From the NCBI RefSeq assembly GCF_019355935.1, contig NZ_CP079925.1, positions 3,100,001-3,164,000 on the forward strand: a stretch of DNA of 64,000 nt. Reading direction: 5' to 3'. This document shows positions 1 through 64,000 of this stretch, piece by piece; positions within the stretch are counted from its first letter, which is position 1; each line of letters opens with the position of its first letter. Source of the stretch: Comamonas sp. Y33R10-2. Lineage in GTDB: Bacteria > Pseudomonadota > Gammaproteobacteria > Burkholderiales > Burkholderiaceae_C. A model generated the notes under the pieces. The model worked only from the letters and a program-made list of their open reading frames with translations. It ran no database searches and had not been told where the DNA came from. The translations under genes were made by a program, and so were the position numbers.

Positions 1-1293
1 GCAGCCCAGCGCCATCATGAAGCCGCGCCCAGAGTTACACCAGTCAGCGCCTAGAGCCATCATGCGGGCAATATCAAATGCAGTGATGACCTTGCCCGCC
101 GCGCCAATTTTGATGCGGTGGCGCAGGCTCACGCCCAGCAGCGTGTTGTGTACCAGCAGCAAGCCTTCTTGAAGCGGCACGCCCACGTGATCGACAAACT
201 CCACAGGTGCAGCGCCCGTGCCGCCTTCGGCCCCATCTACGACGATGAAGTCTGGCGTGATGTTGGTCTCCAGCATGGCTTTGACAATGGCAAACCACTC
301 CCACGGGTGGCCCACGCAGAACTTAAAGCCCGTGGGCTTGCCACCCGACAGGCGCCGCAGCTTGCCTATGAACTGCATCAGCTCCACAGGGGTGGAAAAT
401 GCGCTGTGGCTAGAGGGCGAAATACAGTCCACACCCACAGGGATGCCGCGCGCTGCTGCAATCTCAGGAGTGACCTTGGCCCCGGGGAGCATCCCGCCGT
501 GGCCGGGCTTGGCGCCTTGGCTTAGCTTGAGCTCAATCATCTTGACCTGCGGGTCAGCGGCGTTGGTAGTGAATTTTTCCTCGCTAAACGTGCCGTCCGC
601 ATTGCGGCAGCCAAAGTAGCCGGAAGCCACTTCCCAGATCAGGTCGCCGCCATGCTGGCGGTGGTATTGGCTGATGGAGCCTTCGCCTGTGTCGTGAATA
701 AAACCGCCCATCTTGGCGCCTTGGTTTAGCGCCTGAATGGCGTTACCCGATAGCGCGCCAAAGCTCATGGCCGAGATGTTGAAGACGCTGGCGTGATAGG
801 GGCGGGTGCTGGGCTCGTGGCCTTCTTGCGCCTGATCTGGCGTGCCGCCAATCCACACCCGAAAGTCGTGCGAGCCTAGCTTGCTGGGCTGCATGGAGTG
901 ATTCACCCACTCATAGCCTTGTTGGCTGACATCGAGCTGGGTGCCGAAGGGGCGGTTATCGACTTGGCCTTTGGCGCGTTGATAAACCAAGGAGCGCTGA
1001 GCGCGTGAGAAAGGTTGAGCCTCGTTGTCGCCCTCTATAAAGTACTGACGAATCTCAGGACGGATGAACTCAAACAAGAAGCGAAAGTGACCCATGATGG
1101 GGTAGTTGCGCAAGATGGCATGGGGCTTTTGCAGTAAATCCCAAATGCCCAGTAATACGAGTAAAGCCGAGGCAATCAGCCACCACAGGCCTTTGCCAGC
1201 CGTCATCTGCGTATACAGCGAGACCACTAAAACGAGTGCCGACGCGATGAGTACGCCGTAGCGCAAAGGCAAGCTATTGAGAACACGATTCAC
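1..1293 (-). CDS. FMN-binding glutamate synthase-like protein (3' end outside window)
   Basis: Only the first 431 codons are present; the gene runs off the left edge. The GTG start at 1293 gives a protein beginning MNRVLNSLPLRYG, with two hydrophobic stretches in about the first 50 residues, so it is probably membrane anchored. A glutamate-synthase-type FMN barrel follows. Near the window edge the residues ALGADWCNSGRGFMMALGC match the conserved barrel segment of the GltB-related family, where Cys residues and the flavin site lie. Stand-alone members of this family lack the amidotransferase domain of true GltB, so the natural substrate is uncertain. The gene is divergent from the UPF0149 gene at 1454. 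I am sure of the family; the exact start is less certain because no clear ribosome binding site precedes it. Confidence 0.85.
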   Translation of the reverse strand, partial: MNRVLNSLPLRYGVLIASALVLVVSLYTQMTAGKGLWWLIASALLVLLGIWDLLQKPHAILRNYPIMGHFRFLFEFIRPEIRQYFIEGDNEAQPFSRAQRSLVYQRAKGQVDNRPFGTQLDVSQQGYEWVNHSMQPSKLGSHDFRVWIGGTPDQAQEGHEPSTRPYHASVFNISAMSFGALSGNAIQALNQGAKMGGFIHDTGEGSISQYHRQHGGDLIWEVASGYFGCRNADGTFSEEKFTTNAADPQVKMIELKLSQGAKPGHGGMLPGAKVTPEIAAARGIPVGVDCISPSSHSAFSTPVELMQFIGKLRRLSGGKPTGFKFCVGHPWEWFAIVKAMLETNITPDFIVVDGAEGGTGAAPVEFVDHVGVPLQEGLLLVHNTLLGVSLRHRIKIGAAGKVITAFDIARMMALGADWCNSGRGFMMALGC

Positions 1294-1453
1294 TGCAGAT
1301 ACTCCCTTGGCAGAGGGTGTTGATGGCAGCCCGCTAAAATTCAGGCCTGTCTGGGCACATCCGCATTGGATGCCTTAGCCCCTTATTCCATCGCCCGGTT
1401 CTGCTCTTCGATAGTGTTGAAACCAGTCCGGGCCATCATAAAAGCCTTTCCCT

Positions 1454-2302
1454 ATGCAAGAACAAGCAAACAATCCCGCCGTAGAAGATGAGGCATCCGC
1501 CGACATGCCTGAGGGCGCACTGAGCAACGATCAGCTCGAAGAGCTGGATGCGCTGCTCGACGAAATGCGCACCCGTGGCGACGAAATCCCTCAGTGGGAG
1601 TTCTGCGATGGTTTCCTGACCGCGCTGGTGTGCACACGCCGCCCCATTGAAGCCGCTGAATACCTGCCCATGCTGCTGGGCGACGGCGAGTCGCTGGATG
1701 TGGCTGCTGGCCAGCCCCTGCCCAAGCTGGAAGCCTTCAAGGACGAAGCCCAGCAAGCCCGCTTCATGGAGTTGTTTGAGCTGCGCCTGAACGAAGTGCG
1801 CACCCAGCTCAACACCGACATCAAGTCTTTGGCTGACGACGTGGCCTTCCAGCCCGAAGCACTGGACACCCGCGGTGCTATCTTGATCCTGCCCGAAGCG
1901 GAGCAGGCCGAGCTGGCTGGCGAAGAGATCCCTTCCTTCTCACAAGTGTGGGCGCTGGGCTTTATGTTCGTGGTGGAAAACTGGCCAGAAGAGTGGGCCG
2001 CTCCCCGCGACAAGGAAGCCGCTCAGTGGCTGGACGCCGCCATGGAGTTCATCGTCAACCTGACCGAAGACGACACCGACACGCCTGCGCTGAATCTGTA
2101 CGAAGAATCCGGCCCCGCATCGACCAGCCAAGAGCGTGTGGACGCCTTCGGCGAAGCTATCTGGGCCGTCTATGACCTGCACCGCCTGTGGAAGAGCATG
2201 GGCCCGCGCCAGGAAACCATCGTCAAGGGCGAGCAAATCGGCCGTAACGATCCTTGCCACTGCGGCAGCGGCAAGAAGTTCAAGAAGTGCCACGGTGCTT
2301 AA
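1454..2302 (+). CDS. UPF0149 (YecA-like) protein with C-terminal SEC-C zinc motif
   Basis: A 282-residue acidic protein. The body (about residues 20-220) has the UPF0149/YecA pattern, including [11 protein letters not shown] early on and the [16 protein letters not shown] stretch. The last 18 residues, [18 protein letters not shown], are a SEC-C motif with the Cys-X-Cys-X8-Cys-His zinc ligands, as found at the C terminus of SecA. SEC-C proteins of this kind can bind zinc and ribosomes or SecB, but the exact role of this family is not settled. The ATG at 1454 follows a 160-bp divergent region shared with the glutamate-synthase-like gene. A GC-rich palindromic element lies directly downstream. 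Confidence 0.88.
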
Positions 2303-2310
2303 CTAGAGCG

Positions 2311-2401
2311 ACCCCCTGAGCGGCGTTGCCGCTTCCCCCAAGGGGGACAGCAGCATTGCCGCGGGGACGGCCCTTGCTTGCAGCCTCTGACGCGTCAGAG
2401 G
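2311..2401. repeat. GC-rich multi-palindrome intergenic element
   Basis: Three inverted repeats lie in tandem between two genes. They are agcggc-gtt-gccgct (2319-2333), tcccccaaggggga (2334-2347) and the perfect 18-bp palindrome cctctgacgcgtcagagg (2384-2401). The core CCCCCTGAGCGGC resembles short elements I associate with Comamonadaceae genomes; that link is from memory. It may also end transcription of the UPF0149 gene, although no T-run follows. Confidence 0.6.
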
Positions 2402-2437
2402 TGCTGGCAAGTTTTGTGAGATGAGTTAGTTGAGTTA

Positions 2438-2755
2438 ATGACGACGCATTTAGGTGAGCGCATACGTGCGCGGCGGCAAGAGCTGGGTTTGAGCCAAGGG
2501 CGGCTCGCTCAATTGGCGGATGTCACGGCTTCCGCCATATCGCAGATTGAATCGGGTGCCATTCGCACCCTTAAGAACGACACGCTTTCTCGTCTTGCCT
2601 TGGGCTTGCAGACCACCGCGCTGGAGCTGATGGAAGGCTTATATAGCGAGACTAAATCGCTGCCTACCGATGAGCAGCGCTTGCTGGACTGCTATAGAAA
2701 ACTGGGGCCGCCTTTGCAAGATATTGCTATTAAATTGCTTAAGGCCTTGCAGTAA
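2438..2755 (+). CDS. XRE-family helix-turn-helix regulator
   Basis: A 105-residue protein whose first 65 residues form a Cro/C1-type DNA-binding domain: LGERIRARRQELGLSQGRLA is helices 1-2 and ASAISQIESGAIR is the recognition-helix region. The remaining 40 residues may serve for dimerisation; no ligand-binding domain is visible. It is followed by a strong intrinsic terminator at 2796-2828 and then by the upstream region of the Tad pilus locus, so it is transcriptionally separate from flp. Whether it controls the pilus genes cannot be told from the sequence. Its targets are unknown. Confidence 0.85.
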   Translation: MTTHLGERIRARRQELGLSQGRLAQLADVTASAISQIESGAIRTLKNDTLSRLALGLQTTALELMEGLYSETKSLPTDEQRLLDCYRKLGPPLQDIAIKLLKALQ

Positions 2756-2795
2756 ATTTTTGATTGCTGTGAGTTGAGTTGTGAATAAGATTTCT

Positions 2796-2828
2796 AAAGA
2801 CCTGCAGCTGGCAGGTCTTTTTTTTTGT
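2796..2828 (+). terminator. Intrinsic terminator after the XRE gene
   Basis: A perfect 10-bp stem, aaagacctgc (2796-2805) with gcaggtcttt (2811-2820), a 5-nt loop and a run of T residues. It separates the regulator gene from the Tad/Flp locus. Confidence 0.92.
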
Positions 2829-3175
2829 ATTTGCTGTCGGAAGCGAGTTGGCTCGTTCGATTATGTAGGACTAAGCCTATAGTTATGTAGGATGGAAATG
2901 AAAACTGCGTAGCTTGAAATATCGCTACAGCGTGAGCCTTGTTCTGCAAGACACATTCCCATTAAGTGTGCATAGCGTAGGCCGTTGTTTTTATTGATTT
3001 TTATTGTTGTGATAATTGCTTATCAATGAAAACCAATGCTTGAAATCTATGCTAGATAAATGTTGATAGCTATTTCAAATATTTCAAGATGTTTCAGTCT
3101 GCGTAAGATCAATCCCGCGGTGGTCGAAAAGGTCGCCACAGCGATTCTTCAAACTGACTGTTCAAGGAGTTGATC
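2829..3175 (+). promoter_or_regulatory. AT-rich upstream region of the flp-tad locus with a spaced direct repeat
   Basis: About 350 bases without a gene, noticeably richer in A/T than the surroundings. It holds two exact copies of TTATGTAGGA at 2861-2870 and 2883-2892, 22 bp apart (two helical turns), and a small palindrome gataa-ttgc-ttatc at 3011-3024. A regulator binding one face of the DNA would fit the spacing. A clear -35/-10 pair could not be assigned. The flp ribosome site AAGGAG at 3164-3169 ends the region. Confidence 0.45.
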
Positions 3176-3346
3176 ATGAAAGAGCAAATCATTAAATTTT
3201 GGCGTGATGAAGAAGGTGCAACAGCTATTGAATATGGGCTGATTGCGGGGCTGATTGCGGTTGGATTGGTTGTTGCTTTAACAGCGCTTGGTGGAGACCT
3301 GAGTGCATTATTCAATCTGATCGGTACTAAGTTGCCTAAGACTTGA
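3176..3346 (+). CDS. flp: Flp-type major pilin
   Basis: A 56-residue prepilin that begins MKEQIIKFWRDEEGATAIEY and ends GTKLPKT. It has the Flp features: a short charged leader, cleavage expected after Gly14 (EEG/ATAIEYG, with the conserved Glu at +5 and Tyr at +6 of the mature pilin), and a hydrophobic helix LIAGLIAVGLVVALTAL. The leader would be cut by the TadV peptidase encoded immediately downstream, and the mature pilin assembled by the Tad machinery into adhesive fibres. AAGGAG lies 6 bases before the ATG. Flp pilins are often this small, so the gene is easily missed. It is the first gene of the Tad cluster and lies in unusually AT-rich DNA. Confidence 0.93.
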   Translation: MKEQIIKFWRDEEGATAIEYGLIAGLIAVGLVVALTALGGDLSALFNLIGTKLPKT

Positions 3347-3357
3347 TAGGAAATAAT

Positions 3358-3828
3358 GTGGGAATAATTCTTCTCACTTGGCTATGCATTTCAGCAGTTT
3401 GCGATTTTATTTATCGAAAATGTTTTAACTGGATTGTGATTTTGGGATTTTTTGCGGCATTATCCAGCGCTGCGCTAATCTCAGAATCACATTCTTTAAA
3501 TATCACTGTGCAGAGTAGAGTGTTTGGATTTTTATTGGCATTTATTATTTTTCTTGTATTTTATTTATTTCGGGTTATGGGTGCAGGCGACGTTAAGTTC
3601 GCTGCGGTGCTTGGTGCGTGGGTTGGTTGGGAATTAATTTTGCCAATTTGGGCTTTAAGTTGTGCTTTTTCAGTGATCCATGGGCTTGTTGTGCGCAGTA
3701 ATTTGAAATACTTCCTTTCGCCTGTAATCAAGTGGCGAGATGGCTCTGAAGAGGAAGGGAGACGATTTATCCCTTACGTAACTTATTTGTCAGTAGCGGC
3801 AGTAATTGTTTTAATTCTTGATAAATAG
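3358..3828 (+). CDS. tadV: Prepilin peptidase of the A24 family (TadV/CpaA)
   Basis: An inner-membrane aspartic peptidase that processes Flp and the TadE/TadG pseudopilins. About 156 residues, nearly all in membrane helices. The two catalytic aspartates of A24 peptidases are visible: one in AVCDFIYRKC near residue 16 and one in the signature GAGDVKF after the third helix. It lacks the N-terminal methylase domain of PilD, as is normal for TadV. I chose GTG at 3358 because AGGAA at 3348-3352 sits 5 bases before it. A TTG at 3343, overlapping the flp stop, would add five residues but has no ribosome site. Codon use is AT-rich like flp, unlike cpaB and later genes. Confidence 0.9.
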   Translation: MGIILLTWLCISAVCDFIYRKCFNWIVILGFFAALSSAALISESHSLNITVQSRVFGFLLAFIIFLVFYLFRVMGAGDVKFAAVLGAWVGWELILPIWALSCAFSVIHGLVVRSNLKYFLSPVIKWRDGSEEEGRRFIPYVTYLSVAAVIVLILDK

Positions 3829-3848
3829 CAGTTTATAAAGGGGGAGAT

Positions 3849-4385
3849 ATGCAATTCAAAAAACAAAAAGGCGCTGCAGCCATTGAATTTGCAATTATCT
3901 TTCCGATTTTTTTCTTGATTTTTTATGCCATCGTTACCTATGGTTTGATTTTTGCTGCGCAGCAGACCTTAACGCTGGCTGCCGCCGAAGGGGCAAGAGC
4001 CGCAGTGCGATATCCGGCACTAGCTTCAGGAAGCACCATGACAAAGCCTGCGCAACTGCAGGCCAGGCTGACTGCTGCATGTGCGAGCGCTAATGTCTCC
4101 ACGGACTGGCTTAAAACAATGGGTGCAGGACTTGGTGCTACATCCTGCAGCACAGGAGTTAGTTCTGCTGCTGGGGTTTATGCAACCTCCGGTCAATGCG
4201 GCACAGGTTCGGCGAGTTTTACGGCCTCTACTGATGCCAGTTTGGTGAACTGCATGACCATGCAGGTGAACTACAACTACGCTGCTGCTCCACTGATTCC
4301 CAAGTTGCTAGGGCCTTTGTTGAGTCTGCCAACGCCTGATCTGTTGCAGGGAAAAGCAGTGGCGCAAATTAGCCTGATTGATTGA
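3849..4385 (+). CDS. tadE: TadE-like pseudopilin
   Basis: A 178-residue protein starting MQFKKQKGAAAIEFAIIFP, the TadE pattern: a short basic leader, a Gly cleavage site, Glu at +5 of the mature protein, then one hydrophobic helix (about residues 14-36). The rest is predicted to be outside the cytoplasm and carries several Cys residues that could form disulphides. TadE-type proteins are minor pseudopilins of the Flp pilus and are processed by TadV. GGGGGAG precedes the ATG. It lies 20 bp after tadV and 55 bp before cpaB. Family assignment is firm; whether it acts as a priming subunit is inference from the family. Confidence 0.88.
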   Translation: MQFKKQKGAAAIEFAIIFPIFFLIFYAIVTYGLIFAAQQTLTLAAAEGARAAVRYPALASGSTMTKPAQLQARLTAACASANVSTDWLKTMGAGLGATSCSTGVSSAAGVYATSGQCGTGSASFTASTDASLVNCMTMQVNYNYAAAPLIPKLLGPLLSLPTPDLLQGKAVAQISLID

Positions 4386-4440
4386 CTGACTAAAACGATA
4401 AAGCCTTGTCTCAATAAGCAAGGCAAGAAGAGGGGACGTT

Positions 4441-5433
4441 ATGGTGAATCTCGCAAAGATTGCGGTCGGGGTTTTGCTGGCGCTTGCGCTGGCTTTGGGT
4501 ATTTATGGGTGGATGCTCGCCAAAGCGCCAGCTGCATCAGACCCACAGGCGCAAACATCAAGCTCAGGCACTCAATCTAGCGCAGCAGTGAGCGTCGTTG
4601 TGGCGGCAAAAGCGGTACCTGCTGGCCAGGCGCTCAAGGCGGAAGACTTGCAGGTCTCGGGCCTGCCTTCCAAGCCCGATGGCGCTTATGACGATGTTCA
4701 AGCTGCTGTGGGCTCTGTACCTGCTGTAGATATTCCCCAAGGTGCGCCAGTTCTTAAAGGGCAGATGGTCACCGGTCTTGCTCTCAAGGTGTCAGAAGGC
4801 GAGCGAGCGGTTGCCGTCAAGGTCGATGAAAGCATTGGCGCTGGCAATCGCATCCGCCCCGGTGACTTTGTTGATGTGTTCTTTGTGCTGCGCCGCGATG
4901 GCACTGAGATTGATCAGAGCCAAGCCCGCTTGCTGCTTTCGCGCAAGCGCGTTTTGGCGTATGGCGCGGCATCAGTGGATGCATTGACCACGGCCGATAA
5001 GAGCGATGGTAAACAAGGCAGTGGTCCTGACAACGCTCGTACAGCGGTGCTGGCCGTTCCTGTTGCAGAGGTAAGCCAGCTGGCCTTGGGCGGCTCCAGC
5101 GGCAGTCTGGTGCTGGCGTTGCGCAATCCCACAGATATGAGCGAGCCTGACCTTGAGAAATTTGCGCCACTGCCCGGCGTGCTGGCGGTTGCTCTGCCTA
5201 AGGGCACAGCAACCAATGCGCGCCTAGAAGGCGCTGACGCTGCGCAAGCTGGTGTGGCGATGGGTGCTTTGGCAGGCTCGACGCTTGCTTCAAGCACGCG
5301 CATGAATGCCGCTAAGCCAATGACGGCCGGTGTTGCCAAGCCAGTAGCACCGCGTGCGCGCACTGCCTCTGCAGATCCTTCTTTGTCCGTTGAATTTGTG
5401 CGCGGCGCTAACTCTCAAACAGTGCGGTATTGA
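4441..5433 (+). CDS. cpaB: Flp pilus assembly protein CpaB (RcpC)
   Basis: A 330-residue periplasmic protein anchored by one N-terminal helix (about residues 5-25). A SAF domain follows at about residues 50-115 (VVVAAKAVPAGQALKAEDL, GAPVLKGQMVTG), then the CpaB-specific domain, with SEGERAVAVKVDESIGAGNR and the FVDVFFVLRR strand. In Tad systems CpaB/RcpC is thought to support or gate the secretin. AGAGGGGACG lies upstream of the ATG at 4441. The C-terminal tail of about 60 residues is Ala-rich and probably disordered. The stop is 3 bp before the possible secretin start, so the two genes are almost certainly co-translated. Confidence 0.9.
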   Translation: MVNLAKIAVGVLLALALALGIYGWMLAKAPAASDPQAQTSSSGTQSSAAVSVVVAAKAVPAGQALKAEDLQVSGLPSKPDGAYDDVQAAVGSVPAVDIPQGAPVLKGQMVTGLALKVSEGERAVAVKVDESIGAGNRIRPGDFVDVFFVLRRDGTEIDQSQARLLLSRKRVLAYGAASVDALTTADKSDGKQGSGPDNARTAVLAVPVAEVSQLALGGSSGSLVLALRNPTDMSEPDLEKFAPLPGVLAVALPKGTATNARLEGADAAQAGVAMGALAGSTLASSTRMNAAKPMTAGVAKPVAPRARTASADPSLSVEFVRGANSQTVRY

Positions 5434-5436
5434 TCT

Positions 5437-6801
5437 ATGCATCACAAGATTACTTTGACCTGCGCCCGTATCCTGACTATGAATCGTCTGTCTGTTCTTT
5501 GCAGCCTGTCGTTGATGGCTTTGGGCGGTTCAGCGTTTGCACAGCAAGCAGTAGACGCTTCTGAAAAAATAGCAAATCAAGCTGCTGGCGCCAAAGAAAT
5601 CAAGCTCGTCATAGGTTCGCAGCATGAGCTGAATTTGCCCAATGGCGTAGAGCGTATTGCGATTGGCGACGATACGGTGGCGGGCGTGCATATCAAGCGC
5701 GCCGGTAAAGGGGCCGCCGCCAAAATTTTGCTCAATCCGCTCAAGCCCGGCTCCACCTCATTCATGGTCTGGCCGCGTGGCTCTGCGCAAGCGCAGACCT
5801 ATGTTTTGAATGTGCAGCAGCGCGTGGATCTGCGCACGGCTAAAGCATCGAGTTTGATCGAGCAGCAGTTCGCGAATGAGCTGGCCAACGCTCAGTCTGG
5901 CGACAAAGTGAAAACTGTGGACCTCTCCAGCGTTCAGCTCAAGAGCAATGTGGTGCAGGTTGAAGTCAAGGTGGTGGAGTTCAACAAGACACAGATGAAA
6001 AAGGTGGGGCTGAACCTTTTCAACACTGCGCCCAATAGTTCAGGTTTCAGCTTCGGTATTTTTGGCCGCGGCTCTTACGGTAACAGTGGGGGGAGTTCTA
6101 TCCCCGGATCTTCTGCGAATCCGCTGACTCAGGCCTTCAACTTGCTGATGCAGTTTGATAAGGCAGGTATTGGCGTGAACATAGGCATGCTCGAAGGCAA
6201 TAACCTCGCGCGGGTGCTTGCAGCGCCTACTCTGGTGGCTCTGTCAGGTCAAAGCGCTAGCTTTTTGTCGGGTGGTGAGGTGCCCGTTCCTGTACCTGCA
6301 GGCACTGGCATGGTTGCCATTCAATACAAGCCTTATGGCATAGCCCTGACCGTGTCTCCAACGGTGCTGTCTAACGATCGCATCGTGCTCAAGGTCGCAC
6401 CAGAGGCAAGTGAGCTGGACTATGCCAACAGCATTGTTCTCAACAGTGCGACTGTCCCATCTATTACGACTCGTCGTGCTGACACGACGGTAGAGCTGGG
6501 CGATGGTGAGAGTTTTGTGATCGGTGGCTTGGTGAGCCGAGCGACAATGTCTGGCACGGATAAAGTGCCTTTGCTCGGCGATATTCCCATCTTGGGTGTG
6601 CTCTTCAAGCGCCAAGAATTTCAGCAAAAGGAAAGTGAGCTGGCCATCGTGGTGACACCGCGTTTGGTCAAGCCGTTGGCTCGTGATGTGGATGTGGATG
6701 CGTTGCTGCCAGGGCGCACAGAGCAGCGTAATCCTTCCGTCTGGGGCCCGTGGGTGGCAGGGGGCCTGTCACGCAGCGTGGCGCCCGGCTTCTCGCGTTG
6801 A
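5437..6801 (+). CDS. cpaC: Type II/IV-like secretin of the Tad pilus (CpaC/RcpA)
   Basis: The outer-membrane channel for the Flp pilus, 454 residues from the ATG at 5437. A second ATG at 5479 would start directly at a typical signal peptide (MNRLSVLCSLSLMALGGSAFA) and may be the real start; neither has a clear ribosome site. An N-terminal pilus/secretin domain lies at about residues 55-130, where GSTSFMVWPRG is typical. The secretin domain occupies about 250-420 and shows LARVLAAPTLVALSGQSASF, GGEVPVPVP and the C-terminal VPLLGDIPILGVLF signature. Length and order match CpaC. It follows cpaB and precedes cpaE, the normal Tad order. Confidence 0.92.
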   Translation: MHHKITLTCARILTMNRLSVLCSLSLMALGGSAFAQQAVDASEKIANQAAGAKEIKLVIGSQHELNLPNGVERIAIGDDTVAGVHIKRAGKGAAAKILLNPLKPGSTSFMVWPRGSAQAQTYVLNVQQRVDLRTAKASSLIEQQFANELANAQSGDKVKTVDLSSVQLKSNVVQVEVKVVEFNKTQMKKVGLNLFNTAPNSSGFSFGIFGRGSYGNSGGSSIPGSSANPLTQAFNLLMQFDKAGIGVNIGMLEGNNLARVLAAPTLVALSGQSASFLSGGEVPVPVPAGTGMVAIQYKPYGIALTVSPTVLSNDRIVLKVAPEASELDYANSIVLNSATVPSITTRRADTTVELGDGESFVIGGLVSRATMSGTDKVPLLGDIPILGVLFKRQEFQQKESELAIVVTPRLVKPLARDVDVDALLPGRTEQRNPSVWGPWVAGGLSRSVAPGFSR

Positions 6802-6819
6802 GGGTCAAGGTGTTTAGGC

Positions 6820-8172
6820 ATGAATATGCGCACTGATTCTTCCTACCTCAACACTGCGCAGCCAAGCCCGGTTGCAGGTGATGCACGGGTGGTGCTGGTG
6901 ACGCAATCGTCAGCACATGCTTTTTGGCTGGCCAGCGCTTTGAGCAATCACGCGCAGGTGATTCCCGTGGCCAACGATCTTGCACTGCTGCAGTCGACCA
7001 TGTCTGCCCCCGGTATGGGTGTGGTGGTTGTGGACTTTTCTTCGCCCATGACTGACTCCGGAGTGAGTCTGGTGGGCGAGCTGCGCAGCGCTTTCCCCAG
7101 TGTCGTCATCATGGGTGCAGGGGCTGCTGCAGAGCCCACCTCCATGCGCGCAGCCTTGCGCTGTGGAGTGGTTGAATTTATTGACTGGGATGCGACGGAG
7201 AGCGAGGCCTGCAGCGCTGTTAAGCAGCAGCTTCATGCCCGCGCCCAAGTACAGGAGCCTGTGGCACTAGAGTCTGAAACACATGGCTTTGCGCTGCCCT
7301 TGCTGGGAGCACGCGCAGGCATGGGGGTGACGACGCTGGCCACGCATCTTGCAGTAATGCTGCAAGAGATGCAGGCCCATGATGTGCGCGGCGCAACGCG
7401 CAGAAAACAAGTTGCAAGACCTTTTGGTGCCAGTCAATTGCCGCAGGATGAGGCCGTACACGCCGCGCTGCTTGATTTGGGCTTGCCTGCAAGAGACGGC
7501 TTGCTGTATTTAAGCGTAGCAGGTGACTTCAATTTTGTGGATGCCGTGCAAGGCATGCGCCGTCTTGATGCAACACTGATTGATTCAGCCTTTGCCAAGC
7601 ACTCAACCGGCACGGCAACCCTTGCGTGGCCCTCTGACTTGGGGCGGCTGCGCGAGGTCAGTCCGGCGGCTGCTGCCAACGTGGTGGGTGCGCTCAAGGA
7701 TTTACTCAAGGCTCAGGTGATTGATTTAGGCGGAATGATGCAGGCCGATTTTTTGGCGCCGGTACTGCGAGAAAGCGGGCAAGGCTGGGTGGTCTGCGAT
7801 CAGTCGCTGGGCGGCATTGTCTCTACGGCGCAGCTGCTCAAAGAGCTGGATTCCAAGGGCGTTGATCGCAGCACACTTAAGCTGGTGCTCAACCGCTTTA
7901 ATGCGCAAGCGGGCCTGCCTGCCAAAGAGGTGGCGCAGCGTCTGGGGCTTGATTTGCTGCATGTGCTGCCAGATCGCTCAACGGCACTGCTCAATGCCGC
8001 CAGCTGCGGTCAGTTGTTGTCGCAAACCTTAAGGGGCGATCCGTACGTGACAGGTATTCGCAGCATGGCGCGAGACTTGCTCGGCGATGCCTTGGCAGGC
8101 GAGAAAGTCTTGGCGACACCCTCGCCAAGCATTCTGGGGCAATGGGCCAAGCGATTGAGGAGAGGTGAATGA
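6820..8172 (+). CDS. cpaE: Tad pilus localisation ATPase-like protein (CpaE/TadZ)
   Basis: A 450-residue protein with an N-terminal receiver-like domain (about residues 20-135) and a MinD/ParA-like domain behind it. In CpaE/TadZ proteins this arrangement places the secretion machine at a cell pole or focus. The nucleotide-binding loop is atypical: GARAGMGVTTLA near residue 160 has the glycines and Thr-Thr but no P-loop lysine, so ATP hydrolysis may be weak or absent. Other ParA-type strands remain, such as VIDLGGMMQADFLAP and LKLVLNRFN. The ATG at 6820 lies 18 bp after the secretin stop, and the stop overlaps the cpaF start by 4 bp (ATGA). Confidence 0.87.
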   Translation: MNMRTDSSYLNTAQPSPVAGDARVVLVTQSSAHAFWLASALSNHAQVIPVANDLALLQSTMSAPGMGVVVVDFSSPMTDSGVSLVGELRSAFPSVVIMGAGAAAEPTSMRAALRCGVVEFIDWDATESEACSAVKQQLHARAQVQEPVALESETHGFALPLLGARAGMGVTTLATHLAVMLQEMQAHDVRGATRRKQVARPFGASQLPQDEAVHAALLDLGLPARDGLLYLSVAGDFNFVDAVQGMRRLDATLIDSAFAKHSTGTATLAWPSDLGRLREVSPAAAANVVGALKDLLKAQVIDLGGMMQADFLAPVLRESGQGWVVCDQSLGGIVSTAQLLKELDSKGVDRSTLKLVLNRFNAQAGLPAKEVAQRLGLDLLHVLPDRSTALLNAASCGQLLSQTLRGDPYVTGIRSMARDLLGDALAGEKVLATPSPSILGQWAKRLRRGE

Positions 8173-9503
8173 GCATGGATGTCGTTTTCGCCGAAAAGGA
8201 CAGTAACTTTTCGGACTCCAAACAGCTGCTGCTGATCAAAAACGTCGCGCATGAACACCTGCTGACAAGAGTGGAAGAGTTGGGCGCAGTTTTTGCCAAG
8301 TGGTCTAGCAGCCGTGTGCGCCAGTTTGTGCATCAGGAGCTGGAGCAGTTTGTGCGCCAGCAGCGCTTTCCTGTCAACGATGATGAAGTGCAATGGATAG
8401 CGCAGGCGCTGAATAAAGAGCTTTCGGGCCTAGGGCCGCTTGATGATTTGATGGCAGACCCTGAAGTCGAAGACATTCTGATCAACGGCTACAAGAGCGT
8501 CTTTGTCTCGCGCAAAGGGGTGCTGCAGCAAGAGACGCTGCACTTCACCGACAACGCCCATGTGCTGCGCATCGTGCGCCGCATTATTTCGCCGCTGGGG
8601 CGCCGTCTGGATGAGTCCAACCCTATGGTTGATGCACGTTTGCCGGATGGCGGACGTATCAATGTCGTGATCGAGCCGCTGTCGCTAGATGGCCCCGCAG
8701 TCTCCATTCGCAAGTTTCGCGACGACCCGCTGACGGTGCAGGATCTGGTCAGTTTTGGTACTTTGGATGAAGGCATGTCCCGCCTTTTAGAGCTGGCCGT
8801 GCGAGAGCGCTGCAACATTGTCATCAGCGGCGGCACCAGCTGCGGCAAGACCTCCATGCTCAACGCCATTGCGGGCTTTATTCCTGTGAATGAGCGCGTG
8901 GTGACCATTGAAGACACGGCGGAGCTAACGCTGCCGCACCCCCATGTGGTGCGCATGGAAAGCCGCCCCGGGGGCTTTGAAGGCGCAGGCGCTATCTCTA
9001 TACGCGACTTGATGCGCAACAGCCTGCGCATGCGCCCTGATCGCATTGTGGTGGGCGAGGTGCGCGGCGCTGAAGTGCTGGAGATGCTGCAGGCCATGAA
9101 CACCGGCCACGATGGCTCTATGGCCACGATTCACGCAAGCTCACCGCGTGAATGTCTGCATCGTATGGAAATGCTGGCGGGCTTTGCAGGCTTTCAGGGC
9201 AGCGAGGTGAGTTTGCGCCGTCAAATATCCAATGCGCTGGACTTTATTGTGCAAATCAGTCGCCTGCCCAATGGCAAGCGGCGCATTACATCGATCACCG
9301 AAGTCACCGGCATTACGGATAGCGTGATTGCCACGCAAGAGCTTTATCGACACGAGATTTTGCCGCAGACCGAGGGCGAAGACCTAGAGCGCTGGACAAG
9401 TTTGGGCATGGTGCCGCATACGCCAAAACTGACGCGTTTCAGAGCGCTGCTGCAACACGCAGGTAGCCAAACTGGCAATAACTCTGGGATGCGCCATGGC
9501 TAG
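8169..9503 (+). CDS. cpaF: Tad pilus secretion ATPase (CpaF/TadA)
   Basis: The motor ATPase of the Flp pilus, 444 residues. The N-terminal domain ends around residue 130. The catalytic domain carries Walker A GGTSCGKTSM near residue 221, the Asp box VVTIEDTAELTLPHPHVV, Walker B RMRPDRIVVGEVRG near residue 289 and the His box HDGSMATIHASSPRE. These are the hallmarks of the CpaF branch of the VirB11/PulE superfamily, and all appear intact. It would act at the cytoplasmic face together with TadB and TadC. The start overlaps cpaE by 4 bp and the end overlaps tadB by 8 bp, which points to translational coupling. Confidence 0.95.
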   Translation: MSMDVVFAEKDSNFSDSKQLLLIKNVAHEHLLTRVEELGAVFAKWSSSRVRQFVHQELEQFVRQQRFPVNDDEVQWIAQALNKELSGLGPLDDLMADPEVEDILINGYKSVFVSRKGVLQQETLHFTDNAHVLRIVRRIISPLGRRLDESNPMVDARLPDGGRINVVIEPLSLDGPAVSIRKFRDDPLTVQDLVSFGTLDEGMSRLLELAVRERCNIVISGGTSCGKTSMLNAIAGFIPVNERVVTIEDTAELTLPHPHVVRMESRPGGFEGAGAISIRDLMRNSLRMRPDRIVVGEVRGAEVLEMLQAMNTGHDGSMATIHASSPRECLHRMEMLAGFAGFQGSEVSLRRQISNALDFIVQISRLPNGKRRITSITEVTGITDSVIATQELYRHEILPQTEGEDLERWTSLGMVPHTPKLTRFRALLQHAGSQTGNNSGMRHG

Positions 9504-10482
9504 TAGCGCCTTCTTGCTATTGAGCTTGGCACTGCTGATAGCCGCCGCCGCTGTGGCGCTGTGGATGTTTACCAGTCGCCAGCAAAAGACGCGCAAGATG
9601 GCGCAGCATCTGGAGCAAAGCCTTGAGAAAAGCGCAGCCGCGTCCGCTGCTTCTGCCGCCTCTGCAGCTTTTACAGCCAGAGATGCCAATGCCTCAGCAT
9701 TTGATACCTCCATTGCAGATGCGCTGCTGGCTAAAGAAAGAAAAGCAGGTTGGCCTGTTCCCGCCATCTTGCTTGGCACAGTCAGCGCCAAGCTGTTTTA
9801 CGGGGGGCTGGCGCTGATTGCGGCCATGTTTATGGTCATAGGCCTTGCGGCCAGTTGGCTTGCTGCGAGTGCTGCCGTGGTGGTGCTGGGCATTGCCTTC
9901 TTCTTTTTTCTATATTCACGGGCGCAGAAATACCGCTCGCGGCTCACGCGTCAGTTGCCGGGTTTTTTAGATAACACCGTGCGGCTGGTGACGATTGGAA
10001 ACTCCATACAAGCCGCTTTTCAGATAGCTGCCGCGACGACCAAAGAGCCGCTGCAGTCGGTGATGGAAAAGTCAGCCAGTCTGGCCCGCGCGGGCATGGA
10101 TCTTGAAAACTCCGTCGCCCATGTAGCGCGCCAAACGCGGCTCGATGAGCTGCATTTGCTGGCGGCTATTTTGCGCATCAGCGTGCGTTATGGCGGCCGG
10201 GTCGATTTGCTGCTGGAGCGCGTTGCCAGCTTTATGCGCGACCGAGAGCAAGCGGAGCAGGACTTGTCCGCCATGACGGCAGAAACGCGCATGTCGGCTT
10301 GGGTGCTAAGTCTGCTGCCAGTCGCGGTATGCGGGCTGATTATTTCCTTTAACGCAGGCTATTTTTTGAAGATGTGGAACGACGCCAGTGGGCGCAACAT
10401 CATCTGGGCTGCTGCGGCCTTGCAGGTGTTTGGCGTGGCTCTGCTCTACCGCTTGGCTAAGCTCGATGAGGGGGCTGATTGA
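9496..10482 (+). CDS. tadB: Inner-membrane platform protein TadB
   Basis: A 328-residue membrane protein with an N-terminal helix (about residues 5-25), an Ala-rich linker, a pair of helices around 95-140 and a T2SSF/GspF-type cytoplasmic domain at about 155-280 (SLARAGMDLENSVAHVARQT, ILRISVRYGGRVDLLLERVA), then C-terminal helices. GspF-like proteins form the platform on which the CpaF ATPase works. TadB and TadC normally occur as an adjacent pair, as here. The ATG at 9496 overlaps cpaF by 8 bp. The Ser/Ala-rich linker near residues 45-65 is low complexity. Confidence 0.9.
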   Translation: MASSAFLLLSLALLIAAAAVALWMFTSRQQKTRKMAQHLEQSLEKSAAASAASAASAAFTARDANASAFDTSIADALLAKERKAGWPVPAILLGTVSAKLFYGGLALIAAMFMVIGLAASWLAASAAVVVLGIAFFFFLYSRAQKYRSRLTRQLPGFLDNTVRLVTIGNSIQAAFQIAAATTKEPLQSVMEKSASLARAGMDLENSVAHVARQTRLDELHLLAAILRISVRYGGRVDLLLERVASFMRDREQAEQDLSAMTAETRMSAWVLSLLPVAVCGLIISFNAGYFLKMWNDASGRNIIWAAAALQVFGVALLYRLAKLDEGAD

Positions 10483-11426
10483 TGGAAACCTCGCGCCTTC
10501 TTTTAATGCTCAGCGTGGCCTTTTTGATGCTGGCGGCGCTGGTTGCGGCGGGTTTGATTGCCTATGCCCATCAGCGGCGTGAACGCAGCAGTCAGGTGAT
10601 GACTGATGCCCTCAATCGCAGCGGTGTGACAGCCGCTGCAGTGCTCGGTAAACCAGTAAATATTCTCAAGGCCTTCAACGGCGGCGAAGCCCTGCCAGAG
10701 CATTGGCTCAACACCTCGTTTGGCAAGGCGCTGGTGGCTGAAGAAGACCGTATCTTGCTGGGTAAATGTGGGTGGGGCTCCACCCGTTCGCAGCTGCAAT
10801 ACTTGATAGCGCGCAGCGTATGTGCGCTAGTGTTGCCGCTGCTTGGCATCTTTGTTTTTTCGGGCAGTAAGAATTTTCTGTTCTACCTTTTTGCGGCGTT
10901 TGTCGTCGGTTTTCTGGCCCCTAAATGGGTGCTGCGTAGCGTGGCTGGCCGGCGCCGCGCCAGTGTGGCGCGAGAGCTGCCGCTGCTGGTGGATTTGCTG
11001 GGCTTGCTGCAAGGCACAGGTATGAGTCTGGACCAGACTTTGCAAGTCATTGGTTCGGACTTTGGCAACGTCATGCCCGTGCTCTCTAAAGAGGTAATGC
11101 TGGCCAACCAGCAGTACAGCCGAGGCAGCACGCGCGAGCGCTCTTTTGGCCGCATGAGCGAGGTTTATCAAAATGAGAATTTGGCCAACCTGACATCGCT
11201 GATGCTTCAAATCGACAAATACGGTGGCGCGGTGCAAGAGCCGCTGCGCGTGTTTGGCGAGCGCCTGCGCGAACAGCGCAAGGCCAAAATGAAAGAATTG
11301 ATCGGCAAGATTTCGGTCAAGATGACAGGCGTCATGGTGGTGACCCTGCTTCCGGCCCTGATCATTATTACGGCCGGACCCGGCTTTTTAGCGGTAATCC
11401 AGGCGTTGGGAGAGATGAGCAAATGA
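10482..11426 (+). CDS. tadC: Inner-membrane platform protein TadC
   Basis: The second GspF-like platform protein, 314 residues. It has an N-terminal helix, a helix pair around 110-145 (VCALVLPLLGIFVFSGS), the T2SSF domain with LPLLVDLLGLLQGTGMSLDQ near 165-185, and a C-terminal helix rich in Val/Leu/Ile (VMVVTLLPALIIITAGPGFL). I chose the ATG at 10482, which shares one base with the tadB stop (TGATG); a TTG one codon earlier is also open. The stop overlaps the tadD start by 4 bp. TadC usually pairs with TadB; both are required for Flp fibre assembly in characterised systems. Confidence 0.9.
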   Translation: METSRLLLMLSVAFLMLAALVAAGLIAYAHQRRERSSQVMTDALNRSGVTAAAVLGKPVNILKAFNGGEALPEHWLNTSFGKALVAEEDRILLGKCGWGSTRSQLQYLIARSVCALVLPLLGIFVFSGSKNFLFYLFAAFVVGFLAPKWVLRSVAGRRRASVARELPLLVDLLGLLQGTGMSLDQTLQVIGSDFGNVMPVLSKEVMLANQQYSRGSTRERSFGRMSEVYQNENLANLTSLMLQIDKYGGAVQEPLRVFGERLREQRKAKMKELIGKISVKMTGVMVVTLLPALIIITAGPGFLAVIQALGEMSK

Positions 11427-13135
11427 CGATAAAAAACCCGCATCTGATGCTGCCGCTGGCAGCCGTTGCCCTATCCATGCTGACAGGCTGCTCCAGCATG
11501 GGTAGCCTGATGGGGCAGAGCCAGCCGCAGCTGTCTCCCGCTGCCAAAGCCGCCGCTGAGATGCCGCTGGAAAAAGAAGTGGCAGTCAACACGCAAGAGA
11601 CTTATCTTTCGCTGGTCAAGCAGATGCAGGCCAAGTCGCTTTGGTACGCCTCTATTGCTCACCTTGATGCGCTGGATAAGCAGTGGGGTGCTTCCAGCGA
11701 CTCGCGCCTGATGCGTGCCGATGCTTTGCGGCAAGTCGGTCAGCTCAATGCTGCCGCCCTGATTTATCAAAGCCTGCTGAGCACGGCTAAAGATGGCGCT
11801 GCGCGCTACGGCTTGGGCCGTGTAGCCGCGCAAAATGGCGACTTTCGCTATGCCGCTCAGCAGATGGAGCAGGCGCGCATGAGCAACCCAGTCGACTCGC
11901 AGTTGTTGACGGATTTGGGCTACGTGCATCTGCGTGCGCGTGACCTGAATGCGGCGCGCATTCCCTTAATGCAGGCGGCACAACTCAACCCTGAAGATGC
12001 ACAGGCCAATGTCAATCTGAGCTTGTTCATGATGGTCAGTGGCCAAGCTGCGCAAGCCGAAGAATTTATGCGCGACCGCAAGCTGGATGCGCAGACTCGG
12101 CAGGCCGTGAAAGAGCAAGCCGGCGAGTGGCTGCAGGGGGCCAAGCAGGCTGCTCAAGCATTGCCAGACCCCGCGACGAAGGCCACAGGAAAAGTAGTAA
12201 ATCTCTCGCGCCAAGAAGTCGTGCAGCCTGCAGCCACCGTGGCTAAAACCGCTGAGCCCGTTGTTGCACCAGAAGCTGCCAAGGTGCAGGAGGTGCCCGC
12301 AGCAAAAAAATCTCTTCCGGAGCCTGAGGTGGCGCAGACTCCGGTAATCGTCTCAGCCCCGCCGCAAGTGACACCGGAGATCACGGCAGACGCAGCGCGT
12401 GCCAGCATGCCAGCGACAGCGCCGGCTGCGTTGGTTGAGCTGCCTTTGCCTTTGGCAAATTTAGCCCCGCCCATGCAGGCGCAAAGCGCGGCACGCGCTG
12501 CCAGTGGCGGCCAGTGGATGGTGTCTGGCGGCGGTTTTGACTCTGGGCGCTCGAGCTACCCCGGTCGCTTCATGCCTGCGACTTCTCAAACCTATGCTTA
12601 TGCGGTTCCTGCGCCTGCGTCAGTGTATGTGCCTTCGCAAGCGGATCTTGCTGCTTCAGTAGTACCTGTGGCTAAAGCAGTTGTCGCCGGGCCGTCAACC
12701 TCTGTAGTTGCTGTAAGCCCTGAGCCGCTCGTAGTGCAGCAGCATTTGATGACAAATCAAGCTCTTGCGGCGGTGCATCAAGCACCAGCAGCTCCTTTAT
12801 CTGTAGCAAATAAGGCATCGGTGCTTGCTCCTACTCTCGCACCTGCAGCGACGCCTGCAGCCGTACAGAAATTGCCTGAACTCCGTCAGCCCACAGGGCC
12901 TGCAAGATCGCTGCAAGAAGGTGCTGTGGTGATGGCTGTTGCGAATGTCACCAGCCCCGCTGCTGCGCGCGTGCGTCAGGCCAGTTCAATTAATGCCAGT
13001 CAGCAGGTAGTACAAGCCATGCTGCCGCGCCGCACAGCGCCTGAAGGTCTGTTTTTTGAAACCCCGGATGTGGAAACCAGCAGTCAGCCAGCCCCTTCAG
13101 CCAAGACAACCCCTCCCGAGCGTGTGTGGCCCTGA
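11423..13135 (+). CDS. tadD: TadD-like TPR lipoprotein with long Ala/Pro/Val-rich extension
   Basis: A 570-residue predicted lipoprotein. The signal peptide ends in the lipobox LTGC, giving a lipidated Cys at residue 23. Residues about 60-220 contain TPR-like repeats (ARYGLGRVAAQNGDFRYAAQ, SQLLTDLGYVHLRARDLNAA), as in TadD, which helps localise or stabilise the secretin. The remaining 350 residues are unusual for this family: long Ala/Pro/Val/Thr-rich low-complexity sequence with few predicted helices, making the protein about twice the usual length. The tail could span the periplasm or bind peptidoglycan, but nothing in the sequence proves this. It overlaps tadC by 4 bp. Confidence 0.85.
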   Translation: MTIKNPHLMLPLAAVALSMLTGCSSMGSLMGQSQPQLSPAAKAAAEMPLEKEVAVNTQETYLSLVKQMQAKSLWYASIAHLDALDKQWGASSDSRLMRADALRQVGQLNAAALIYQSLLSTAKDGAARYGLGRVAAQNGDFRYAAQQMEQARMSNPVDSQLLTDLGYVHLRARDLNAARIPLMQAAQLNPEDAQANVNLSLFMMVSGQAAQAEEFMRDRKLDAQTRQAVKEQAGEWLQGAKQAAQALPDPATKATGKVVNLSRQEVVQPAATVAKTAEPVVAPEAAKVQEVPAAKKSLPEPEVAQTPVIVSAPPQVTPEITADAARASMPATAPAALVELPLPLANLAPPMQAQSAARAASGGQWMVSGGGFDSGRSSYPGRFMPATSQTYAYAVPAPASVYVPSQADLAASVVPVAKAVVAGPSTSVVAVSPEPLVVQQHLMTNQALAAVHQAPAAPLSVANKASVLAPTLAPAATPAAVQKLPELRQPTGPARSLQEGAVVMAVANVTSPAAARVRQASSINASQQVVQAMLPRRTAPEGLFFETPDVETSSQPAPSAKTTPPERVWP

Positions 13136-13165
13136 TCCGCTGGCGTGAATTTCCAAGGAAACCTT

Positions 13166-13615
13166 ATGAACACCCGAACTCTTTCCCTCACGCTGGGCCG
13201 TGCAATCACTCTGGCAGCGATGACTGCAGGCATGGCTTCGGCGGCCCTTGCACAGCAGGCCAATACCAGTACAGGCAGCAGCAACGGCGTGACCAATATG
13301 AGCGCTCCAAAAAGTGTTGCACCCGTATCAGTCACTGCAGCCCCAACGCCAACGGCTGCAGCACAGGCTGCGGTGACTCAGACGCAGAATCCCAGCAATG
13401 CATCGTTGACACCGCCGGCCACCAACCGTGTGGGGGACGCCACCAACTACTTGCTGAAACTGCAAGCGGACGGTCAGCACGCATCGCGCAATGCCTACCC
13501 TGTGACCAGCGACGTGGCGCAGCGAAGCTATACGCGCTATCTGGAGAGCTTCACCCACAAGATTCCCGAAAGCGCTGATTCGCAAGTGGGCAGCAAATCT
13601 GGCGGTAGCAAGTAA
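13166..13615 (+). CDS. DUF3613-containing exported protein of the Tad cluster
   Basis: A small exported protein, 149 residues from the ATG at 13166. I chose this start because AAGGAA at 13155-13160 precedes it; a GTG at 13145 would add seven residues in front of the signal peptide. The signal peptide ends around MASAALAQQ. A Thr/Ala/Pro-rich spacer of 60 residues follows. The C-terminal part, from GDATNYLLKLQADGQ to YTRYLESFTHKIPES, matches my recollection of DUF3613, a short domain found almost only beside Tad genes. It lies between tadD and tadG. The biochemical role is unknown; periplasmic partnership with TadD or the secretin is an inference from location. Confidence 0.75.
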   Translation: MNTRTLSLTLGRAITLAAMTAGMASAALAQQANTSTGSSNGVTNMSAPKSVAPVSVTAAPTPTAAAQAAVTQTQNPSNASLTPPATNRVGDATNYLLKLQADGQHASRNAYPVTSDVAQRSYTRYLESFTHKIPESADSQVGSKSGGSK

Positions 13616-13637
13616 ACGCCAGCAAAAGGTCCACTGC

Positions 13638-15545
13638 ATGCAGTCTTCTGGAACAGGTCTTCACCGTGCCCGCATCCACAGCCAATCCGGCTCAGTGGCG
13701 ATGCTGGGAGCGCTATGGCTGATGATTGCGGTGATCTGTTTGGCGACCATTGATATTGGCAATGTGTTTTGGCAGAAACGGGAGTTGCAGAAAATTGCGG
13801 ATTTGGCTGCGCTGGCGGGGGCATCTGTCACGGCCATGAAAGACTGCAGCGCAAGTGCGCAACAAAACGCGTTAAAAAATGGAGCAGTTTCTCAGGAGGT
13901 TAAAGCTGAGTGTGGCAATTGGAATAAAACACGGGCGGGCGCTACAGCCAGCGATATGTTTGTTGCTGGCCAAGATCCATTTAATGCAAGCCGTGTACAG
14001 ATCAGCCGTTCCGTTCCATTCCTTTTTGTATGGCAAGCGACGGGAGCCTCAGCTCGTACAGTGGATGCGAATGCCGTGGCATGGCGAGCACAGCCTGCAG
14101 CCGCTTTGACGATCCGCTCAACGCTGCTTAAGGTTGATACAAAACAGTCGCCAATTCTTAATGCAATTTTGGGCGGCTTGCTTGGTTCCAGCATCAGCTT
14201 GGATGCGGTTGGCTGGAATGGATTAGCGAATACTCAGATTAATCTGTTGCAGTTTCTTGATTTTCTGGCGCCTCGTATTGGATTAAATGTGGGTGACTAT
14301 GACAAGCTGGTGAATGCTGATGTGTCTGTCGGCGTGTTGTTGCAGGTCATGGTCGATGCGGTGCAGCAAAGCGGAAATACCGCCTCCGTGGGTGTGCAAG
14401 CATTGAACCAACTGGTCACTGCGGCGCTGGGTGTGCCTGCGATGAAGCTCAAATTGTCGCAACTGCTGAATTTACAGTCGGGCTTGGACTCTTCTGCACT
14501 GGATCTGGGTTTGAATGTTTTTGACTTGGTGCAGGGGGCAATTCAGGTTGGTAATAGCAATAGTGCCGTATCTGCCGCAGTGGCGGTGCCACTTCCTGGA
14601 CTACTGGACCTAAACGTTTTTCTTAAAGTGATTGAGCCGCCACAGTTGTCTTCTGTCGGTGACCCGCAACTGGCAAAGCTGGACCCTCTTGGACCTAATC
14701 GGATATATGTACGTACTGCGCAAGTTCGGCTTTTGGTGTCAGTTGAAGCCCCTGTCCTAGGTGGCCTGTTTCAAGTCATTGATGCTTTGCTGAAGCCGCT
14801 GTCGCCAGTCATTGCACTTTTGAATGTGTTGCTGGGCAATGTGGATGGATATGCGGATATGACTATCCTGCCACCTAATACTCGGCTGGATTTGAGTCTT
14901 GATGTTGGGGGGGGGCAATCCTATGTCACAGACTACGACTGCAATGCTGGAAGCAAAAAATTGGTGACTTCGACGCGGACGGCGCTAGCCGATATTCGTC
15001 TGGGCCGTCTTGGAAATTCTCTGGATGAGGCCAAGACTCAGGCGTTTGGAACGCGTGCTCCCGTCAGCATGGCACCCTTGCCGGTGGTTCGGCTCGATTG
15101 CATTGGATGTGACGGTTTTGGCAAACGTACTCCCCAGTATTTTGGTGGGTTAGGTCTCTTGGTTGATACGCCTGTCGCTGCAAACACGAATCCTCAATTC
15201 ACATTCAATGACCCGCCAAGGCTACAGGACGAGCCGCAGTGGAAGGCGTTGTCCGCTAATAACATCGTGGGTAGCTTGTCGGCAACCGTTCAGAGCCTGA
15301 ATGTTCTTAAAGAGTTAACGCCGGACCCTCGTGCCAAACCGGGTGGAATTCAGGCTTTGCTGAAAGTGGTTAATGATGTACTTGGATCATTGCTGTCGCT
15401 TCTGCAGACGATCATTTCAGGTTTGCTTTCACCGCTGCTAGACCCTTTGATCAACGTGCTTCTCAAAGCATTGGGGATTGATCTGGCTCAGACGGAAGTG
15501 GGTGCTCGACTAACTTGTGGTGTACATCCGGAGTTGGTTTATTGA
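13638..15545 (+). CDS. tadG: TadG-like pseudopilin
   Basis: A 635-residue protein. The N terminus (QSGSVAMLGALWLMIAVICL) is a TadG/TadE-type segment: a basic leader, a Gly, then one hydrophobic helix, followed by the typical DIGNVFWQKRELQKIADLAA. The large external part shows no recognisable von Willebrand A domain and instead contains many Leu-rich amphipathic stretches (LLGSSISLDAVG, LLSLLQTIISGLLSPLLDPL). A few Cys residues in the last third (LDCIGCDGFG) might form a disulphide. TadG-like proteins are minor pilus components or tip-associated in other systems. It is the last gene of the locus and its end overlaps the convergent pncC gene by 7 bp. Confidence 0.8.
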   Translation: MQSSGTGLHRARIHSQSGSVAMLGALWLMIAVICLATIDIGNVFWQKRELQKIADLAALAGASVTAMKDCSASAQQNALKNGAVSQEVKAECGNWNKTRAGATASDMFVAGQDPFNASRVQISRSVPFLFVWQATGASARTVDANAVAWRAQPAAALTIRSTLLKVDTKQSPILNAILGGLLGSSISLDAVGWNGLANTQINLLQFLDFLAPRIGLNVGDYDKLVNADVSVGVLLQVMVDAVQQSGNTASVGVQALNQLVTAALGVPAMKLKLSQLLNLQSGLDSSALDLGLNVFDLVQGAIQVGNSNSAVSAAVAVPLPGLLDLNVFLKVIEPPQLSSVGDPQLAKLDPLGPNRIYVRTAQVRLLVSVEAPVLGGLFQVIDALLKPLSPVIALLNVLLGNVDGYADMTILPPNTRLDLSLDVGGGQSYVTDYDCNAGSKKLVTSTRTALADIRLGRLGNSLDEAKTQAFGTRAPVSMAPLPVVRLDCIGCDGFGKRTPQYFGGLGLLVDTPVAANTNPQFTFNDPPRLQDEPQWKALSANNIVGSLSATVQSLNVLKELTPDPRAKPGGIQALLKVVNDVLGSLLSLLQTIISGLLSPLLDPLINVLLKALGIDLAQTEVGARLTCGVHPELVY

Positions 15546-16051
15546 TAACTAGCGAGAGTTTTAAGCAGCTCCTGCAGAGCTGATTTCAAAGTAGCTTGGC
15601 GAATATGGTGGCGGCTTCCTTCTAGATGTAGCAGCGTGCTCAAGCATTTATTTCGCACACACAACCCCACCCATACCGTCCCCACAGGCTTCTGCACAGA
15701 CCCGCCCCCAGGCCCGGCAATTCCCGTCACTGCAATGCTGACCTGAGCACGTGAGTGGCGAATCGCGCCTTCGGCCATCGCACGCACCACTTCTTCGCTG
15801 ACGGCGCCGTGTTTGGCAATCAGCTCGGCGGGAACACCCAGCATTTCGGTTTTGGCCTCGTTGGAATAAGTCACAAAGCCGCGATCAAACCATTGGCTGG
15901 AGCCTGCGAGATCGGTGCAGGCTGCGGCGATCATGCCGCCGGTGCAGCTTTCTGCGGTGGCCAGCATCCAGCCTTCTTCGGTGAGCTTGGCAGCTAGTTG
16001 TTGCACCAGTTCTTCAATGCAGGGTTCTAGTTCGCTCATCGCCTTCTCCAT
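15539..16051 (-). CDS. pncC: Nicotinamide-nucleotide amidohydrolase (CinA C-terminal domain)
   Basis: A 170-residue stand-alone CinA-C domain. Such proteins deamidate nicotinamide mononucleotide to nicotinate mononucleotide in pyridine-nucleotide salvage. The family hallmarks are clear: TAESCTGGMIAAACTDLAGS with the catalytic Ser/Cys region, FVTYSNEAKTEMLGV, and AVTGIAGPGGG. Length matches E. coli PncC/YgaD (165 residues); the N-terminal COG1058 domain of full CinA is absent, as usual for PncC. It lies directly downstream of pgpA on the minus strand, 7 bp away, and the two are probably co-transcribed. Confidence 0.92.
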   Translation of the reverse strand: MEKAMSELEPCIEELVQQLAAKLTEEGWMLATAESCTGGMIAAACTDLAGSSQWFDRGFVTYSNEAKTEMLGVPAELIAKHGAVSEEVVRAMAEGAIRHSRAQVSIAVTGIAGPGGGSVQKPVGTVWVGLCVRNKCLSTLLHLEGSRHHIRQATLKSALQELLKTLASYQ

Positions 16052-16058
16052 TGCTTAT

Positions 16059-16652
16059 TTAGAAGAAATGTCGCCACAGCGCGATTACAAGTAGCGTGCA
16101 GAAGGCCGCAACTAGGTCATCCCACATGATTCCCCAGCCGCCGCGCGGACCGAAGCCTTTGAACAGGCGGTCTGCCCACTTGACGGGCTGAGGCTTGACG
16201 GCATCGAAGAAGCGGAACAGCGCAAAGCAGACGAGTTGGCCCCAGAAACCCAGAGGTGTGCATAGCCACAAAATAATCCACATGGCGACGACTTCGTCCC
16301 AGACGATATGGCCGGGGTCGGCCACGCGCATGTTCTGTGCGGTGACGGTGCAGGCCCACCAGCCCACGGGGATACTGGCGGCAATCACCCAGCCGATCTG
16401 CGCTTTGTCCAGCCACTGCGCTAGTATCAGATAGGACAGCCAGGCCCATAGCGTGCCGAAGGTGCCGGGTGCTATGCGGGGCAGGCCTGAGCCAAAGCCC
16501 AGAGCAATCATGTGGGCCGGGTGCTGCAGCATGAAGCGGACCGAGGGGTGAGCGATGGGCGCGGCCCCTATATCGGGGCGCGCTTTGTTATTGATAGCTG
16601 CTTGCGCTCTATCTGCCTGCGCTTCAGAGGTATTTGAGGGTTCATCGGTCAT
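16059..16652 (-). CDS. pgpA: Phosphatidylglycerophosphatase A
   Basis: A 197-residue membrane enzyme that removes the phosphate from phosphatidylglycerol phosphate in phospholipid synthesis. The PgpA signature GFGSGLPRIAPGTFGTLWA and the DEVVAMW motif are present, with four hydrophobic segments. The first 35 residues precede the normal start of the domain and are polar; the DNA encoding AQADRAQAAINN there lies inside a dispersed repeat (16587-16636), so part of this N-terminal extension seems to come from a repeat insertion. pncC follows closely downstream. Confidence 0.92.
   Translation of the reverse strand: MTDEPSNTSEAQADRAQAAINNKARPDIGAAPIAHPSVRFMLQHPAHMIALGFGSGLPRIAPGTFGTLWAWLSYLILAQWLDKAQIGWVIAASIPVGWWACTVTAQNMRVADPGHIVWDEVVAMWIILWLCTPLGFWGQLVCFALFRFFDAVKPQPVKWADRLFKGFGPRGGWGIMWDDLVAAFCTLLVIALWRHFF
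16587..16636. repeat. Dispersed ATAGCT repeat inside the pgpA coding start
   Basis: Starts ttattGATAGCTGCTTG on the plus strand and ends near ttcagaggtattt. It shares the T-rich entry, the ATAGCT core and overall length with copies at 24271, 31990 and 47361. Here it is translated as part of the pgpA N-terminal extension. Confidence 0.5.
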
Positions 16653-16706
16653 GACTCGATGATACGCGTGGCCTTGGCGCTGCCAATACTCATCTTGTCA
16701 GGGTGT

Positions 16707-16745
16707 CACGCAGTCTTGCCCTTCTTGCGGGGGCAAGGCTGCGTG
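16707..16745 (-). terminator. Strong hairpin downstream of the MuiA-like gene
   Basis: A 15-bp stem with one G-T pair: cacgcagtcttgccc pairs with gggcaaggctgcgtg. It begins 11 bp past the stop of the gene ending at 16756. No T-run follows on the minus strand, so it may slow or protect RNA ends rather than terminate fully. Confidence 0.6.
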
Positions 16746-16755
16746 GGAGTCGCTT

Positions 16756-18381
16756 TTACTGAAGACCGCTGATGGGCAGGTTTTCGGGGAAGCGAATCTC
16801 GTGCGTGGCCTGAAATTGCGCCGTGCTGCGTGCGCCCAGATTCTGCTCCCAAGAAATCATGCCGTTTTGCGCATTCCAGCGGGTGCTGGTGGGCTGGGGT
16901 GCGTATTGCGATTGCACCTTGATCTGCTCATTGCCAGAGATGGGGGCCGTGTCCAGCACCTGCAGCGCAATGGGCTGGTCATGGCGGTTTTCTACCGCGT
17001 AACTGCGCACCAGCGTGCGTTCGGTCTTGCTGCTAGCCCAGCCGCTGCTGCCGGTATTGCTTTGCGCGGGCAGGCGGCGCACCACCACTTTTTCATCGCG
17101 GCCAAAAGACAGGCCTTGTGCCAGTGCTTGTGCGTTGCCAAAGTCCAGCCGTCCGTTGCCGACCAGTGCCTCGTCGCGGAATAAGGTGACAGGGCCTGCG
17201 GGCCAGATGCCTTGCGGCGCTTGCAGCGTGGCGATCAGGTAGGCGGCTTCTTCTGCAGCAGGGGCCGTGCGGGTGAGCAGGCTGGTGGCCAGATTTTCCT
17301 GCCCCAGCGAGAGCGTGGTGCGCTCTGCGCTGGATGGAACGGTGATCTTGTAGGGCACCACAAACTGCGTGCTGTATGCAGTGTTGATGCTGGAGACATC
17401 CAAATCTGGAAGAGCTGGAACGGCAGCGACTTCAGCAGTTTTACCGGCAGTCGTCCTGGCGCTGGCACGGGCCATCATGACGGGAGCTGGCGCAGGGGCT
17501 GCGAGGGCGATAGGCTGGATGACGTCGACCACCCAAGGGCGGGGCATTGCGCCTTGCGTGCTGCGTGTGGGCTGGCCGGTGGAAAGGCGCAGGCGCACAT
17601 TGCTCCAGTCCTCGCCGCTGGTCTGCACCACCAGTGCCTGCCGCTCCAGCTGCACCTGATTTTTGGCGGTGTTCAGTTGCGCTCGGTAGCCGGGTTGCCA
17701 GCTAGGGCCGCGCACCTGATAGCTCAGGCGGACATTGGCCGCGCGCGGGCTGGCCAGTTGCACGGTGACTTTCATGACCTGCGACTGCTGGCCGCCGGTG
17801 CGGTCGCGCTCATTGCGCAGCGGCTGCAATTGCGCCATCAGGTCTTGCTTTTGCCGCTGAATCTGATGGGCGCGCACGCTGTTGTCGCGGCTGCTTTGGC
17901 GCAGGGCCTGACTAGTACTGACGATCTGCGCGGGCGTGACGCGAGCTTCGTCGCCGGGCTTGCTCACGCCTTGCAGAAAGTCGCCCACCAGCTTGGCGGC
18001 ATTTTCTTCGGCGTCGATGCTGGCGAGCTGATCTTCTAGTGTACGAATTTGCTGGTCCAGCGGGCTGGTGCAATCTTTGGCCGCCATCTGGCGGGCTTGC
18101 ATGAGTGTCTTGATCTCGCCCACGCGCACGCCTTCGTCGCCGCTAATCTGCAGGCTTTGGGTGTCCATACTGGCGGGCAGGCACTCAAAGCTGAGCTGGC
18201 GGGTCTGCGCTTCAATGCGGGCCTCGCGCTGCACGGCTGCAATGCCCGGGTAGAGGGTGACCTCAGTAATCGGCGCGCGGTTGCCCGAGACGCTGAGGCT
18301 GGTGTTGTCTGCGGCCGCTAATCCAGGCAGGGCAGCGGCAAGGCCGGCAAAGTACGCGGGCAGCAGATGGCGTGAATGCAT
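16756..18381 (-). CDS. Exported DUF4140/DUF4139 protein (mucoidy inhibitor MuiA family)
   Basis: A 541-residue protein with a signal peptide ending near LPGLAAA. The N-terminal DUF4140-type domain has VTLYPGIAAVQREARI (about residues 40-120). A charged, Gln-rich segment that is probably coiled coil follows (about 120-200), then the long DUF4139 domain to the C terminus, which includes VRLSYQVRGPSWQPGYRAQL and ends KTERTLVRSYAVENRHDQPI and RSTAQFQATHEIRFPE. The family name comes from a weak link with mucoidy; the molecular function is unknown. It lies 68 bp downstream of thiL on the same strand and is followed by a hairpin at 16707-16745. Confidence 0.85.
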   Translation of the reverse strand: MHSRHLLPAYFAGLAAALPGLAAADNTSLSVSGNRAPITEVTLYPGIAAVQREARIEAQTRQLSFECLPASMDTQSLQISGDEGVRVGEIKTLMQARQMAAKDCTSPLDQQIRTLEDQLASIDAEENAAKLVGDFLQGVSKPGDEARVTPAQIVSTSQALRQSSRDNSVRAHQIQRQKQDLMAQLQPLRNERDRTGGQQSQVMKVTVQLASPRAANVRLSYQVRGPSWQPGYRAQLNTAKNQVQLERQALVVQTSGEDWSNVRLRLSTGQPTRSTQGAMPRPWVVDVIQPIALAAPAPAPVMMARASARTTAGKTAEVAAVPALPDLDVSSINTAYSTQFVVPYKITVPSSAERTTLSLGQENLATSLLTRTAPAAEEAAYLIATLQAPQGIWPAGPVTLFRDEALVGNGRLDFGNAQALAQGLSFGRDEKVVVRRLPAQSNTGSSGWASSKTERTLVRSYAVENRHDQPIALQVLDTAPISGNEQIKVQSQYAPQPTSTRWNAQNGMISWEQNLGARSTAQFQATHEIRFPENLPISGLQ

Positions 18382-18449
18382 GTGGCAGCTCTCGTTTGCA
18401 GTGAACAGGGTTTGAGCTTAACCGAGAGCCCTGTCAGCGCTGAACGAGT

Positions 18450-19427
18450 TCAGCTGCCAAAGTGGTCGAAAGACTTCCACTGGCTGGCCAGCAAAGCGCC
18501 ATCTGCACCGATGACACGCAAGCCCTGCGCGGCATCAATGCGGCCTATACAGGTCACGGGCGTCGCGCTGGCAATGCCAGCGGCCAGAACGTCTGCGTGG
18601 CGCGCTGCTGGGGCGGTAAAACACAGCTCGTAATCGTCGCCCCCGGCCAGCGTGCATTGCTGCTGAAGATTGAAGTCAAATTGCCATGAAGCGCTTTGCG
18701 GATAAGCGCTGGCAGCTATCAAAGGCGTAGTAAGGCGGCTATCCACCGTGGCACCGACATTAGAAAGCTCAAGAATATGACCGAGGTCGCCTAGCAGGCC
18801 ATCGCTCACATCCAGCGCGCTGCTGGCAATGCCGCGCAGGGCAAGGCCCAGGGTCACGCGTGGCGTGGGGCTTTCCAGTCGCTGGCGGGTTTGCTCAAGC
18901 AAGGTGTCTGGCAGCTGAATATGGCCTTGCAAGGCTTCCAGCGCCAGCCGCGCATCACCCAGATGACCGCTGACCCAGATTTCATCGCCAGCCTTGGCGC
19001 CGCTGCGCAGCAGGGCTTGGCCGGGGGGCACTTCGCCAAACACGGTGATGCAAATATTGAGCGGCCCGCCCGTGGTGTCGCCGCCGATGAGCTCGCAGTC
19101 ATGCGCGTCGGCCAGTGCCAGCAGGCCTGCGGCAAATTCGCTGATCCACGCTTCGTCAGCGCGTGGCAGTGACAGCGCGAGGGTGAAGGCGAGAGGCTTG
19201 GCGCCGCTGGCAGCCAGATCGCTGAGGTTGACGGCCAGTGCCTTGTGGCCCAGCAGCCGCGGGTTGACGTTGAGGAAAAAGTGGCGGCCTTCGACCAGCA
19301 TGTCGCTGGAGATGGCCAGTTGCATGCCGGGCGCGGGAGCCAGCAGCGCGCAGTCGTCGCCCACGCCTAAAGCGGCGCGGCGCACGGGGCGCTGAAAGTA
19401 GCGGCGGATCAGATCAAATTCACCCAT
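18450..19427 (-). CDS. thiL: Thiamine-monophosphate kinase
   Basis: The last step of thiamine diphosphate synthesis: ATP-dependent phosphorylation of thiamine monophosphate. It is 325 residues long, the usual size. The AIR-synthase-like fold shows FDLIRRYFQR, GVGDDCALL (metal and nucleotide binding), the NLSDLAASGAKPLAF stretch and ELIGGDTTGGPL in the N-terminal half, and ALDVSDGLLGDL and LAGGDDYELCFT in the C-terminal half. It lies 66 bp downstream of the STAS gene and upstream of the MuiA-like gene, all on the minus strand. No other thiamine gene is in the window. Confidence 0.94.
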   Translation of the reverse strand: MGEFDLIRRYFQRPVRRAALGVGDDCALLAPAPGMQLAISSDMLVEGRHFFLNVNPRLLGHKALAVNLSDLAASGAKPLAFTLALSLPRADEAWISEFAAGLLALADAHDCELIGGDTTGGPLNICITVFGEVPPGQALLRSGAKAGDEIWVSGHLGDARLALEALQGHIQLPDTLLEQTRQRLESPTPRVTLGLALRGIASSALDVSDGLLGDLGHILELSNVGATVDSRLTTPLIAASAYPQSASWQFDFNLQQQCTLAGGDDYELCFTAPAARHADVLAAGIASATPVTCIGRIDAAQGLRVIGADGALLASQWKSFDHFGS

Positions 19428-19493
19428 GAAATCACTGGCCGCGGCAAAGGCGGCGCGTTGGGCCGCGAGTCAGGCGAAGACTGGCGGCGGTGG

Positions 19494-19826
19494 TTAAAAC
19501 TGCGCAAGCGCCTCGGCGCGGGTCGCGGTGACGTTGAGAATGGCTAAAAAGCCACTGATGTCGAACACCTCGCGCACATGGGGTTGCATGCCGTAAATCA
19601 CCAGCTTGCCGCCCGCTTGCTTGAGCCGTTTGGCCAGCACCAGCACCACGCGCAGGCCGGCGCTGGAGATGTAGCTCAGCTCAGTCATGTTCAGCAGCAC
19701 GCTTTTGGCGCCTTGATTGACGACGGCCAAGACCTCTGTCTCAACGGTGGCTGCGTTGGAGCTGTTGACCTGACCTTGCAGGGCGATGATGTGCGCTTTG
19801 TCAGTGGGCTCAATTGCAATAGTCAT
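19494..19826 (-). CDS. STAS-domain protein (anti-sigma factor antagonist type)
   Basis: A 110-residue single STAS domain, like SpoIIAA/RsbV. The phosphorylation segment ELSYISSAGLRVVLVL places a conserved Ser at residue 55, aligned with SpoIIAA Ser58. I chose ATG at 19826, 8 bases after a GAG; a GTG at 19835 is in frame but has no ribosome site. It is divergent from the permease gene at 19924, which is followed by an RsbW-like ATPase and a SpoIIE-type phosphatase. By family knowledge the ATPase would phosphorylate this Ser and the phosphatase would reverse it. No sigma factor gene is nearby, so its partner is probably something else, perhaps the permease tail. Confidence 0.9.
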   Translation of the reverse strand: MTIAIEPTDKAHIIALQGQVNSSNAATVETEVLAVVNQGAKSVLLNMTELSYISSAGLRVVLVLAKRLKQAGGKLVIYGMQPHVREVFDISGFLAILNVTATRAEALAQF

Positions 19827-19923
19827 GGCAGACACTCGTGATGAAATGCGTTGGGATGCTTTCGAGAATAACAGTCTGGTGGTGCTGAGTTATGTCACCA
19901 GCCAGTGAAAACAATTTTTAGTG

Positions 19924-21684
19924 ATGAGCCGTTTGAAATTTCCGCCCTCTGAGGTACGCCGCCGTTCACCCAATTTGGTCTATGGGGCCGATGATCGCTT
20001 GCCGTGGTCTTCGCTTTGGGTGCTGGCAGCCCAGCACAGCGCTGCGGCGATTGCGTTTTTGTCTTATGTGCTGGTTGCCACCAGAGCCGCCGGGCTCGAT
20101 GCCGCTGGCACCCAATCCATGCTGGCGATGACGCTTCTGGGCATGGCCGTTTGCATGGCTTTACAGGCTTGGGGCGGGCACTGGGGCAGCGGCTATTTGC
20201 TGCCCCATGTTCCCAACCCCTTTGTGATCTCTTTTGTGGCCGCTACCTTGAGCGCTGTGGGCCCCGGCGGCATGCCCTTGATTGCGCTGGTGTACTGCAG
20301 CGTGACTTTGTTGTTGGCGCCGCTGATTACGCGTATGCGCTCGGTGTTCCCGGCCTTTGTGGTGGGCGTTGTCATCATCATGGGCGGGCTGCTGCTGGTC
20401 GAAGGTGCCGTCAAGCATGCGCTGGGGTTAGATGCGCAGTGGCTGATTGATGGCGCCAGCGCGTTAACAGCGGCATGCACCTTGCTCACCATCGTGGTCG
20501 CTTCGGTCTGGGGCGGCAAGCGCCTGAGTTTGATGGCTTTGCTGCTTGGCATGGGCGTGGGCATCGTCGTCGCTGCGTTGACGGGAAACCTTCATGGCTG
20601 GGATGCCATCAAAGACGCAGCCTTGCTGCAACTGCCCGCCTTGCACATGCCTCAGTTCAAGGGCGACATGGGCACCTTGGTCGCCATCGGCCTGATCGCC
20701 ATGCTGACCCAGCTAGACACCATGGGCAACGTCAGCCTGATGGACAAGCTGGAAGACGCCGACTGGCGCCGCGTCAACATGCGTGCCGTGGCAGGCGGCA
20801 TGCGTGCCCATGCGATTGGCGACTGCGTGACAGGCATGTTTGGCGGCTTTCCCACCTGCACCAGCGCCACCAATATTGCGCTGGCCCATGCCACCCACGC
20901 AACGGCGCGGGTGATTGGTTTGGCCACGGCGGTGATCCTGGGCATTGCGGCCTTCATGCCCAAGGTCACCGTCGCAATCATGCAAATCCCAGAGCCGGTC
21001 TTGGGCGCGGTGGAGCTGTACGCCGCCGCCTTTTTGATCGTGGCGGGCATTGAGCTGATTGCTGCGCGGGCCATGGATAGCCGCTCCACCTTTGCTGTGG
21101 GCCTGTCGATTAGCGCGGGCATTGCCGTGATGGCCATGCCGCAGTTGATGAATTCGGTGCCGGCTTACTGGCGCTCTTTGTTTGGCAATGCGCTGGTGGT
21201 TTCGGGGCTGCTGGTCATTGTGCTGAACTTGCTGTTTCGCCTCGGAACCTCGCGCAAGGCCGAGCAGGCCTTGACTAGCGCGGCCACTTTGCACCACGAC
21301 ATCACTAATTTTGTAGAAGCGCAGGGCGGCGCTTGGGGCGCACGCCGCGACGTGGTGCAGCGCGCAGCGTTGGCGGCGCTTGAAGGGGCCGAAGGCATTC
21401 AGGCAGCAGGCAGGCAAGTCAGTGCCATACGCGGCAGTTTTGATGAATTCAATTTGGATTTAGAGCTGCTGCACACCGGCACTGCGTTGCCGTTAACGAA
21501 GGCTGGCGCAGGTGTAGCCAGTGCATTGCCTGCGCATGATTTGCTAGATGCGGATGACGATGCGTTTGAAGCGGCGCTTTCGCAAGTCTCATCACAGCTG
21601 CTGCGACATATTGCGGACCGCGTGAGTACTTATGATGGACAGGCAGGGCAGTCTTCTGGCTTGCAGCTGCACTTTGCCCACTGA
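19924..21684 (+). CDS. NCS2-family (xanthine/uracil type) permease with degenerate HATPase-like C-terminal domain
   Basis: A 586-residue protein. Residues about 30-440 form an NCS2 transporter with about 12-14 membrane helices. The helix-8 motif that usually reads Glu-X-X-Gly is QLDTMGN here (Asp near residue 265), and the NXXGXXXXTR segment reads ATNIALAHATHATAR, so the substrate site is divergent. The last 130 residues are soluble. RDVVQRAALAALEGAEGI, FDEFNLDLELLHTGTALPL and LLRHIADRVSTYDGQAG follow the order of an RsbW-type HATPase fold, but the N-box Asn and the Asp-X-Gly nucleotide motif are missing. This suggests a non-catalytic docking domain. No clear ribosome site was found; GTG at 19921 is also possible. 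The next gene is the RsbW-like ATPase. Confidence 0.85.
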   Translation: MSRLKFPPSEVRRRSPNLVYGADDRLPWSSLWVLAAQHSAAAIAFLSYVLVATRAAGLDAAGTQSMLAMTLLGMAVCMALQAWGGHWGSGYLLPHVPNPFVISFVAATLSAVGPGGMPLIALVYCSVTLLLAPLITRMRSVFPAFVVGVVIIMGGLLLVEGAVKHALGLDAQWLIDGASALTAACTLLTIVVASVWGGKRLSLMALLLGMGVGIVVAALTGNLHGWDAIKDAALLQLPALHMPQFKGDMGTLVAIGLIAMLTQLDTMGNVSLMDKLEDADWRRVNMRAVAGGMRAHAIGDCVTGMFGGFPTCTSATNIALAHATHATARVIGLATAVILGIAAFMPKVTVAIMQIPEPVLGAVELYAAAFLIVAGIELIAARAMDSRSTFAVGLSISAGIAVMAMPQLMNSVPAYWRSLFGNALVVSGLLVIVLNLLFRLGTSRKAEQALTSAATLHHDITNFVEAQGGAWGARRDVVQRAALAALEGAEGIQAAGRQVSAIRGSFDEFNLDLELLHTGTALPLTKAGAGVASALPAHDLLDADDDAFEAALSQVSSQLLRHIADRVSTYDGQAGQSSGLQLHFAH

Positions 21685-21718
21685 CCTTTTTTGAGCGTCC
21701 AAGCTCGTCTCTTAACGC

Positions 21719-22180
21719 ATGGCACAAGCTCCCATCACTTCTTTGCCTTGGCCTGCACTGCAACTACTGGAGCAGCGGGCCATGCCTGCGCACTGCGAAG
21801 CCATTGCTGAAGTGATCGCGTGGCTGGAAGAGGTGAGCGAGCGCGAGAAATGGCCGCTTAAAACCGTCTTTGCGCTCACGTTGTGCGCGGATGAGGCTTT
21901 GACCAATATCGTCACGCATGCCAATCCAGCAGGCGATCAGCCGCTATCAATTCAGTTGCAACTGGGCACTCTGAATGATGGGGTCGGACTGTGCATTGCA
22001 GACAACGGAGCAGAGTTCGACCCCACGCTTAGAGAGGCTGCACCGCTGGCCAAAAAATTGGATGATGCCGAGATGGGCGGCCACGGCCTGCGGCTGATGC
22101 GCCACTATTTGCAGCGCTTTGAATACCGCCGAAGTGATGGCTGGAACTGGCTTTTGCTCGTTGTTGCTAGTGATCTTTAG
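21719..22180 (+). CDS. RsbW/SpoIIAB-like HATPase (predicted STAS kinase)
   Basis: A 153-residue GHKL-type ATP-binding protein. The N-box is ALTLCADEALTNIVTHAN (about residues 55-72), the G1 box is CIADNGAEFDP and the G2 box is MGGHGLRLMRHYL; all key residues are intact, in contrast to the degenerate tail of the permease upstream. Proteins of this family phosphorylate a Ser on STAS partners, which here would be the product of 19494-19826. The gene lies 34 bp after the permease and its end overlaps, tail to tail, the SpoIIE-type phosphatase gene by 4 bp. No sigma factor lies nearby. Confidence 0.92.
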   Translation: MAQAPITSLPWPALQLLEQRAMPAHCEAIAEVIAWLEEVSEREKWPLKTVFALTLCADEALTNIVTHANPAGDQPLSIQLQLGTLNDGVGLCIADNGAEFDPTLREAAPLAKKLDDAEMGGHGLRLMRHYLQRFEYRRSDGWNWLLLVVASDL

Positions 22181-24258
22181 CCCCGATACAGCAGGCTCAC
22201 ACAAGTAATGTCATCGGCCTGCGGCGCACCATCTTCAAACGCTCGCACGCTTTGCAGCACGGCTAGAGTGATGTCCTCGGGGCTTGATTGCTTTGCTGCC
22301 AGTGGGTTGAGCGTGGCCAGCAAGCGCTGATCGCCATATTCTTGCTGCTGATGGTTGAAGGCTTCGGTTACGCCATCTGTAAACAAAAAGAGCCGGTCGC
22401 CGGCCTGCAGTTGGAGCACAGCTTCTTGGTACACAAACTCTTCGCTTACGGCGACCGCCACGCCGCCTGTGCGCGCCAGCGTGCGCACCGGCTCTGCATC
22501 ACCGGGCTGGGCGGGCAGTAGATAGGGTGCGTTGTGCCCGGCATTCACGTAGCGCAGCTGGCCGCTGGGCAGATGCAGCACGCCGTAGAAGATGGTCACA
22601 AACATCATCTGCTCGTTTTCTGCGGCCAGCAGGTCGTTGAGCCTGCGTATGCAGGAGCTGGGCGACATCACAAATGCGGCGGTGGACTTGAGCAGGGTGC
22701 GCGTAATGGCCATGAACAGCGCGGCAGGAACGCCCTTGCCGGAGACATCGGCAATCACCAGTCCCAAGTGATCTTTGTCTAGCCAGAAATAGTCGTAGAA
22801 ATCGCCCCCCACCTCGCGCGCCGGGGTGATGTGGCAATGCAGCTGCAGGCGCGCATCGGCCGGCATTTGCTGGGGCAGAATGCTGCGCTGCACTTCAGCG
22901 GCAATCTGCAGCTCTTGCTGCAGGCCAGCGAGCTGGGTTTTGCTCACCAGTGCTTCGCGCAGCTCAACCACCATGCTGCTCAGGCTTTTGTGCTGCTCGG
23001 CAATGCGGCGCGTCAGGTCTGACATGACATGTGCTAGCTGGCGCAGCTGGCCGTCATCGCTTTGCGGGGCTGGGTCGCTTTGCAGCAGTTGCAAGACCTC
23101 TTCACGGCTGGTCATGTCGGTGGCATCGGCTAACTGCTGCAGCTGCTGGTGTATCAGTTGCTCTTGCCGGCGGCGCACGCGCTCGCGCTGGCTACGTGCG
23201 CGGGCTAACTCTTGCGCGCTGTGTCTGAAATGGGTGACGGCCTTGGCAATGCGGCCAATTTCGTCATTGCGCTGGTGGTTGAGTTGCACACTGGTATCGC
23301 CCTTGGCTAGCGCCTGCAGTGCGCTAATGGCCTGGTCTAGCGGCTCAAAGCTGCGGCGCAAATACCAAGACAGGCCCAGCAGGCCCAGCGCAATCAAAAA
23401 CAGCGTAACGCCCGCCGCAAGTCGCGCTAAAAATAGGCTGGCCAATATCTGACTGGAGTCATCTTTGAGGGTGACAAGGGTGGCGACTTCATGCCCTGCC
23501 AAGTCACGCACTTGATGGCTAGTGACGGAGTAGATTTTTGAGCCGATAGGCGCTTGAAAATACTGCTGCTGCCTTGGTGAAATGAGCGGCGCAACGGCCT
23601 GCCAAAGCTCATGGTGAGTGGTCGCAAGCAAGGTGCCGCGCAAGTCCAGCAAGCTGGCTTGTAAGTGGCTTGGCTGCCTGTTTTGGTTTTGCTGATTTGC
23701 TTGCTTGTTTTGACTAAAGCGCTGCAGCGCACTGCTGAGGCTGCGTCCAGCCACCAAGACCACAGGCTCGCCATTGCCGGGCACAAGGCGTGCAGAAATC
23801 AGCATGGCGATGTTGCCGCTACCCAAGCGCAGGCCGTTGATGTCTTCGCCGCTGAAAAGTTGCTCTAGGCTACCCGCGTCCAGTAACGGAATGGGAGCGG
23901 TTTGACCGAGCGTCATGGGCTCATGGCCGGGGCGCAGCACCGCCAGCAGCTGCAGCAACTGCCCATCGCCGGGGACGAGATTTTCTGCGATCAATCTTTT
24001 TTCTAGCGCTTTGCTGTCTTGACTGCGTGCAGCGCTGGCAATAGCGGGCAGGGCGGTGAGTTGGTCTAGCGCCGCATCCATGTACTGTTCTTCAGCTGCC
24101 AAAACCTGCTTCCACAGCGACTCTTGCGCTTGCTGGGCCAGCGTAGCGATGCGCTCTTGCTGCAGTTGCTCACGTATCCAGCCAAAGCCCAGCAAGGCCA
24201 GAGTGGTTAACAGCAGTCCTGCTGCCACGATCGTGATGATGCGCAGCCGCAAGGTCAT
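22177..24258 (-). CDS. Membrane-bound SpoIIE/RsbU-type PP2C phosphatase with HAMP domain
   Basis: A 693-residue sensor phosphatase. A first membrane helix (about residues 5-25), an extracytoplasmic sensor region of about 240 residues and a second helix near 280-300 are followed by a HAMP-like segment (about 300-355), a coiled region and the PP2C domain (about 460-690). Metal-binding PP2C motifs are intact: VGGDFYDYFW, VIADVSGKGVPAALFM, LFLFTDGVTEAF and ADDITCVSL. It would dephosphorylate the STAS protein in response to an external signal. It is the last gene of a tightly overlapped minus-strand operon that begins at 27601, and it overlaps the preceding gene by 4 bp. Confidence 0.93.
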   Translation of the reverse strand: MTLRLRIITIVAAGLLLTTLALLGFGWIREQLQQERIATLAQQAQESLWKQVLAAEEQYMDAALDQLTALPAIASAARSQDSKALEKRLIAENLVPGDGQLLQLLAVLRPGHEPMTLGQTAPIPLLDAGSLEQLFSGEDINGLRLGSGNIAMLISARLVPGNGEPVVLVAGRSLSSALQRFSQNKQANQQNQNRQPSHLQASLLDLRGTLLATTHHELWQAVAPLISPRQQQYFQAPIGSKIYSVTSHQVRDLAGHEVATLVTLKDDSSQILASLFLARLAAGVTLFLIALGLLGLSWYLRRSFEPLDQAISALQALAKGDTSVQLNHQRNDEIGRIAKAVTHFRHSAQELARARSQRERVRRRQEQLIHQQLQQLADATDMTSREEVLQLLQSDPAPQSDDGQLRQLAHVMSDLTRRIAEQHKSLSSMVVELREALVSKTQLAGLQQELQIAAEVQRSILPQQMPADARLQLHCHITPAREVGGDFYDYFWLDKDHLGLVIADVSGKGVPAALFMAITRTLLKSTAAFVMSPSSCIRRLNDLLAAENEQMMFVTIFYGVLHLPSGQLRYVNAGHNAPYLLPAQPGDAEPVRTLARTGGVAVAVSEEFVYQEAVLQLQAGDRLFLFTDGVTEAFNHQQQEYGDQRLLATLNPLAAKQSSPEDITLAVLQSVRAFEDGAPQADDITCVSLLYRG

Positions 24259-25055
24259 TGAGTGACTCCATTTTTAATAGCTGCTAGTTCAATAGATTCA
24301 ATGGCTGCAAGCATTTTTTGATCAAAATCGACAGCTTTGATTTCTGCCGCGTAGTCTTGTACGGCTTGCTGGGCTTTTTGGTTGCGCTGCTGCAGCGTGG
24401 CCAAGGTGTGGATTGCGCCATGCAGATCGTCGCCCGCATGGCGTTCTTGCAGCGGCAACAGAGCTAGCGGTGTTGCGTCGCGCAGGCTGCTCAGCAGCAG
24501 CTCATGCCTAGCCTGCAGACGCAGAGCAGGGCCAAAATAAACAGCCAAGGCCATCAGCAGTGACGCCAATAAAACGATGAACGTGCAGGCCAGTGCCGGT
24601 TGGAGCAGGCCTTGCACTTGCGAGTTGCGCGCGCCTGCCTGAATCAGAGCCACGGACTGGCCTTTGACGACGACGGGCAGCGTCAGCAGAGATTCGGCGG
24701 TGCCGCGTGAGGCGGAGTACATGGGCTGGCCATGGGTATCCGCCACAGCAATGTAGGCCAGCTGCGGGGTGTTGTTGAGCGTTTGCTGCAGGTGGGCTTC
24801 TACCCCCGGCAACTTCTGCAGCGGAATGCCCAAGCGTGCGGCGCGGGCCATCTGATTGACCAGCGTCTGCGCGACGGAATGGGCAATGGCCTGTTGGCCG
24901 GCCAGCGCTTGCTGCTGATTGTGTTGGGCCAGCCCAATCAACAGCGCCGCGGCGCCTAAGCTGCCCACCAGCAAGGTGATGGCGGCGCAGCGAAGAGTCA
25001 GTTGCCGACGCAGCTTGAATGGCACTGCGTGCGCTGGCGCGTATTTACTGGCCAC
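24255..25055 (-). CDS. Two-helix membrane protein, possible sensor subunit
   Basis: I do not recognise a named family. From the GTG at 25055 the protein has 266 residues: a helix near residues 20-42 (ITLLVGSLGAAALLIGLA), an extracytoplasmic part of about 110 residues, a second helix near 150-175 (IVLLASLLMALAVYFGPAL) and a cytoplasmic tail likely to be helical. The reading frame stays open upstream, but a longer form would overlap the previous gene by more than 260 bp in another frame and be Ser/Cys-rich, so I reject it; GAG 8 bases before the GTG supports the shorter form. No enzyme domain is visible. The last codons lie in a dispersed repeat. Confidence 0.7.
   Translation of the reverse strand: MASKYAPAHAVPFKLRRQLTLRCAAITLLVGSLGAAALLIGLAQHNQQQALAGQQAIAHSVAQTLVNQMARAARLGIPLQKLPGVEAHLQQTLNNTPQLAYIAVADTHGQPMYSASRGTAESLLTLPVVVKGQSVALIQAGARNSQVQGLLQPALACTFIVLLASLLMALAVYFGPALRLQARHELLLSSLRDATPLALLPLQERHAGDDLHGAIHTLATLQQRNQKAQQAVQDYAAEIKAVDFDQKMLAAIESIELAAIKNGVTQ
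24271..24320. repeat. Dispersed ATAGCT repeat at the 3' end of a membrane-protein gene
   Basis: Plus strand begins tttttaATAGCTGCTAG and continues to aatggctgcaagcatttttt. It aligns over about 50 bp with the copies at 31990 and 47361. It encodes the C-terminal residues IESIELAAIK of the 24255-25055 gene, upstream of the stop that overlaps the phosphatase start. Confidence 0.5.
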
Positions 25056-25809
25056 GGTCCAGCTCCTGCAACTGCTGCATGGCTTGCTGTGTTTGTGTGT
25101 ACTCTTGCTCAAGCTGCTTGGCAGCTTGCGCGGCCCATGGTTTGAGTTCGCCGGCGCTGCCGGAGTCTGTTTCATGCACCTGCTCTTGCGCAAGAATGCG
25201 GCTGATTTGGCGATAGGGGCGCAGGCAGCGCAACAGCTCCCACTGCAGCAGCGCAAGGGCGGCAGCGCAGCAGCCGATGAACAAACCCACCCAGATGAGC
25301 GCTTGTACACCTGCGCCCTGCCATTGCGCCAGCGTCCATGCGCCGCCTGTGGGTTGCAGCGTCAACACAATGCCGCCGGCTGCGCGGCCTAAATCGTTTT
25401 CAAAGCGCATGCCCAGCTGGTCTTGCGTGGGGTCTTGGGTTTCCCAGCTGCCGCTTTGTACAAGCTGGCTCACCCAGTCTTGCGGCACCTGAGTGTGCAA
25501 TGCTCCGGCATCGGTGCTGTAGCTGATGCGCCCGGCAGGGTTGAAGATATCGATGGCCATGATCTGCGCAAAGTTGGCCCTCTCGCGGTCGATGATGTCT
25601 TGCATGGCCGGCATTTGCTCAGGCGTCATGCCGGTGGCCAAAAAGTCTTCGGCAGTTTTACGCAGGCTTTGCAAAAGAAAATGATTGCGCTCTTGCGTCA
25701 AATTTCGCGTGTTGATCTGCGAAAACTGCCAGCAAACCATGCTGAGAACCGCCAGCAGCAAAGCCACACCTAGCGCGATAAAGCTAAAGAGCTGTGCTCG
25801 TGCGTTCAT
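25045..25809 (-). CDS. Two-helix membrane protein with extracytoplasmic domain, possible sensor subunit
   Basis: An unrecognised 254-residue protein. Residues 8-29 form a membrane helix (FIALGVALLLAVLSMVC), about 30-160 form an external domain that includes IMAIDIFNPAGRISYSTDAG, reminiscent of a PAS/Cache-like sensor strand order, and about 165-190 form a second helix. A cytoplasmic Gln/Glu-rich tail, probably coiled coil, ends ELDRGQ. There is no kinase, HAMP or phosphatase domain. It overlaps the GNAT gene by 4 bp and the next membrane protein by 11 bp, so the genes are co-translated. The similar layout of three consecutive products suggests a membrane signalling complex; this is inference. 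Confidence 0.75.
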   Translation of the reverse strand: MNARAQLFSFIALGVALLLAVLSMVCWQFSQINTRNLTQERNHFLLQSLRKTAEDFLATGMTPEQMPAMQDIIDRERANFAQIMAIDIFNPAGRISYSTDAGALHTQVPQDWVSQLVQSGSWETQDPTQDQLGMRFENDLGRAAGGIVLTLQPTGGAWTLAQWQGAGVQALIWVGLFIGCCAAALALLQWELLRCLRPYRQISRILAQEQVHETDSGSAGELKPWAAQAAKQLEQEYTQTQQAMQQLQELDRGQ

Positions 25810-26519
25810 ATTCGAATTCGCTGAGATGCAGTGGGCACGTAGCGCATGTATTCAATGCTGTGACCGGGCTGCGCGCCGCGCCAGCCTTGGCTCAAAAGCT
25901 CTTGCTGGCGCTTGATGTCGAGCGCATGAATTTCTTTGGAGAAATCGGGGTAAAGCGCATGCTCAGGCAGAGGCTCCAGCACCATCAAATAGCGTAAATG
26001 ACCGCCGTAATGCTCTCCTATGTCACGCACATGAAAGCCGCAGGCAAGTAAGTTGTTCCAGCTATGCCAGTTTGCGGGTGCGGCGGTGGAAAACAGCAAG
26101 CACTGAGGTCCCGCCTGGCTCATGCGCTGCATGATGAGTCGCCGCTGCAAGCCAAGGCCTTGCCACTCGGGGGCGACGGAAACACCGGCTAGCATGAGTT
26201 GCGGGCGCTGTGGGTCTACAGCGATGCTAGGTGGAAGCTCTTGATGCTCCTGCAAATCGTGCTGTAAAACGCTATAGGCCACCAACTCATCTTGATCAAA
26301 AAGACCGCTCATATGGCTGCGCAGCAGCAAGCTTTGAAGCGAAGCCAAAGACTCTTTTCGTACCAGCGTTTCGCTCCAATTTTGCGTGCAGCGCAGATGT
26401 AAGGCGAGCGCGCTTTCAAGGTCGGAAGCTGTCAATTCTCGCTGCGCCAAATGCGATGGGGGCAGCATTGCCTTTGTGGTTTCGGCTTGGCTCAAGTTCT
26501 TGATTAAGGTGTGGCTCAT
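25806..26519 (-). CDS. GNAT-family acetyltransferase-like protein
   Basis: A 237-residue protein with a GNAT core in the middle: LMLAGVSVAPEWQGLGLQRR (about residues 108-130) contains the acetyl-CoA pyrophosphate-binding Gln-X-X-Gly-X-Gly/Ala motif, followed by a helix and the NNLLACGFHVRDIG stretch that fits motif B. The substrate cannot be deduced. It sits between the exported solute-binding protein gene and the sensor genes, with 4-bp overlaps on both sides, so it belongs to the signalling operon. It may modify a protein of the module or simply act on a small molecule related to the signal. Confidence 0.78.
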   Translation of the reverse strand: MSHTLIKNLSQAETTKAMLPPSHLAQRELTASDLESALALHLRCTQNWSETLVRKESLASLQSLLLRSHMSGLFDQDELVAYSVLQHDLQEHQELPPSIAVDPQRPQLMLAGVSVAPEWQGLGLQRRLIMQRMSQAGPQCLLFSTAAPANWHSWNNLLACGFHVRDIGEHYGGHLRYLMVLEPLPEHALYPDFSKEIHALDIKRQQELLSQGWRGAQPGHSIEYMRYVPTASQRIRI

Positions 26520-27601
26520 GAGGTGCTTGCCCCCGATTGAGTGGCCACAACTTCGGCGTAGTTCAGTAGCGGTAGTGGTGGGTATAGCTCTAGCTGCTGC
26601 GCCATCTGCATATTGACCATGAGAGAGAAGCGTTTGAGCGATTCCACCGGCGTTTGCTGCACAGTTTTTTTGCCCTGCAAAATGTCTGCCGCTTTGGCTG
26701 CTGCCAACTGGCCTACCGAGTAGTAGCGGCTCACCACACCGGTCAATGCATTGCCGCTGCGCATGGCCAATTCAGTGGATGCAAACAGCGGCAGTTTGCG
26801 TGCCATAGCCAGTGGGGTAAGGCGCTCGTAAAGAGTGCCGAGGAAGGTGTCTGGCGGCAAATACAGCCACTGCGCACCATCGCTATGAAGTTGCTCGATG
26901 AGTGACTCAAGCCCTTGGGCAGTCGGTTTACCGTCTGCGCTTTGCTGCAAAGGGCTTACCAGAATTTGCTTGCCGTTGGCTTGCCCGTATTGCTGCAGGC
27001 CTTCAATCACAGCCAAAGAGTTGGCCTCTGCCGCGTTGTAGATGACGCCCAGCTTGTCAAACTCGCGGTAGCTGCGCATGTGCTGCAACTGCCGCTCTAG
27101 CGGTACAACGTGGATGGCGCCGGTGACATTGCGCTCGGGTGCATTGAGCGCATTCACAATGCCGGCTTTTTGCGGGTCTGCCACCAGCGCAAAAACCACG
27201 GGAATATTGCGCAGACCAGGATGCGGGTTGGGCTGCTCCACCGTGCCCGTGACCGCCAGCGTGACGGGCGTGCCCCATGTGTAGATTAAGTCGGGGGCGA
27301 TTGTGGGAAGCTCATCCAAAATGGCAGCGATGCGGCTGGCATCTTGCTGCACATCGCGTACCGTGAACTCCACATTCAGACCGGCTTCTTTAAGGTGGTT
27401 TTGAAAGCCAATATCCACATCAGTGGTGCCGCGGTAGGTGAGCATTAGCACACGAAAGCGTTTGCCTGCGGTAGCTTGCAGGCGTGATTCAACCCCGACA
27501 GGGCGCATGGCTGCGCTACTGATACCCATGCCCGCGCCGGCAGTCGCGAGGCCGCAGGCCAGTAGCTGGCGTCGATTGAGGGTAGTTACTGGCTTGGGCA
27601 T
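26516..27601 (-). CDS. ABC_sub_bind-family solute-binding protein with Tat-like signal
   Basis: A 361-residue exported protein. The N terminus MPKPVTTLNRRQLLACGLAT has twin arginines followed by a hydrophobic stretch, as in Tat signal peptides. The mature part fits the ABC_sub_bind (PF04392-type) two-lobed binding fold: RFRVLMLTYRGTTDVDIGFQ, PDLIYTWGTPVTLAVTG and PVVFALVADPQKAGIVNA. No ABC permease or ATPase gene is adjacent. The gene is the first of a five-gene operon with 4-11 bp overlaps that ends in the SpoIIE-type phosphatase. A role in delivering a ligand signal to the sensors, rather than in transport, is therefore attractive but unproven. Confidence 0.85.
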   Translation of the reverse strand: MPKPVTTLNRRQLLACGLATAGAGMGISSAAMRPVGVESRLQATAGKRFRVLMLTYRGTTDVDIGFQNHLKEAGLNVEFTVRDVQQDASRIAAILDELPTIAPDLIYTWGTPVTLAVTGTVEQPNPHPGLRNIPVVFALVADPQKAGIVNALNAPERNVTGAIHVVPLERQLQHMRSYREFDKLGVIYNAAEANSLAVIEGLQQYGQANGKQILVSPLQQSADGKPTAQGLESLIEQLHSDGAQWLYLPPDTFLGTLYERLTPLAMARKLPLFASTELAMRSGNALTGVVSRYYSVGQLAAAKAADILQGKKTVQQTPVESLKRFSLMVNMQMAQQLELYPPLPLLNYAEVVATQSGASTS

Positions 27602-27691
27602 AGCTGCAATACTGTGGAACAGGCCCCCAAATTATGAGGATGCGAGGCTCCAGAAGTATTGCAGTTCAGACCCTGTGGCTGGCTTTTCGCT

Positions 27692-29665
27692 TTATGGCCA
27701 GAAAAAACTAAATGGCTTGCGCCACATGCGCTGGCGTATGGCTTTGTAGATGCGCGAGCGGTCTACACCGCTGACGTTGTGCGCACGCAGAGCGAGGCGG
27801 AAGGCCAGATAAAAGCTGACCCCCACGTTGAGCGCCGCATTCAAAGGCAGCATGGCGACGGCCCACCACAGCAAATCGTCATGCAGCACGCCCCAGCCCA
27901 GTGAAGCGACGGCCACGCCGATCTGCCCTGTGGACAAGGTGACGTGACGCACCTCTAGCCCCAGCCCGAAAAAGCTGGCAAAAGCAGGCACCAAACCGAG
28001 CATGAAGCCCAGTGAGATGTTGGACGACAGGCTGGAGATGTTGTTGCGCAAAAAGCTGGCCCAGCGATCCGCACGGCCGGCGCCCAATGCGCGGGTGATG
28101 CCGGGGTTATAGCGAATCACCGATTCGATATTGCGCAGCACAAACCAGTTTTCTGCACCGCCAGCAATCAAGCTGCTGACAAAGAGCAGCACGCCAGTAA
28201 AGGCGGCAAAGAAAAGCGATGGGCCCAGCAAACTCAGCGAGTCCAGCACTTGCTGTGCATGGTGGGTGCTCAGTGCAGGGTGTTCGACCAGGTGTGCGTA
28301 GCCTATGCAAAGCAGCAGTGCGGCCGGGAAGACGATGAGCACGTTGCCCAAAATAGCGGCCACTTGTGAGCGCACCAAGTGGGCGACCTCATCGACAAAC
28401 TCTTGAATGGCCGAGTCGGTCTGAATGTCCTTGAGCTTGGCGGCCATGGCCGGCGCCGTCATGGCGGGCTGCTTGGTTGCCACCGTGAAGTGCAGCATCT
28501 GGATCAGCACAAAGCTGATGGCGTAGTTAAAGCCGGCAGCAAGTCCTGCCCAGAACACGGACAGACCCAGTGCATACAGCGCAAACTTGGCCAGCGTGGT
28601 GAAGGCCATTACAAAGCCACCGCCGACCGCCTTGGCCATCATGCTGCGGTATTCCGCACCGTCGCGGGTGATGTAGTGTTCGCCCGTTTCGGCGCTGCGC
28701 TCTGCCACTTTGGCTGCCAGCAGCGATGAGTTGGTGGAGACCAGCGCGCGCACGCTGCGCCGCTCGATGCCCACGGTCACGAGGTTGGAGAGCAGTTCAG
28801 ACGTCTCGTAAGCACGGTCAGTTGCCAGCAAGCAGTCCAACAGACGGCGAATGCGCACAATGCGCGCGCGCACTTGGCGCAGCCTGAAGATCAAACCGAC
28901 CGAAATACCTTCGGCTTCGACGTAGGTGTAGACCGAGGCGATGGCTGCGCGGCAGGCTTCTAAACGCTCGCGCAGTTGCGCGGCAGCGGCGTCGCGGCGG
29001 TCTGTGGTGCGCAGCGGCAGCATGATTTCTACACGCAGGTTTTCTACGTCATGAATCAGCGCGTGAAACGGCTTGTCATCGCGCGCCTGATCGCTCATGC
29101 GCAGGCGCAACTCAGGTGCAAAACCGGTGGAGAGAATCTGGCCCGAGCAATAGGTGATGGCGTCCAGCAGCGATCGCTCCCAAAAGCTGATGCCTTCTGC
29201 GCTGTCTTCTTGTTGCTGCGGGTTCAGGAGTGCCGAGATGCGGGCCATGAGCTGGCTGTCCAGCGCGTGCAGCCAGCGGGCGTCAAAGCGATCGGGAAAG
29301 GCCAGCATGAATAGCTCAGAGGCATCCACGGTCTCTGGCGTGCTTGGCAGCTTGTAGCGCAGGCGCTCCACCAGTTCACTGGCCATGGCGGTGCGCGGGG
29401 CAAAGCCAAAGTCGGCCAGTAAGGCGGTGATGTCCACCGTCTTCATCAGCGTCTTGGCCCACCGGCGCAGGCGCTCTAGCGCTTCGGGGTCGGTCTCAAA
29501 AGCGGTAACGATTTCTTCTACACGCCGTAGGGCACCATCCACGGATGGCTGGGCTGCGCGTATCCATTCGGCCAGATAAATCAGCCACAGATGGCGTTGC
29601 GCCAAGCCTGCATCGGGGTCTAACGACTCGAGCAGACCTGGCAGGTCAAGAGTGCTTTTTTTCAT
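27692..29665 (-). CDS. Membrane protein of the SpecificRecomb (Gcr-like) family
   Basis: A 657-residue protein of the family annotated as site-specific recombinase (PF10136 type). The N-terminal 350 residues are soluble and helical (AQRHLWLIYLAEWIRAAQ). The C-terminal 300 residues contain at least six hydrophobic segments, for example FVMAFTTLAKFALYALGLS, LIVFPAALLLCIGYAHLV and LFFAAFTGVLLFVSSLIAGG. No Ser or Tyr recombinase motif is visible, so I doubt the family name and would call it a conserved membrane protein. It lies 18 bp downstream of apaG on the same strand. It is not part of a mobile element. Confidence 0.82.
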   Translation of the reverse strand: MKKSTLDLPGLLESLDPDAGLAQRHLWLIYLAEWIRAAQPSVDGALRRVEEIVTAFETDPEALERLRRWAKTLMKTVDITALLADFGFAPRTAMASELVERLRYKLPSTPETVDASELFMLAFPDRFDARWLHALDSQLMARISALLNPQQQEDSAEGISFWERSLLDAITYCSGQILSTGFAPELRLRMSDQARDDKPFHALIHDVENLRVEIMLPLRTTDRRDAAAAQLRERLEACRAAIASVYTYVEAEGISVGLIFRLRQVRARIVRIRRLLDCLLATDRAYETSELLSNLVTVGIERRSVRALVSTNSSLLAAKVAERSAETGEHYITRDGAEYRSMMAKAVGGGFVMAFTTLAKFALYALGLSVFWAGLAAGFNYAISFVLIQMLHFTVATKQPAMTAPAMAAKLKDIQTDSAIQEFVDEVAHLVRSQVAAILGNVLIVFPAALLLCIGYAHLVEHPALSTHHAQQVLDSLSLLGPSLFFAAFTGVLLFVSSLIAGGAENWFVLRNIESVIRYNPGITRALGAGRADRWASFLRNNISSLSSNISLGFMLGLVPAFASFFGLGLEVRHVTLSTGQIGVAVASLGWGVLHDDLLWWAVAMLPLNAALNVGVSFYLAFRLALRAHNVSGVDRSRIYKAIRQRMWRKPFSFFWP

Positions 29666-29683
29666 GCAGTAATGGTGTGCGTC

Positions 29684-30091
29684 TTAGTGCAAAACGCGTG
29701 TTTCAGGCATGGGTATAGGACCCCCGGATTCATTCATTTGTAGAACGAACAGAGGAATTTCGCACTCAAAAGTTTCACCTTCGTGATTCACACACAGGTA
29801 AGTGCCGCGCATAGTGCCTGTGGGCGTGCGCAACTGGCAGCCGCTGCTGTATTCAAAAGATTCACCGGGCTGCAGCAAAGGCTGGCGGCCGACCACGCCA
29901 AGGCCTTTAACCTCTTCAACATGGCCTAGCTCATTGCTAATCACCCAGTGCCGCGCAATGAGCTGCGCAGGCACCTCACCCGTGTTGGTCACGGTGATGG
30001 TGTACGAAAACACATAGACACCGGCAGCCGGGGTGGACTGCTCGGGCAAATAGGCGGGCTGGACTTGAACCAGAAACTCGTTCATTGGCAT
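29684..30091 (-). CDS. apaG: ApaG-domain protein
   Basis: A 135-residue protein with a single ApaG domain (fibronectin-III-like beta sandwich). VYVFSYTITVTNTGEVPAQL and RHWVISNELGHVEEVKGLGV, then PTGTMRGTYLCVNHEG, match the family closely. I chose ATG at 30091 (MPMNEFLVQVQP) because its spacing to the conserved VQVQP matches other ApaG proteins. A longer frame to 30124 would overlap the divergent rpe start. ApaG was linked to cobalt resistance and magnesium efflux in enterics; its molecular activity is unclear. Only 31 bp separate it from rpe, so the two share a promoter region. Confidence 0.9.
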   Translation of the reverse strand: MPMNEFLVQVQPAYLPEQSTPAAGVYVFSYTITVTNTGEVPAQLIARHWVISNELGHVEEVKGLGVVGRQPLLQPGESFEYSSGCQLRTPTGTMRGTYLCVNHEGETFECEIPLFVLQMNESGGPIPMPETRVLH

Positions 30092-30122
30092 GGCCCAATG
30101 GTAACTGCGACAATCGCAGACC

Positions 30123-30806
30123 ATGAGCCCTACCTATCGTATTGCCCCCTCTATCTTGTCAGCCGACTTTGCCCGTCTGGGTGAAGAAGTGCGAAACGTC
30201 ATTGCTGCAGGTGCAGATTGGATCCATTTCGACGTGATGGACAACCATTACGTTCCCAATCTGACGTTCGGCCCCATGATCTGTCAGGCCGTGAAGCCTC
30301 ACGCAGTAACGCCTGATGGCAAGCCCGTGCCCATCGACGTACACCTGATGGTGCAGCCCGTGGATGAACTGGCCACCGCCTTTGCCAAGGCCGGCGCTGA
30401 CTACATTAGCTTTCACCCCGATGCATCGCAGCATGTGCACCGCAGCATTCAGAACATCAAGAGCCATGGCTGCAAGGCCGGCCTGACCTTTAACCCCGCC
30501 ATGCCGCTGGACGTGCTGGATTGGGTAATTGATGATCTGGACCTGATTTTGCTGATGAGCGTGAACCCCGGCTTCGGCGGTCAAAGCTTTATTGATAGCA
30601 CGCTGCGCAAGATTGAAGCAGTGCGCAAGCGCATTGAAGCCTCTGGCAAAGACATTCGTCTGGAAGTGGATGGCGGTATCAAAGAAGCCAACATCCGCGC
30701 CGTGGCCGATGCGGGAGCTGACACCTTTGTGGCGGGCAGCGCCATTTTTGGCAAGCCTGATTACAAGAGCGTGATTGACACCATGCGTCAAAACTTGGCG
30801 GCTTAA
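30123..30806 (+). CDS. rpe: Ribulose-phosphate 3-epimerase
   Basis: A TIM-barrel enzyme that interconverts ribulose 5-phosphate and xylulose 5-phosphate, 227 residues. Metal and active-site motifs are intact: [14 protein letters not shown] at the N terminus, [41 protein letters not shown] and [12 protein letters not shown]. It is divergent from apaG and ends in an intrinsic terminator at 30826-30857. gph lies downstream, matching the frequent rpe-gph pairing in betaproteobacteria, where a trpE operon often follows, as it does 2 kb later here. Confidence 0.96.
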
Positions 30807-30825
30807 ACCCTGCGGTGAACCCAAG

Positions 30826-30857
30826 GCCTGCATGCGCTTGTCATGCAGGCTTTTTTT
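30826..30857 (+). terminator. Intrinsic terminator after rpe
   Basis: Stem gcctgcatg (30826-30834) with catgcaggc (30842-30850), a 7-nt loop and seven T residues. It separates rpe from gph. Confidence 0.92.
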
Positions 30858-30919
30858 AAGTCTTTTTGGCCGCATGTGCTTTAACTGATTGCACATGCAG
30901 CTATGGAATTGATAGTCTT

Positions 30920-31606
30920 ATGAAGCTCAATCTTCCCGCTCCCGCCGTTGCTCTGGATGTGGATGCCGTCATGGTCGATCTCGATGGCACTATGGTGAAC
31001 ACCTTGGGTGATTTTGCCGAGGCGCTCAACCGCATGTTGGCTGATTTGTCTTTGCCCGCCATTGCGCCGCAGGTCATTGAGAACATGGTGGGCAAAGGCA
31101 GCGAGCATTTGATTCGCTCTGTGCTGAGTCATGTGGGCGCGAGCAATATCGACGCGATTTATCCACAGGCTTGGCAGCGCTACGAAAGTCACTATCTGGC
31201 AATTAATGGTCAGTTTGCGGACCTCTACCCCGGCGTGCTGGAGGGCTTGCAGACCTTCAAAAGCATGGGCCTGCGCATGGCCTGCCTGACCAATAAGCCG
31301 CTGTCTTTTGCCCAGCCGCTGCTAGCCGCCAAGGGGCTTAACGGCTTTTTTGACTGCGTGTTTGGTGGTGACTCCTTCCCCCGCAAAAAGCCCGACCCCA
31401 TGCCGCTGCTGGAGACTTGCAAGGCGCTGGGCAGCGAGCCGGCCCGCACGCTGATGGTGGGTGACTCCAGCAACGACGCGCAGGCCGCTCACGCCGCAGG
31501 CTGCCCGGTAGTGCTGATGACCTATGGCTACAACCACGGCCAGCCGATTACGGAAGTTGAGGCCAAAGCCCATTTGCATTCGCTGGGTGAATTCAAGCGC
31601 GGTTAA
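30920..31606 (+). CDS. gph: Phosphoglycolate phosphatase (HAD family)
   Basis: A 228-residue HAD hydrolase from the ATG at 30920. Motif I is MVDLDGTMVNT with both nucleophile-region aspartates, motif II is CLTNKPL, the motif III lysine lies in FPRKKPDPMPL and motif IV is LMVGDSSNDAQAA. A subfamily-I helical cap lies between motifs I and II. This layout is typical of Gph, which removes 2-phosphoglycolate. The substrate is inferred from the family and the rpe-gph context, since related HAD enzymes share the same motifs. An upstream in-frame start exists, but it would run into the rpe terminator region. Confidence 0.88.
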   Translation: MKLNLPAPAVALDVDAVMVDLDGTMVNTLGDFAEALNRMLADLSLPAIAPQVIENMVGKGSEHLIRSVLSHVGASNIDAIYPQAWQRYESHYLAINGQFADLYPGVLEGLQTFKSMGLRMACLTNKPLSFAQPLLAAKGLNGFFDCVFGGDSFPRKKPDPMPLLETCKALGSEPARTLMVGDSSNDAQAAHAAGCPVVLMTYGYNHGQPITEVEAKAHLHSLGEFKRG

Positions 31607-31616
31607 GCTCATCGCC

Positions 31617-31997
31617 ATGCACGGATTGCACCTGACCGCTGACCTTTACCAATGCCAAGGCTCGCCCAGCCTGATGCTGCAGGCCGACGCCATCGCCCAG
31701 CTGTGCCGTGCCGAGGTCGAAAAAGCGGGCTTGACTTGCATGGCCGATAAATGGGTCACCTTCCCCGGAAGTTCGGGTAGCCCCGGCGGCGTGACCGGAA
31801 CGGTGCTGCTGGCGGAGTCGCATCTGGCTATTCATACTTGGCCAGAAACGGGCTCGGTCACCGTGGATGTCTATGTGTGCAACTTCTCGGCAAATAACTC
31901 CAGCAAAGCCTATGCGCTCATGGATGCGGTGCTTGCCGCGTATCAGCCAGCGCGTGTGATGCGCCAGCAAATTCAGCGCGGGGATATTCAAAAATAA
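31617..31997 (+). CDS. speD: S-adenosylmethionine decarboxylase proenzyme
   Basis: A 126-residue prokaryotic class 1b AdoMet decarboxylase that makes decarboxylated AdoMet for spermidine synthesis. The self-cleavage site is visible in AESHLAIHTWPE: cleavage before the Ser would create the pyruvoyl group. The catalytic Cys region VDVYVCNF also fits. The ATG at 31617, just after the gph stop, gives the usual length. The stop codon lies inside a dispersed repeat, and the convergent gene ends 4 bp away. No speE gene is in the window. Confidence 0.93.
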   Translation: MHGLHLTADLYQCQGSPSLMLQADAIAQLCRAEVEKAGLTCMADKWVTFPGSSGSPGGVTGTVLLAESHLAIHTWPETGSVTVDVYVCNFSANNSSKAYALMDAVLAAYQPARVMRQQIQRGDIQK

Positions 31998-32040
31998 TAG
32001 CTATAAGTCTTTATTCAATAAGGACTGCAAGCCATTTTCC
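31990..32040. repeat. Dispersed ATAGCT repeat between convergent speD and chalcone-isomerase-like genes
   Basis: Reads aaaaataATAGCTATAAGTC then ttattcaataaggactgcaag. The same two blocks occur at 47361-47412. This copy contains the speD stop codon, and on the other strand it encodes the last ten residues (GLQSLLNKDL) of the convergent gene. Confidence 0.6.
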
Positions 32041-32663
32041 TTCTCGCCGAGTAAGGATTTTTTGAGCAGCGCATCTGCGGGTTTAGGCCCCAGCCAGATG
32101 CCAAGCAAAGCGTTGAAGAACTCTGGCTCTTTGAAGGCTTCACCTTGCTGTTGGCCCTTGACGGAGACGATGGCGCCCTGAGTGGGAATCCAGTCCACCG
32201 TAAAACTCTCGCCTTTGAGTAGTTTTTTGTGCTGGGTGAAGACATCGCTCATACGCATCACGCCGGGGATGAGTTTGGAGAATGTGGCCCTGTCCATGTT
32301 GTCTTCCATGCCCCGTGCAAATAGCTTGCCCAGCTCGGCGGAATCAATATCTCGCAGCATGGTCACGGAGATGCGCTTGGGGCCACCCAGTGCGGTCACT
32401 TCCTGAAAACTACGGGCAGGTTTTTCCAAATACAAACCGGCGGTATAGACCTTGAACACCGCCTTGTAGCGCGTTCCAGCTCCATTTAGCTCTAGTGTCT
32501 GCCCTTGCGACTGCACCGTTGGGGCATAAGTGACGCCATGGAGTTTAACGGGCTCTGTGGCTGCGGTTTGTGCCAGTGCTGTGCTACTAAAAGCGACGCC
32601 TGTGGCGCAACTGCCAAGCGCCGCTGCAAGCAGCAAAGCGCGGGCGAAACGAGTGTGGGGCAT
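32001..32663 (-). CDS. Exported chalcone-isomerase-like protein
   Basis: A 220-residue periplasmic protein with a signal peptide ending near SSTALAQ. The rest fits the bacterial chalcone isomerase-like family: VKLHGVTYAPTVQSQGQTLE, TRYKAVFKVYTAGLYLEKPA, RISVTMLRDIDSAELGKLF and the later EFFNALLGIWLGPKPADALL. Bacterial members have the fold but lack known flavonoid activity, so the role is unknown. The last residues are encoded by a dispersed repeat. It is convergent with speD and divergent from the trp leader. Confidence 0.85.
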   Translation of the reverse strand: MPHTRFARALLLAAALGSCATGVAFSSTALAQTAATEPVKLHGVTYAPTVQSQGQTLELNGAGTRYKAVFKVYTAGLYLEKPARSFQEVTALGGPKRISVTMLRDIDSAELGKLFARGMEDNMDRATFSKLIPGVMRMSDVFTQHKKLLKGESFTVDWIPTQGAIVSVKGQQQGEAFKEPEFFNALLGIWLGPKPADALLKKSLLGEKENGLQSLLNKDL

Positions 32664-32839
32664 GGGTGTCTCCTCGCTGGTTTGGCATGGCAGCTTTGCT
32701 GATTGCCTAGGTGGCTTTGATGGGGGCGATAAGCGGTGCTGGGTATGTTTGAATTTGTAAGTGCTTGCGACAATCAGGATTCACCCGAGTATGTGAGCCT
32801 TTGCCTTGGGGTGTTTGCAGCAGCCAAATGGCACGAGGC

Positions 32840-32867
32840 TTTGGCCCGTCTTTGTATGCGCTACACT
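32840..32867 (+). promoter_or_regulatory. Candidate trp operon promoter
   Basis: A candidate -35 TTTGGC (32840-32845) and -10 TACACT (32862-32867) with a 16-bp spacer. Transcription would start near 32874-32877, essentially at the leader peptide ATG. Both hexamers are imperfect, so this is a prediction only. Confidence 0.4.
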
Positions 32868-32876
32868 GCTTCAATC

Positions 32877-32960
32877 ATGTTCATTCATCGCACGTTCAAT
32901 GCAGGTTGTGGAGACCGGGGAGCCTGGCCCTGGCGTAAGCCTACGTATCTGAACTGCTAA
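32877..32960 (+). CDS. trpL: trp operon leader peptide
   Basis: A 27-codon frame beginning MFIHRTFNAGCGD and ending RGAWPWRKPTYLNC, then TAA. Two Trp codons flank a Pro near the end, the hallmark of Trp attenuation peptides. It precedes trpE by about 120 bp and is followed by a perfect hairpin (32968-32996). No Shine-Dalgarno sequence precedes the ATG, and the candidate promoter places the RNA 5' end at or next to the AUG, so the message may be leaderless, as reported for Sinorhizobium trpL. Ribosome stalling at the Trp codons would report Trp-tRNA shortage. No other reason for a Trp-Pro-Trp frame at this place is apparent. Confidence 0.75.
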   Translation: MFIHRTFNAGCGDRGAWPWRKPTYLNC

Positions 32961-32967
32961 AGCACCC

Positions 32968-33008
32968 GGCCGCGAGCCCGGCGTGCACTCGCGGCCCACC
33001 CTCGGGCC
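32968..33008 (+). promoter_or_regulatory. Candidate trp attenuator hairpins
   Basis: A perfect 9-bp stem, ggccgcgag (32968-32976) with ctcgcggcc (32988-32996), can compete with a shorter one, ggccc (32993-32997) with gggcc (33004-33008). An upstream ccggg in the leader frame can also pair with cccgg at the start of the stem. No U-tract follows, so the final step is not a textbook intrinsic terminator. Confidence 0.5.
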
Positions 33009-33081
33009 ATGGAATGAACCGGCGCACCCCCAGACAATCAAGCGTCACCTGCCATCTCAAGCAAGTCAGAGCAGGTGAGCC

Positions 33082-34608
33082 ATGCGCCATGTCTCCGGAG
33101 TTTTCACCGTGATCACGGAACTGGAATTCAAGTCTCTTGCGGCCCAAGGCTTTAACCGCATCCCTTTGTTGATCGAGGCGTTTGCCGACCTCGAAACCCC
33201 GCTTTCTCTATACCTCAAGCTGGCCCACGCCAATGGCGACGGCAAGTACAGCTTTTTGCTGGAATCCGTAGTCGGCGGCGAGCGCTTTGGTCGCTACAGC
33301 TTTATCGGCCTGCCCGCACGCAGCTTTGTGCGCGCATCGGGCTTTGGCGATGAAGCCAAGACCGAAGTAGTAACCGATGGCAAGGTGGTGGAAACCGCCA
33401 GCGGCAACCCGTTGGACTTCATCGCCGCCTACCAGCAGCGCTTCAAAGTGGCAATTACCCCCGGCATGCCGCGCTTTTGCGGCGGTCTGGCGGGCTACTT
33501 TGGCTATGACGCGGTGCGATATATCGAGAAAAAGCTCGAAAAATCCTGCCCGCCTGACAGTCTGGGCACGCCCGACATCATGCTCCTGCAGTGCGAAGAG
33601 GTGGCTGTCATCGACAACCTCTCTGGCAAGCTCTACCTCATCGTCTATGCCAACCCTGCCGAGGCCGAAGCCTTTGGCAAGGCCAAGAAGCGCCTGCGCC
33701 AGTTGAAGGATCAGCTGCGCTACTCAGTCAGTGCGCCGCAGATTCGCGCGGGTGAGAGCTACCCGGCCGAGCGTAGTTTTGACAAGCAAGACTATTTGGC
33801 TGCCGTGCAAAAGGCCAAGGATCTGATTGCGGCGGGCGACTTCATGCAGGTGCAGGTCGGTCAGCGCATTCAAAAGCGTTTCACCGCATCGCCGCTGAGT
33901 TTGTACCGCGCACTTCGCTCGCTGAACCCCAGCCCTTACATGTACTTCTACCATTTCGGTGACTTCCATGTGGTGGGTGCCAGCCCCGAGATTTTGGTGC
34001 GCCAAGAAAGCACGCCTGACGGCCAAAAAGTCACCATTCGCCCGCTGGCTGGAACCCGCCCGCGTGGCAATACGGTGGAGTTGGACAAGGCCATCGAGCA
34101 AGAGCTCATTGCTGACCCCAAGGAGCGTGCCGAGCACGTGATGCTGATTGACCTGGCGCGCAACGACATTGGCCGCATCGCTAAGACCGGCAGCGTGAAG
34201 GTGACCGAGGCTTTCTCGGTAGAGCGCTATAGCCATGTCATGCACATCGTGAGCAATGTGGAAGGCATCTTGCAGGACGGCATGGACAATATGGACGTCT
34301 TCAAATCCACCTTCCCTGCGGGCACGCTGACCGGCGCGCCCAAGGTGCATGCGATGGAGGTCATCGACCAGCTCGAGCCGACCAAGCGAGGTATTTACGG
34401 CGGCGCTTGCGGCTACCTGAGCTTTGCGGGCGATATGGATCTGGCGATTGCGATTCGCACCGGTGTCATCAAAGACAACATGCTGTATGTGCAAGCCGCA
34501 GCGGGTGTGGTGGCCGACTCTGTGCCCGAGATGGAATGGAGAGAAACCGAGCACAAGGCCCGCGCCTTGCTGCGTGCGGCTGAGTTGGTCGAGGAGGGGC
34601 TGGAATGA
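33082..34608 (+). CDS. trpE: Anthranilate synthase component I
   Basis: 508 residues from the ATG at 33082, which follows AGGTGA. A GTG at 33109 (MITELEFKSLAAQG) has GGAG before it and matches the start I recall for relatives, so the true start may be 27 bp later. TrpE converts chorismate with ammonia from TrpG to anthranilate. Motifs seen: LESVVGGERFGRYSFIG near the N terminus, where the feedback Trp site lies, GDFMQVQVGQRI, PSPYMYFYHF, RPLAGTRPRGN and the catalytic DLARNDIGR and GTLTGAPKVHAME segments. It heads the trp operon behind the leader peptide and overlaps the chorismate mutase gene by 4 bp. Confidence 0.96.
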   Translation: MRHVSGVFTVITELEFKSLAAQGFNRIPLLIEAFADLETPLSLYLKLAHANGDGKYSFLLESVVGGERFGRYSFIGLPARSFVRASGFGDEAKTEVVTDGKVVETASGNPLDFIAAYQQRFKVAITPGMPRFCGGLAGYFGYDAVRYIEKKLEKSCPPDSLGTPDIMLLQCEEVAVIDNLSGKLYLIVYANPAEAEAFGKAKKRLRQLKDQLRYSVSAPQIRAGESYPAERSFDKQDYLAAVQKAKDLIAAGDFMQVQVGQRIQKRFTASPLSLYRALRSLNPSPYMYFYHFGDFHVVGASPEILVRQESTPDGQKVTIRPLAGTRPRGNTVELDKAIEQELIADPKERAEHVMLIDLARNDIGRIAKTGSVKVTEAFSVERYSHVMHIVSNVEGILQDGMDNMDVFKSTFPAGTLTGAPKVHAMEVIDQLEPTKRGIYGGACGYLSFAGDMDLAIAIRTGVIKDNMLYVQAAAGVVADSVPEMEWRETEHKARALLRAAELVEEGLE

Positions 34609-34940
34609 ACAAGGCAATCGATTTGGTACAGCCCTGCACCAGCATGGAAGATGTGCGTCGCAATGTGAATGCACTGGACGATGTGCTGGTGCCGCTGCTG
34701 GTCACACGCATTGGCTATATGCAGCAGGCCGCACGCATCAAGGGCGATGTGAGCCAGGTGCGCGATGAAGATCGTATTGAAGCCATCGTCAGCCGCGTGC
34801 GTGAGCGCACGTTGCAGGAAGGCGGTCAGGCTGATGTGATGGAGGCCGTGTACCGCCAGCTGATGGAAGAGTGCATCGCCTATGAACACAGTGAATTCGC
34901 GCGTCTGCGCGGGACTCCAAAAACGCACAATCAGGAGTAA
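34605..34940 (+). CDS. AroQ-type chorismate mutase (PchB-like subfamily)
   Basis: A 111-residue all-helical chorismate mutase. [20 protein letters not shown] is the N-terminal helix pattern, [16 protein letters not shown] provides the Arg/Lys substrate ligands and [11 protein letters not shown] the C-terminal helix with Glu. The opening resembles the isochorismate-pyruvate lyase (PchB) branch, so the exact reaction is not certain; with no siderophore or salicylate genes near, chorismate to prephenate is more likely. It is embedded in the trp operon: its ATG overlaps the trpE stop by 4 bp, and trpG starts 4 bp after its stop. It would compete with TrpE for chorismate and feed Phe/Tyr synthesis. 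Confidence 0.85.
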
Positions 34941-34944
34941 GACC

Positions 34945-35526
34945 ATGAAGTTACTGATGGTCGATAACTACGACAGCTTTACCTACAACATCGTTCAGTA
35001 CTTTGGCGAGCTGGGTGCCGAGGTGACCGTGGTGCGCAACGATGAAGCCACCGTGGCCGATGTGGAGGCGCTGATCGCACGCGAGGGCATTGAGCGCCTG
35101 GTGATTTCGCCCGGCCCTTGCTCGCCCAACGAGGCTGGAATATCGGTGGCTGCGATCAAGCATTTTGCGGGCAAGCTGCCCATTCTGGGCGTGTGTCTGG
35201 GCCACCAGAGCATTGGTGCAGCGTTCGGCGGCGACATCATCCGCGCGGGCCAGCAAATGCATGGCAAAACCAGCTTCATCCACACCGATCAGAAGGGCGT
35301 GTTTGCTGAGCTACCTCAGGCGTTTACGGTCAATCGCTATCACTCTCTGGTGATCGACAAAAACACGCTGCCGGAGTGTCTTGAAATCACTGCTACCAGT
35401 GAAGATGGTGAAATTCAGGGCGTGCGCCACAAGACGCTGGCGATTGAGGGCGTGCAGTTTCACCCCGAAAGCATCTTGACAGAGCACGGCCATGCCATGC
35501 TCAAGAACTTTCTGGATCAGAAGTAA
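34945..35526 (+). CDS. trpG: Anthranilate synthase component II (glutamine amidotransferase)
   Basis: A 193-residue class I amidotransferase that supplies ammonia to TrpE. The triad is visible: the Cys in [10 protein letters not shown], and the His and Glu in [13 protein letters not shown]. The N terminus [20 protein letters not shown] is typical. AGGAG precedes the ATG at 34945; a longer in-frame start at 34882 would overlap the chorismate mutase and is rejected. In many bacteria the same protein also serves PabB in folate synthesis; no pabB is in the window. Confidence 0.96.
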
Positions 35527-35540
35527 ACCGGGTTTCACTC

Positions 35541-35585
35541 ATAAATCAGTAGCTGGTAGCGCTCGTCTTATCTGGGGTTGAGAAT
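35541..35585. repeat. Weak dispersed ATAGCT-like repeat between trpG and trpD
   Basis: Reads aatcAGTAGCTGGTAGCGC then cttatctggggttgag. It shares the core, the following TAG-GCGC and the TTAT block with other copies, but less exactly, so I rate it low. Confidence 0.3.
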
Positions 35586-35645
35586 GAAAACCATAAGAAA
35601 CCCAGAAAAGACAGGCGCAGGCAGCTCTTAAAAACATAGAGAGAT

Positions 35646-36680
35646 ATGGCAATGATTACTGCCCAAGAAGCGCTGCAACGCACGATCGAGCACCGCGAAA
35701 TCTTCCACGATGAGATGCTGCATCTGATGCGCATGATCATGCGCGGCGAGCTGTCCCCTGTCATGACCGCATCCATCCTCACCGGCCTGCGCGTGAAGAA
35801 GGAAACCATTGGCGAAATCTCGGCAGCCGCCGAGGTGATGCGCGAGTTTTCGCTCAAGGTGAACGTGCACGACAAGACCCATCTGGTCGACATCGTGGGT
35901 ACAGGCGGCGATGGCGCCAACACCTTCAACATCTCGACTTGCTCCACCTTTGTGATTTCGGCGGCGGGCGGCAAGGTCAGCAAACATGGCGGCCGCAGCG
36001 TCAGCAGCAAAAGCGGCAGCGCAGACGCGATGGAGGCGCTGGGCGTCAACATCAACCTGAACGCTGCGCAAATTGCTGATTGCATCCGCGACGTGGGCAT
36101 CGGCTTCATGTTCGCGCCCAACCATCACCCCGCCATGAAGAATGTGGCACCCGTGCGCAAAGAGCTGGGCGTGCGCACCATCTTCAACATCCTGGGCCCG
36201 CTGACTAACCCGGCCAGTGCTCCCAATATTTTGATGGGCGTGTTCCACGAGGACCTGGTCGGCATTCAAGTGCGTGCGCTGCAGCGTCTGGGCGCAGAGC
36301 ACGCGCTGGTCGTCTATGGCCGCGATGGTCTGGACGAAATCAGTTTGGGTGCAGGCACGCTGGTGGGCGAGCTCAAAGACGGCATGGTGCGTGAGTACGA
36401 AATCCATCCCGAAGACTTTGGCCTGCGCATGGCAGGCACCCGTTCGCTCAAGGTCGAGAACCCGGAAGAATCCAAAGCCATGCTGCTGGGTGTGCTACAA
36501 GGTGAGCCAGGCCCGGCACGCGATATCGTCTGCTTGAACGCAGGTGCAGCCCTGTATGCCGCCAATGTAGCCAGCTCGATTGAAGACGGACTGGAGCGTG
36601 CCCAAAAGGCCGTGGACAGTGGTGCGGCACTGGCCAAGCTCCAGCAATTGGTGGCTTACACCGCCAATCTGAACGCATGA
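35646..36680 (+). CDS. trpD: Anthranilate phosphoribosyltransferase
   Basis: The second step of the Trp pathway, transferring phosphoribose from PRPP to anthranilate. 344 residues. Motifs: [14 protein letters not shown] binds [24 protein letters not shown] provides further ligands, [20 protein letters not shown] binds anthranilate, and [20 protein letters not shown] follows. A 119-bp gap after trpG includes a weak copy of the dispersed ATAGCT-like repeat (35541-35585), which separates trpD slightly from the trpE-trpG block. The trpD stop overlaps the start of the unknown gene that follows by 4 bp. Confidence 0.96.
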
Positions 36681-37291
36681 CGCAAGCTTCGCTGCATGAT
36701 GCGTTGGCACCTTTGCAGCGAATGGTGGAGTCTGAGGCTGTCTGGGATCTGCCTGAGTACATACACCTCACCCCGCCGGCGTGGCTGGTCGTGCCTCAGG
36801 TGGTCGCTGCGGCCATTGCTGGGCTGATACTGCTGGCGTGGGTACAGTCCACCAGTGGCGCTGACATGTGGCTGCCTCCGGCATTGATCGCTGTAATCTG
36901 GGCTGTACGTCATGCTCGGAGTCGCAGGCTTAGCTGGCCTCTGGGTGAGGGAAGCCTGAAGTCCGACCAAGGCCGTGGCTGCCGGGTGGATCTGAGAGCG
37001 CGGCAGGTGAAGACTCTGGGTTGCGAGCCCGAGCATCAGTGGCAGCTCAATCCCGCGTTGGAGTGGAGTCTGGGTTGCATTGCATTTGCCGATAAGTCCC
37101 GCCGCTGCTATGGCTGGCGCATTGAGCTGCGCCATGTGCGCAAAGGCCCGGTGATGGTGCTGTGTACAGTGCTGCATGAAGGGCATGCGGTGCAGGGTCA
37201 GGAGGCGCTACATGCCTTGGTCCAACAGATGGCGGCGCGGTTGGGTATTCGCCGCTCAGGCATAGGCATCAGTACGGCGCCCCAAAGTTAA
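36677..37291 (+). CDS. Unknown two-helix membrane protein inside the trp operon
   Basis: A 204-residue protein of no family I recognise. It overlaps trpD by 4 bp (ATGA) and ends 15 bp before trpC, so it is surely translated with the operon. Two hydrophobic helices near residues 36-58 ([20 protein letters not shown]) and 65-80 are followed by a cytoplasmic domain of about 120 residues with alternating strand-like segments ([37 protein letters not shown]). No catalytic motif is evident. It could be a membrane anchor or unrelated hitchhiker. Base composition matches the neighbours, so it does not look recently acquired. Confidence 0.8.
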
Positions 37292-37306
37292 CGAGAAAGA
37301 TTTGAA

Positions 37307-38107
37307 ATGTCCGATATTCTGAAAAAAATCTGTGACGTCAAAGTCCAGGAAGTGGGAGCAGCCAAGAAAGCTGTGTCGTTTGAAGAGATGCGCCGCGACG
37401 CGGAAAGCCGCATTTCTACACGCGATTTTGTGGGCGCTATTCGCGCAAAAATTGCCAAGGGTCAGGCGGGTGTGATTGCCGAAGTCAAGAAGGCCAGCCC
37501 CAGCAAGGGCGTGATTCGTGCTGACTTTGACCCTACAGACATCGCCCAGAGCTATATGGTCGGTGACGGCAAGGTCAGTGCGGCTTGTTTGTCGGTGCTG
37601 ACCGATCGTCAGTTCTTTCAAGGCCAGCCCGACTACCTCAAGCAAGCCCGTGCCAGCACACTCCTGCCCGTGCTGCGCAAGGACTTTATGGTCGATCCTT
37701 ACCAAATCTACGAGTCCCGCGTGATGGGCGCTGACTGCGTGCTGCTGATTGCCGCTTGTCTGGATGACGCGCAAATGGCCGAGATGGAGCAGATTGCTTT
37801 TTACTTGGACATGGCGGTGCTCGTCGAAGTGCATGACGCTGAGGAGCTGCAACGTGCGCTAAAGCTCAAGACACCGCTGGTGGGGATCAACAACCGCAAT
37901 CTGCGCACTTTTGAGGTGGACATTCAGACCACGATTGCACTCAAGAACGATGTGCCTGCGGACCGTTTGCTGGTGACGGAGTCCGGAATTTTGACGCACA
38001 CCGATGTGAAGACCCTGCGTGATGCCGGTATCGACGCGTTCTTGGTGGGTGAGGCCTTTATGCGCGCACCTGAGCCGGGTGAGGCGCTGGCCAAATTGTT
38101 TCAGTAA
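37307..38107 (+). CDS. trpC: Indole-3-glycerol phosphate synthase
   Basis: A 266-residue TIM barrel closing the indole ring in Trp synthesis. Family motifs are clear: [16 protein letters not shown] with the catalytic lysine, [35 protein letters not shown], and the phosphate site with [12 protein letters not shown] and FLVGEAFM. It is monofunctional; trpF is not fused, and trpF, trpA and trpB are not in the window. It is the last gene of the operon; the next gene is on the other strand. Confidence 0.96.
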
Positions 38108-38127
38108 CTGACGCGGCTGCGGCAGGT

Positions 38128-38532
38128 TTAGGTCAAAACCTGCACATCGGCATCCAAAAAGTAGCCCAAGCCACGCTTGGTCTTCAGTAGCGCTGGCGTG
38201 CGAGCCGATGTTTCTATCTTGCGACGTAGACGCAGCATTTGCACATCAATAGCGCGGTCAAAGACCTCGTCTTCGGCATGAGTCATGTCCATGATTTGCT
38301 CACGGCTCATGATTTGCTTGGGGCATTTGAGTAAAGCCAATAGCAGAGAAAACTCTGTTTTTGTGAGATTGACCTCGTCTCCCGCACCGCTGACGAGGCT
38401 ACGCGAGCGCAGGCGTAGCTCCCAGTTGGCAAACTTAAAGCCTTGCGGCCCTCGATTGAAGGCGGAGCGGGGGGATGAAAAAAATCCCGTTGTGGCTGTG
38501 TTGCGTGAGGCAGTGGCGTAAGACGTGTACAT
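38128..38532 (-). CDS. Orphan OmpR/PhoB-type winged-helix DNA-binding protein
   Basis: 134 residues from the ATG at 38532, which has AAGGAG 7 bases upstream; a longer open frame to 38613 has no ribosome site. The last 100 residues form a complete Trans_reg_C winged helix: FANWELRLRSRSLVS is the N-terminal sheet, LTKTEFSLLLALLKCP the first helices, RAIDVQMLRLRRKIE the recognition helix and LLKTKRGLGYFLD the wing. The receiver domain of response regulators is replaced by a short Ser/Thr-rich segment, so activity is not set by aspartate phosphorylation. No kinase is nearby. Targets are unknown. Confidence 0.85.
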   Translation of the reverse strand: MYTSYATASRNTATTGFFSSPRSAFNRGPQGFKFANWELRLRSRSLVSGAGDEVNLTKTEFSLLLALLKCPKQIMSREQIMDMTHAEDEVFDRAIDVQMLRLRRKIETSARTPALLKTKRGLGYFLDADVQVLT

Positions 38533-38698
38533 GAATAACTCCTTGTAAGCCTGAACCGTCAAACGGTCGGCTGTATTGAAGTTAATTCTTTGCAATTTGT
38601 GACGACATGTCACTCACTGAAATCAGGTATTTTTAGTTAAAAATAAAGGGTTTACCCTTTGTTTTTTGCTATGCGTCATTGAGACAGGTGAACTTTTT

Positions 38699-39433
38699 AT
38701 GAACTTGACAAGCCAGAGTTTGAATTGGGGCGAGCCTAGCGTCACGCAACTGCAAGGCTGTGACCCACAGGCTTGGCCAGTGACGTCAGGCTGGAAAGCG
38801 TTGGTGGATACTTTTTTTGAGGGCTCGACGGGCCGCACGCTGTTGGAGTTTTTGGAGCAAAGACTTGCTGCTGGCGCTGTAATCTTTCCCCCTGCGCCGT
38901 TGAGAGCCCTGGAGTTAACAGAGCCAGAAAATGTGCGCGTCGTCATCTTGGGGCAAGACCCCTATCACGGCCGTGGACAGGCAGAAGGGCTGGCTTTCTC
39001 AGTGGCGCCGGGTGTAGGTATTCCGCCATCGCTTAAAAATATCTTCAAAGAGATACAGCGAGATCTGGGGGAGCCGCTCCCCGCCTTCCCGGTGCCCGGC
39101 GGCAGTCTAGCGAGTTGGGCTGAGCAGGGTGTGTTGCTGCTCAATACTTGTTTGACGGTGGAAGAAGGCCAGCCAGCCAGCCATGCCAAAAAAGGTTGGG
39201 AGGCGCTGACCGACTCCATCATTTGTCACGTGGCTGAGCAAGGTCGTCCCAAGGTTTTCATGCTCTGGGGGGCTCATGCCCAAGCCAAGCGAGTGTTGAT
39301 TCCTGAGGGTCGCGGGCACTTGGTGCTGATGAGCAACCATCCCTCACCGCTGTCGGCACTTCGCCCGCCCATACCGTTTATCGGTAATGGGCACTTTGGT
39401 GAGGCCAAGGAGTTTAGGCGCACGCACGATTAA
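38699..39433 (+). CDS. ung: Uracil-DNA glycosylase
   Basis: Family 1 UDG of 244 residues that removes uracil from DNA. The catalytic water-activating motif [18 protein letters not shown] (Asp87) and the His motif [10 protein letters not shown] are intact. I chose the ATG at 38699 with AGGTG upstream; a TTG 33 bp earlier is open but less likely. It ends at a bidirectional terminator shared with the Wzz-like gene and is divergent from the orphan winged-helix gene. Confidence 0.95.
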
Positions 39434-39451
39434 TAAAAGTACCAGTACTTA

Positions 39452-39482
39452 TAAAAAAGCCCGCGAATATTATCGCGGGCTT
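39452..39482. terminator. Bidirectional terminator between ung and the Wzz-like gene
   Basis: Stem aagcccgcga (39457-39466) with tcgcgggctt (39473-39482) and a 6-nt loop. An A-run before it gives a U-tract on the minus strand, so it best terminates the Wzz-like gene; it can also stop ung. Confidence 0.88.
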
Positions 39483-39501
39483 GTGAGTGCGGTGGCTTGC
39501 T

Positions 39502-40362
39502 TTACCAGGGCATCGCGCTGCGAATACGGGCCAGTTTTTCTGCTTGCTCAGGCGAAGATTCTTTGGCCGCGCGTAGCGCTTGTCGGATGAAGACGAACAG
39601 CAGCAGAGCAAAGGCAGTAGCGACGGCTCCACCAATGGCCAGCAGTGATTTCTTGGGTTTGACCGACTGCTCAGGCAGAGTAGGCATCTGAATAATATCG
39701 TCCTTGTTCAAGCCTTCAAGACGGCGCTCCATGTCCAGAATTGCCCTTTGACGATTACTGTTGCCGGAAAGGAGCTCACCGTATAGGCGGCTAGTCGCTT
39801 CACTCACACTTTTGCCGGATGCAATGCTGGCGGAGGTGTCATGCTCGAGCTTGAGGGATTCCTGCAGACGTGCTTTTTCGCTGTCTAGTTGGATTTGAAT
39901 CTGTTTCTTCTCCAGACCGCGCGGCTGGCTTAATGGGAAAAGTGTGTCCAGCAAAGCCTGATTCAACTTTTGAGCGGCTTCAGGTGATTTGGCTTGCGTC
40001 TCAATGTTCAGCAACTTGTCTTGCTTGCCGACGCTGACATTGATGCGCTTGCTTAGTTTTTTGTAAATTTCTTCAACAGTCAGGCCGTCGTCCAAGCCTG
40101 CAACGGGAGCAATCTGCTGAAGAACGTCCGCTGACATTGCCAAACTAGCGGCCATAGGTGCCAAAAAACTTGACCCAGGGCGCTCGACTTGAACGGAGGA
40201 GCGGCTTTCGAAAGTTTTTGGAATGACAAAACCAATGCCAAATGCCAAGATGCCTGCGATCAGTGGTCCAAAAATTAATAGCTTCCAGTTTTCTGCGAGT
40301 GTTACCAGCAGGTCCAGCAGATCAAGCTCTTCATCTTGTGGGTTTTGGTTTTGTATTTCCAT
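39502..40362 (-). CDS. Wzz-like polysaccharide chain-length regulator
   Basis: A 286-residue inner-membrane protein. The N-terminal Wzz segment has ELDLLDLLVTLAENWKLLIF and a first helix around 30-50. The periplasmic domain contains long helices (residues about 90-225), and a second helix lies near 240-262 (LLAIGGAVATAFALLLFVFI) after the Pro-rich PEQSVKPKKS. This is the polysaccharide co-polymerase layout without a tyrosine-kinase domain. No glycosyltransferase, wzx or wzy gene is in the window, so it stands alone. It lies 126 bp downstream of queA on the same strand. Its partner polymer is unknown. Confidence 0.85.
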   Translation of the reverse strand: MEIQNQNPQDEELDLLDLLVTLAENWKLLIFGPLIAGILAFGIGFVIPKTFESRSSVQVERPGSSFLAPMAASLAMSADVLQQIAPVAGLDDGLTVEEIYKKLSKRINVSVGKQDKLLNIETQAKSPEAAQKLNQALLDTLFPLSQPRGLEKKQIQIQLDSEKARLQESLKLEHDTSASIASGKSVSEATSRLYGELLSGNSNRQRAILDMERRLEGLNKDDIIQMPTLPEQSVKPKKSLLAIGGAVATAFALLLFVFIRQALRAAKESSPEQAEKLARIRSAMPW

Positions 40363-40488
40363 GAGTTTCTATGTCTGAATAAACATTTTGGCTAAGCCGA
40401 GGAATCTACCACCAAGAAGTGATTCAAGCTGCATTTCATGTAACTCGATACTCCAAGCGGATGAAATGCAGGCTCACTCTGTAGTTAA

Positions 40489-41577
40489 TCAGCGCTTGCG
40501 CTCCAGCAGCATCGAGTCGCCGTAGCTGAAGAAACGGTAGTGCTGGGCAATCGCATGCTGGTACATACCCATGATGTGCTCGTAGCCGGCAAAGGCGCTG
40601 ACCAGCATCATGAGTGTACTTTTGGGCAGATGGAAGTTGGTAATCAGCATGTCTACCACCTGGTATTGAAAACCGGGGGTGATGAAGATGCTGGTGTTGC
40701 CCGTCACGTTGCCGTATTTAGCCCAAGACTCTAGGGTGCGCACGGTGGTTGTGCCTACGGCGATGATGCGGCCGCCGCGCTGGCGGCAGCGTTCCATGGC
40801 GGCGAGCGTGGACATGGGAATGTCATACCACTCGCTGTGCATGGTGTGCTCGGCCAAGTTTTCGGTCTTGACGGGCTGGAAGGTGCCTGCGCCCACGTGC
40901 AGGGTGACGCTGGCGCGCTCCACGCCCTTGGCTTGCAGGGCGGCGAGCACGGATTCGTCAAAGTGCAGGGCGGCTGTGGGAGCTGCTACTGCGCCGGGGT
41001 GGGCGGCAAACACGGTTTGATAGCGCTCGGTGTCTTGTGCCTCGTTGGGGTCGTCGCCCGTGCTTTGGTGGCGCTCGATATAAGGGGGCAGCGGCAGGTG
41101 GCCGAACTGATCGAGCAAGTCGTAAGGCGTCTCGCCGTTGTTGCCTTTGAAGGACAGGTGAAACAGCGGGCCGTTTTCATCAGGCCAGCGGCCCAGCAAA
41201 GTAGCCTCAAAGCCACCGTTTTTCAGGCCGCCGCACAAATGAATTTTTGCGCCGGGCAAGGGTTTCTTGCTCACGCGCATGTGCGCCACGACTTCGTTGT
41301 TCTGCAGTACGCGCTCCACCAAGAGTTCGATCTTGCCGCCGCTGGCTTTTTCGCCAAACACGCGGGCCTTGATGACTTTGGTGTCGTTGAAGATCAACAA
41401 ATCGCCGCTTTGCAGCAACTCGGGCAGCTCGCGGAAGATGCGGTCAGTGGCGGGGTGGCTTCTCCCATCGAGTAGGCGGGATGCGCTGCGAACGGCGGTG
41501 GGGTGCTGGGCGATCAGCGACTCGGGCAGGTGAAAGTCGAAGTCGTTGAGTGTGAATTCACGGGTGCTGGAAGACAT
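40489..41577 (-). CDS. queA: tRNA S-adenosylmethionine ribosyltransferase-isomerase
   Basis: A 362-residue enzyme that adds the AdoMet-derived ring to 7-aminomethyl-7-deazaguanine in tRNA, giving epoxyqueuosine. Motifs: NDFDFHLPESLIAQHP at the start, DLLIFNDTKVIKARVFGEKA, PLPPYIERHQ, VAAPTAALHFDESVLAAL and HVGAGTFQPVKTENL, then NFHLPKSTLMMLVSAFAG. Length and order match the family. No tgt gene lies downstream within the window, although queA-tgt is a common pair; here the Wzz-like gene follows instead. Confidence 0.95.
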   Translation of the reverse strand: MSSSTREFTLNDFDFHLPESLIAQHPTAVRSASRLLDGRSHPATDRIFRELPELLQSGDLLIFNDTKVIKARVFGEKASGGKIELLVERVLQNNEVVAHMRVSKKPLPGAKIHLCGGLKNGGFEATLLGRWPDENGPLFHLSFKGNNGETPYDLLDQFGHLPLPPYIERHQSTGDDPNEAQDTERYQTVFAAHPGAVAAPTAALHFDESVLAALQAKGVERASVTLHVGAGTFQPVKTENLAEHTMHSEWYDIPMSTLAAMERCRQRGGRIIAVGTTTVRTLESWAKYGNVTGNTSIFITPGFQYQVVDMLITNFHLPKSTLMMLVSAFAGYEHIMGMYQHAIAQHYRFFSYGDSMLLERKR

Positions 41578-41664
41578 GCGGGGCTTGAGGGCCGAACGGG
41601 GCCCGTTCCAAGTTCAATCAAACAAGTGGGCGATTGTCTCAAATCGCCATTAGGGCTGCAGCCC

Positions 41665-42897
41665 TCAGGGCTGTGAATTGCTGTGTGTGCTGCTGAACCC
41701 GTGCCACAGCTCATCGAGATTTTTGAAAGGCCAGTCAGCCGGGTCTTCGCGCCCGGTGATACTGTTGTTTGCCTCCGGTAGCGCGAGGTCCACAATCCCA
41801 GGGGTGATTCGCCGCTGCTCGCGCAGGCAGTAAAAGCGCCTGACTTGCGGGGTGAGTAATCGGTTATCTGAGACATCGAGCACAATGGCCAGGTGCTCGG
41901 ACTGCAGGCGAACTAAGGAGCCCAGTGGGTAGATGCCGACGGTTTGCACAAATTGTTGAAAGATACTTTTGTCAAACTGCTGGGGCGTCCACTGAGCCAT
42001 GCGCTGCAGTGCGATAGCGGGTTGCCAGCCTTCCTTGTAGGGGCGGTCTGATGTTACGGCGTCATACACATCACATATTGATGCCATGCGCGCCAGCAGG
42101 CTGATTTCGCTTTGCTTCAATCCATCGGGGTAGCCAGAGCCATCAATTTTCTCGTGATGGTGCAGGCAGGCCTCGGCAATGGATTCATCCAGCGGCAGCG
42201 GCTGAAGAATTTCATAGCCCCACTGCGCATGCGATTTCATGATGGCCCATTCCTGCGGATCCAGCGGGCCAGGCTTGTTGAGTACGGTCAGAGGCACCCG
42301 TGTCTTGCCCACATCGTGCAGCAGGCCGGCCAGACCGGCTTGGCGAACCTGATTGTCGTCGTGCCCCATGCGGCGTGCCAGACCAATCATCAGCGCGCCA
42401 ACTGCAATGCTATGCATATAGGAGTAGTTGTCCGCCGTTTTCAAGCGCGCCAAGCTGATCAGAGCATGAGGGTTGCGCTTGATAGAAAGCGTCATCTCAT
42501 CAATGAGCTGCCCTGCTGCTGGCAAATCCGGAGGGCGACCTAGCCGCACATCGTGCAGCATGGTTTTGAGCGTTTCACGCGCTTGGCCAATGATGGCGCG
42601 GGCCTGATGCAGCTCCTTGCTTGTGCTACTGGGTTTGGCTTGCTGCGCCAGTTGCTTGTCTGTCTCCTCGGGTGGTGAATCGACTTCTTCAGCAGCAGTG
42701 ACTTCGGCCGGAATGTCTAAACCCTTACTGGTATCAATCCACACCTGACGGATGGTGGTGGCGCGCAGTCGCTCCAAGTCGTTGGGCTCGTTGAGCAAAA
42801 AGCGGGTGCGCAGGAAGGGGTGCTCCATCCATGAGCCGCAAAACTCATGGACAAACATTCCTGGACACAGGTGCTCAACATCAACGCGCTTCAACAT
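41665..42897 (-). CDS. HD-GYP domain protein with DUF3391 N terminus
   Basis: A 410-residue probable cyclic-di-GMP phosphodiesterase. The first 130 residues fit DUF3391 (VEHLCPGMFVHEFCGSWMEH). The HD-GYP domain spans about residues 145-330 with the HD pair in GLLHDVGKTRVP and the signature HHHEKIDGSGYPDGL, followed by ASICDVYDAVTSDRPYKEGW. All metal-binding residues seem intact, so it is likely active. It is divergent from recG. c-di-GMP control of pili and motility in relatives makes a link to the Tad locus possible, but nothing in the sequence shows it. Confidence 0.9.
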   Translation of the reverse strand: MLKRVDVEHLCPGMFVHEFCGSWMEHPFLRTRFLLNEPNDLERLRATTIRQVWIDTSKGLDIPAEVTAAEEVDSPPEETDKQLAQQAKPSSTSKELHQARAIIGQARETLKTMLHDVRLGRPPDLPAAGQLIDEMTLSIKRNPHALISLARLKTADNYSYMHSIAVGALMIGLARRMGHDDNQVRQAGLAGLLHDVGKTRVPLTVLNKPGPLDPQEWAIMKSHAQWGYEILQPLPLDESIAEACLHHHEKIDGSGYPDGLKQSEISLLARMASICDVYDAVTSDRPYKEGWQPAIALQRMAQWTPQQFDKSIFQQFVQTVGIYPLGSLVRLQSEHLAIVLDVSDNRLLTPQVRRFYCLREQRRITPGIVDLALPEANNSITGREDPADWPFKNLDELWHGFSSTHSNSQP

Positions 42898-43046
42898 GGA
42901 TTATCGGGAAGACAGAAAGTAACAATTTGCGATGGTAGTGATTTTGACAGCTGTTCGTTCGCCAATGCATGCTCGAAAACGTGCAAAATGCTGTATATAA
43001 ATACACTACTTCCCGGTGAGCGAGTAGTGTAGCCAAGGAGTCTGCG

Positions 43047-45245
43047 TTGCCTGTGTCAAAAAAGCCTGTTGCTGAGCCCAAGCCTGCTGCCAAGGCAGTT
43101 TCCGCCAAGCGCGGTGCTGGTCGCGCCACAAAGGCTGCGCCAGACGCTGGCGCGGCACCGAAAAAAACCATCAGCCCGGCGCAGCAAGCCCTCATCAAGC
43201 TGGGGCTGACGCGTGATATTGATCTGGCCTTGCACCTGCCGCTGCGCTACGAGGATGAAACACGCATCACCCCTCTCAAAAATGCGCGTGATGGTGAAAC
43301 CGTACAGATCGAAGCCACCGTCACGCACAGCGAGGTGCAGCTGCGCCCCCGGCGCATGCTTAAAGTGACGGTGGATGACGGCACGGGCACTTGCGTATTG
43401 AGTTTTTTCAGCTTCTACCCATCGCAGCAAAAAACCATGGCTGTCGGTGCGCGCCTGCGTATTCGGGGCGAGGTTAAGGGCGGATTTTGGGGGCGACAAA
43501 TGATGCACCCGGCCTTTCGCGTTGCGGGAGGCGAGTTGCCCACGGCGTTAACGCCGGTCTACCCCGCTACGGCCACGCTGCCCCAAGCCTATCTGCGCCG
43601 TGCCGTTGTCTCGGCCTTGCTGCGGGCTGATTTGTCTGAAACTCTGCCGCCGGGCGAGCAGCCACCCGTGGCACATTTTTATAGCCAAAATGGCCAACAG
43701 TCCTTTTATGACCTGCGTAATGCGCTCACTTTTTTGCATCACCCTACGGCGGATGTTGCGTTGGCCACGCTGGAAGATCACTCTCACCCTGCTTGGCAGC
43801 GCCTCAAAGCTGAGGAGCTGCTGGCCCAGCAGCTATCGCAATACGAAGCCAAACGCGAGCGAGCCCGTCTTCGCGCCCCCGTGCTCAAACCGCTGCAAGG
43901 GATGCCAGACCTGAGTGAGCAATTTTTGGCTCAACTGCCGTTTGGCCTGACTGGCGCGCAGCAGCGCGTGGTGGGGGAGATTCGTGCGGATATAGAAAGC
44001 CACATTCCCATGCACCGCTTGCTGCAGGGCGATGTGGGCTCGGGCAAGACCGTGGTGGCGGCTTTGTCTGCAATGGCCTGTATTGAGGCCGGATGGCAAT
44101 GCGCGCTGATGGCGCCGACTGAAATTTTGGCCGAGCAGCACTTCGGCAAACTAGTCGGCTGGCTGGAGCCAATTTTTGCGCCTTTGGGTAAAAAAGTGGC
44201 GTGGCTGGCAGGCGCGCAAAAGAAAAAAGAGCGTGCAGAGATGCTGGCGCTGGTGGCCAGTGGCGAGGCCGCGCTGGTCGTGGGCACCCATGCCGTCATT
44301 CAAGATCAGGTGCAGTTCAAAAATTTGGCGCTAGCTGTGATTGATGAGCAGCACCGCTTTGGCGTGGCACAGCGCTTGGCACTGCGGCAAAAGCTGGCGG
44401 CCACAGGGCTTGAGCCGCATATGCTGATGATGAGTGCCACGCCCATTCCGCGCACCTTGGCCATGAGCTATTACGCGGATTTGGATGTCTCCACCATCGA
44501 TGAGCTGCCGCCGGGGCGCACGCCCATCGTTACCAAATTGATTGGCGACAGCCGCAAAGATGAGGTGATTGAGCGCATTGGCGCGCAGGTCGCCAGCGGC
44601 CGGCAGGTGTACTGGGTGTGCCCGTTGATTGAAGAAAGCGAGAGCTTGGATCTGTCTAACGCCACGGCAACGCATGAACACCTGAGTGAAATGCTGCCCG
44701 GCGTGATGGTGGGTTTGCTGCATTCGCGCATGCCAACGGCAGAGAAAAAAGCCGTGATGGAGCTGTTTTCTGCCGGCATCATGGGCGTGCTGGTCTCCAC
44801 CACCGTCATTGAAGTGGGGGTGGACGTGCCCAATGCCAGCTTGATGGTGATTGAGCACTCTGAGCGCTTTGGCCTTTCGCAGCTGCACCAGTTGCGCGGG
44901 CGTGTGGGGCGGGGTGCCGCCGCATCAGCTTGCGTGCTGCTGTATTCGGTCAACGATAACGGGCGGCTGTCTGATACCGGCAAAGAGCGATTGCGCGCCA
45001 TGGCCGAGACCAACGACGGCTTCGAGATCGCCCGGCGTGACCTTGAAATTCGTGGCCCCGGCGAGTTTTTGGGCGCCAGACAATCCGGCGCGGCCATGCT
45101 GCGTTTTGCGGACTTGGAGCAGGATCTGTTGCTGCTCGATTGGGCGCGAGAGTTAGCTCCACGCATGCTTGAGCAAAACCCACAATTGGCCGCGCGCCAT
45201 GTCAGCCGCTGGCTGGGGGGTAAAGCCGAGTACCTCAAAGCCTAA
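43047..45245 (+). CDS. recG: ATP-dependent DNA helicase RecG
   Basis: A 732-residue branch-migrating helicase acting at stalled forks. The wedge domain (about residues 80-180) is followed by the helicase core: Walker A LLQGDVGSGKTVVAA, motif Ia APTEILAEQH, motif II IDEQHRFGVAQR, motif III MSATPIPRTLA, and VISTTVIEVG-like motif V (VSTTVIEVGVDVPNA), QLRGRVGRG being motif VI. The start is TTG at 43047 with AAGGAG 7 bases upstream. The first 45 residues are a Lys/Ala-rich tail absent from E. coli RecG. oxyR follows 142 bp later. Confidence 0.95.
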   Translation: MPVSKKPVAEPKPAAKAVSAKRGAGRATKAAPDAGAAPKKTISPAQQALIKLGLTRDIDLALHLPLRYEDETRITPLKNARDGETVQIEATVTHSEVQLRPRRMLKVTVDDGTGTCVLSFFSFYPSQQKTMAVGARLRIRGEVKGGFWGRQMMHPAFRVAGGELPTALTPVYPATATLPQAYLRRAVVSALLRADLSETLPPGEQPPVAHFYSQNGQQSFYDLRNALTFLHHPTADVALATLEDHSHPAWQRLKAEELLAQQLSQYEAKRERARLRAPVLKPLQGMPDLSEQFLAQLPFGLTGAQQRVVGEIRADIESHIPMHRLLQGDVGSGKTVVAALSAMACIEAGWQCALMAPTEILAEQHFGKLVGWLEPIFAPLGKKVAWLAGAQKKKERAEMLALVASGEAALVVGTHAVIQDQVQFKNLALAVIDEQHRFGVAQRLALRQKLAATGLEPHMLMMSATPIPRTLAMSYYADLDVSTIDELPPGRTPIVTKLIGDSRKDEVIERIGAQVASGRQVYWVCPLIEESESLDLSNATATHEHLSEMLPGVMVGLLHSRMPTAEKKAVMELFSAGIMGVLVSTTVIEVGVDVPNASLMVIEHSERFGLSQLHQLRGRVGRGAAASACVLLYSVNDNGRLSDTGKERLRAMAETNDGFEIARRDLEIRGPGEFLGARQSGAAMLRFADLEQDLLLLDWARELAPRMLEQNPQLAARHVSRWLGGKAEYLKA

Positions 45246-45387
45246 AATGCTGAAAAAATGGGCATATCATCAAATGGTTACATTTAACTCAGGCAGTTTG
45301 TAATCGTTTGCTAATCTGAACTGTGTTTGAATGCGAGCAAAGAGATGAGTCAATACTTTTTTTGACAATCTCCATCACCAACTCTTT

Positions 45388-46356
45388 ATGACTCTTACCG
45401 AATTGAAGTACATCGTCGCCGTAGCGCGGGAAAAGCATTTTGGCCGTGCTGCCGAAGCTTGCTATGTGTCCCAGCCTACGCTGTCCGTGGCCATCAAGAA
45501 GCTGGAGGAAGAGCTGGATGTCAAGATTTTCGAGCGAAGTGCTGGTGAAGTGTCGGTAACCTCGCTGGGTGAAGAAATCGTGCGCCAAGCGCAAAGCGTG
45601 TTGGAGCAAGCCAGCGAGATCAAGGAAATTGCCAAGCGCGGCAAAGACCCGCTGTCTGGCGTGCTGACGCTGGGAGTGATCTATACAGTAGGTCCTTACC
45701 TGCTGCCGGACTTGGTGCGCAACTCCATCAACATGACGCCGCAGATGCCGCTGATGCTGCAGGAGAACTTCACGACCAAGCTGCTGGAGATGCTGCGCAC
45801 CGGTGAGATTGACTGCGCCATCATGGCCGAGCCTTTTCCGGATACCGGACTGGCGCTGGCGCCTTTGTATGACGAGCCCTTCATGGCCGCCGTACCTAGC
45901 TCTCACCCGCTGGCGCAAAAGAAAAGCGTCTCCACGACAGAGCTCAAGAACGAAACCATGCTGCTGCTGGGCGCAGGCCACTGCTTTCGCGACCATGTGC
46001 TCGAGGTTTGCCCCGAGTTTGCGCGCTACGCCAGCAACTCCGAAGGCATTCGCCGCACGTTTGAAGGCTCGTCGCTTGAGACCATCAAATACATGGTGGC
46101 TGCAGGCATGGGCGTAACGCTGGTGCCGCGCATGTCCGTGCCCGAAGAAGCTCTTGCCCCCACTGAGCGCCGTCGCCGTGTGGATGAGCCGCATATCCGT
46201 TACCTGCCCATTCACGAAGATGATGGCATTGCGCCGCCGACTCGCCGTGTGGTGCTGGCTTGGCGCCGCAGCTTTACGCGTTACGAAGCGATTGCCGCGC
46301 TGCGCAATGCCGTGTATGCCAGCCCGCTCACAGGTGTGAAGCGTTTGTCTGAATAA
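45388..46356 (+). CDS. oxyR: Hydrogen-peroxide sensor OxyR (LysR family)
   Basis: A 322-residue LysR-type regulator. The N-terminal helix-turn-helix is LTELKYIVAVAREKHFGRAA to SQPTLSVAIKKLEEEL. The effector domain carries the redox pair in GAGHCFRDHVLEVCPEF: Cys199 and Cys208, the same numbers as in E. coli OxyR, so disulphide sensing of peroxide is expected. It lies between recG and ubiA, an order common in betaproteobacteria. An intrinsic terminator follows at 46386. No katG or ahpC gene is in the window. Confidence 0.94.
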   Translation: MTLTELKYIVAVAREKHFGRAAEACYVSQPTLSVAIKKLEEELDVKIFERSAGEVSVTSLGEEIVRQAQSVLEQASEIKEIAKRGKDPLSGVLTLGVIYTVGPYLLPDLVRNSINMTPQMPLMLQENFTTKLLEMLRTGEIDCAIMAEPFPDTGLALAPLYDEPFMAAVPSSHPLAQKKSVSTTELKNETMLLLGAGHCFRDHVLEVCPEFARYASNSEGIRRTFEGSSLETIKYMVAAGMGVTLVPRMSVPEEALAPTERRRRVDEPHIRYLPIHEDDGIAPPTRRVVLAWRRSFTRYEAIAALRNAVYASPLTGVKRLSE

Positions 46357-46385
46357 ATCGATTCGCTGCGACAGACTCTGTCTTG

Positions 46386-46409
46386 AAGGCCGCTTGATGC
46401 GGCCTTTTT
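46386..46409 (+). terminator. Intrinsic terminator after oxyR
   Basis: Stem aaggccgc (46386-46393) with gcggcctt (46399-46406), a 5-nt loop and a run of five T residues. Confidence 0.88.
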
Positions 46410-46453
46410 CATGCGCGGCACAATAAGCAAAGCCTACCTTTAAGATTTTCGCA

Positions 46454-47356
46454 ATGACAGTCTCCGCACCCACCCCCAGCCCCGCATCTTCCTCAGCGCA
46501 GCGCAGCCGCCTGTCGCTGTATCTGGACTTGATTCGCTTTAACCGCCCTGCTGGCTGGCTGGTGCTGGTTTGGCCCACGCTGGTGGCCTTGTGGGTGGCG
46601 TCCAACGGCTTTCCGGGCTGGCATCTGCTCATCGTCTTTGTGCTGGGCACGGTGCTGATGCGCAGCGCGGGCTGCACCATCAATGACATTGCCGATCGTG
46701 ACTTTGACAAGCATGTCAAGCGCACCACACAGCGCCCCATTACCAGCGGGCAGGTTTCGGTCAAAGAGGCGGCCATGGTCGGCCTGGTGCTCACGCTGAT
46801 CTCGTTTGGTTTGGTGTTGTCCACGCGTTGGCAGGCCGTGGCGTGGTCGGTTCCTGCCGTTTTGTTCACCATCCTCTACCCCTTCACCAAGCGCTTTTTT
46901 GCCATGCCGCAGGCCTTCTTGGGCATTGCGTTCAACTTTGGCATCGTGATTGCCTTTGCCGCGGTGACGGGGGAAGTGAACGCCACCGCCTGGACGCTGT
47001 GGCTGGCCAATATGTTTCTGGTGCTGGCCTATGACACCGAGTACGCCATGGTCGATCGCGACGATGACCTCAAGATCGGCATGAAAACCTCGGCCATCAC
47101 GCTGGGCCGCTTTGATGTGCTGGGCGTGATGGGATTTTTTGTACTGTGCTGGGGCTTGATTGCGTGGGTGCTAGCGCCTTACCAGCTGGGCTGGCCCTTC
47201 TGGCTAGGCATGGGCGTTGCGGCGGCGCAGATTGTTTGGCACTACACGCTGATTCGCCATCGCACGCGTGAAGGCTGCTTTGTGGCCTTCAGCAAGAGCC
47301 ACTGGATTGGCGCTTCAATTTTCGCGGGCGTGGCTTTGGGCTTTGCTCTGAAGTAG
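46454..47356 (+). CDS. ubiA: 4-hydroxybenzoate polyprenyltransferase
   Basis: A 300-residue membrane prenyltransferase that joins the isoprenoid tail to 4-hydroxybenzoate in ubiquinone synthesis. The first Asp-rich motif [19 protein letters not shown] and the second [20 protein letters not shown] bind the diphosphate through magnesium; about eight to nine helices are present. It is preceded by the oxyR terminator, so it has its own promoter. It ends at a dispersed repeat and a bidirectional terminator shared with proC. Confidence 0.95.
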
Positions 47357-47360
47357 TCCT

Positions 47361-47412
47361 ATTTTGATAGCTACTAGTCAATTATTCATAAGGACTAGAA
47401 GGCTAAAAGACT
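47361..47412. repeat. Dispersed ATAGCT repeat between ubiA and proC
   Basis: Reads attttgATAGCTACTAGTC, then attattcataaggactagaagg. It matches the copy at 31990-32040 in both blocks and spacing. Here it is purely intergenic. Confidence 0.6.
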
Positions 47413-47413
47413 T

Positions 47414-47439
47414 AAAAAAACCGGCCTAGGCCGGTTTTT

Positions 47440-47441
<2 letters not shown>
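47414..47441. terminator. Bidirectional terminator for ubiA and proC
   Basis: A perfect palindrome, ccggcctaggccgg, flanked by seven A residues on the left and seven T residues on the right. It serves both converging genes and includes the first bases of the proC stop. Confidence 0.92.
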
Positions 47442-48279
<838 letters not shown>

Positions 48280-48309
48280 GGTGATTCGATTCGGTCTGCA
48301 GGCAAGCAA

Positions 48310-48817
48310 GTGTGGAGCAATTGTTGAGCAAAGAAGCAGCCTGATTTCAGGTGCAGACCGGCACTATAAACCTGAGCCGCAACTGCCAAGCTCTTGGCGC
48401 AGGGCAATGAACTGCCTCACCTCGTCCGGATTGAAGTGTCTGACGCTGATCCGTAGCGCCACTTGGCTGCATGCCAGATCAGCCATCACTAACGAGGTAG
48501 TGCAGTCCGCTGCTTGCGCCGTAGTCAAACGATTACAGATCGTCGGAAAACAGCTTGTCGTGTTGTCAGTAACTTTCACCAGACAAGGGCCAAGGCTTGC
48601 CCTCAGGACCACGGCAAATAAGGCGTTTTGTATCGGGATTCGTCGTGCAGGCAGGCAAAGAGGCGCATAGCGTCAGCAGCCTTGTTTGCCAAACATGTCG
48701 TGGATTGTTGACATTTGTATCTTGTGCTTTGCACAAGCCCTTTCTTAAGATGCCTACGTCTCGTTCTGCGCTGCGTGGGGTGGCATGGACGGCATTCATC
48801 AAAATCAGGGGGCAATC
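48310..48817. other. Gap between proC and aqpZ; weak small ORFs only
   Basis: About 500 bases with no gene I can support. On the minus strand a frame at 48364-48612 (82 residues, Cys-rich) and an overlapping one ending at 48566, with a lipoprotein-like LCASLPACTTNPDTKR segment, are open. Neither has a convincing start or ribosome site. A TTGACA and a palindrome near 48708-48737 belong to the aqpZ upstream region. Confidence 0.4.
48708..48737 (+). promoter_or_regulatory. Possible -35 and operator-like palindrome upstream of aqpZ
   Basis: TTGACA at 48708-48713 is followed by a perfect inverted repeat, CTTGTGC-TTT-GCACAAG (48721-48737), lying where the spacer and -10 would be. A repressor bound there would block the promoter. 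A convincing -10 hexamer was not seen. Confidence 0.4.
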
Positions 48818-49516
48818 ATGGCATCCAATGTCAAAAAATGGTCGGCAGAGTTTCTGGGTACTTTTTGGCTCACCTTCGGCGGTTGCGGCAGCGCAGTGCT
48901 GGCGGCAGCTTTTCCCGGCGTGGGCATTGGCCTGCTGGGCGTTTCCTTCGCTTTCGGCTTGACGGTGTTGACGGGTGCTTATGCGTTCGGCCCCATTTCT
49001 GGTGGTCACTTCAACCCCGCCGTTTCGGTGGGGCTGGCCGTGGCCGGTCGTTTTAAGGTCGCTGAGTTACCTGGCTACATCATTGCTCAGGTGCTGGGTG
49101 CGATTGCTGCCGCAGCGACTCTGTACTTCATTGCCACTGGCAAGGCCGGTGCTAATGTGACGGATTTGGCTTCGAACGGCTTTGGTGAGCATTCGCCCGG
49201 CAAGTTCAGCATGGGTGCAGCTCTGGTGACGGAAGTGGTGTTGACGGCAGTCTTTTTGCTGGTCATTTTGGGCTCCACCACTAAGAAGGCCGCTGTGGGC
49301 TTTGCGGGCATGAGCATCGGCCTGTGCTTGACGCTGATTCACCTGATCTCCATCCCCGTAACCAACACCTCGGTCAACCCGGCTCGTAGCACGGGCCCTG
49401 CTTTGTTTGGCCCCGCTATCGCGATGGATCAACTGTGGTTGTTCTGGGTGGCCCCTATTGTCGGAGCCATCATCGGCGCGCTGATCCACAAGGCGCTACT
49501 GGGCGATGATGACTAA
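48818..49516 (+). CDS. aqpZ: Aquaporin Z-type water channel
   Basis: A 232-residue six-helix channel. Both pore motifs are present: [12 protein letters not shown] and [14 protein letters not shown]. The residue after the second NPAR is Ser where glycerol facilitators have Asp, which argues for water rather than glycerol selectivity. I chose the ATG at 48818 after GGGGG. A terminator follows at 49548. Although the glycerol genes lie 1.3 kb away, this protein should not be taken as GlpF. Confidence 0.92.
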
Positions 49517-49547
49517 TCAGCGCTAAGTACTGCAAGTGCTTGAATGC

Positions 49548-49575
49548 AAAAGAGATGCCTAGGCATCTCTTTTTT
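49548..49575 (+). terminator. Intrinsic terminator after aqpZ
   Basis: A 20-bp palindrome, agagatgcctaggcatctct (49551-49570), flanked by A and T runs. It can also end the minus-strand Bug gene, which stops at 49599. Confidence 0.9.
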
Positions 49576-49598
49576 ATGGTGCTTGACGCAACGTTAAC

Positions 49599-50570
49599 TC
49601 AGTCAATGCTGATGCCGGATTTTTTCACCACCTGTGCATAACGGTTGACGTCATTGCGAATGATTTGCTCGAATTGCGCGGCACTTCCCCCGGCGACTGT
49701 CAGATAGCTTTTGCTCAAGCCTTGCTGCACTTCTGGCAGGGCAAGAACTTCATTCAATGCTTTGTTGAGGCGATCAAGAATGGCCTGTGGTGTTTTGGCT
49801 GGGGCTAGTACGCCGTACCAGACTTCCATGTCAAAGCCCGCGACGCCTTGTGCTGCACCAGTCGGAATACTGGATGCATAGCTGACTCGTTCGGGCGCCG
49901 CAACAGCCAGTGGTTTCAGGCGCTTGCTTTGCAGATGTCCTTGGATGTTGGAGTAAGAAATGAATAGCAAATCAACTTGCCCGCCCAAGACATTTGGCAC
50001 CGAATCAGCGCAGCCTTTGAACGGGATATGGTTGATGTGGGCGCCTGTTGTCTGCTTGAAGTACTCGGCAGATAGATGCAGTGCCGAGCCCGTGTCACAA
50101 GCCGCAAAGCTGATGGTGCCGGGCTGTTTTTTTGCGAGGCTGACAACTTCTTGCAGGGTTGAGGCCGGGAAATCTGCGCGAGCAGCGACAAAGACGGGCG
50201 CTTTTGCAATCTGAATAACGGGCGCAAAGCTCGCGAATGTGTCAAACGGCAGGTTACGCATCAGGCTATGGTTGATCGTAAAGCTGTTGGGTACAAAGGC
50301 GAGGGTGTAGCCATCGGGTGTCGAACTCGCCAATTGGCGCAGGCCGATATTTCCTCCGGCACCAGGCTTGTTCTCCACAATAACAGCCTGACCCAGGCGA
50401 CTTTTGAGCTGATTGGCAACGAGGCGGGCAGCCGTATCCACACCGCCCCCGGCAGTCACGGGAACAATGAACTTGATCTGCTTATCGGGGAAGGCTGGCG
50501 CAGGGTCTTGGGCGTACGCGGGGAGGCTGGCGGTCAATAAAGCCGCCACCATGGAAAACACTGCTTGCAT
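49599..50570 (-). CDS. Bug-family (TctC-like) periplasmic solute receptor
   Basis: 323 residues from the ATG at 50570 with GAGAG upstream; the longer frame has no signal peptide at its start. Signal peptide MQAVFSMVAALLTASLPAYA is followed by the Bug fold: PDKQIKFIVPVTAGGGVDTA, VIVENKPGAGGNIGLRQL, TPDGYTLAF and VNVLGGQVDLLF-like segment (VPNVLGGQVDLLFISY). No TctA/TctB membrane genes are adjacent, as for most of the many orphan Bug genes in Comamonadaceae and Bordetella. The ligand is unknown, probably a carboxylate. It is downstream of glpK on the same strand by 183 bp. Confidence 0.9.
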   Translation of the reverse strand: MQAVFSMVAALLTASLPAYAQDPAPAFPDKQIKFIVPVTAGGGVDTAARLVANQLKSRLGQAVIVENKPGAGGNIGLRQLASSTPDGYTLAFVPNSFTINHSLMRNLPFDTFASFAPVIQIAKAPVFVAARADFPASTLQEVVSLAKKQPGTISFAACDTGSALHLSAEYFKQTTGAHINHIPFKGCADSVPNVLGGQVDLLFISYSNIQGHLQSKRLKPLAVAAPERVSYASSIPTGAAQGVAGFDMEVWYGVLAPAKTPQAILDRLNKALNEVLALPEVQQGLSKSYLTVAGGSAAQFEQIIRNDVNRYAQVVKKSGISID

Positions 50571-50753
50571 CAATCGCTCTCTTTTTTCTCGATACGAAAT
50601 GCTAAAAAGAGCGAGGTACAGAGCCGCTGCTTGTTTTCCCTGTGTTGGTGGCGTTTCCTTGAAACGTTGATATGCAAAAAACGGATGCAAGCCTGAGCGC
50701 GAGAAGGCTCAGGCAGGTTTCGTTTCTTGGATGAGTAGGATTGCTCTAGGCCT

Positions 50754-52250
50754 TCATAGCGCCGTAGTTTGGCGCACCGCCTGCTCCCAGCGCTGCATCA
50801 AGGTGTTGGCGCGGTCTTTGCTCAGCGTGGGCATGAAGCGGCGATCTGCCCTCCATAGCGAAGACAGCTCTTCGGTGCTTTGATAGACGCCGCTAGACAG
50901 CCCCGCCAGATAGGCGGCGCCCAAGGCCGTGGTCTCCACGCAGGCGGGGCGTACCACGGGAATGCCCAGCAGGTCAGCTTGGAACTGCATCAGCAAATTG
51001 TTCACGCTGGCGCCGCCATCCACACGTAGTTCGCTCACGGCGCGGCCGCCGTTGGCTACGGCGTCGCGGCTCATGGCTTGTAGCAGGGCGGCGCTTTGAT
51101 AGGCGATGGATTCCAGCGCGGCGCGGGCAATGTGGGCTACGGTAGTGCCGCGTGTCAGGCCGGTAATAGTGCCGCGTGCGTCGGGTTGCCAATATGGGGC
51201 GCCTAGCCCGGTGAAGGCAGGCACCATCATCACACCGCCGCTGTCGGGCACGCTTTCGGCCAGTTGCTGCACTTGGCCGCTGTGCTCAATGGCTTGCAGG
51301 CCATCGCGCAGCCACTGCACTACGGCACCGCCGACGAAGACGCTGCCTTCCAGCGCAAACTGGGGGGTGCTGCTGGTTTGGGCGGCGCTGGTGGTCAGCA
51401 GGCCATTGGCCGAGGTTTGGAAGTTGCCGCCAGTGTGCATGAGCATGAAGCAGCCCGTGCCATAGGTGTTCTTGGCCATGCCAGCGGAAAAGCATGCCTG
51501 GCCGAAGAGGGCAGATTGCTGGTCACCGGCCACGCCGCCGATGTTGATGCTGCCGCCCAGCACATCATCAGCGGTCTGGCCAAAGTCGGCGGCTGATGCA
51601 AGCACCTCGGGCATCAGGCTGGCAGGAATGTCCAGCAGGGCCAGCAAGTCAGCATCCCACTGATTGCTGTGTACGTTGAACAGCATGGTGCGGCTGGCGT
51701 TGCTCACATCCGTCACATGGCGCTTGCCGCCTGTGAGTTGCCAAATCAACCAGCAGTCCACCGTGCCAAAGGCCAGCTCGCCCGCTTGTGCGGCGGCGCG
51801 TGCGCCGGGCACGTTGTCCAGCAGCCATTTGAGTTTGGTGCCCGAGAAGTAGGCATCAATGCGCAGGCCGGTCTTTTGCAAAATGCTATCGCTGTGGCCG
51901 GCTTCGCGTAGTTCTACGCAGGTGGGCTCGGCGCGGCGGTCTTGCCAGACGATGGCGTGGTGAATCGGCGCGCCGGTCTTGCGGTTCCAGACGATGGTGG
52001 TCTCGCGCTGGTTGGTGATGCCTATGCTGCGAATATCGCTGGCTTTTAGACCTGCTTTAGCCAGCGCCTCTTTGGCTGTGGCTTGCTGGCTGCGCCAGAT
52101 TTCGCGTGGATCATGCTCCACCCAACCGGGCTGGGGGTAGATTTGCGGCAGCTCTTGCTGGGCAGAGGCCACGATACGACCTTGCGTATCAAACACGATG
52201 GAGCGCGAGCTAGAGGTGCCTTGATCCAGGGCGAGCAGATAGGTAGTCAT
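50754..52250 (-). CDS. glpK: Glycerol kinase
   Basis: A 498-residue FGGY kinase forming glycerol 3-phosphate. [17 protein letters not shown] is the phosphate-binding N terminus, [28 protein letters not shown] and IVWQDRR are glycerol-site segments, and [12 protein letters not shown] and [20 protein letters not shown] close the ATP site. Length matches E. coli GlpK. It is the last gene of a minus-strand run glpR, GNAT, glpK with 4-bp overlaps, opposite glpD. No glpF is present. Confidence 0.96.
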
Positions 52251-52744
52251 GATGGGTCTGTCGTTGAGAGGGGGAGCACAAAGCGCGCCATTTCGGCTTG
52301 TTCGCTCCAGCCTTGTTGAGAGTAAAAGCCGCGCACATAGGATGAGCGCTCGCGGTTGTTCACCAGCCAGATGCGCACACAGCCCTTGTCGCGTGCCGCT
52401 TGTGTGGCGGCATCCAGCAATTGCTGGCCTAAACCTGCGCCGCGCGCGGCCTCAGCAATAAATAGTTCGCTTAAATAGGCCTCCCAGCCTTGAAGCACGG
52501 CAAGCGGGAGCCAATGCACGGCGCAATAGCCGTGGACGCGCTTCTGGCTGTCTTCAGCCACCAGTAATAGGCTTTGCTCAGGCGCGGTTTGGGTGCTTTG
52601 CAGCAAAGCTTCTACGGCCTGCTGGTTCTGGGCGATGCTGTGGTTTTCATAGGCCTTGAACCAGCCAATACCGTGCAGCAGCTCGGCAATGCCCGCCGCG
52701 TCAGCAAGCAGGGCAGGGCGAATGACGTAACTGGACGTGCTCAT
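52247..52744 (-). CDS. GNAT-family N-acetyltransferase between glpR and glpK
   Basis: A 165-residue single GNAT domain. [20 protein letters not shown] opens the fold, and [20 protein letters not shown] has the Arg/Gln-X-X-Gly-X-Gly/Ala acetyl-CoA motif; [17 protein letters not shown] is motif B. Its start overlaps the glpR stop, and its stop overlaps the glpK start, by 4 bp each, so it is produced with the glycerol genes. The substrate is unknown; no homologue with a known role in glycerol use comes to mind. Confidence 0.88.
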
Positions 52745-53505
52745 TGCGCAATCGTGCAGCGCACCTCAGCGTCGCGCAGCAGGGCGTCAAAGGGGGCGGA
52801 GGGCGGCACATCGGTAAACAGGCGGTCAATCTGGTTCAGGCGTGCCAGCTCAACCATGGCTTGGCGGCTGAACTTGCTGTGGTCGGCAGCCAACCACACT
52901 TCACGCGACTGGCCGATGATGGTTTGTGCCACCTTCACCTCACGCAGATCAAAGTCGCGCAGGCTGCCATCAGTTTCAATGGCTGAGATGCCGATGACGG
53001 CAATGTCTACCTTGAATTGGCGCATAAAGTCCACCGCCGCCTCGCCCACAATGCCGCGGTCGCGGGTGCGCACCACGCCGCCCGCCACGATGACTTCGCA
53101 ATCCGCATTGCTGCTGAGGATGGCTGCCACGTTGAGGTTGTTGGTGATGACGCGCAGGCCTTTGTGATGCAGCAGAGCCTGAGCCACAGCTTCCGTCGTG
53201 GTGCCGATATTGAGAATAAGCGAGCAGCCATTGGGAATCGCCTCGGCAATAGCACGTGCAATACGCATTTTTCCGTCGGCGTGCAGCACCTGGCGTTGGG
53301 TGTGGGCCAAGTTCTCCACCGTGGCGCTGGGCACGCGTACGCCCCCGTGAAAGCGCACCAGCAAGCCTGCATCTGCCAGCTTTTGAATGTCGCGGCGCAC
53401 GGTTTGCAGCGTGACTCCTAAAGTTTCGGCTAAATGCTCCACCGAGGTGGACTGGCGAGCGCGGACTTCTTCGACAAGCTGTAACTGACGGGGGTTGCTG
53501 TTCAT
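52741..53505 (-). CDS. glpR: DeoR-family glycerol regulon repressor
   Basis: 254 residues. The N-terminal DeoR helix-turn-helix is RQLQLVEEVRARQSTSVEHL to LGVTLQTVRRDIQKLADAG, followed by the RFHGGVRVPS hinge. The sugar-phosphate sensor domain has LILNIGTTTEAVAQAL and VIVAGGVVRTRDRGIVGEAA. Position beside glpK and divergent glpD makes GlpR the best name; the inducer would be glycerol 3-phosphate. Confidence 0.92.
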   Translation of the reverse strand: MNSNPRQLQLVEEVRARQSTSVEHLAETLGVTLQTVRRDIQKLADAGLLVRFHGGVRVPSATVENLAHTQRQVLHADGKMRIARAIAEAIPNGCSLILNIGTTTEAVAQALLHHKGLRVITNNLNVAAILSSNADCEVIVAGGVVRTRDRGIVGEAAVDFMRQFKVDIAVIGISAIETDGSLRDFDLREVKVAQTIIGQSREVWLAADHSKFSRQAMVELARLNQIDRLFTDVPPSAPFDALLRDAEVRCTIAQ

Positions 53506-53883
53506 GGCTTCTGACTAGTTATAGTGATTTACGACATTGCCGGCTGCCGGATTGTGGACGAATCCAAACGAACCTTGAATAGGGGGATTTTCTATGGATT
53601 TGCGCGAGAAGAAACAAAAATGAATGCGCGTTGCTTAGTTATCGCAAATCTAGATAGCTGAATGTGAAGATTTTCTGGCTTTTGAGCTACTTTGAAGTGA
53701 TGGCGTGAAACCACAAGGTAGCCCTGTTTTTGAGCGAAGAAGGCATTAAATCGCGCAAAAACGAATCATTGTTTCTAGGGGTGAGTGCAGTGAAAACGAA
53801 AAAGAGCGAAAATACATGATCTGAAATTTGTTCTTTGCTTGGCTCTGCGTGACGCAACAGCGTGATATGGGCTGAAGTCAAAC
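53506..53883. promoter_or_regulatory. glpR-glpD divergent regulatory region
   Basis: 378 bases without a gene. Two exact CGAAAA hexamers at 53797-53802 and 53807-53812 lie 10 bp apart, one helical turn, and further A-rich CGAA elements lie upstream (53761-53764). They are candidate GlpR sites by analogy with other DeoR-family operators, but this is unproven. A clear -35/-10 pair could not be set. Confidence 0.4.
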
Positions 53884-55500
53884 ATGCCGCTGCAGAAATC
53901 TTCCATGAAACAGCCCACTCAACCCTTGACAACCACACGCGCGCAATTGCTGGAGCGCTTGGCCCAGCCTGAAACCTACGATCTAGCGATCGTAGGGGGC
54001 GGAGCTACTGGGCTGGGAGTGGCCGTGGATGCTGCAGCGCGTGGCTTCAAGGTAGTGTTGCTGGAGTCTATGGACTTCGCAAAGGGAACTTCCTCGCGAG
54101 CCACCAAACTGGTTCATGGTGGTGTGCGCTACTTGGCGCAGGGCAATATCTCGCTGGTGCGAGAGGCGCTACATGAGCGCACCACGCTGCTGCACAACGC
54201 GCCGCATTTGGCGCAGCCGCTGGCGTTTGTCATGCCCTCGTACAAGCTGCTGGATACGCCTTTTTATGGCATCGGCCTGAAGATGTATGACGCGCTGGCG
54301 GGCAAGGCGGGTCTGGGCTCTACGGAGTTTCTCTCCAGCGCCAAGACCATTCAATACCTGCCGACGGTGCAGCAAAAAGGCCTCAAGGGCGGCGTCAAAT
54401 ACTGGGATGGTCAGTTTGACGATGCCCGCTTGGCGCTGGCGCTGGCCCGCACGGCCGCTGCTAAGGGTGCTTTGCTTGTTAATTACTGCGCTGCTGAAAC
54501 GCTGATCTACGAAGACAAGCAGGTTGCAGGTCTGGTCTGCCGCGATGCGGAGTCGGGCCAGAGTTACACCGTACGCGCCAAGTGTGTGGTCAATGCCACT
54601 GGTCCTTGGGTAGACCTGCTTCGCCAGCAAGATGCTGAGGCGCAGGGCAAGCCCGTCAAGCCGATGGTGGCGCCCAGTCAGGGCGTGCATGTGGTTGTTG
54701 ATCGTGAGTTTTTGCCGTCGGATCACGCTTTGCTGGTGCCAAAGACGGCGGATGGCCGCGTACTTTTTGCGGTGCCGTGGTTGGGTAAAGTCATTTTGGG
54801 TACGACAGATACGCCCCGCCATGACTTGGCGCGAGAGCCTTTGCCTTTCCCTGAAGAGTTGAACTTCATCCTGAGCGAAGCCGGTAAATACCTGAGCCGC
54901 CAGCCGACTCTGGCGGATGTGCGCAGCATGTGGGTGGGCTTGCGCCCGCTAGTCAAGCCGCAAGACGATGACGGCGAGAACACCAAGAAGATCAGCCGTG
55001 AGCACACGGTGATGGCTAGCAAGACCGGGCTAGTCACGGTCACCGGCGGTAAGTGGACGACTTACAGGGCCATGTCCGAAGACGTGCTGGCTGAATGCTT
55101 CGAGATTGGCCGCCTGCCCATGCGCCCCGCAGGTGTGACCGTGAATATGCCCTTGGTCGGTGCACCATCAGAAGCTGAGGTGACACATCGTATGAATCAG
55201 CCTCAAGGCCTGCACTCTTATGGAACAGAAGCTGCCGAGGTCGCAGCGCTGCCTGGTGCGCAGAACTGGCTGGCGGATGGTTTGTCTGAAGCCATGGTTC
55301 GCTTTGCAGCTCGGTATGAATACGCGCGCACCGTTGAGGATGTGCTGGCGCGCCGTAGTCGCCTGTTATTCCTTGACGCCCGCAAGGCTGCCGAGATTGC
55401 TCCTCGTGTGGCCGTTATTTTGGTTGAAGAGCTGCAGCGTGATGCCCAACTCAATGACTTCATAGCACTAGCTAAGCAATATCTGCCCACTCAGTCGTAG
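53884..55500 (+). CDS. glpD: Aerobic glycerol-3-phosphate dehydrogenase
   Basis: A 538-residue FAD enzyme of the membrane periphery that oxidises glycerol 3-phosphate to dihydroxyacetone phosphate and reduces quinone. FAD-binding motif DLAIVGGGATGLGVAVDAA is near residue 35, FAKGTSSRATKLVHGGVRYL follows, and VTVTGGKWTTYRAMSEDVL marks the second FAD region. The C-terminal helical domain has RFAARYEYARTVEDVLARRS. An alternative ATG at 53905 would remove seven residues; neither start has a clear ribosome site. A terminator follows at 55577. Confidence 0.95.
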   Translation: MPLQKSSMKQPTQPLTTTRAQLLERLAQPETYDLAIVGGGATGLGVAVDAAARGFKVVLLESMDFAKGTSSRATKLVHGGVRYLAQGNISLVREALHERTTLLHNAPHLAQPLAFVMPSYKLLDTPFYGIGLKMYDALAGKAGLGSTEFLSSAKTIQYLPTVQQKGLKGGVKYWDGQFDDARLALALARTAAAKGALLVNYCAAETLIYEDKQVAGLVCRDAESGQSYTVRAKCVVNATGPWVDLLRQQDAEAQGKPVKPMVAPSQGVHVVVDREFLPSDHALLVPKTADGRVLFAVPWLGKVILGTTDTPRHDLAREPLPFPEELNFILSEAGKYLSRQPTLADVRSMWVGLRPLVKPQDDDGENTKKISREHTVMASKTGLVTVTGGKWTTYRAMSEDVLAECFEIGRLPMRPAGVTVNMPLVGAPSEAEVTHRMNQPQGLHSYGTEAAEVAALPGAQNWLADGLSEAMVRFAARYEYARTVEDVLARRSRLLFLDARKAAEIAPRVAVILVEELQRDAQLNDFIALAKQYLPTQS

Positions 55501-55576
55501 TCGCTTGCATGGCTATAAAAGCGTGGTCGAGTTGCAACAGCAGCTTGACCAAGACCTCACTCTAAAACATGAGCGT

Positions 55577-55616
55577 AAAGCATCTGAATCTCAATGGTTT
55601 CAGGTGCTTTTTGTTT
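55577..55616 (+). terminator. Intrinsic terminator downstream of glpD
   Basis: Stem aaagcatctgaa with tttcaggtgcttt, containing one G-T pair, then TTTGTTTTC. It is 76 bp past the glpD stop. Confidence 0.8.
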
Positions 55617-55729
55617 TCAAATCAATGATTTATAGATGAGCTCTGCTATCGTTTTGAGTGCATGGTTGAAGGGGTTGGAGCACGCTGCATTTATCGATGC
55701 AGCTGTTGCGGGTATTCCAAGCTAAGCGC

Positions 55730-55758
55730 TTGACGTACAAAGGAATTGCTGCGATAAT
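55730..55758 (+). promoter_or_regulatory. Strong sigma70-type promoter of the rplN operon
   Basis: TTGACG (55730-55735) and GATAAT (55753-55758) with the optimal 17-bp spacer, each one mismatch from consensus. Transcription would begin near 55765, giving a leader of about 155 bases. The S10/spc genes upstream of rplN are not adjacent here: glpD lies before it. Confidence 0.82.
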
Positions 55759-55764
55759 CGCTGG

Positions 55765-55786
55765 CTTCACGTGTAAAACCGTGAAG
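55765..55786 (+). promoter_or_regulatory. 5'-end hairpin of the rplN leader RNA
   Basis: CTTCACG (55765-55771) pairs perfectly with CGTGAAG (55780-55786) around an 8-nt loop. It begins at the predicted transcription start, a position where a hairpin would protect the RNA from 5'-end-dependent decay. Confidence 0.55.
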
Positions 55787-55922
55787 TGTTCTGCCCAGTA
55801 AAAGCACTGCGAAATGGTTCGCGGTGTGGACGACGGGCCCAAGACTGACTGGCTGCTCGATCAGCCCTTGAGAAGACTCTGGGGCTGTCTCTTGTTTGCT
55901 GGAGCAAGTTGGGAATATTGAA

Positions 55923-56291
55923 ATGATCCAAACAGAATCTCGATTAGAGGTTGCCGACAACACCGGTGCGAAATCTGTTCAGTGCATTAAAGTACTGGGC
56001 GGTTCACATCGTCGCTATGCGAGCGTTGGCGACATCATCAAGGTGAGCATCAAGGAAGCAGCTCCTCGTGGTCGCGTCAAAAAAGGCGAGATCTACAGTG
56101 CTGTGGTGGTGCGCACCGCTAAGGGCATCCGTCGTGCAGACGGTTCGCTCGTGAAGTTCGACGGCAATGCCGCAGTTCTTTTGAACGCAAAGCTGGAGCC
56201 TATCGGCACCCGCATCTTTGGCCCCGTGACTCGTGAACTGCGTACTGAAAAGTTCATGAAGATCGTGTCGCTGGCCCCTGAAGTTCTCTAA
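55923..56291 (+). CDS. rplN: Ribosomal protein uL14
   Basis: 122 residues, the usual length. [20 protein letters not shown] and the [18 protein letters not shown] core are typical; the protein ends in a VTRELR...[10 protein letters not shown] helix. An upstream in-frame start at 55896 is rejected because it would add residues before the universal MIQ start. It heads the operon. Confidence 0.97.
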
Positions 56292-56302
56292 AGGAAAGCA
56301 CC

Positions 56303-56623
56303 ATGAACAAGATTCGCAAGGGCGACGAAGTTATCGTGCTGGCCGGCCGTGACAAGGGCAAGCGTGGCGTGGTTTCTTTGCGTAAGGATGACTCCCACGT
56401 TCTCGTGGACGGCATCAACCTCGTCAAGAAGCACACCAAGCCAAACCCCATGAAGGGCACCACCGGCGGTATCGTTGAAAAGGCTATGCCTATTCACCAA
56501 TCCAACGTGGCTATCTTCAATGCAGCGACCGGCAAAGCTGATCGCGTGGGCATCAAGGTCAACGCCGACGGCGCACGTGTTCGCGTGTTCAAGTCCAGCG
56601 GCGCTGAAATCAAGGCCGCTTGA
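56303..56623 (+). CDS. rplX: Ribosomal protein uL24
   Basis: 106 residues with the KOW motif [20 protein letters not shown] at the N terminus, and [19 protein letters not shown]. It binds 23S rRNA early in 50S assembly. AAAGGAAAG precedes the ATG; it lies 11 bp after rplN. Confidence 0.97.
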
Positions 56624-56633
56624 GGAGTAACAC

Positions 56634-57173
56634 ATGGCACGACTGCAAAAACTCTATCGCGAAAAGATCGCGGCTGAACTGAAAGAAAAGTTCGGTTACA
56701 CCTCCGCTATGGAAGTGCCTCGCCTGAGCAAGATCACCCTGAATATGGGTGTGAGCGAAGCCGTGGCCGACAAGAAGGTGATGGACAACGCCGTGGCTGA
56801 CCTGACCAAAATTGCTGGTCAGAAGCCTGTGGTGACTAAGGCCAAGAAGGCTATCGCTGGTTTCAAAATCCGTGAAGGTCAAGCAATTGGCTGCATGGTG
56901 ACCCTGCGTGGCGTTCAAATGTACGAATTCCTGGACCGTTTCGTGACCGTGGCTCTGCCCCGCGTTCGTGACTTCCGTGGTATTTCGGGCCGTTCGTTCG
57001 ATGGTCGCGGCAACTACAACGTTGGCGTCAAAGAACAAATCATCTTCCCTGAAATCGAGTACGACAAGGTGGACGCTCTGCGTGGTCTGAATATCAGCAT
57101 CACGACAACAGCGAAGAACGACGAAGAGTGCAAAGCACTGCTCGCAGCGTTCAAATTCCCCTTCAAGAACTGA
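56634..57173 (+). CDS. rplE: Ribosomal protein uL5
   Basis: 179 residues. [20 protein letters not shown] at the start, [16 protein letters not shown] and the [20 protein letters not shown] segment are diagnostic. It forms the 5S rRNA complex of the 50S central protuberance. Confidence 0.97.
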
Positions 57174-57181
57174 GGTGGCGC

Positions 57182-57487
57182 ATGGCTAAAGTAGCAATGA
57201 TTCAGCGCGAAATCAAGCGCGAAAAGCTGGCAGCCAAGTTTGCTGCCAAGTATGCAGAATTCAAGGCAATCGCCGGCGACGCAAAGCGTTCCGACGAAGA
57301 GCGCGATGCCGCTCGCTTGGGTCTGCAGAAGCTGCCCCGTAACTCGAACCCCACTCGTCAACGTAACCGTTGCGAGATCACTGGCCGTCCTCGTGGCACA
57401 TTCCGTCAATTCGGTCTGGGTCGCGCCAAGGTGCGTGAATTGGCCTTTGCTGGCGACATCCCCGGTGTCACCAAGGCCAGCTGGTAA
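57182..57487 (+). CDS. rpsN: Ribosomal protein uS14 (zinc-free form)
   Basis: 101 residues starting [15 protein letters not shown]. It ends [18 protein letters not shown]...ASW. Only one Cys is present ([11 protein letters not shown]), so this is the long, zinc-independent type and not the short C+ form. The ATG at 57182 is 9 bp after rplE; an upstream GTG start inside rplE is rejected. Confidence 0.97.
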
Positions 57488-57507
57488 GCAAGCAGGAGAG
57501 ATTAAAC

Positions 57508-57903
57508 ATGAGCATGAGTGATCCCATCGCTGACTTGCTGACACGCATTCGCAACGCACAAATGGTCTCTAAGACTACTGTGTCGGCTCCTTCATCCAAA
57601 GTGAAGGTTGCTATTGCGCAGGTGTTGAAGGAAGAAGGCTATATCGACGGCTTCCAAGTGAAGGCCGACGGTGGCAAGTCCGAACTCGAAATTACCCTGA
57701 AGTACTACGCCGGTCAGCCAGTGATCGAACGTATTGAACGTGTGAGCCGTCCCGGCCTGCGCGTTTACAAGGGTCGTCACGCAATTCCTCAGGTCCAAAA
57801 CGGCCTGGGCGTAGCCATCGTTACCACACCTCAGGGCGTGATGACTGATCGCAAAGCACGTGCAGCCGGTATCGGCGGCGAAGTGCTGTGCTATGTGGCT
57901 TAA
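57508..57903 (+). CDS. rpsH: Ribosomal protein uS8
   Basis: 131 residues, beginning [39 protein letters not shown] and the C-terminal GGEVLCYVA are typical. In E. coli S8 represses the spc operon by binding near rplE; whether that control exists here is not visible. Confidence 0.97.
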
Positions 57904-57927
57904 CGGACATTAAGGAGAAATACTGAA

Positions 57928-58461
57928 ATGTCTCGCGTAGCAAAAGCTATTGTGACCATCCCCGCTGGCGTGGATGTGTCTATCAACGCTGACTCCATCA
58001 AGGTTAAGGGTAAGGGCGGCGATCTGTCCCTGACTCTGAACGCCTTGGTGAACATCGGCAACAACGACGGCAAGCTGTCCTTCGCTCCCGCCAATACTTC
58101 CCGTGAAGCTGACGCTCTGGCCGGTACTTTCCGCCAGTTGGTCAACAACATGGTTAAGGGCGTGACTGAAGGCTTCGAGAAGAAGCTGACGCTGATTGGC
58201 GTGGGCTACAAGGCTGCTGCATCAGGTTCCAAGCTGAACCTGGCAGTGGGCTTCTCACACCCCGTCAACTTCGAGATGCCTGCTGGCATCACTATTGCTA
58301 CCCCCACTCCGACTGAAATCGTGATTAAGGGTGCTGACCGTCAAGTGGTCGGTCAATTGGCTGCTGAGATCCGTGCCGTTCGTCCTCCCGAGCCCTATAA
58401 GGGTAAGGGCATTCGCTATGCGAATGAGAAGGTCACGATCAAAGAGACCAAGAAGAAGTAA
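57928..58461 (+). CDS. rplF: Ribosomal protein uL6
   Basis: 177 residues, with two repeated alpha/beta domains. [20 protein letters not shown] starts the first, [19 protein letters not shown] lies at the junction, and [18 protein letters not shown] is the conserved C-terminal motif. AAGGAG precedes the start. Confidence 0.97.
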
Positions 58462-58472
58462 GGAGCTGCATT

Positions 58473-58838
58473 ATGTTGACCAAGAAAGAGCAGCGTCTGC
58501 GTCGCTCGCGTCAAACACGTATCCGCATTGCACAGCAAGGCGTTGCGCGTTTGAGCGTGAATCGCACGAACCTCCACATCTACGCTTCCGTGGTTTCGGA
58601 AGACGGCACCAAGGTGTTGGCTTCGGCCTCCACTGCAGAAGTCGAAGTGCGCGCCCTGATCGGCGCCGCTGGCAAGGGTGGCAACGTGGCTGCAGCCACA
58701 CTGATCGGCAAGCGTATTGCTGAAAAGGCAAAGGCTGCTGGCGTTGAGAAAGTCGCTTTCGACCGCGCCGGTTTTGCATACCACGGCCGCGTGAAGGCTT
58801 TGGCAGAGGCCGCTCGCGAAGCGGGCCTGCAGTTCTAA
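58473..58838 (+). CDS. rplR: Ribosomal protein uL18
   Basis: 121 residues. [18 protein letters not shown] at the N terminus, [15 protein letters not shown] and [20 protein letters not shown] near the end fit the family. It binds 5S rRNA with uL5. 12 bp separate it from rplF. Confidence 0.97.
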
Positions 58839-58854
58839 GCGGAGCGGATTGAAA

Positions 58855-59376
58855 ATGGCAAAATTTTCCCCCAAAGTGCAAGACCAGGGCAATGACGACG
58901 GTCTGCGCGAAAAAATGATCGCGGTTAACCGCGTCACCAAGGTTGTGAAGGGTGGTCGTATTCTCGGCTTCGCTGCACTGACCGTGGTTGGCGATGGTGA
59001 CGGCCGCGTTGGCATGGGTAAGGGCAAGTCGAAAGAAGTGCCTGCTGCCGTGCAAAAAGCGATGGAAGAATGCCGTCGCAACCTGATGAAGGTTGCACTG
59101 AAGAGCGGCACCATTCACCACTCGGTGAAGGGCCATCACGGCGCAGCCAAGGTTGAATTGCACCCAGCTCCAAAGGGTACCGGCATTATTGCTGGCGGCC
59201 CAATGCGCGCTGTTTTTGAAGTGGTGGGTATCACCGATATCGTGGCTAAGAGCCATGGTTCGTCGAACCCCTACAACATGGTTCGCGCAACTTTCGACGC
59301 TTTGAAGAACTCCACGACCCCTGCGAACGTGGCAGCAAAGCGCGGCAAGTCGGTTGAAGACATCTTCACCGCCTGA
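58855..59376 (+). CDS. rpsE: Ribosomal protein uS5
   Basis: 173 residues from ATG 58855, after GGAG; a TTG two codons earlier is also open. [20 protein letters not shown] and [20 protein letters not shown] are the double-stranded RNA-binding core. S5 contributes to decoding accuracy in the 30S subunit. Confidence 0.96.
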
Positions 59377-59390
59377 TCGGAGACCAGCAC

Positions 59391-59573
59391 ATGACAACAC
59401 AACAAACTGTCAAGGTTCAGCTGGTTCGTAGCCCCATTGGCACCAAAGAGTCGCATCGCGCGACTGTGCGTGGCCTGGGTCTGCGTAAGCTGAACAGCGT
59501 CAGCGAACTGCAGGACACCCCTGAAGTGCGCGGCATGATTAACAAAATCGCCTACTTGGTGAAAGTTCTCTGA
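59391..59573 (+). CDS. rpmD: Ribosomal protein uL30
   Basis: 60 residues, the short bacterial form. [20 protein letters not shown] and [20 protein letters not shown] are typical. It lies 14 bp after rpsE and 11 bp before rplO. Confidence 0.96.
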
Positions 59574-59584
59574 AAGGATTGATG

Positions 59585-60016
59585 ATGGAACTCAATAGCA
59601 TCAAGCCTGCAGAGGGCTCCAAGCACGCGAAGCGTCGCGTTGGTCGCGGTATCGGCTCTGGTCTGGGTAAGACTGCCGGTCGTGGTCACAAGGGTCAGAA
59701 ATCGCGTTCGGGTGGCTACCACAAGGTAGGCTTCGAAGGCGGTCAAATGCCTTTGCAGCGTCGCCTGCCCAAGCGTGGCTTCAAGTCGCATCTGCTGAAG
59801 TTCAATGCAGAAGTGAGCCTGACTGAGCTGGATAAGCTCAATTTGGCTGAAGTCGATCTGGCTGCTTTGAAGCAAGCTGGTCTGGTTGGTTCTATCGCTA
59901 AGGTCGTCAAGATCATCAAGCGTGGCGAACTGACTAAGGCTGTCAAGCTCAACGGCATCGGCGCTACCGCCGGCGCTAAAGCCGCCATCGAAGCTGCCGG
60001 TGGCAGCATCGCCTGA
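59585..60016 (+). CDS. rplO: Ribosomal protein uL15
   Basis: 143 residues. I chose the ATG at 59585, 6 bases after AGGA; the ATG one codon earlier and a TTG before it are too close. [20 protein letters not shown] is the Gly-rich N-terminal loop and [18 protein letters not shown] the conserved centre. Confidence 0.96.
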
Positions 60017-60040
60017 TTAAAGTTCTGAAAGAAGACATCC

Positions 60041-61354
60041 GTGGCTACTAGCGCAGCTCAAATTGCAAAGACTGGAAAATTCGGTGACCTACGTCGTCGT
60101 CTAGTTTTTCTGTTGCTTGCGCTGGTCGTATACCGTATCGGGGCTCATATCCCTGTTCCGGGCATCGATCCAGCGCAGCTGCAGCAGCTGTTCTCTGGCC
60201 AGCAGGGCGGCATTCTCAATCTGTTCAATATGTTCTCGGGTGGAGCGCTTTCGCGTTTCACAGTGTTTGCACTGGGGATCATGCCGTACATCTCGGCATC
60301 GATCATCATGCAGCTCATGACCTACGTGGTCCCTACATTTGAGCAGATGAAAAAAGAAGGTGAAGCGGGTCGTCGCAAGATTACCCAGTACACCCGCTAC
60401 GGCACATTGGGCCTGGCACTTTTTCAGTCTTTGGGAATTGCTGTTGCTCTGGAAAGCTCGGCAGGCTTGGTTCTGAACCCTGGTTTTGGCTTCCGCATGA
60501 CTGCGGTGGTCAGCCTCACGGCTGGTACCTTGTTTCTGATGTGGCTCGGTGAACAGATCACAGAACGTGGTCTGGGCAACGGTATTTCGATACTGATCTT
60601 CGGCGGTATCGCCGCAGGTCTACCGAGCTCCATTGGTGGTCTGCTGGAACTGGTGCGAACCGGTGCCATGAGCATTCTGGCAGCAATCTTCATTGTTCTC
60701 GTTGTGGCAGCCGTGACGTATTTCGTCGTGTATGTCGAGCGAGGCCAACGTAAGATTTTGGTGAATTACGCACGCCGACAAGTCGGCAACAAGGTGTACG
60801 GTGGTCAGTCTTCGCACTTACCACTGAAGCTAAACATGGCAGGTGTGATTCCTCCCATCTTCGCTTCGTCCATCATCTTGCTGCCTGCTACGGTGGTGAA
60901 TTGGTTCAGTGCAGGAGAATCCATGCGCTGGCTGAAGGATATTTCGAGCACGTTGACCCCCGGTCAGCCAATCTATGTCATCCTTTATGCTGCCGCGATC
61001 ATTTTCTTCTGCTTCTTCTATACGGCCCTGGTCTTCAACAGCCGGGAAACTGCCGACAATCTGAAGAAGAGTGGCGCTTTCATCCCCGGGATTCGTCCTG
61101 GTGAGCAAACAGCGCGCTACATTGACAAGATTCTGGTTCGCCTGACCCTGGCTGGTGCGATCTACATTACTTTCGTGTGCTTGTTGCCCGAATTCATGAT
61201 CCTGAAGTACAACGTTCCGTTCTACTTTGGTGGTACATCGCTGCTGATCATTGTGGTCGTAACGATGGACTTCATGGCGCAAGTGCAGAACTACGTGATG
61301 TCGCAGCAATACGAGTCGCTTCTTAAAAAAGCGAACTTTAAAGCTGGTATTTGA
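60041..61354 (+). CDS. secY: Protein translocase subunit SecY
   Basis: 437 residues with ten membrane helices; the central channel of the Sec translocon. The start is GTG at 60041 ([20 protein letters not shown]). The plug-region [20 protein letters not shown], the cytoplasmic loop [18 protein letters not shown] and [20 protein letters not shown] are diagnostic. It sits in its usual place after rplO. It is followed by a hairpin-rich 120-bp gap and then by rpmJ rather than infA. Confidence 0.97.
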
Positions 61355-61474
61355 TGATAGGGCTGCCCCTCATGGGGCAGCTTGCCAAAAGTTAGTAGAC
61401 ACCCATCGTGCTATCGTGGGCATTGTTCCCCGGTCGATAGACCGATAGTGGATGGATAGTTTTAGGAGAATAAA
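61355..61474 (+). promoter_or_regulatory. Hairpin-rich leader between secY and rpmJ
   Basis: A perfect 8-bp hairpin, gctgcccc-tcat-ggggcagc (61362-61381), follows the secY stop without a T-run. A second, cggtc-gata-gaccg, lies at 61431-61444, and GATAG recurs nearby. AGGAG at 61464-61468 serves rpmJ. The segment could be a regulatory leader for the rpmJ-rpoA genes; in E. coli S4 binds a pseudoknot upstream of rpsM, but that structure is not evident here. Confidence 0.45.
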
Positions 61475-61588
61475 ATGAGAGTTTCGGCTTCGGTCAAGAA
61501 AATCTGCCGCAACTGCAAGATCATCCGCCGCAAAGGTGTGGTACGCGTGATCTGCACTGACCAGCGCCATAAGCAGCGCCAAGGTTGA
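61475..61588 (+). CDS. rpmJ: Ribosomal protein bL36
   Basis: 37 residues, beginning [20 protein letters not shown] and ending QRHKQRQG. The zinc ribbon ligands Cys11, Cys14, Cys27 and the His near residue 32 are all kept, so it is the zinc-binding form. TTTAGGAGAATAAA precedes the ATG. This small gene is easily missed. Confidence 0.96.
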
Positions 61589-61609
61589 TTGAAAGCATAG
61601 AGGACTAAT

Positions 61610-61975
61610 ATGGCACGTATTGCTGGCATTAACATCCCGCCGCACAAGCATGCTGAAATCGGCCTGACTGCCATTTTTGGCATCGGTCGTACTACAGCTC
61701 GTAAAATTTGCGAAGCTTGCGGCATCGAATATTCCAAGAAGATCAAGGATCTGACGGACGCTGATTTGGAAAAAATCCGCGACCTGCTGAACCCCATGAC
61801 TCTGGAAGGCGACCTGCGTCGCGAAACAACCATGAACATCAAGCGTTTGATGGACATCGGTTGCTACCGCGGTTTCCGTCATCGTCGTGGTCTGCCTATG
61901 CGCGGCCAACGTACACGCACGAATGCCCGTACTCGCAAGGGTCCTCGCAAAGGCGCAGCGGCACTGAAGAAATAA
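61610..61975 (+). CDS. rpsM: Ribosomal protein uS13
   Basis: 121 residues. [20 protein letters not shown] at the start, [18 protein letters not shown] and the C-terminal basic tail [20 protein letters not shown] are typical. It lies in the 30S head and contacts the P-site tRNA. Confidence 0.97.
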
Positions 61976-61992
61976 GGGATTGAGAGATCACT

Positions 61993-62394
61993 ATGGCTAA
62001 GGCACAAAACAACGCTGCTGCTCGTGTACGTAAGAAAGTTCGCAAGAACATTTCTGACGGTATTGCACACGTGCATGCATCGTTCAACAACACGATCATC
62101 ACTATCACCGACCGTCAAGGCAACGCTCTGTCGTGGGCTTCGTCGGGTGGTCAGGGCTTCAAGGGTTCGCGCAAGTCGACTCCTTTTGCAGCTCAGGTCG
62201 CTTCGGAAGTGGCTGGTCGTGCAGCGATTGAACAGGGCATCAAAAACCTGGAAGTCGAAATCAAGGGTCCCGGTCCAGGCCGTGAATCCTCGGTTCGCGC
62301 CCTGGGTGCTCTGGGTATCCGTATCACTTCCATCTCGGACGTGACACCGGTTCCCCATAACGGCTGCCGCCCTCAAAAGCGTCGTCGTATCTAA
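61993..62394 (+). CDS. rpsK: Ribosomal protein uS11
   Basis: 133 residues. The family pattern [20 protein letters not shown] and [20 protein letters not shown] is clear, with [18 protein letters not shown] at the C terminus. It contacts the mRNA exit channel in the 30S platform. Confidence 0.97.
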
Positions 62395-62411
62395 TTATTA
62401 TCAAGCCCACC

Positions 62412-62442
62412 GCCGCCCAGGTGCTTTAGCATCGCGGGCGGC
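62412..62442 (+). promoter_or_regulatory. Hairpin upstream of rpsD
   Basis: Gccgccc (62412-62418) pairs with gggcggc (62436-62442) around a 17-nt loop. It lies in the 88-bp gap between rpsK and rpsD, unusually long for this operon, and has no T-run. An S4 autoregulatory site is possible but not shown. Confidence 0.4.
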
Positions 62443-62482
62443 TCCCGTGTTTGCGCACGGCAGATGACACAAAGGAAATCAA

Positions 62483-63106
62483 GTGGCACGCTATATTGGC
62501 CCTAAGGCAAAACTCTCCCGCCGCGAAGGCACCGATCTGTTCCTGAAGAGCGCACGTCGCTCCATCGCAGACAAGGCAAAGTTCGACACTAAGCCTGGTC
62601 AGCATGGCCGCACTTCCGGTCAACGCACTTCGGACTACGGTCTGCAACTGCGTGAAAAGCAGAAGGTCAAGCGCATGTACGGCGTGCTGGAGAAGCAATT
62701 CCGCCGCTACTTCGAAGCAGCTGATCGCAAGCGTGGCAACACCGGCGCTAACCTGCTGTCGTTGCTGGAATCGCGTCTGGACAACGTCGTGTATCGCATG
62801 GGCTTCGGCTCCACTCGCGCTGAAGCACGTCAGTTGGTTTCGCACAAGGCTATCACCGTGAACGGCCAGTCCGTGAACATTCCTTCTTTCTCCGTGAAGG
62901 AAGGCGACGTGGTTGCTCTGCGTGAACAGTCCAAGAAGCAAGCTCGCGTTGTCGAAGCTCTGCAACTGGCTGCTCAAGTGGGCTTCCCCGCATGGGTTGA
63001 AGTGTCTGCTGACAAGGCAGAAGGTACTTTCAAGAAGTCTCCTGACCGCGACGAATTCGCAGCTGACATCAACGAATCTCTGATCGTTGAGTTGTACTCG
63101 CGTTAA
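62483..63106 (+). CDS. rpsD: Ribosomal protein uS4
   Basis: 207 residues from the GTG at 62483 ([20 protein letters not shown]). The S4 RNA-binding domain has [20 protein letters not shown] and [20 protein letters not shown]. No CXXC zinc motif is present in the N terminus, so it is the zinc-free type. In E. coli S4 represses its own operon. AAAGGAA lies upstream. Confidence 0.97.
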
Positions 63107-63136
63107 TTCTTAGCAGCGACATTTCTGTTAAACGTT

Positions 63137-63164
63137 CCCACGGCGCGAGGCATCGCACCGTGGG
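63137..63164 (+). promoter_or_regulatory. Hairpin upstream of rpoA
   Basis: CCCACGG (63137-63143) pairs with CCGTGGG (63158-63164), extended by G-C pairs inside. It sits in the 112-bp gap between rpsD and rpoA and is not followed by T residues. It may be an RNA processing or attenuation site. Confidence 0.4.
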
Positions 63165-63218
63165 TGCTTCACCAGCCTTACCGGTGTAACGAGCCGAGGG
63201 TATTGAGAGGAAGTCTGC

Positions 63219-64000
63219 ATGCAAACGAATTTGCTGAAGCCCAAGACAATTAATGTCGAACAACTTGGCCACAACCGTGCCAAGGTGGTTCTGGAGCCGT
63301 TTGAGCGTGGCTACGGTCATACGCTGGGCAACGCCCTGCGCCGTGTTTTGCTCTCCTCCATGGTGGGTTACGCAGCGACTGAAGTGACGATTGCTGGAGT
63401 GCTGCATGAGTACTCCTCTATCGACGGCGTTCAAGAAGATGTGACCAACATCCTGCTGAATCTCAAGGGTGTAGTTTTCAAGCTGCACAACCGTGACGAA
63501 GTCACCTTGAGCCTGCGCAAGGATGGTGAAGGTGTTGTTACTGCCCGTGACATCCAAACACCTCACGACGTAGAAATCGTCAACCCTGATCATGTGATCG
63601 CTCACCTGTCGCAAGGCGGTAAGCTGGACATGCAGATCAAGGTTGAAAAGGGCCGTGGCTATGTCCCCGGCAACGTGCGCCGTTATGGTGACGAATCGAC
63701 CAAGTCGATCGGCCGTATCGTGCTCGACGCTTCGTTCTCGCCCGTTAAGCGCGTGAGCTACGCAGTCGAATCTGCACGTGTGGAACAGCGTACCGATTTG
63801 GATAAGCTGGTTCTGGAAATCGAAACCAACGGTGCTATTACCGCTGAAGATGCAGTGCGCGCATCCGCCAAGATCTTGGTGGAACAACTGGCTGTGTTTG
63901 CGCAGCTGGACGGTGGCGATATCGCCAGCGTGTTTGACGCTCCTGCTGGTGGTCGTGGCGTTACTGCTACTTTCGATCCAATCCTGCTGCGTCCCGTGGA
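63219..64000 (+). CDS. rpoA: RNA polymerase alpha subunit (3' end outside window)
   Basis: The first 260 codons are present. [20 protein letters not shown] is the dimerisation core of the alpha N-terminal domain. [20 protein letters not shown], the [12 protein letters not shown] loop and [20 protein letters not shown] complete it. The C-terminal domain that contacts activators and UP elements lies beyond the edge, and the frame is open at the end. AGAGGAAG precedes the ATG. It follows rpsD, as in most betaproteobacteria. Confidence 0.97.

What the first reader, a model, noticed from the sequence alone, without database searches (positions are those of the whole stretch)
19494..27601. A complete partner-switching module that seems wired to a transporter, not a sigma factor
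Seen: a STAS protein with the phosphoacceptor Ser55, an NCS2 permease with a kinase-like tail, an intact RsbW-type ATPase, a membrane SpoIIE-type phosphatase with intact PP2C motifs, two further two-helix membrane proteins, a GNAT protein and a Tat-exported ABC_sub_bind protein. Genes overlap by 4-11 bp within each arm, and the two arms converge with a 4-bp overlap. Known: in SpoIIAA/SpoIIAB and RsbV/RsbW systems these proteins control a sigma factor. Inference: with no sigma factor in the region and a kinase-like domain on the permease, the STAS phospho-state may control transport, with the solute-binding protein and sensors as input.
Basis: partly seen in the sequence, partly recalled or inferred. 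Interest (0 to 1): 0.8.

Follow-up and report, generated by a model that had tools for sequence, protein, structure and literature searches.

The report
Permease wearing a dead anti-sigma kinase
A bacterial membrane transporter-like protein carries a broken copy of a well-known regulatory kinase and travels with the complete phosphorylation switch that such kinases normally serve, which suggests that the switch talks to a transporter instead of a gene-expression factor.

Summary
The gene set is real: a STAS protein, an intact RsbW-type kinase, a HAMP/SpoIIE phosphatase, two membrane sensors, a GNAT-like protein and an ABC_sub_bind protein around an NCS2-type permease; the only such switch found in this single-contig 3.84-Mb genome.

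The tail tracks the kinase: in one family 38 of 39 tail-bearing genomes have the RsbW, against 32 of 229 without the tail; in 25 of 39 they lie within 1 kb.

Two corrections. The cassette is a relative of the Bordetella Btr switch, and relatives without a tail in the locus sometimes sit beside type III secretion and ECF genes. And the permease has lost both NCS2 substrate-site residues (0 of 55 tailed, 17 of 17 untailed keep them), so it may carry something else or be a sensor.

Best reading: dephosphorylated STAS docks on the dead kinase domain. Whether that gates the permease, or the permease titrates STAS, is open.

The parts
19494..19835 (-). STAS protein (RsbV/BtrV-like), phosphoacceptor Ser55 counted from ATG at 19826
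19836..19920 (.). 85-bp divergent intergenic region between STAS and permease genes
19921..21240 (+). NCS2/SLC23-type membrane domain of the permease; substrate-site positions read D (TQLDTMG) and T (SATNIAL) where untailed carriers have E and Q/E
21241..21681 (+). C-terminal pseudo-RsbW (dead HATPase/SpoIIAB-fold) domain of the permease
21719..22180 (+). intact RsbW-type serine kinase (HATPase_c_2) with N, G1 and G2 boxes
   Evidence: only stand-alone copy found in the genome
22177..24258 (-). membrane HAMP + SpoIIE (PP2C) phosphatase, converging on RsbW with a 4-bp overlap
24255..25055 (-). orfB, two-helix membrane protein without a known output domain; homologues recur in related cassettes
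25045..25809 (-). orfA, two-helix membrane protein with a predicted extracytoplasmic Cache/PAS-type domain and cytoplasmic coiled coil
25806..26519 (-). GNAT-like protein (weak Pfam score), recurrent in the cassette
26516..27601 (-). ABC_sub_bind periplasmic binding protein with a twin-arginine N-terminus (BtrN-like)
   Evidence: Tat motif read from sequence, Pfam TAT_signal only E 0.13

Best explanation
This is a Btr-type partner switch whose membrane partner is an NCS2-fold permease fused to a catalytically dead RsbW. The binding protein and the Cache-type sensors read a periplasmic signal and set the SpoIIE phosphatase; RsbW phosphorylates STAS Ser55 and SpoIIE removes the phosphate. Dephosphorylated STAS then docks on the pseudo-RsbW tail of the permease, as SpoIIAA docks on SpoIIAB, and so changes the activity of the permease. 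Phosphorylated STAS lets go. Shown here: the genes, intact kinase/phosphatase/phosphoacceptor motifs, the predicted fold and the lost motifs of the tail, and the linkage. Inferred: the docking, its dependence on phosphorylation, the direction (switch acts on permease), and the signal.
Against: No interaction, phosphorylation or transport data. Substrate-site residues of NCS2 carriers are lost in 55 of 55 tailed permeases, which fits a sensor as well as a carrier. 22 of 50 tailed loci have no partner gene in the locus. In five tail-bearing genomes (Bordetella genomosp. 1 and 5, Diaphorobacter, a Comamonadaceae MAG, G516) the switch lies apart from the permease and beside type III secretion-like genes. 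Many genomes have the RsbW without a tail (32 in the family, 58 in the order sample), so the switch has other outputs. Genomes are related, so the p values overstate independence; one of the 7 tail genomes (G460) has an interrupted-looking copy.
Confidence: 0.45

Rival explanations
1. The permease is an input, a transceptor: ligand occupancy of the NCS2 fold changes how well its dead RsbW tail holds STAS, and so how much STAS is left for the true RsbW and its (unlinked) targets.
For: Both canonical substrate-site residues are replaced in 55 of 55 tailed permeases while 17 of 17 untailed ones keep them (E241, H245 and E290 are called the substrate binding site of UraA in PMC11362169). In five tail-bearing genomes the switch lies beside type III secretion-like genes and the permease elsewhere (L128, L129, L130, L131, L193). 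The cassette collects other sensors: ABC_sub_bind or NMT1 binding proteins, Cache-type proteins, and an MFS protein whose N-terminus is matched by the orfA profile.
Against: In 37 of 55 tailed permeases the lost Glu is Asp, so another substrate may be carried. In this genome the hrcV model finds nothing over cut-off and no sigma factor lies in the module, so a downstream target is not in sight.
Confidence: 0.33
2. The switch acts on an unlinked sigma factor, secretion system or enzyme, and the permease is only a neighbour or a co-regulated gene whose tail has a structural role.
For: Of 26 switch loci without a tail in the locus, 8 have type III secretion-like genes and 5 of these also a sigma factor gene; the other 18 have neither. 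RsbW is common without the tail.
Against: Tail and RsbW are related, and 38 of 39 tail genomes have the RsbW. Of 32 switch loci with a tail, 0 have type III-like genes and 1 a weak sigma-like hit.
Confidence: 0.15
3. The tail is only an oligomerisation or stability module descended from RsbW and has lost STAS binding.
For: RsbW/SpoIIAB domains dimerise (recalled) and UraA dimers are the active form (passage and a reference title seen).
Against: It would not explain the persistent company of STAS, RsbW and SpoIIE.
Confidence: 0.07

Closest known systems
Bordetella Btr partner switch (BtrV/BtrW/BtrU with alr, BtrO MFS, BtrN, BtrM; PMC7498569 Table 3, passages read)
   Same: STAS, RsbW-type kinase, SpoIIE phosphatase and an ABC-type binding protein. 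In Alcaligenaceae loci the order STAS-RsbW-alr-MFS-SpoIIE-ABC_sub_bind matches; where SpoIIE and ABC_sub_bind are same-strand neighbours they overlap by 4 bp in 16 of 17 pairs. The review says these proteins control secretion by a yet unknown mechanism.
   Different: The window has a permease with a dead RsbW between the STAS and RsbW genes, no alr, MFS, ECF or type III genes in the module, and extra Cache-type and GNAT genes. I compared with the table in the review, not with the Bordetella sequences it lists.
SpoIIAA/SpoIIAB and RsbV/RsbW sigma switches
   Same: Phosphoacceptor Ser, kinase motifs, PP2C phosphatase; the permease tail has the SpoIIAB fold.
   Different: No sigma factor in the module; a second, ATP-dead kinase domain sits on a membrane protein.
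MlaB on MlaF (STAS protein on an ABC transporter ATPase; PMC7367683, passages)
   Same: A STAS protein that docks on a transporter part, with a conserved Thr at the STAS phosphosite whose phosphomimetic weakens binding.
   Different: MlaF is an ABC ATPase, not an RsbW fold, and the passages report no experimental evidence of phosphorylation there.
SiaC-SiaD (PMC8457831, search listing and start of abstract only)
   Different: Target is a diguanylate cyclase.
NCS2/SLC23 nucleobase carriers (UraA, XanP)
   Same: Membrane domain family (PF00860; UraA profile hit E 2.8e-28).
   Different: About 145-residue tail, substrate-site residues lost.

Membership tests
Rsb/Spo-type partner switch | STAS protein with phosphorylatable Ser at the SSAG loop | tested here: met
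   Ser55 in 22 of 22 aligned
Rsb/Spo-type partner switch | RsbW-type kinase with N, G1 and G2 boxes | tested here: met
   Glu59 24/24, Asn63 24/24, Asp95 23/24, G120 and G123 24/24
Rsb/Spo-type partner switch | SpoIIE/PP2C phosphatase | tested here: met
   PF07228 E 3.2e-46, motifs readable
Rsb/Spo-type partner switch | adjacent sigma factor as target | tested here: not met
   six Sigma70_r2 frames in the genome, none in the window
Rsb/Spo-type partner switch | phospho-dependent exchange of binding partners | not testable with these tools
   needs purified proteins
Bordetella Btr cassette | BtrV, BtrW, BtrU and BtrN counterparts together | tested here: met
   by family and by gene order in relatives
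Bordetella Btr cassette | ECF sigma and type III secretion genes alongside | tested here: not met
   none in the module; the single hrcV-model hit in the genome is below cut-off (580 against 692 bits)
RsbW/SpoIIAB family (permease tail) | SpoIIAB fold | tested here: met
   predicted model
RsbW/SpoIIAB family (permease tail) | profile similarity to RsbW | tested here: met
   E 3.8e-7, 127 columns, shuffle control; Pfam alone does not see it (1 of 30 at E 0.056)
RsbW/SpoIIAB family (permease tail) | ATP/Mg binding motifs, kinase activity | tested here: not met
   Asn 0 of 30, G1 Asp 0 of 30, the two invariant G2 glycines 0 of 30; the G1 Gly is kept 30 of 30; activity itself not testable
NCS2/SLC23 nucleobase carrier | PF00860 membrane domain | tested here: met
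   E 7.3e-32; NCBIfam pbuX and ncs2 models match below their cut-offs, NCS2_1 above
NCS2/SLC23 nucleobase carrier | substrate-site Glu in TM8 and Glu/Gln in TM10 | tested here: not met
   0 of 55 tailed, 17 of 17 untailed

The most novel reading that the evidence does not exclude
A widespread class of bacterial SLC23-fold membrane proteins has become the membrane arm of a partner switch by fusing a dead anti-sigma kinase. It acts as a phospho-controlled transporter or a transceptor, and it is the unrecognised partner of Btr-type switches, possibly of some that govern type III secretion as well.
Probability: 0.4. Interest if true: 0.87.

Novelty: new variant of a known kind. Interest (0 to 1): 0.72.

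Why it matters
Partner switches are known for sigma factors, a diguanylate cyclase and, by an unknown route, type III secretion. A pseudo-RsbW on a permease would give them a direct membrane target, or a membrane sensor, and a testable candidate for how a Btr-type switch works without a sigma-binding kinase. It also mirrors SLC26 carriers, which carry a STAS domain, by putting the partner of STAS on the related SLC23 fold (relation of the two carrier families from the literature seen and recall).

Tried and rejected
Tail as an active kinase: rejected, the nucleotide motifs are gone in 30 of 30. Tail found by sequence alone: Pfam saw HATPase_c_2 in 1 of 30 rows at E 0.056, and the PDB sequence search gave one implausible hit at 0.055; only profile-profile and fold comparison showed it. 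Chance neighbourhood: rejected by the untailed control (0 of 17) and by co-occurrence. SpoIIE in genomes without local partners: 24 of 24 genomes searched have one (22 without a local partner plus L009 and L055), but SpoIIE is common (277 of 399 genomes over cut-off in the order), so 7 of 7 there is weak evidence (p 0.076). Routine sigma linkage: among 58 loci with at least two switch genes, 32 with a tail had 0 type III-like and 1 weak sigma-like neighbour (29 bits); 26 without a tail had 8 and 5, the 5 being among the 8. Plasmid carriage: one Azospirillum plasmid has a tail at 38% identity.

Limits. One search takes only proteins of 0.55-1.75 times the query length, so a free-standing tail could not have been found. 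My orfB query was cut in the wrong frame, and the orfB row too; I repeated both in frame after drafting, and orfB homologues then appear in L006, L009, L010, L030, L140, L192, L193 and others. The UraA comparison is distant: the profile alignment pairs E241 with the residue before the Asp that pairs it with; neither pairing puts Glu there. Not done: a phylogeny-corrected co-occurrence test, a complex prediction (single chains only), a coevolution test (too few sequences), and family searches of the ten other HATPase_c_2 matches in this genome (frames of 421-952 aa; taken to be histidine kinases by length) and of the BtrM counterpart.

Papers: nine searches listed no report of a permease with an RsbW-like domain or of STAS acting on an NCS2 carrier. 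I saw listings, and passages of PMC8256260, PMC7367683, PMC7498569 and PMC11362169 only. The library lacks most subscription journals.

Full report
Observation. On the minus strand lie the STAS gene (19494-19835) and a separate chain of overlapping genes, ABC_sub_bind, GNAT-like, orfA, orfB and HAMP/SpoIIE (27601 down to 22177; overlaps 4, 4, 11 and 4 bp). On the plus strand lie the permease (19921-21684) and, 34 bp on, the RsbW-type gene (21719-22180), which ends in a 4-bp overlap with the SpoIIE gene. The window is part of an unnamed single-contig genome of 3,839,540 bases. In it I found one stand-alone HATPase_c_2 frame of 154 aa, the ten other matches being weaker and in frames of 421-952 aa. 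One SpoIIE match is over cut-off and two weak ones are below. Of five STAS matches this is the best; three others lie in frames of 512-562 aa and one in a frame of 131 aa. Six sigma frames lie elsewhere.

Spread. One scan of named species genomes gave 50 loci; its pattern lay in the tail, so only tailed forms could be found. In 28 of 50 a STAS, RsbW or SpoIIE homologue lies in the locus and in 22 all three, in several gene orders: Comamonadaceae as here, Alcaligenaceae with RsbW just after the permease, Roseateles/Paucibacter with SpoIIE-RsbW-STAS before it, and Elusimicrobia with permease-STAS-RsbW. A Smithellaceae genome has SpoIIE-STAS-permease. Within about 1.5 kb of the permease 20 of 50 tailed loci but 0 of 17 untailed NCS2 loci have a partner. 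The genomes of 24 loci, 22 of them without a local partner, were searched for SpoIIE and 24 of 24 have one. Around 20 such places that I fetched, STAS or RsbW lies near SpoIIE in 14, including Sporomusa and Roseomonas.

Co-occurrence. In an even draw of 399 genomes of the order the tail is in 7, one of them an interrupted-looking copy (G460). The RsbW profile reaches 1e-15 in 65; all 7 are among the 65 (p 2.3e-6). In the family of G309, 268 genomes, the tail is in 39 and the RsbW in 70. Both are in 38, tail only in 1 (G784, 7% contamination), RsbW only in 32, neither in 197. By genus it is 16 of 16 against 7 of 27. In 25 of 39 the two lie within 1 kb. Relatedness makes these p values too small, but the genus count remains strong. 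In 150 genomes of the window's own family only 3 have the full tailed permease.

Relation to Btr. A review table lists the Bordetella btr genes as BtrV STAS, BtrW kinase, alr, BtrO MFS, BtrU SpoIIE, BtrN ABC transporter, BtrM, BtrA and BtrS ECF, with BtrU/W/V acting on secretion by a yet unknown mechanism (PMC7498569, passages). The Alcaligenaceae loci show the same order with Ala_racemase, MFS_1, SpoIIE and ABC_sub_bind, and in L018 and relatives the tailed permease lies between the STAS and RsbW genes. In Bordetella genomosp. loci L128 and L129 the cassette is followed by an ECF gene and SctU/SctT-like genes, and the tailed permease is elsewhere. The same holds, by weaker type III-like hits, for L130, L131 and L193. 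Over 58 loci with two or more switch genes, tail and type III-like genes did not share a locus (0 of 32 with a tail; 8 of 26 without; the other 18 have neither). So the cassette is a general signalling unit with more than one output, and the tailed permease is one of its partners.

The permease itself. In UraA the positions E241, H245 and E290 are called substrate binding site residues (PMC11362169, passage). The E241 column is Glu in 17 of 17 untailed controls and in 0 of 55 tailed (D 37, K 10, R 4, T 3, C 1). The E290 column is Gln or Glu in 17 of 17 controls and in 0 of 55 tailed (A 36, S 9, T 7, G 3). The alignment to UraA is distant, but the controls line up cleanly. The tailed group is therefore unlikely to be ordinary nucleobase carriers.

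Inputs. orfA is predicted as a membrane-anchored extracytoplasmic Cache/PAS sensor with a coiled coil and no output domain (pLDDT 81.8, pTM 0.58; matches WalK, CitA, KinD and DcuS sensor domains). orfB has two membrane helices and homologues in other cassettes. The SpoIIE of L018 carries Cache domains. Binding proteins of the ABC_sub_bind or NMT1 kind adjoin SpoIIE in several loci.

Mechanism. I commit to docking of dephosphorylated STAS on the dead RsbW tail (about three in four by my judgement). Given docking I lean slightly to the permease as output in this genome, because the hrcV model found no type III system over cut-off and no other target is in sight. The lost substrate residues and the type III-linked relatives keep the transceptor reading almost as likely. 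All steps after the anatomy are inference.

Noticed in passing
L009:13009-14730, L010:12714-14762, L011:13068-14792: A second tailed NCS2 paralogue lies downstream in these Comamonadaceae modules, with the FDEFN motif changed to FDDYVF/FDEYIF.
   Followed up: partly
L156:9526-12057 and L157:9580-12099: A permease variant with a long N-terminal region that looks like a GAF domain by eye before the NCS2 fold and the dead RsbW tail; neighbouring frames look like a HAMP-type membrane protein and a TAXI-type binding protein (names read from sequence, not tested).
   Followed up: partly
L018:13315-15789, L130:5301-8018, L132:10728-13109: MFS_1 transporters with a ~400-residue N-terminal region; the frames are matched by the orfA profile: a second transporter-like protein with a likely sensor in the same cassette.
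   Followed up: partly
L132 (Sporomusa): The cassette in a Firmicute also contains an aminotransferase and a phosphopantetheinyl transferase, as if signalling were joined to a biosynthetic step.
   Followed up: no
L135:6886-7854 and L047:1370-2329: NMT1/THI5-like binding proteins take the place of ABC_sub_bind next to a SpoIIE gene (L135) or a membrane protein gene cut by the contig end (L047).
   Followed up: no
L023:13466-14854: A partial second copy of the tailed permease about 1.6 kb downstream, containing a stretch of N.
   Followed up: no
L030: A MAG labelled Xanthobacteraceae holds nearly the whole set at 45% permease identity, in its own gene order; possible transfer or mis-binning.
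   Followed up: no
27692-29665: Upstream neighbour of the cassette is a full-length PF10136 'SpecificRecomb' protein; hydropathy suggests several membrane helices, so the family name looks doubtful.
   Followed up: no
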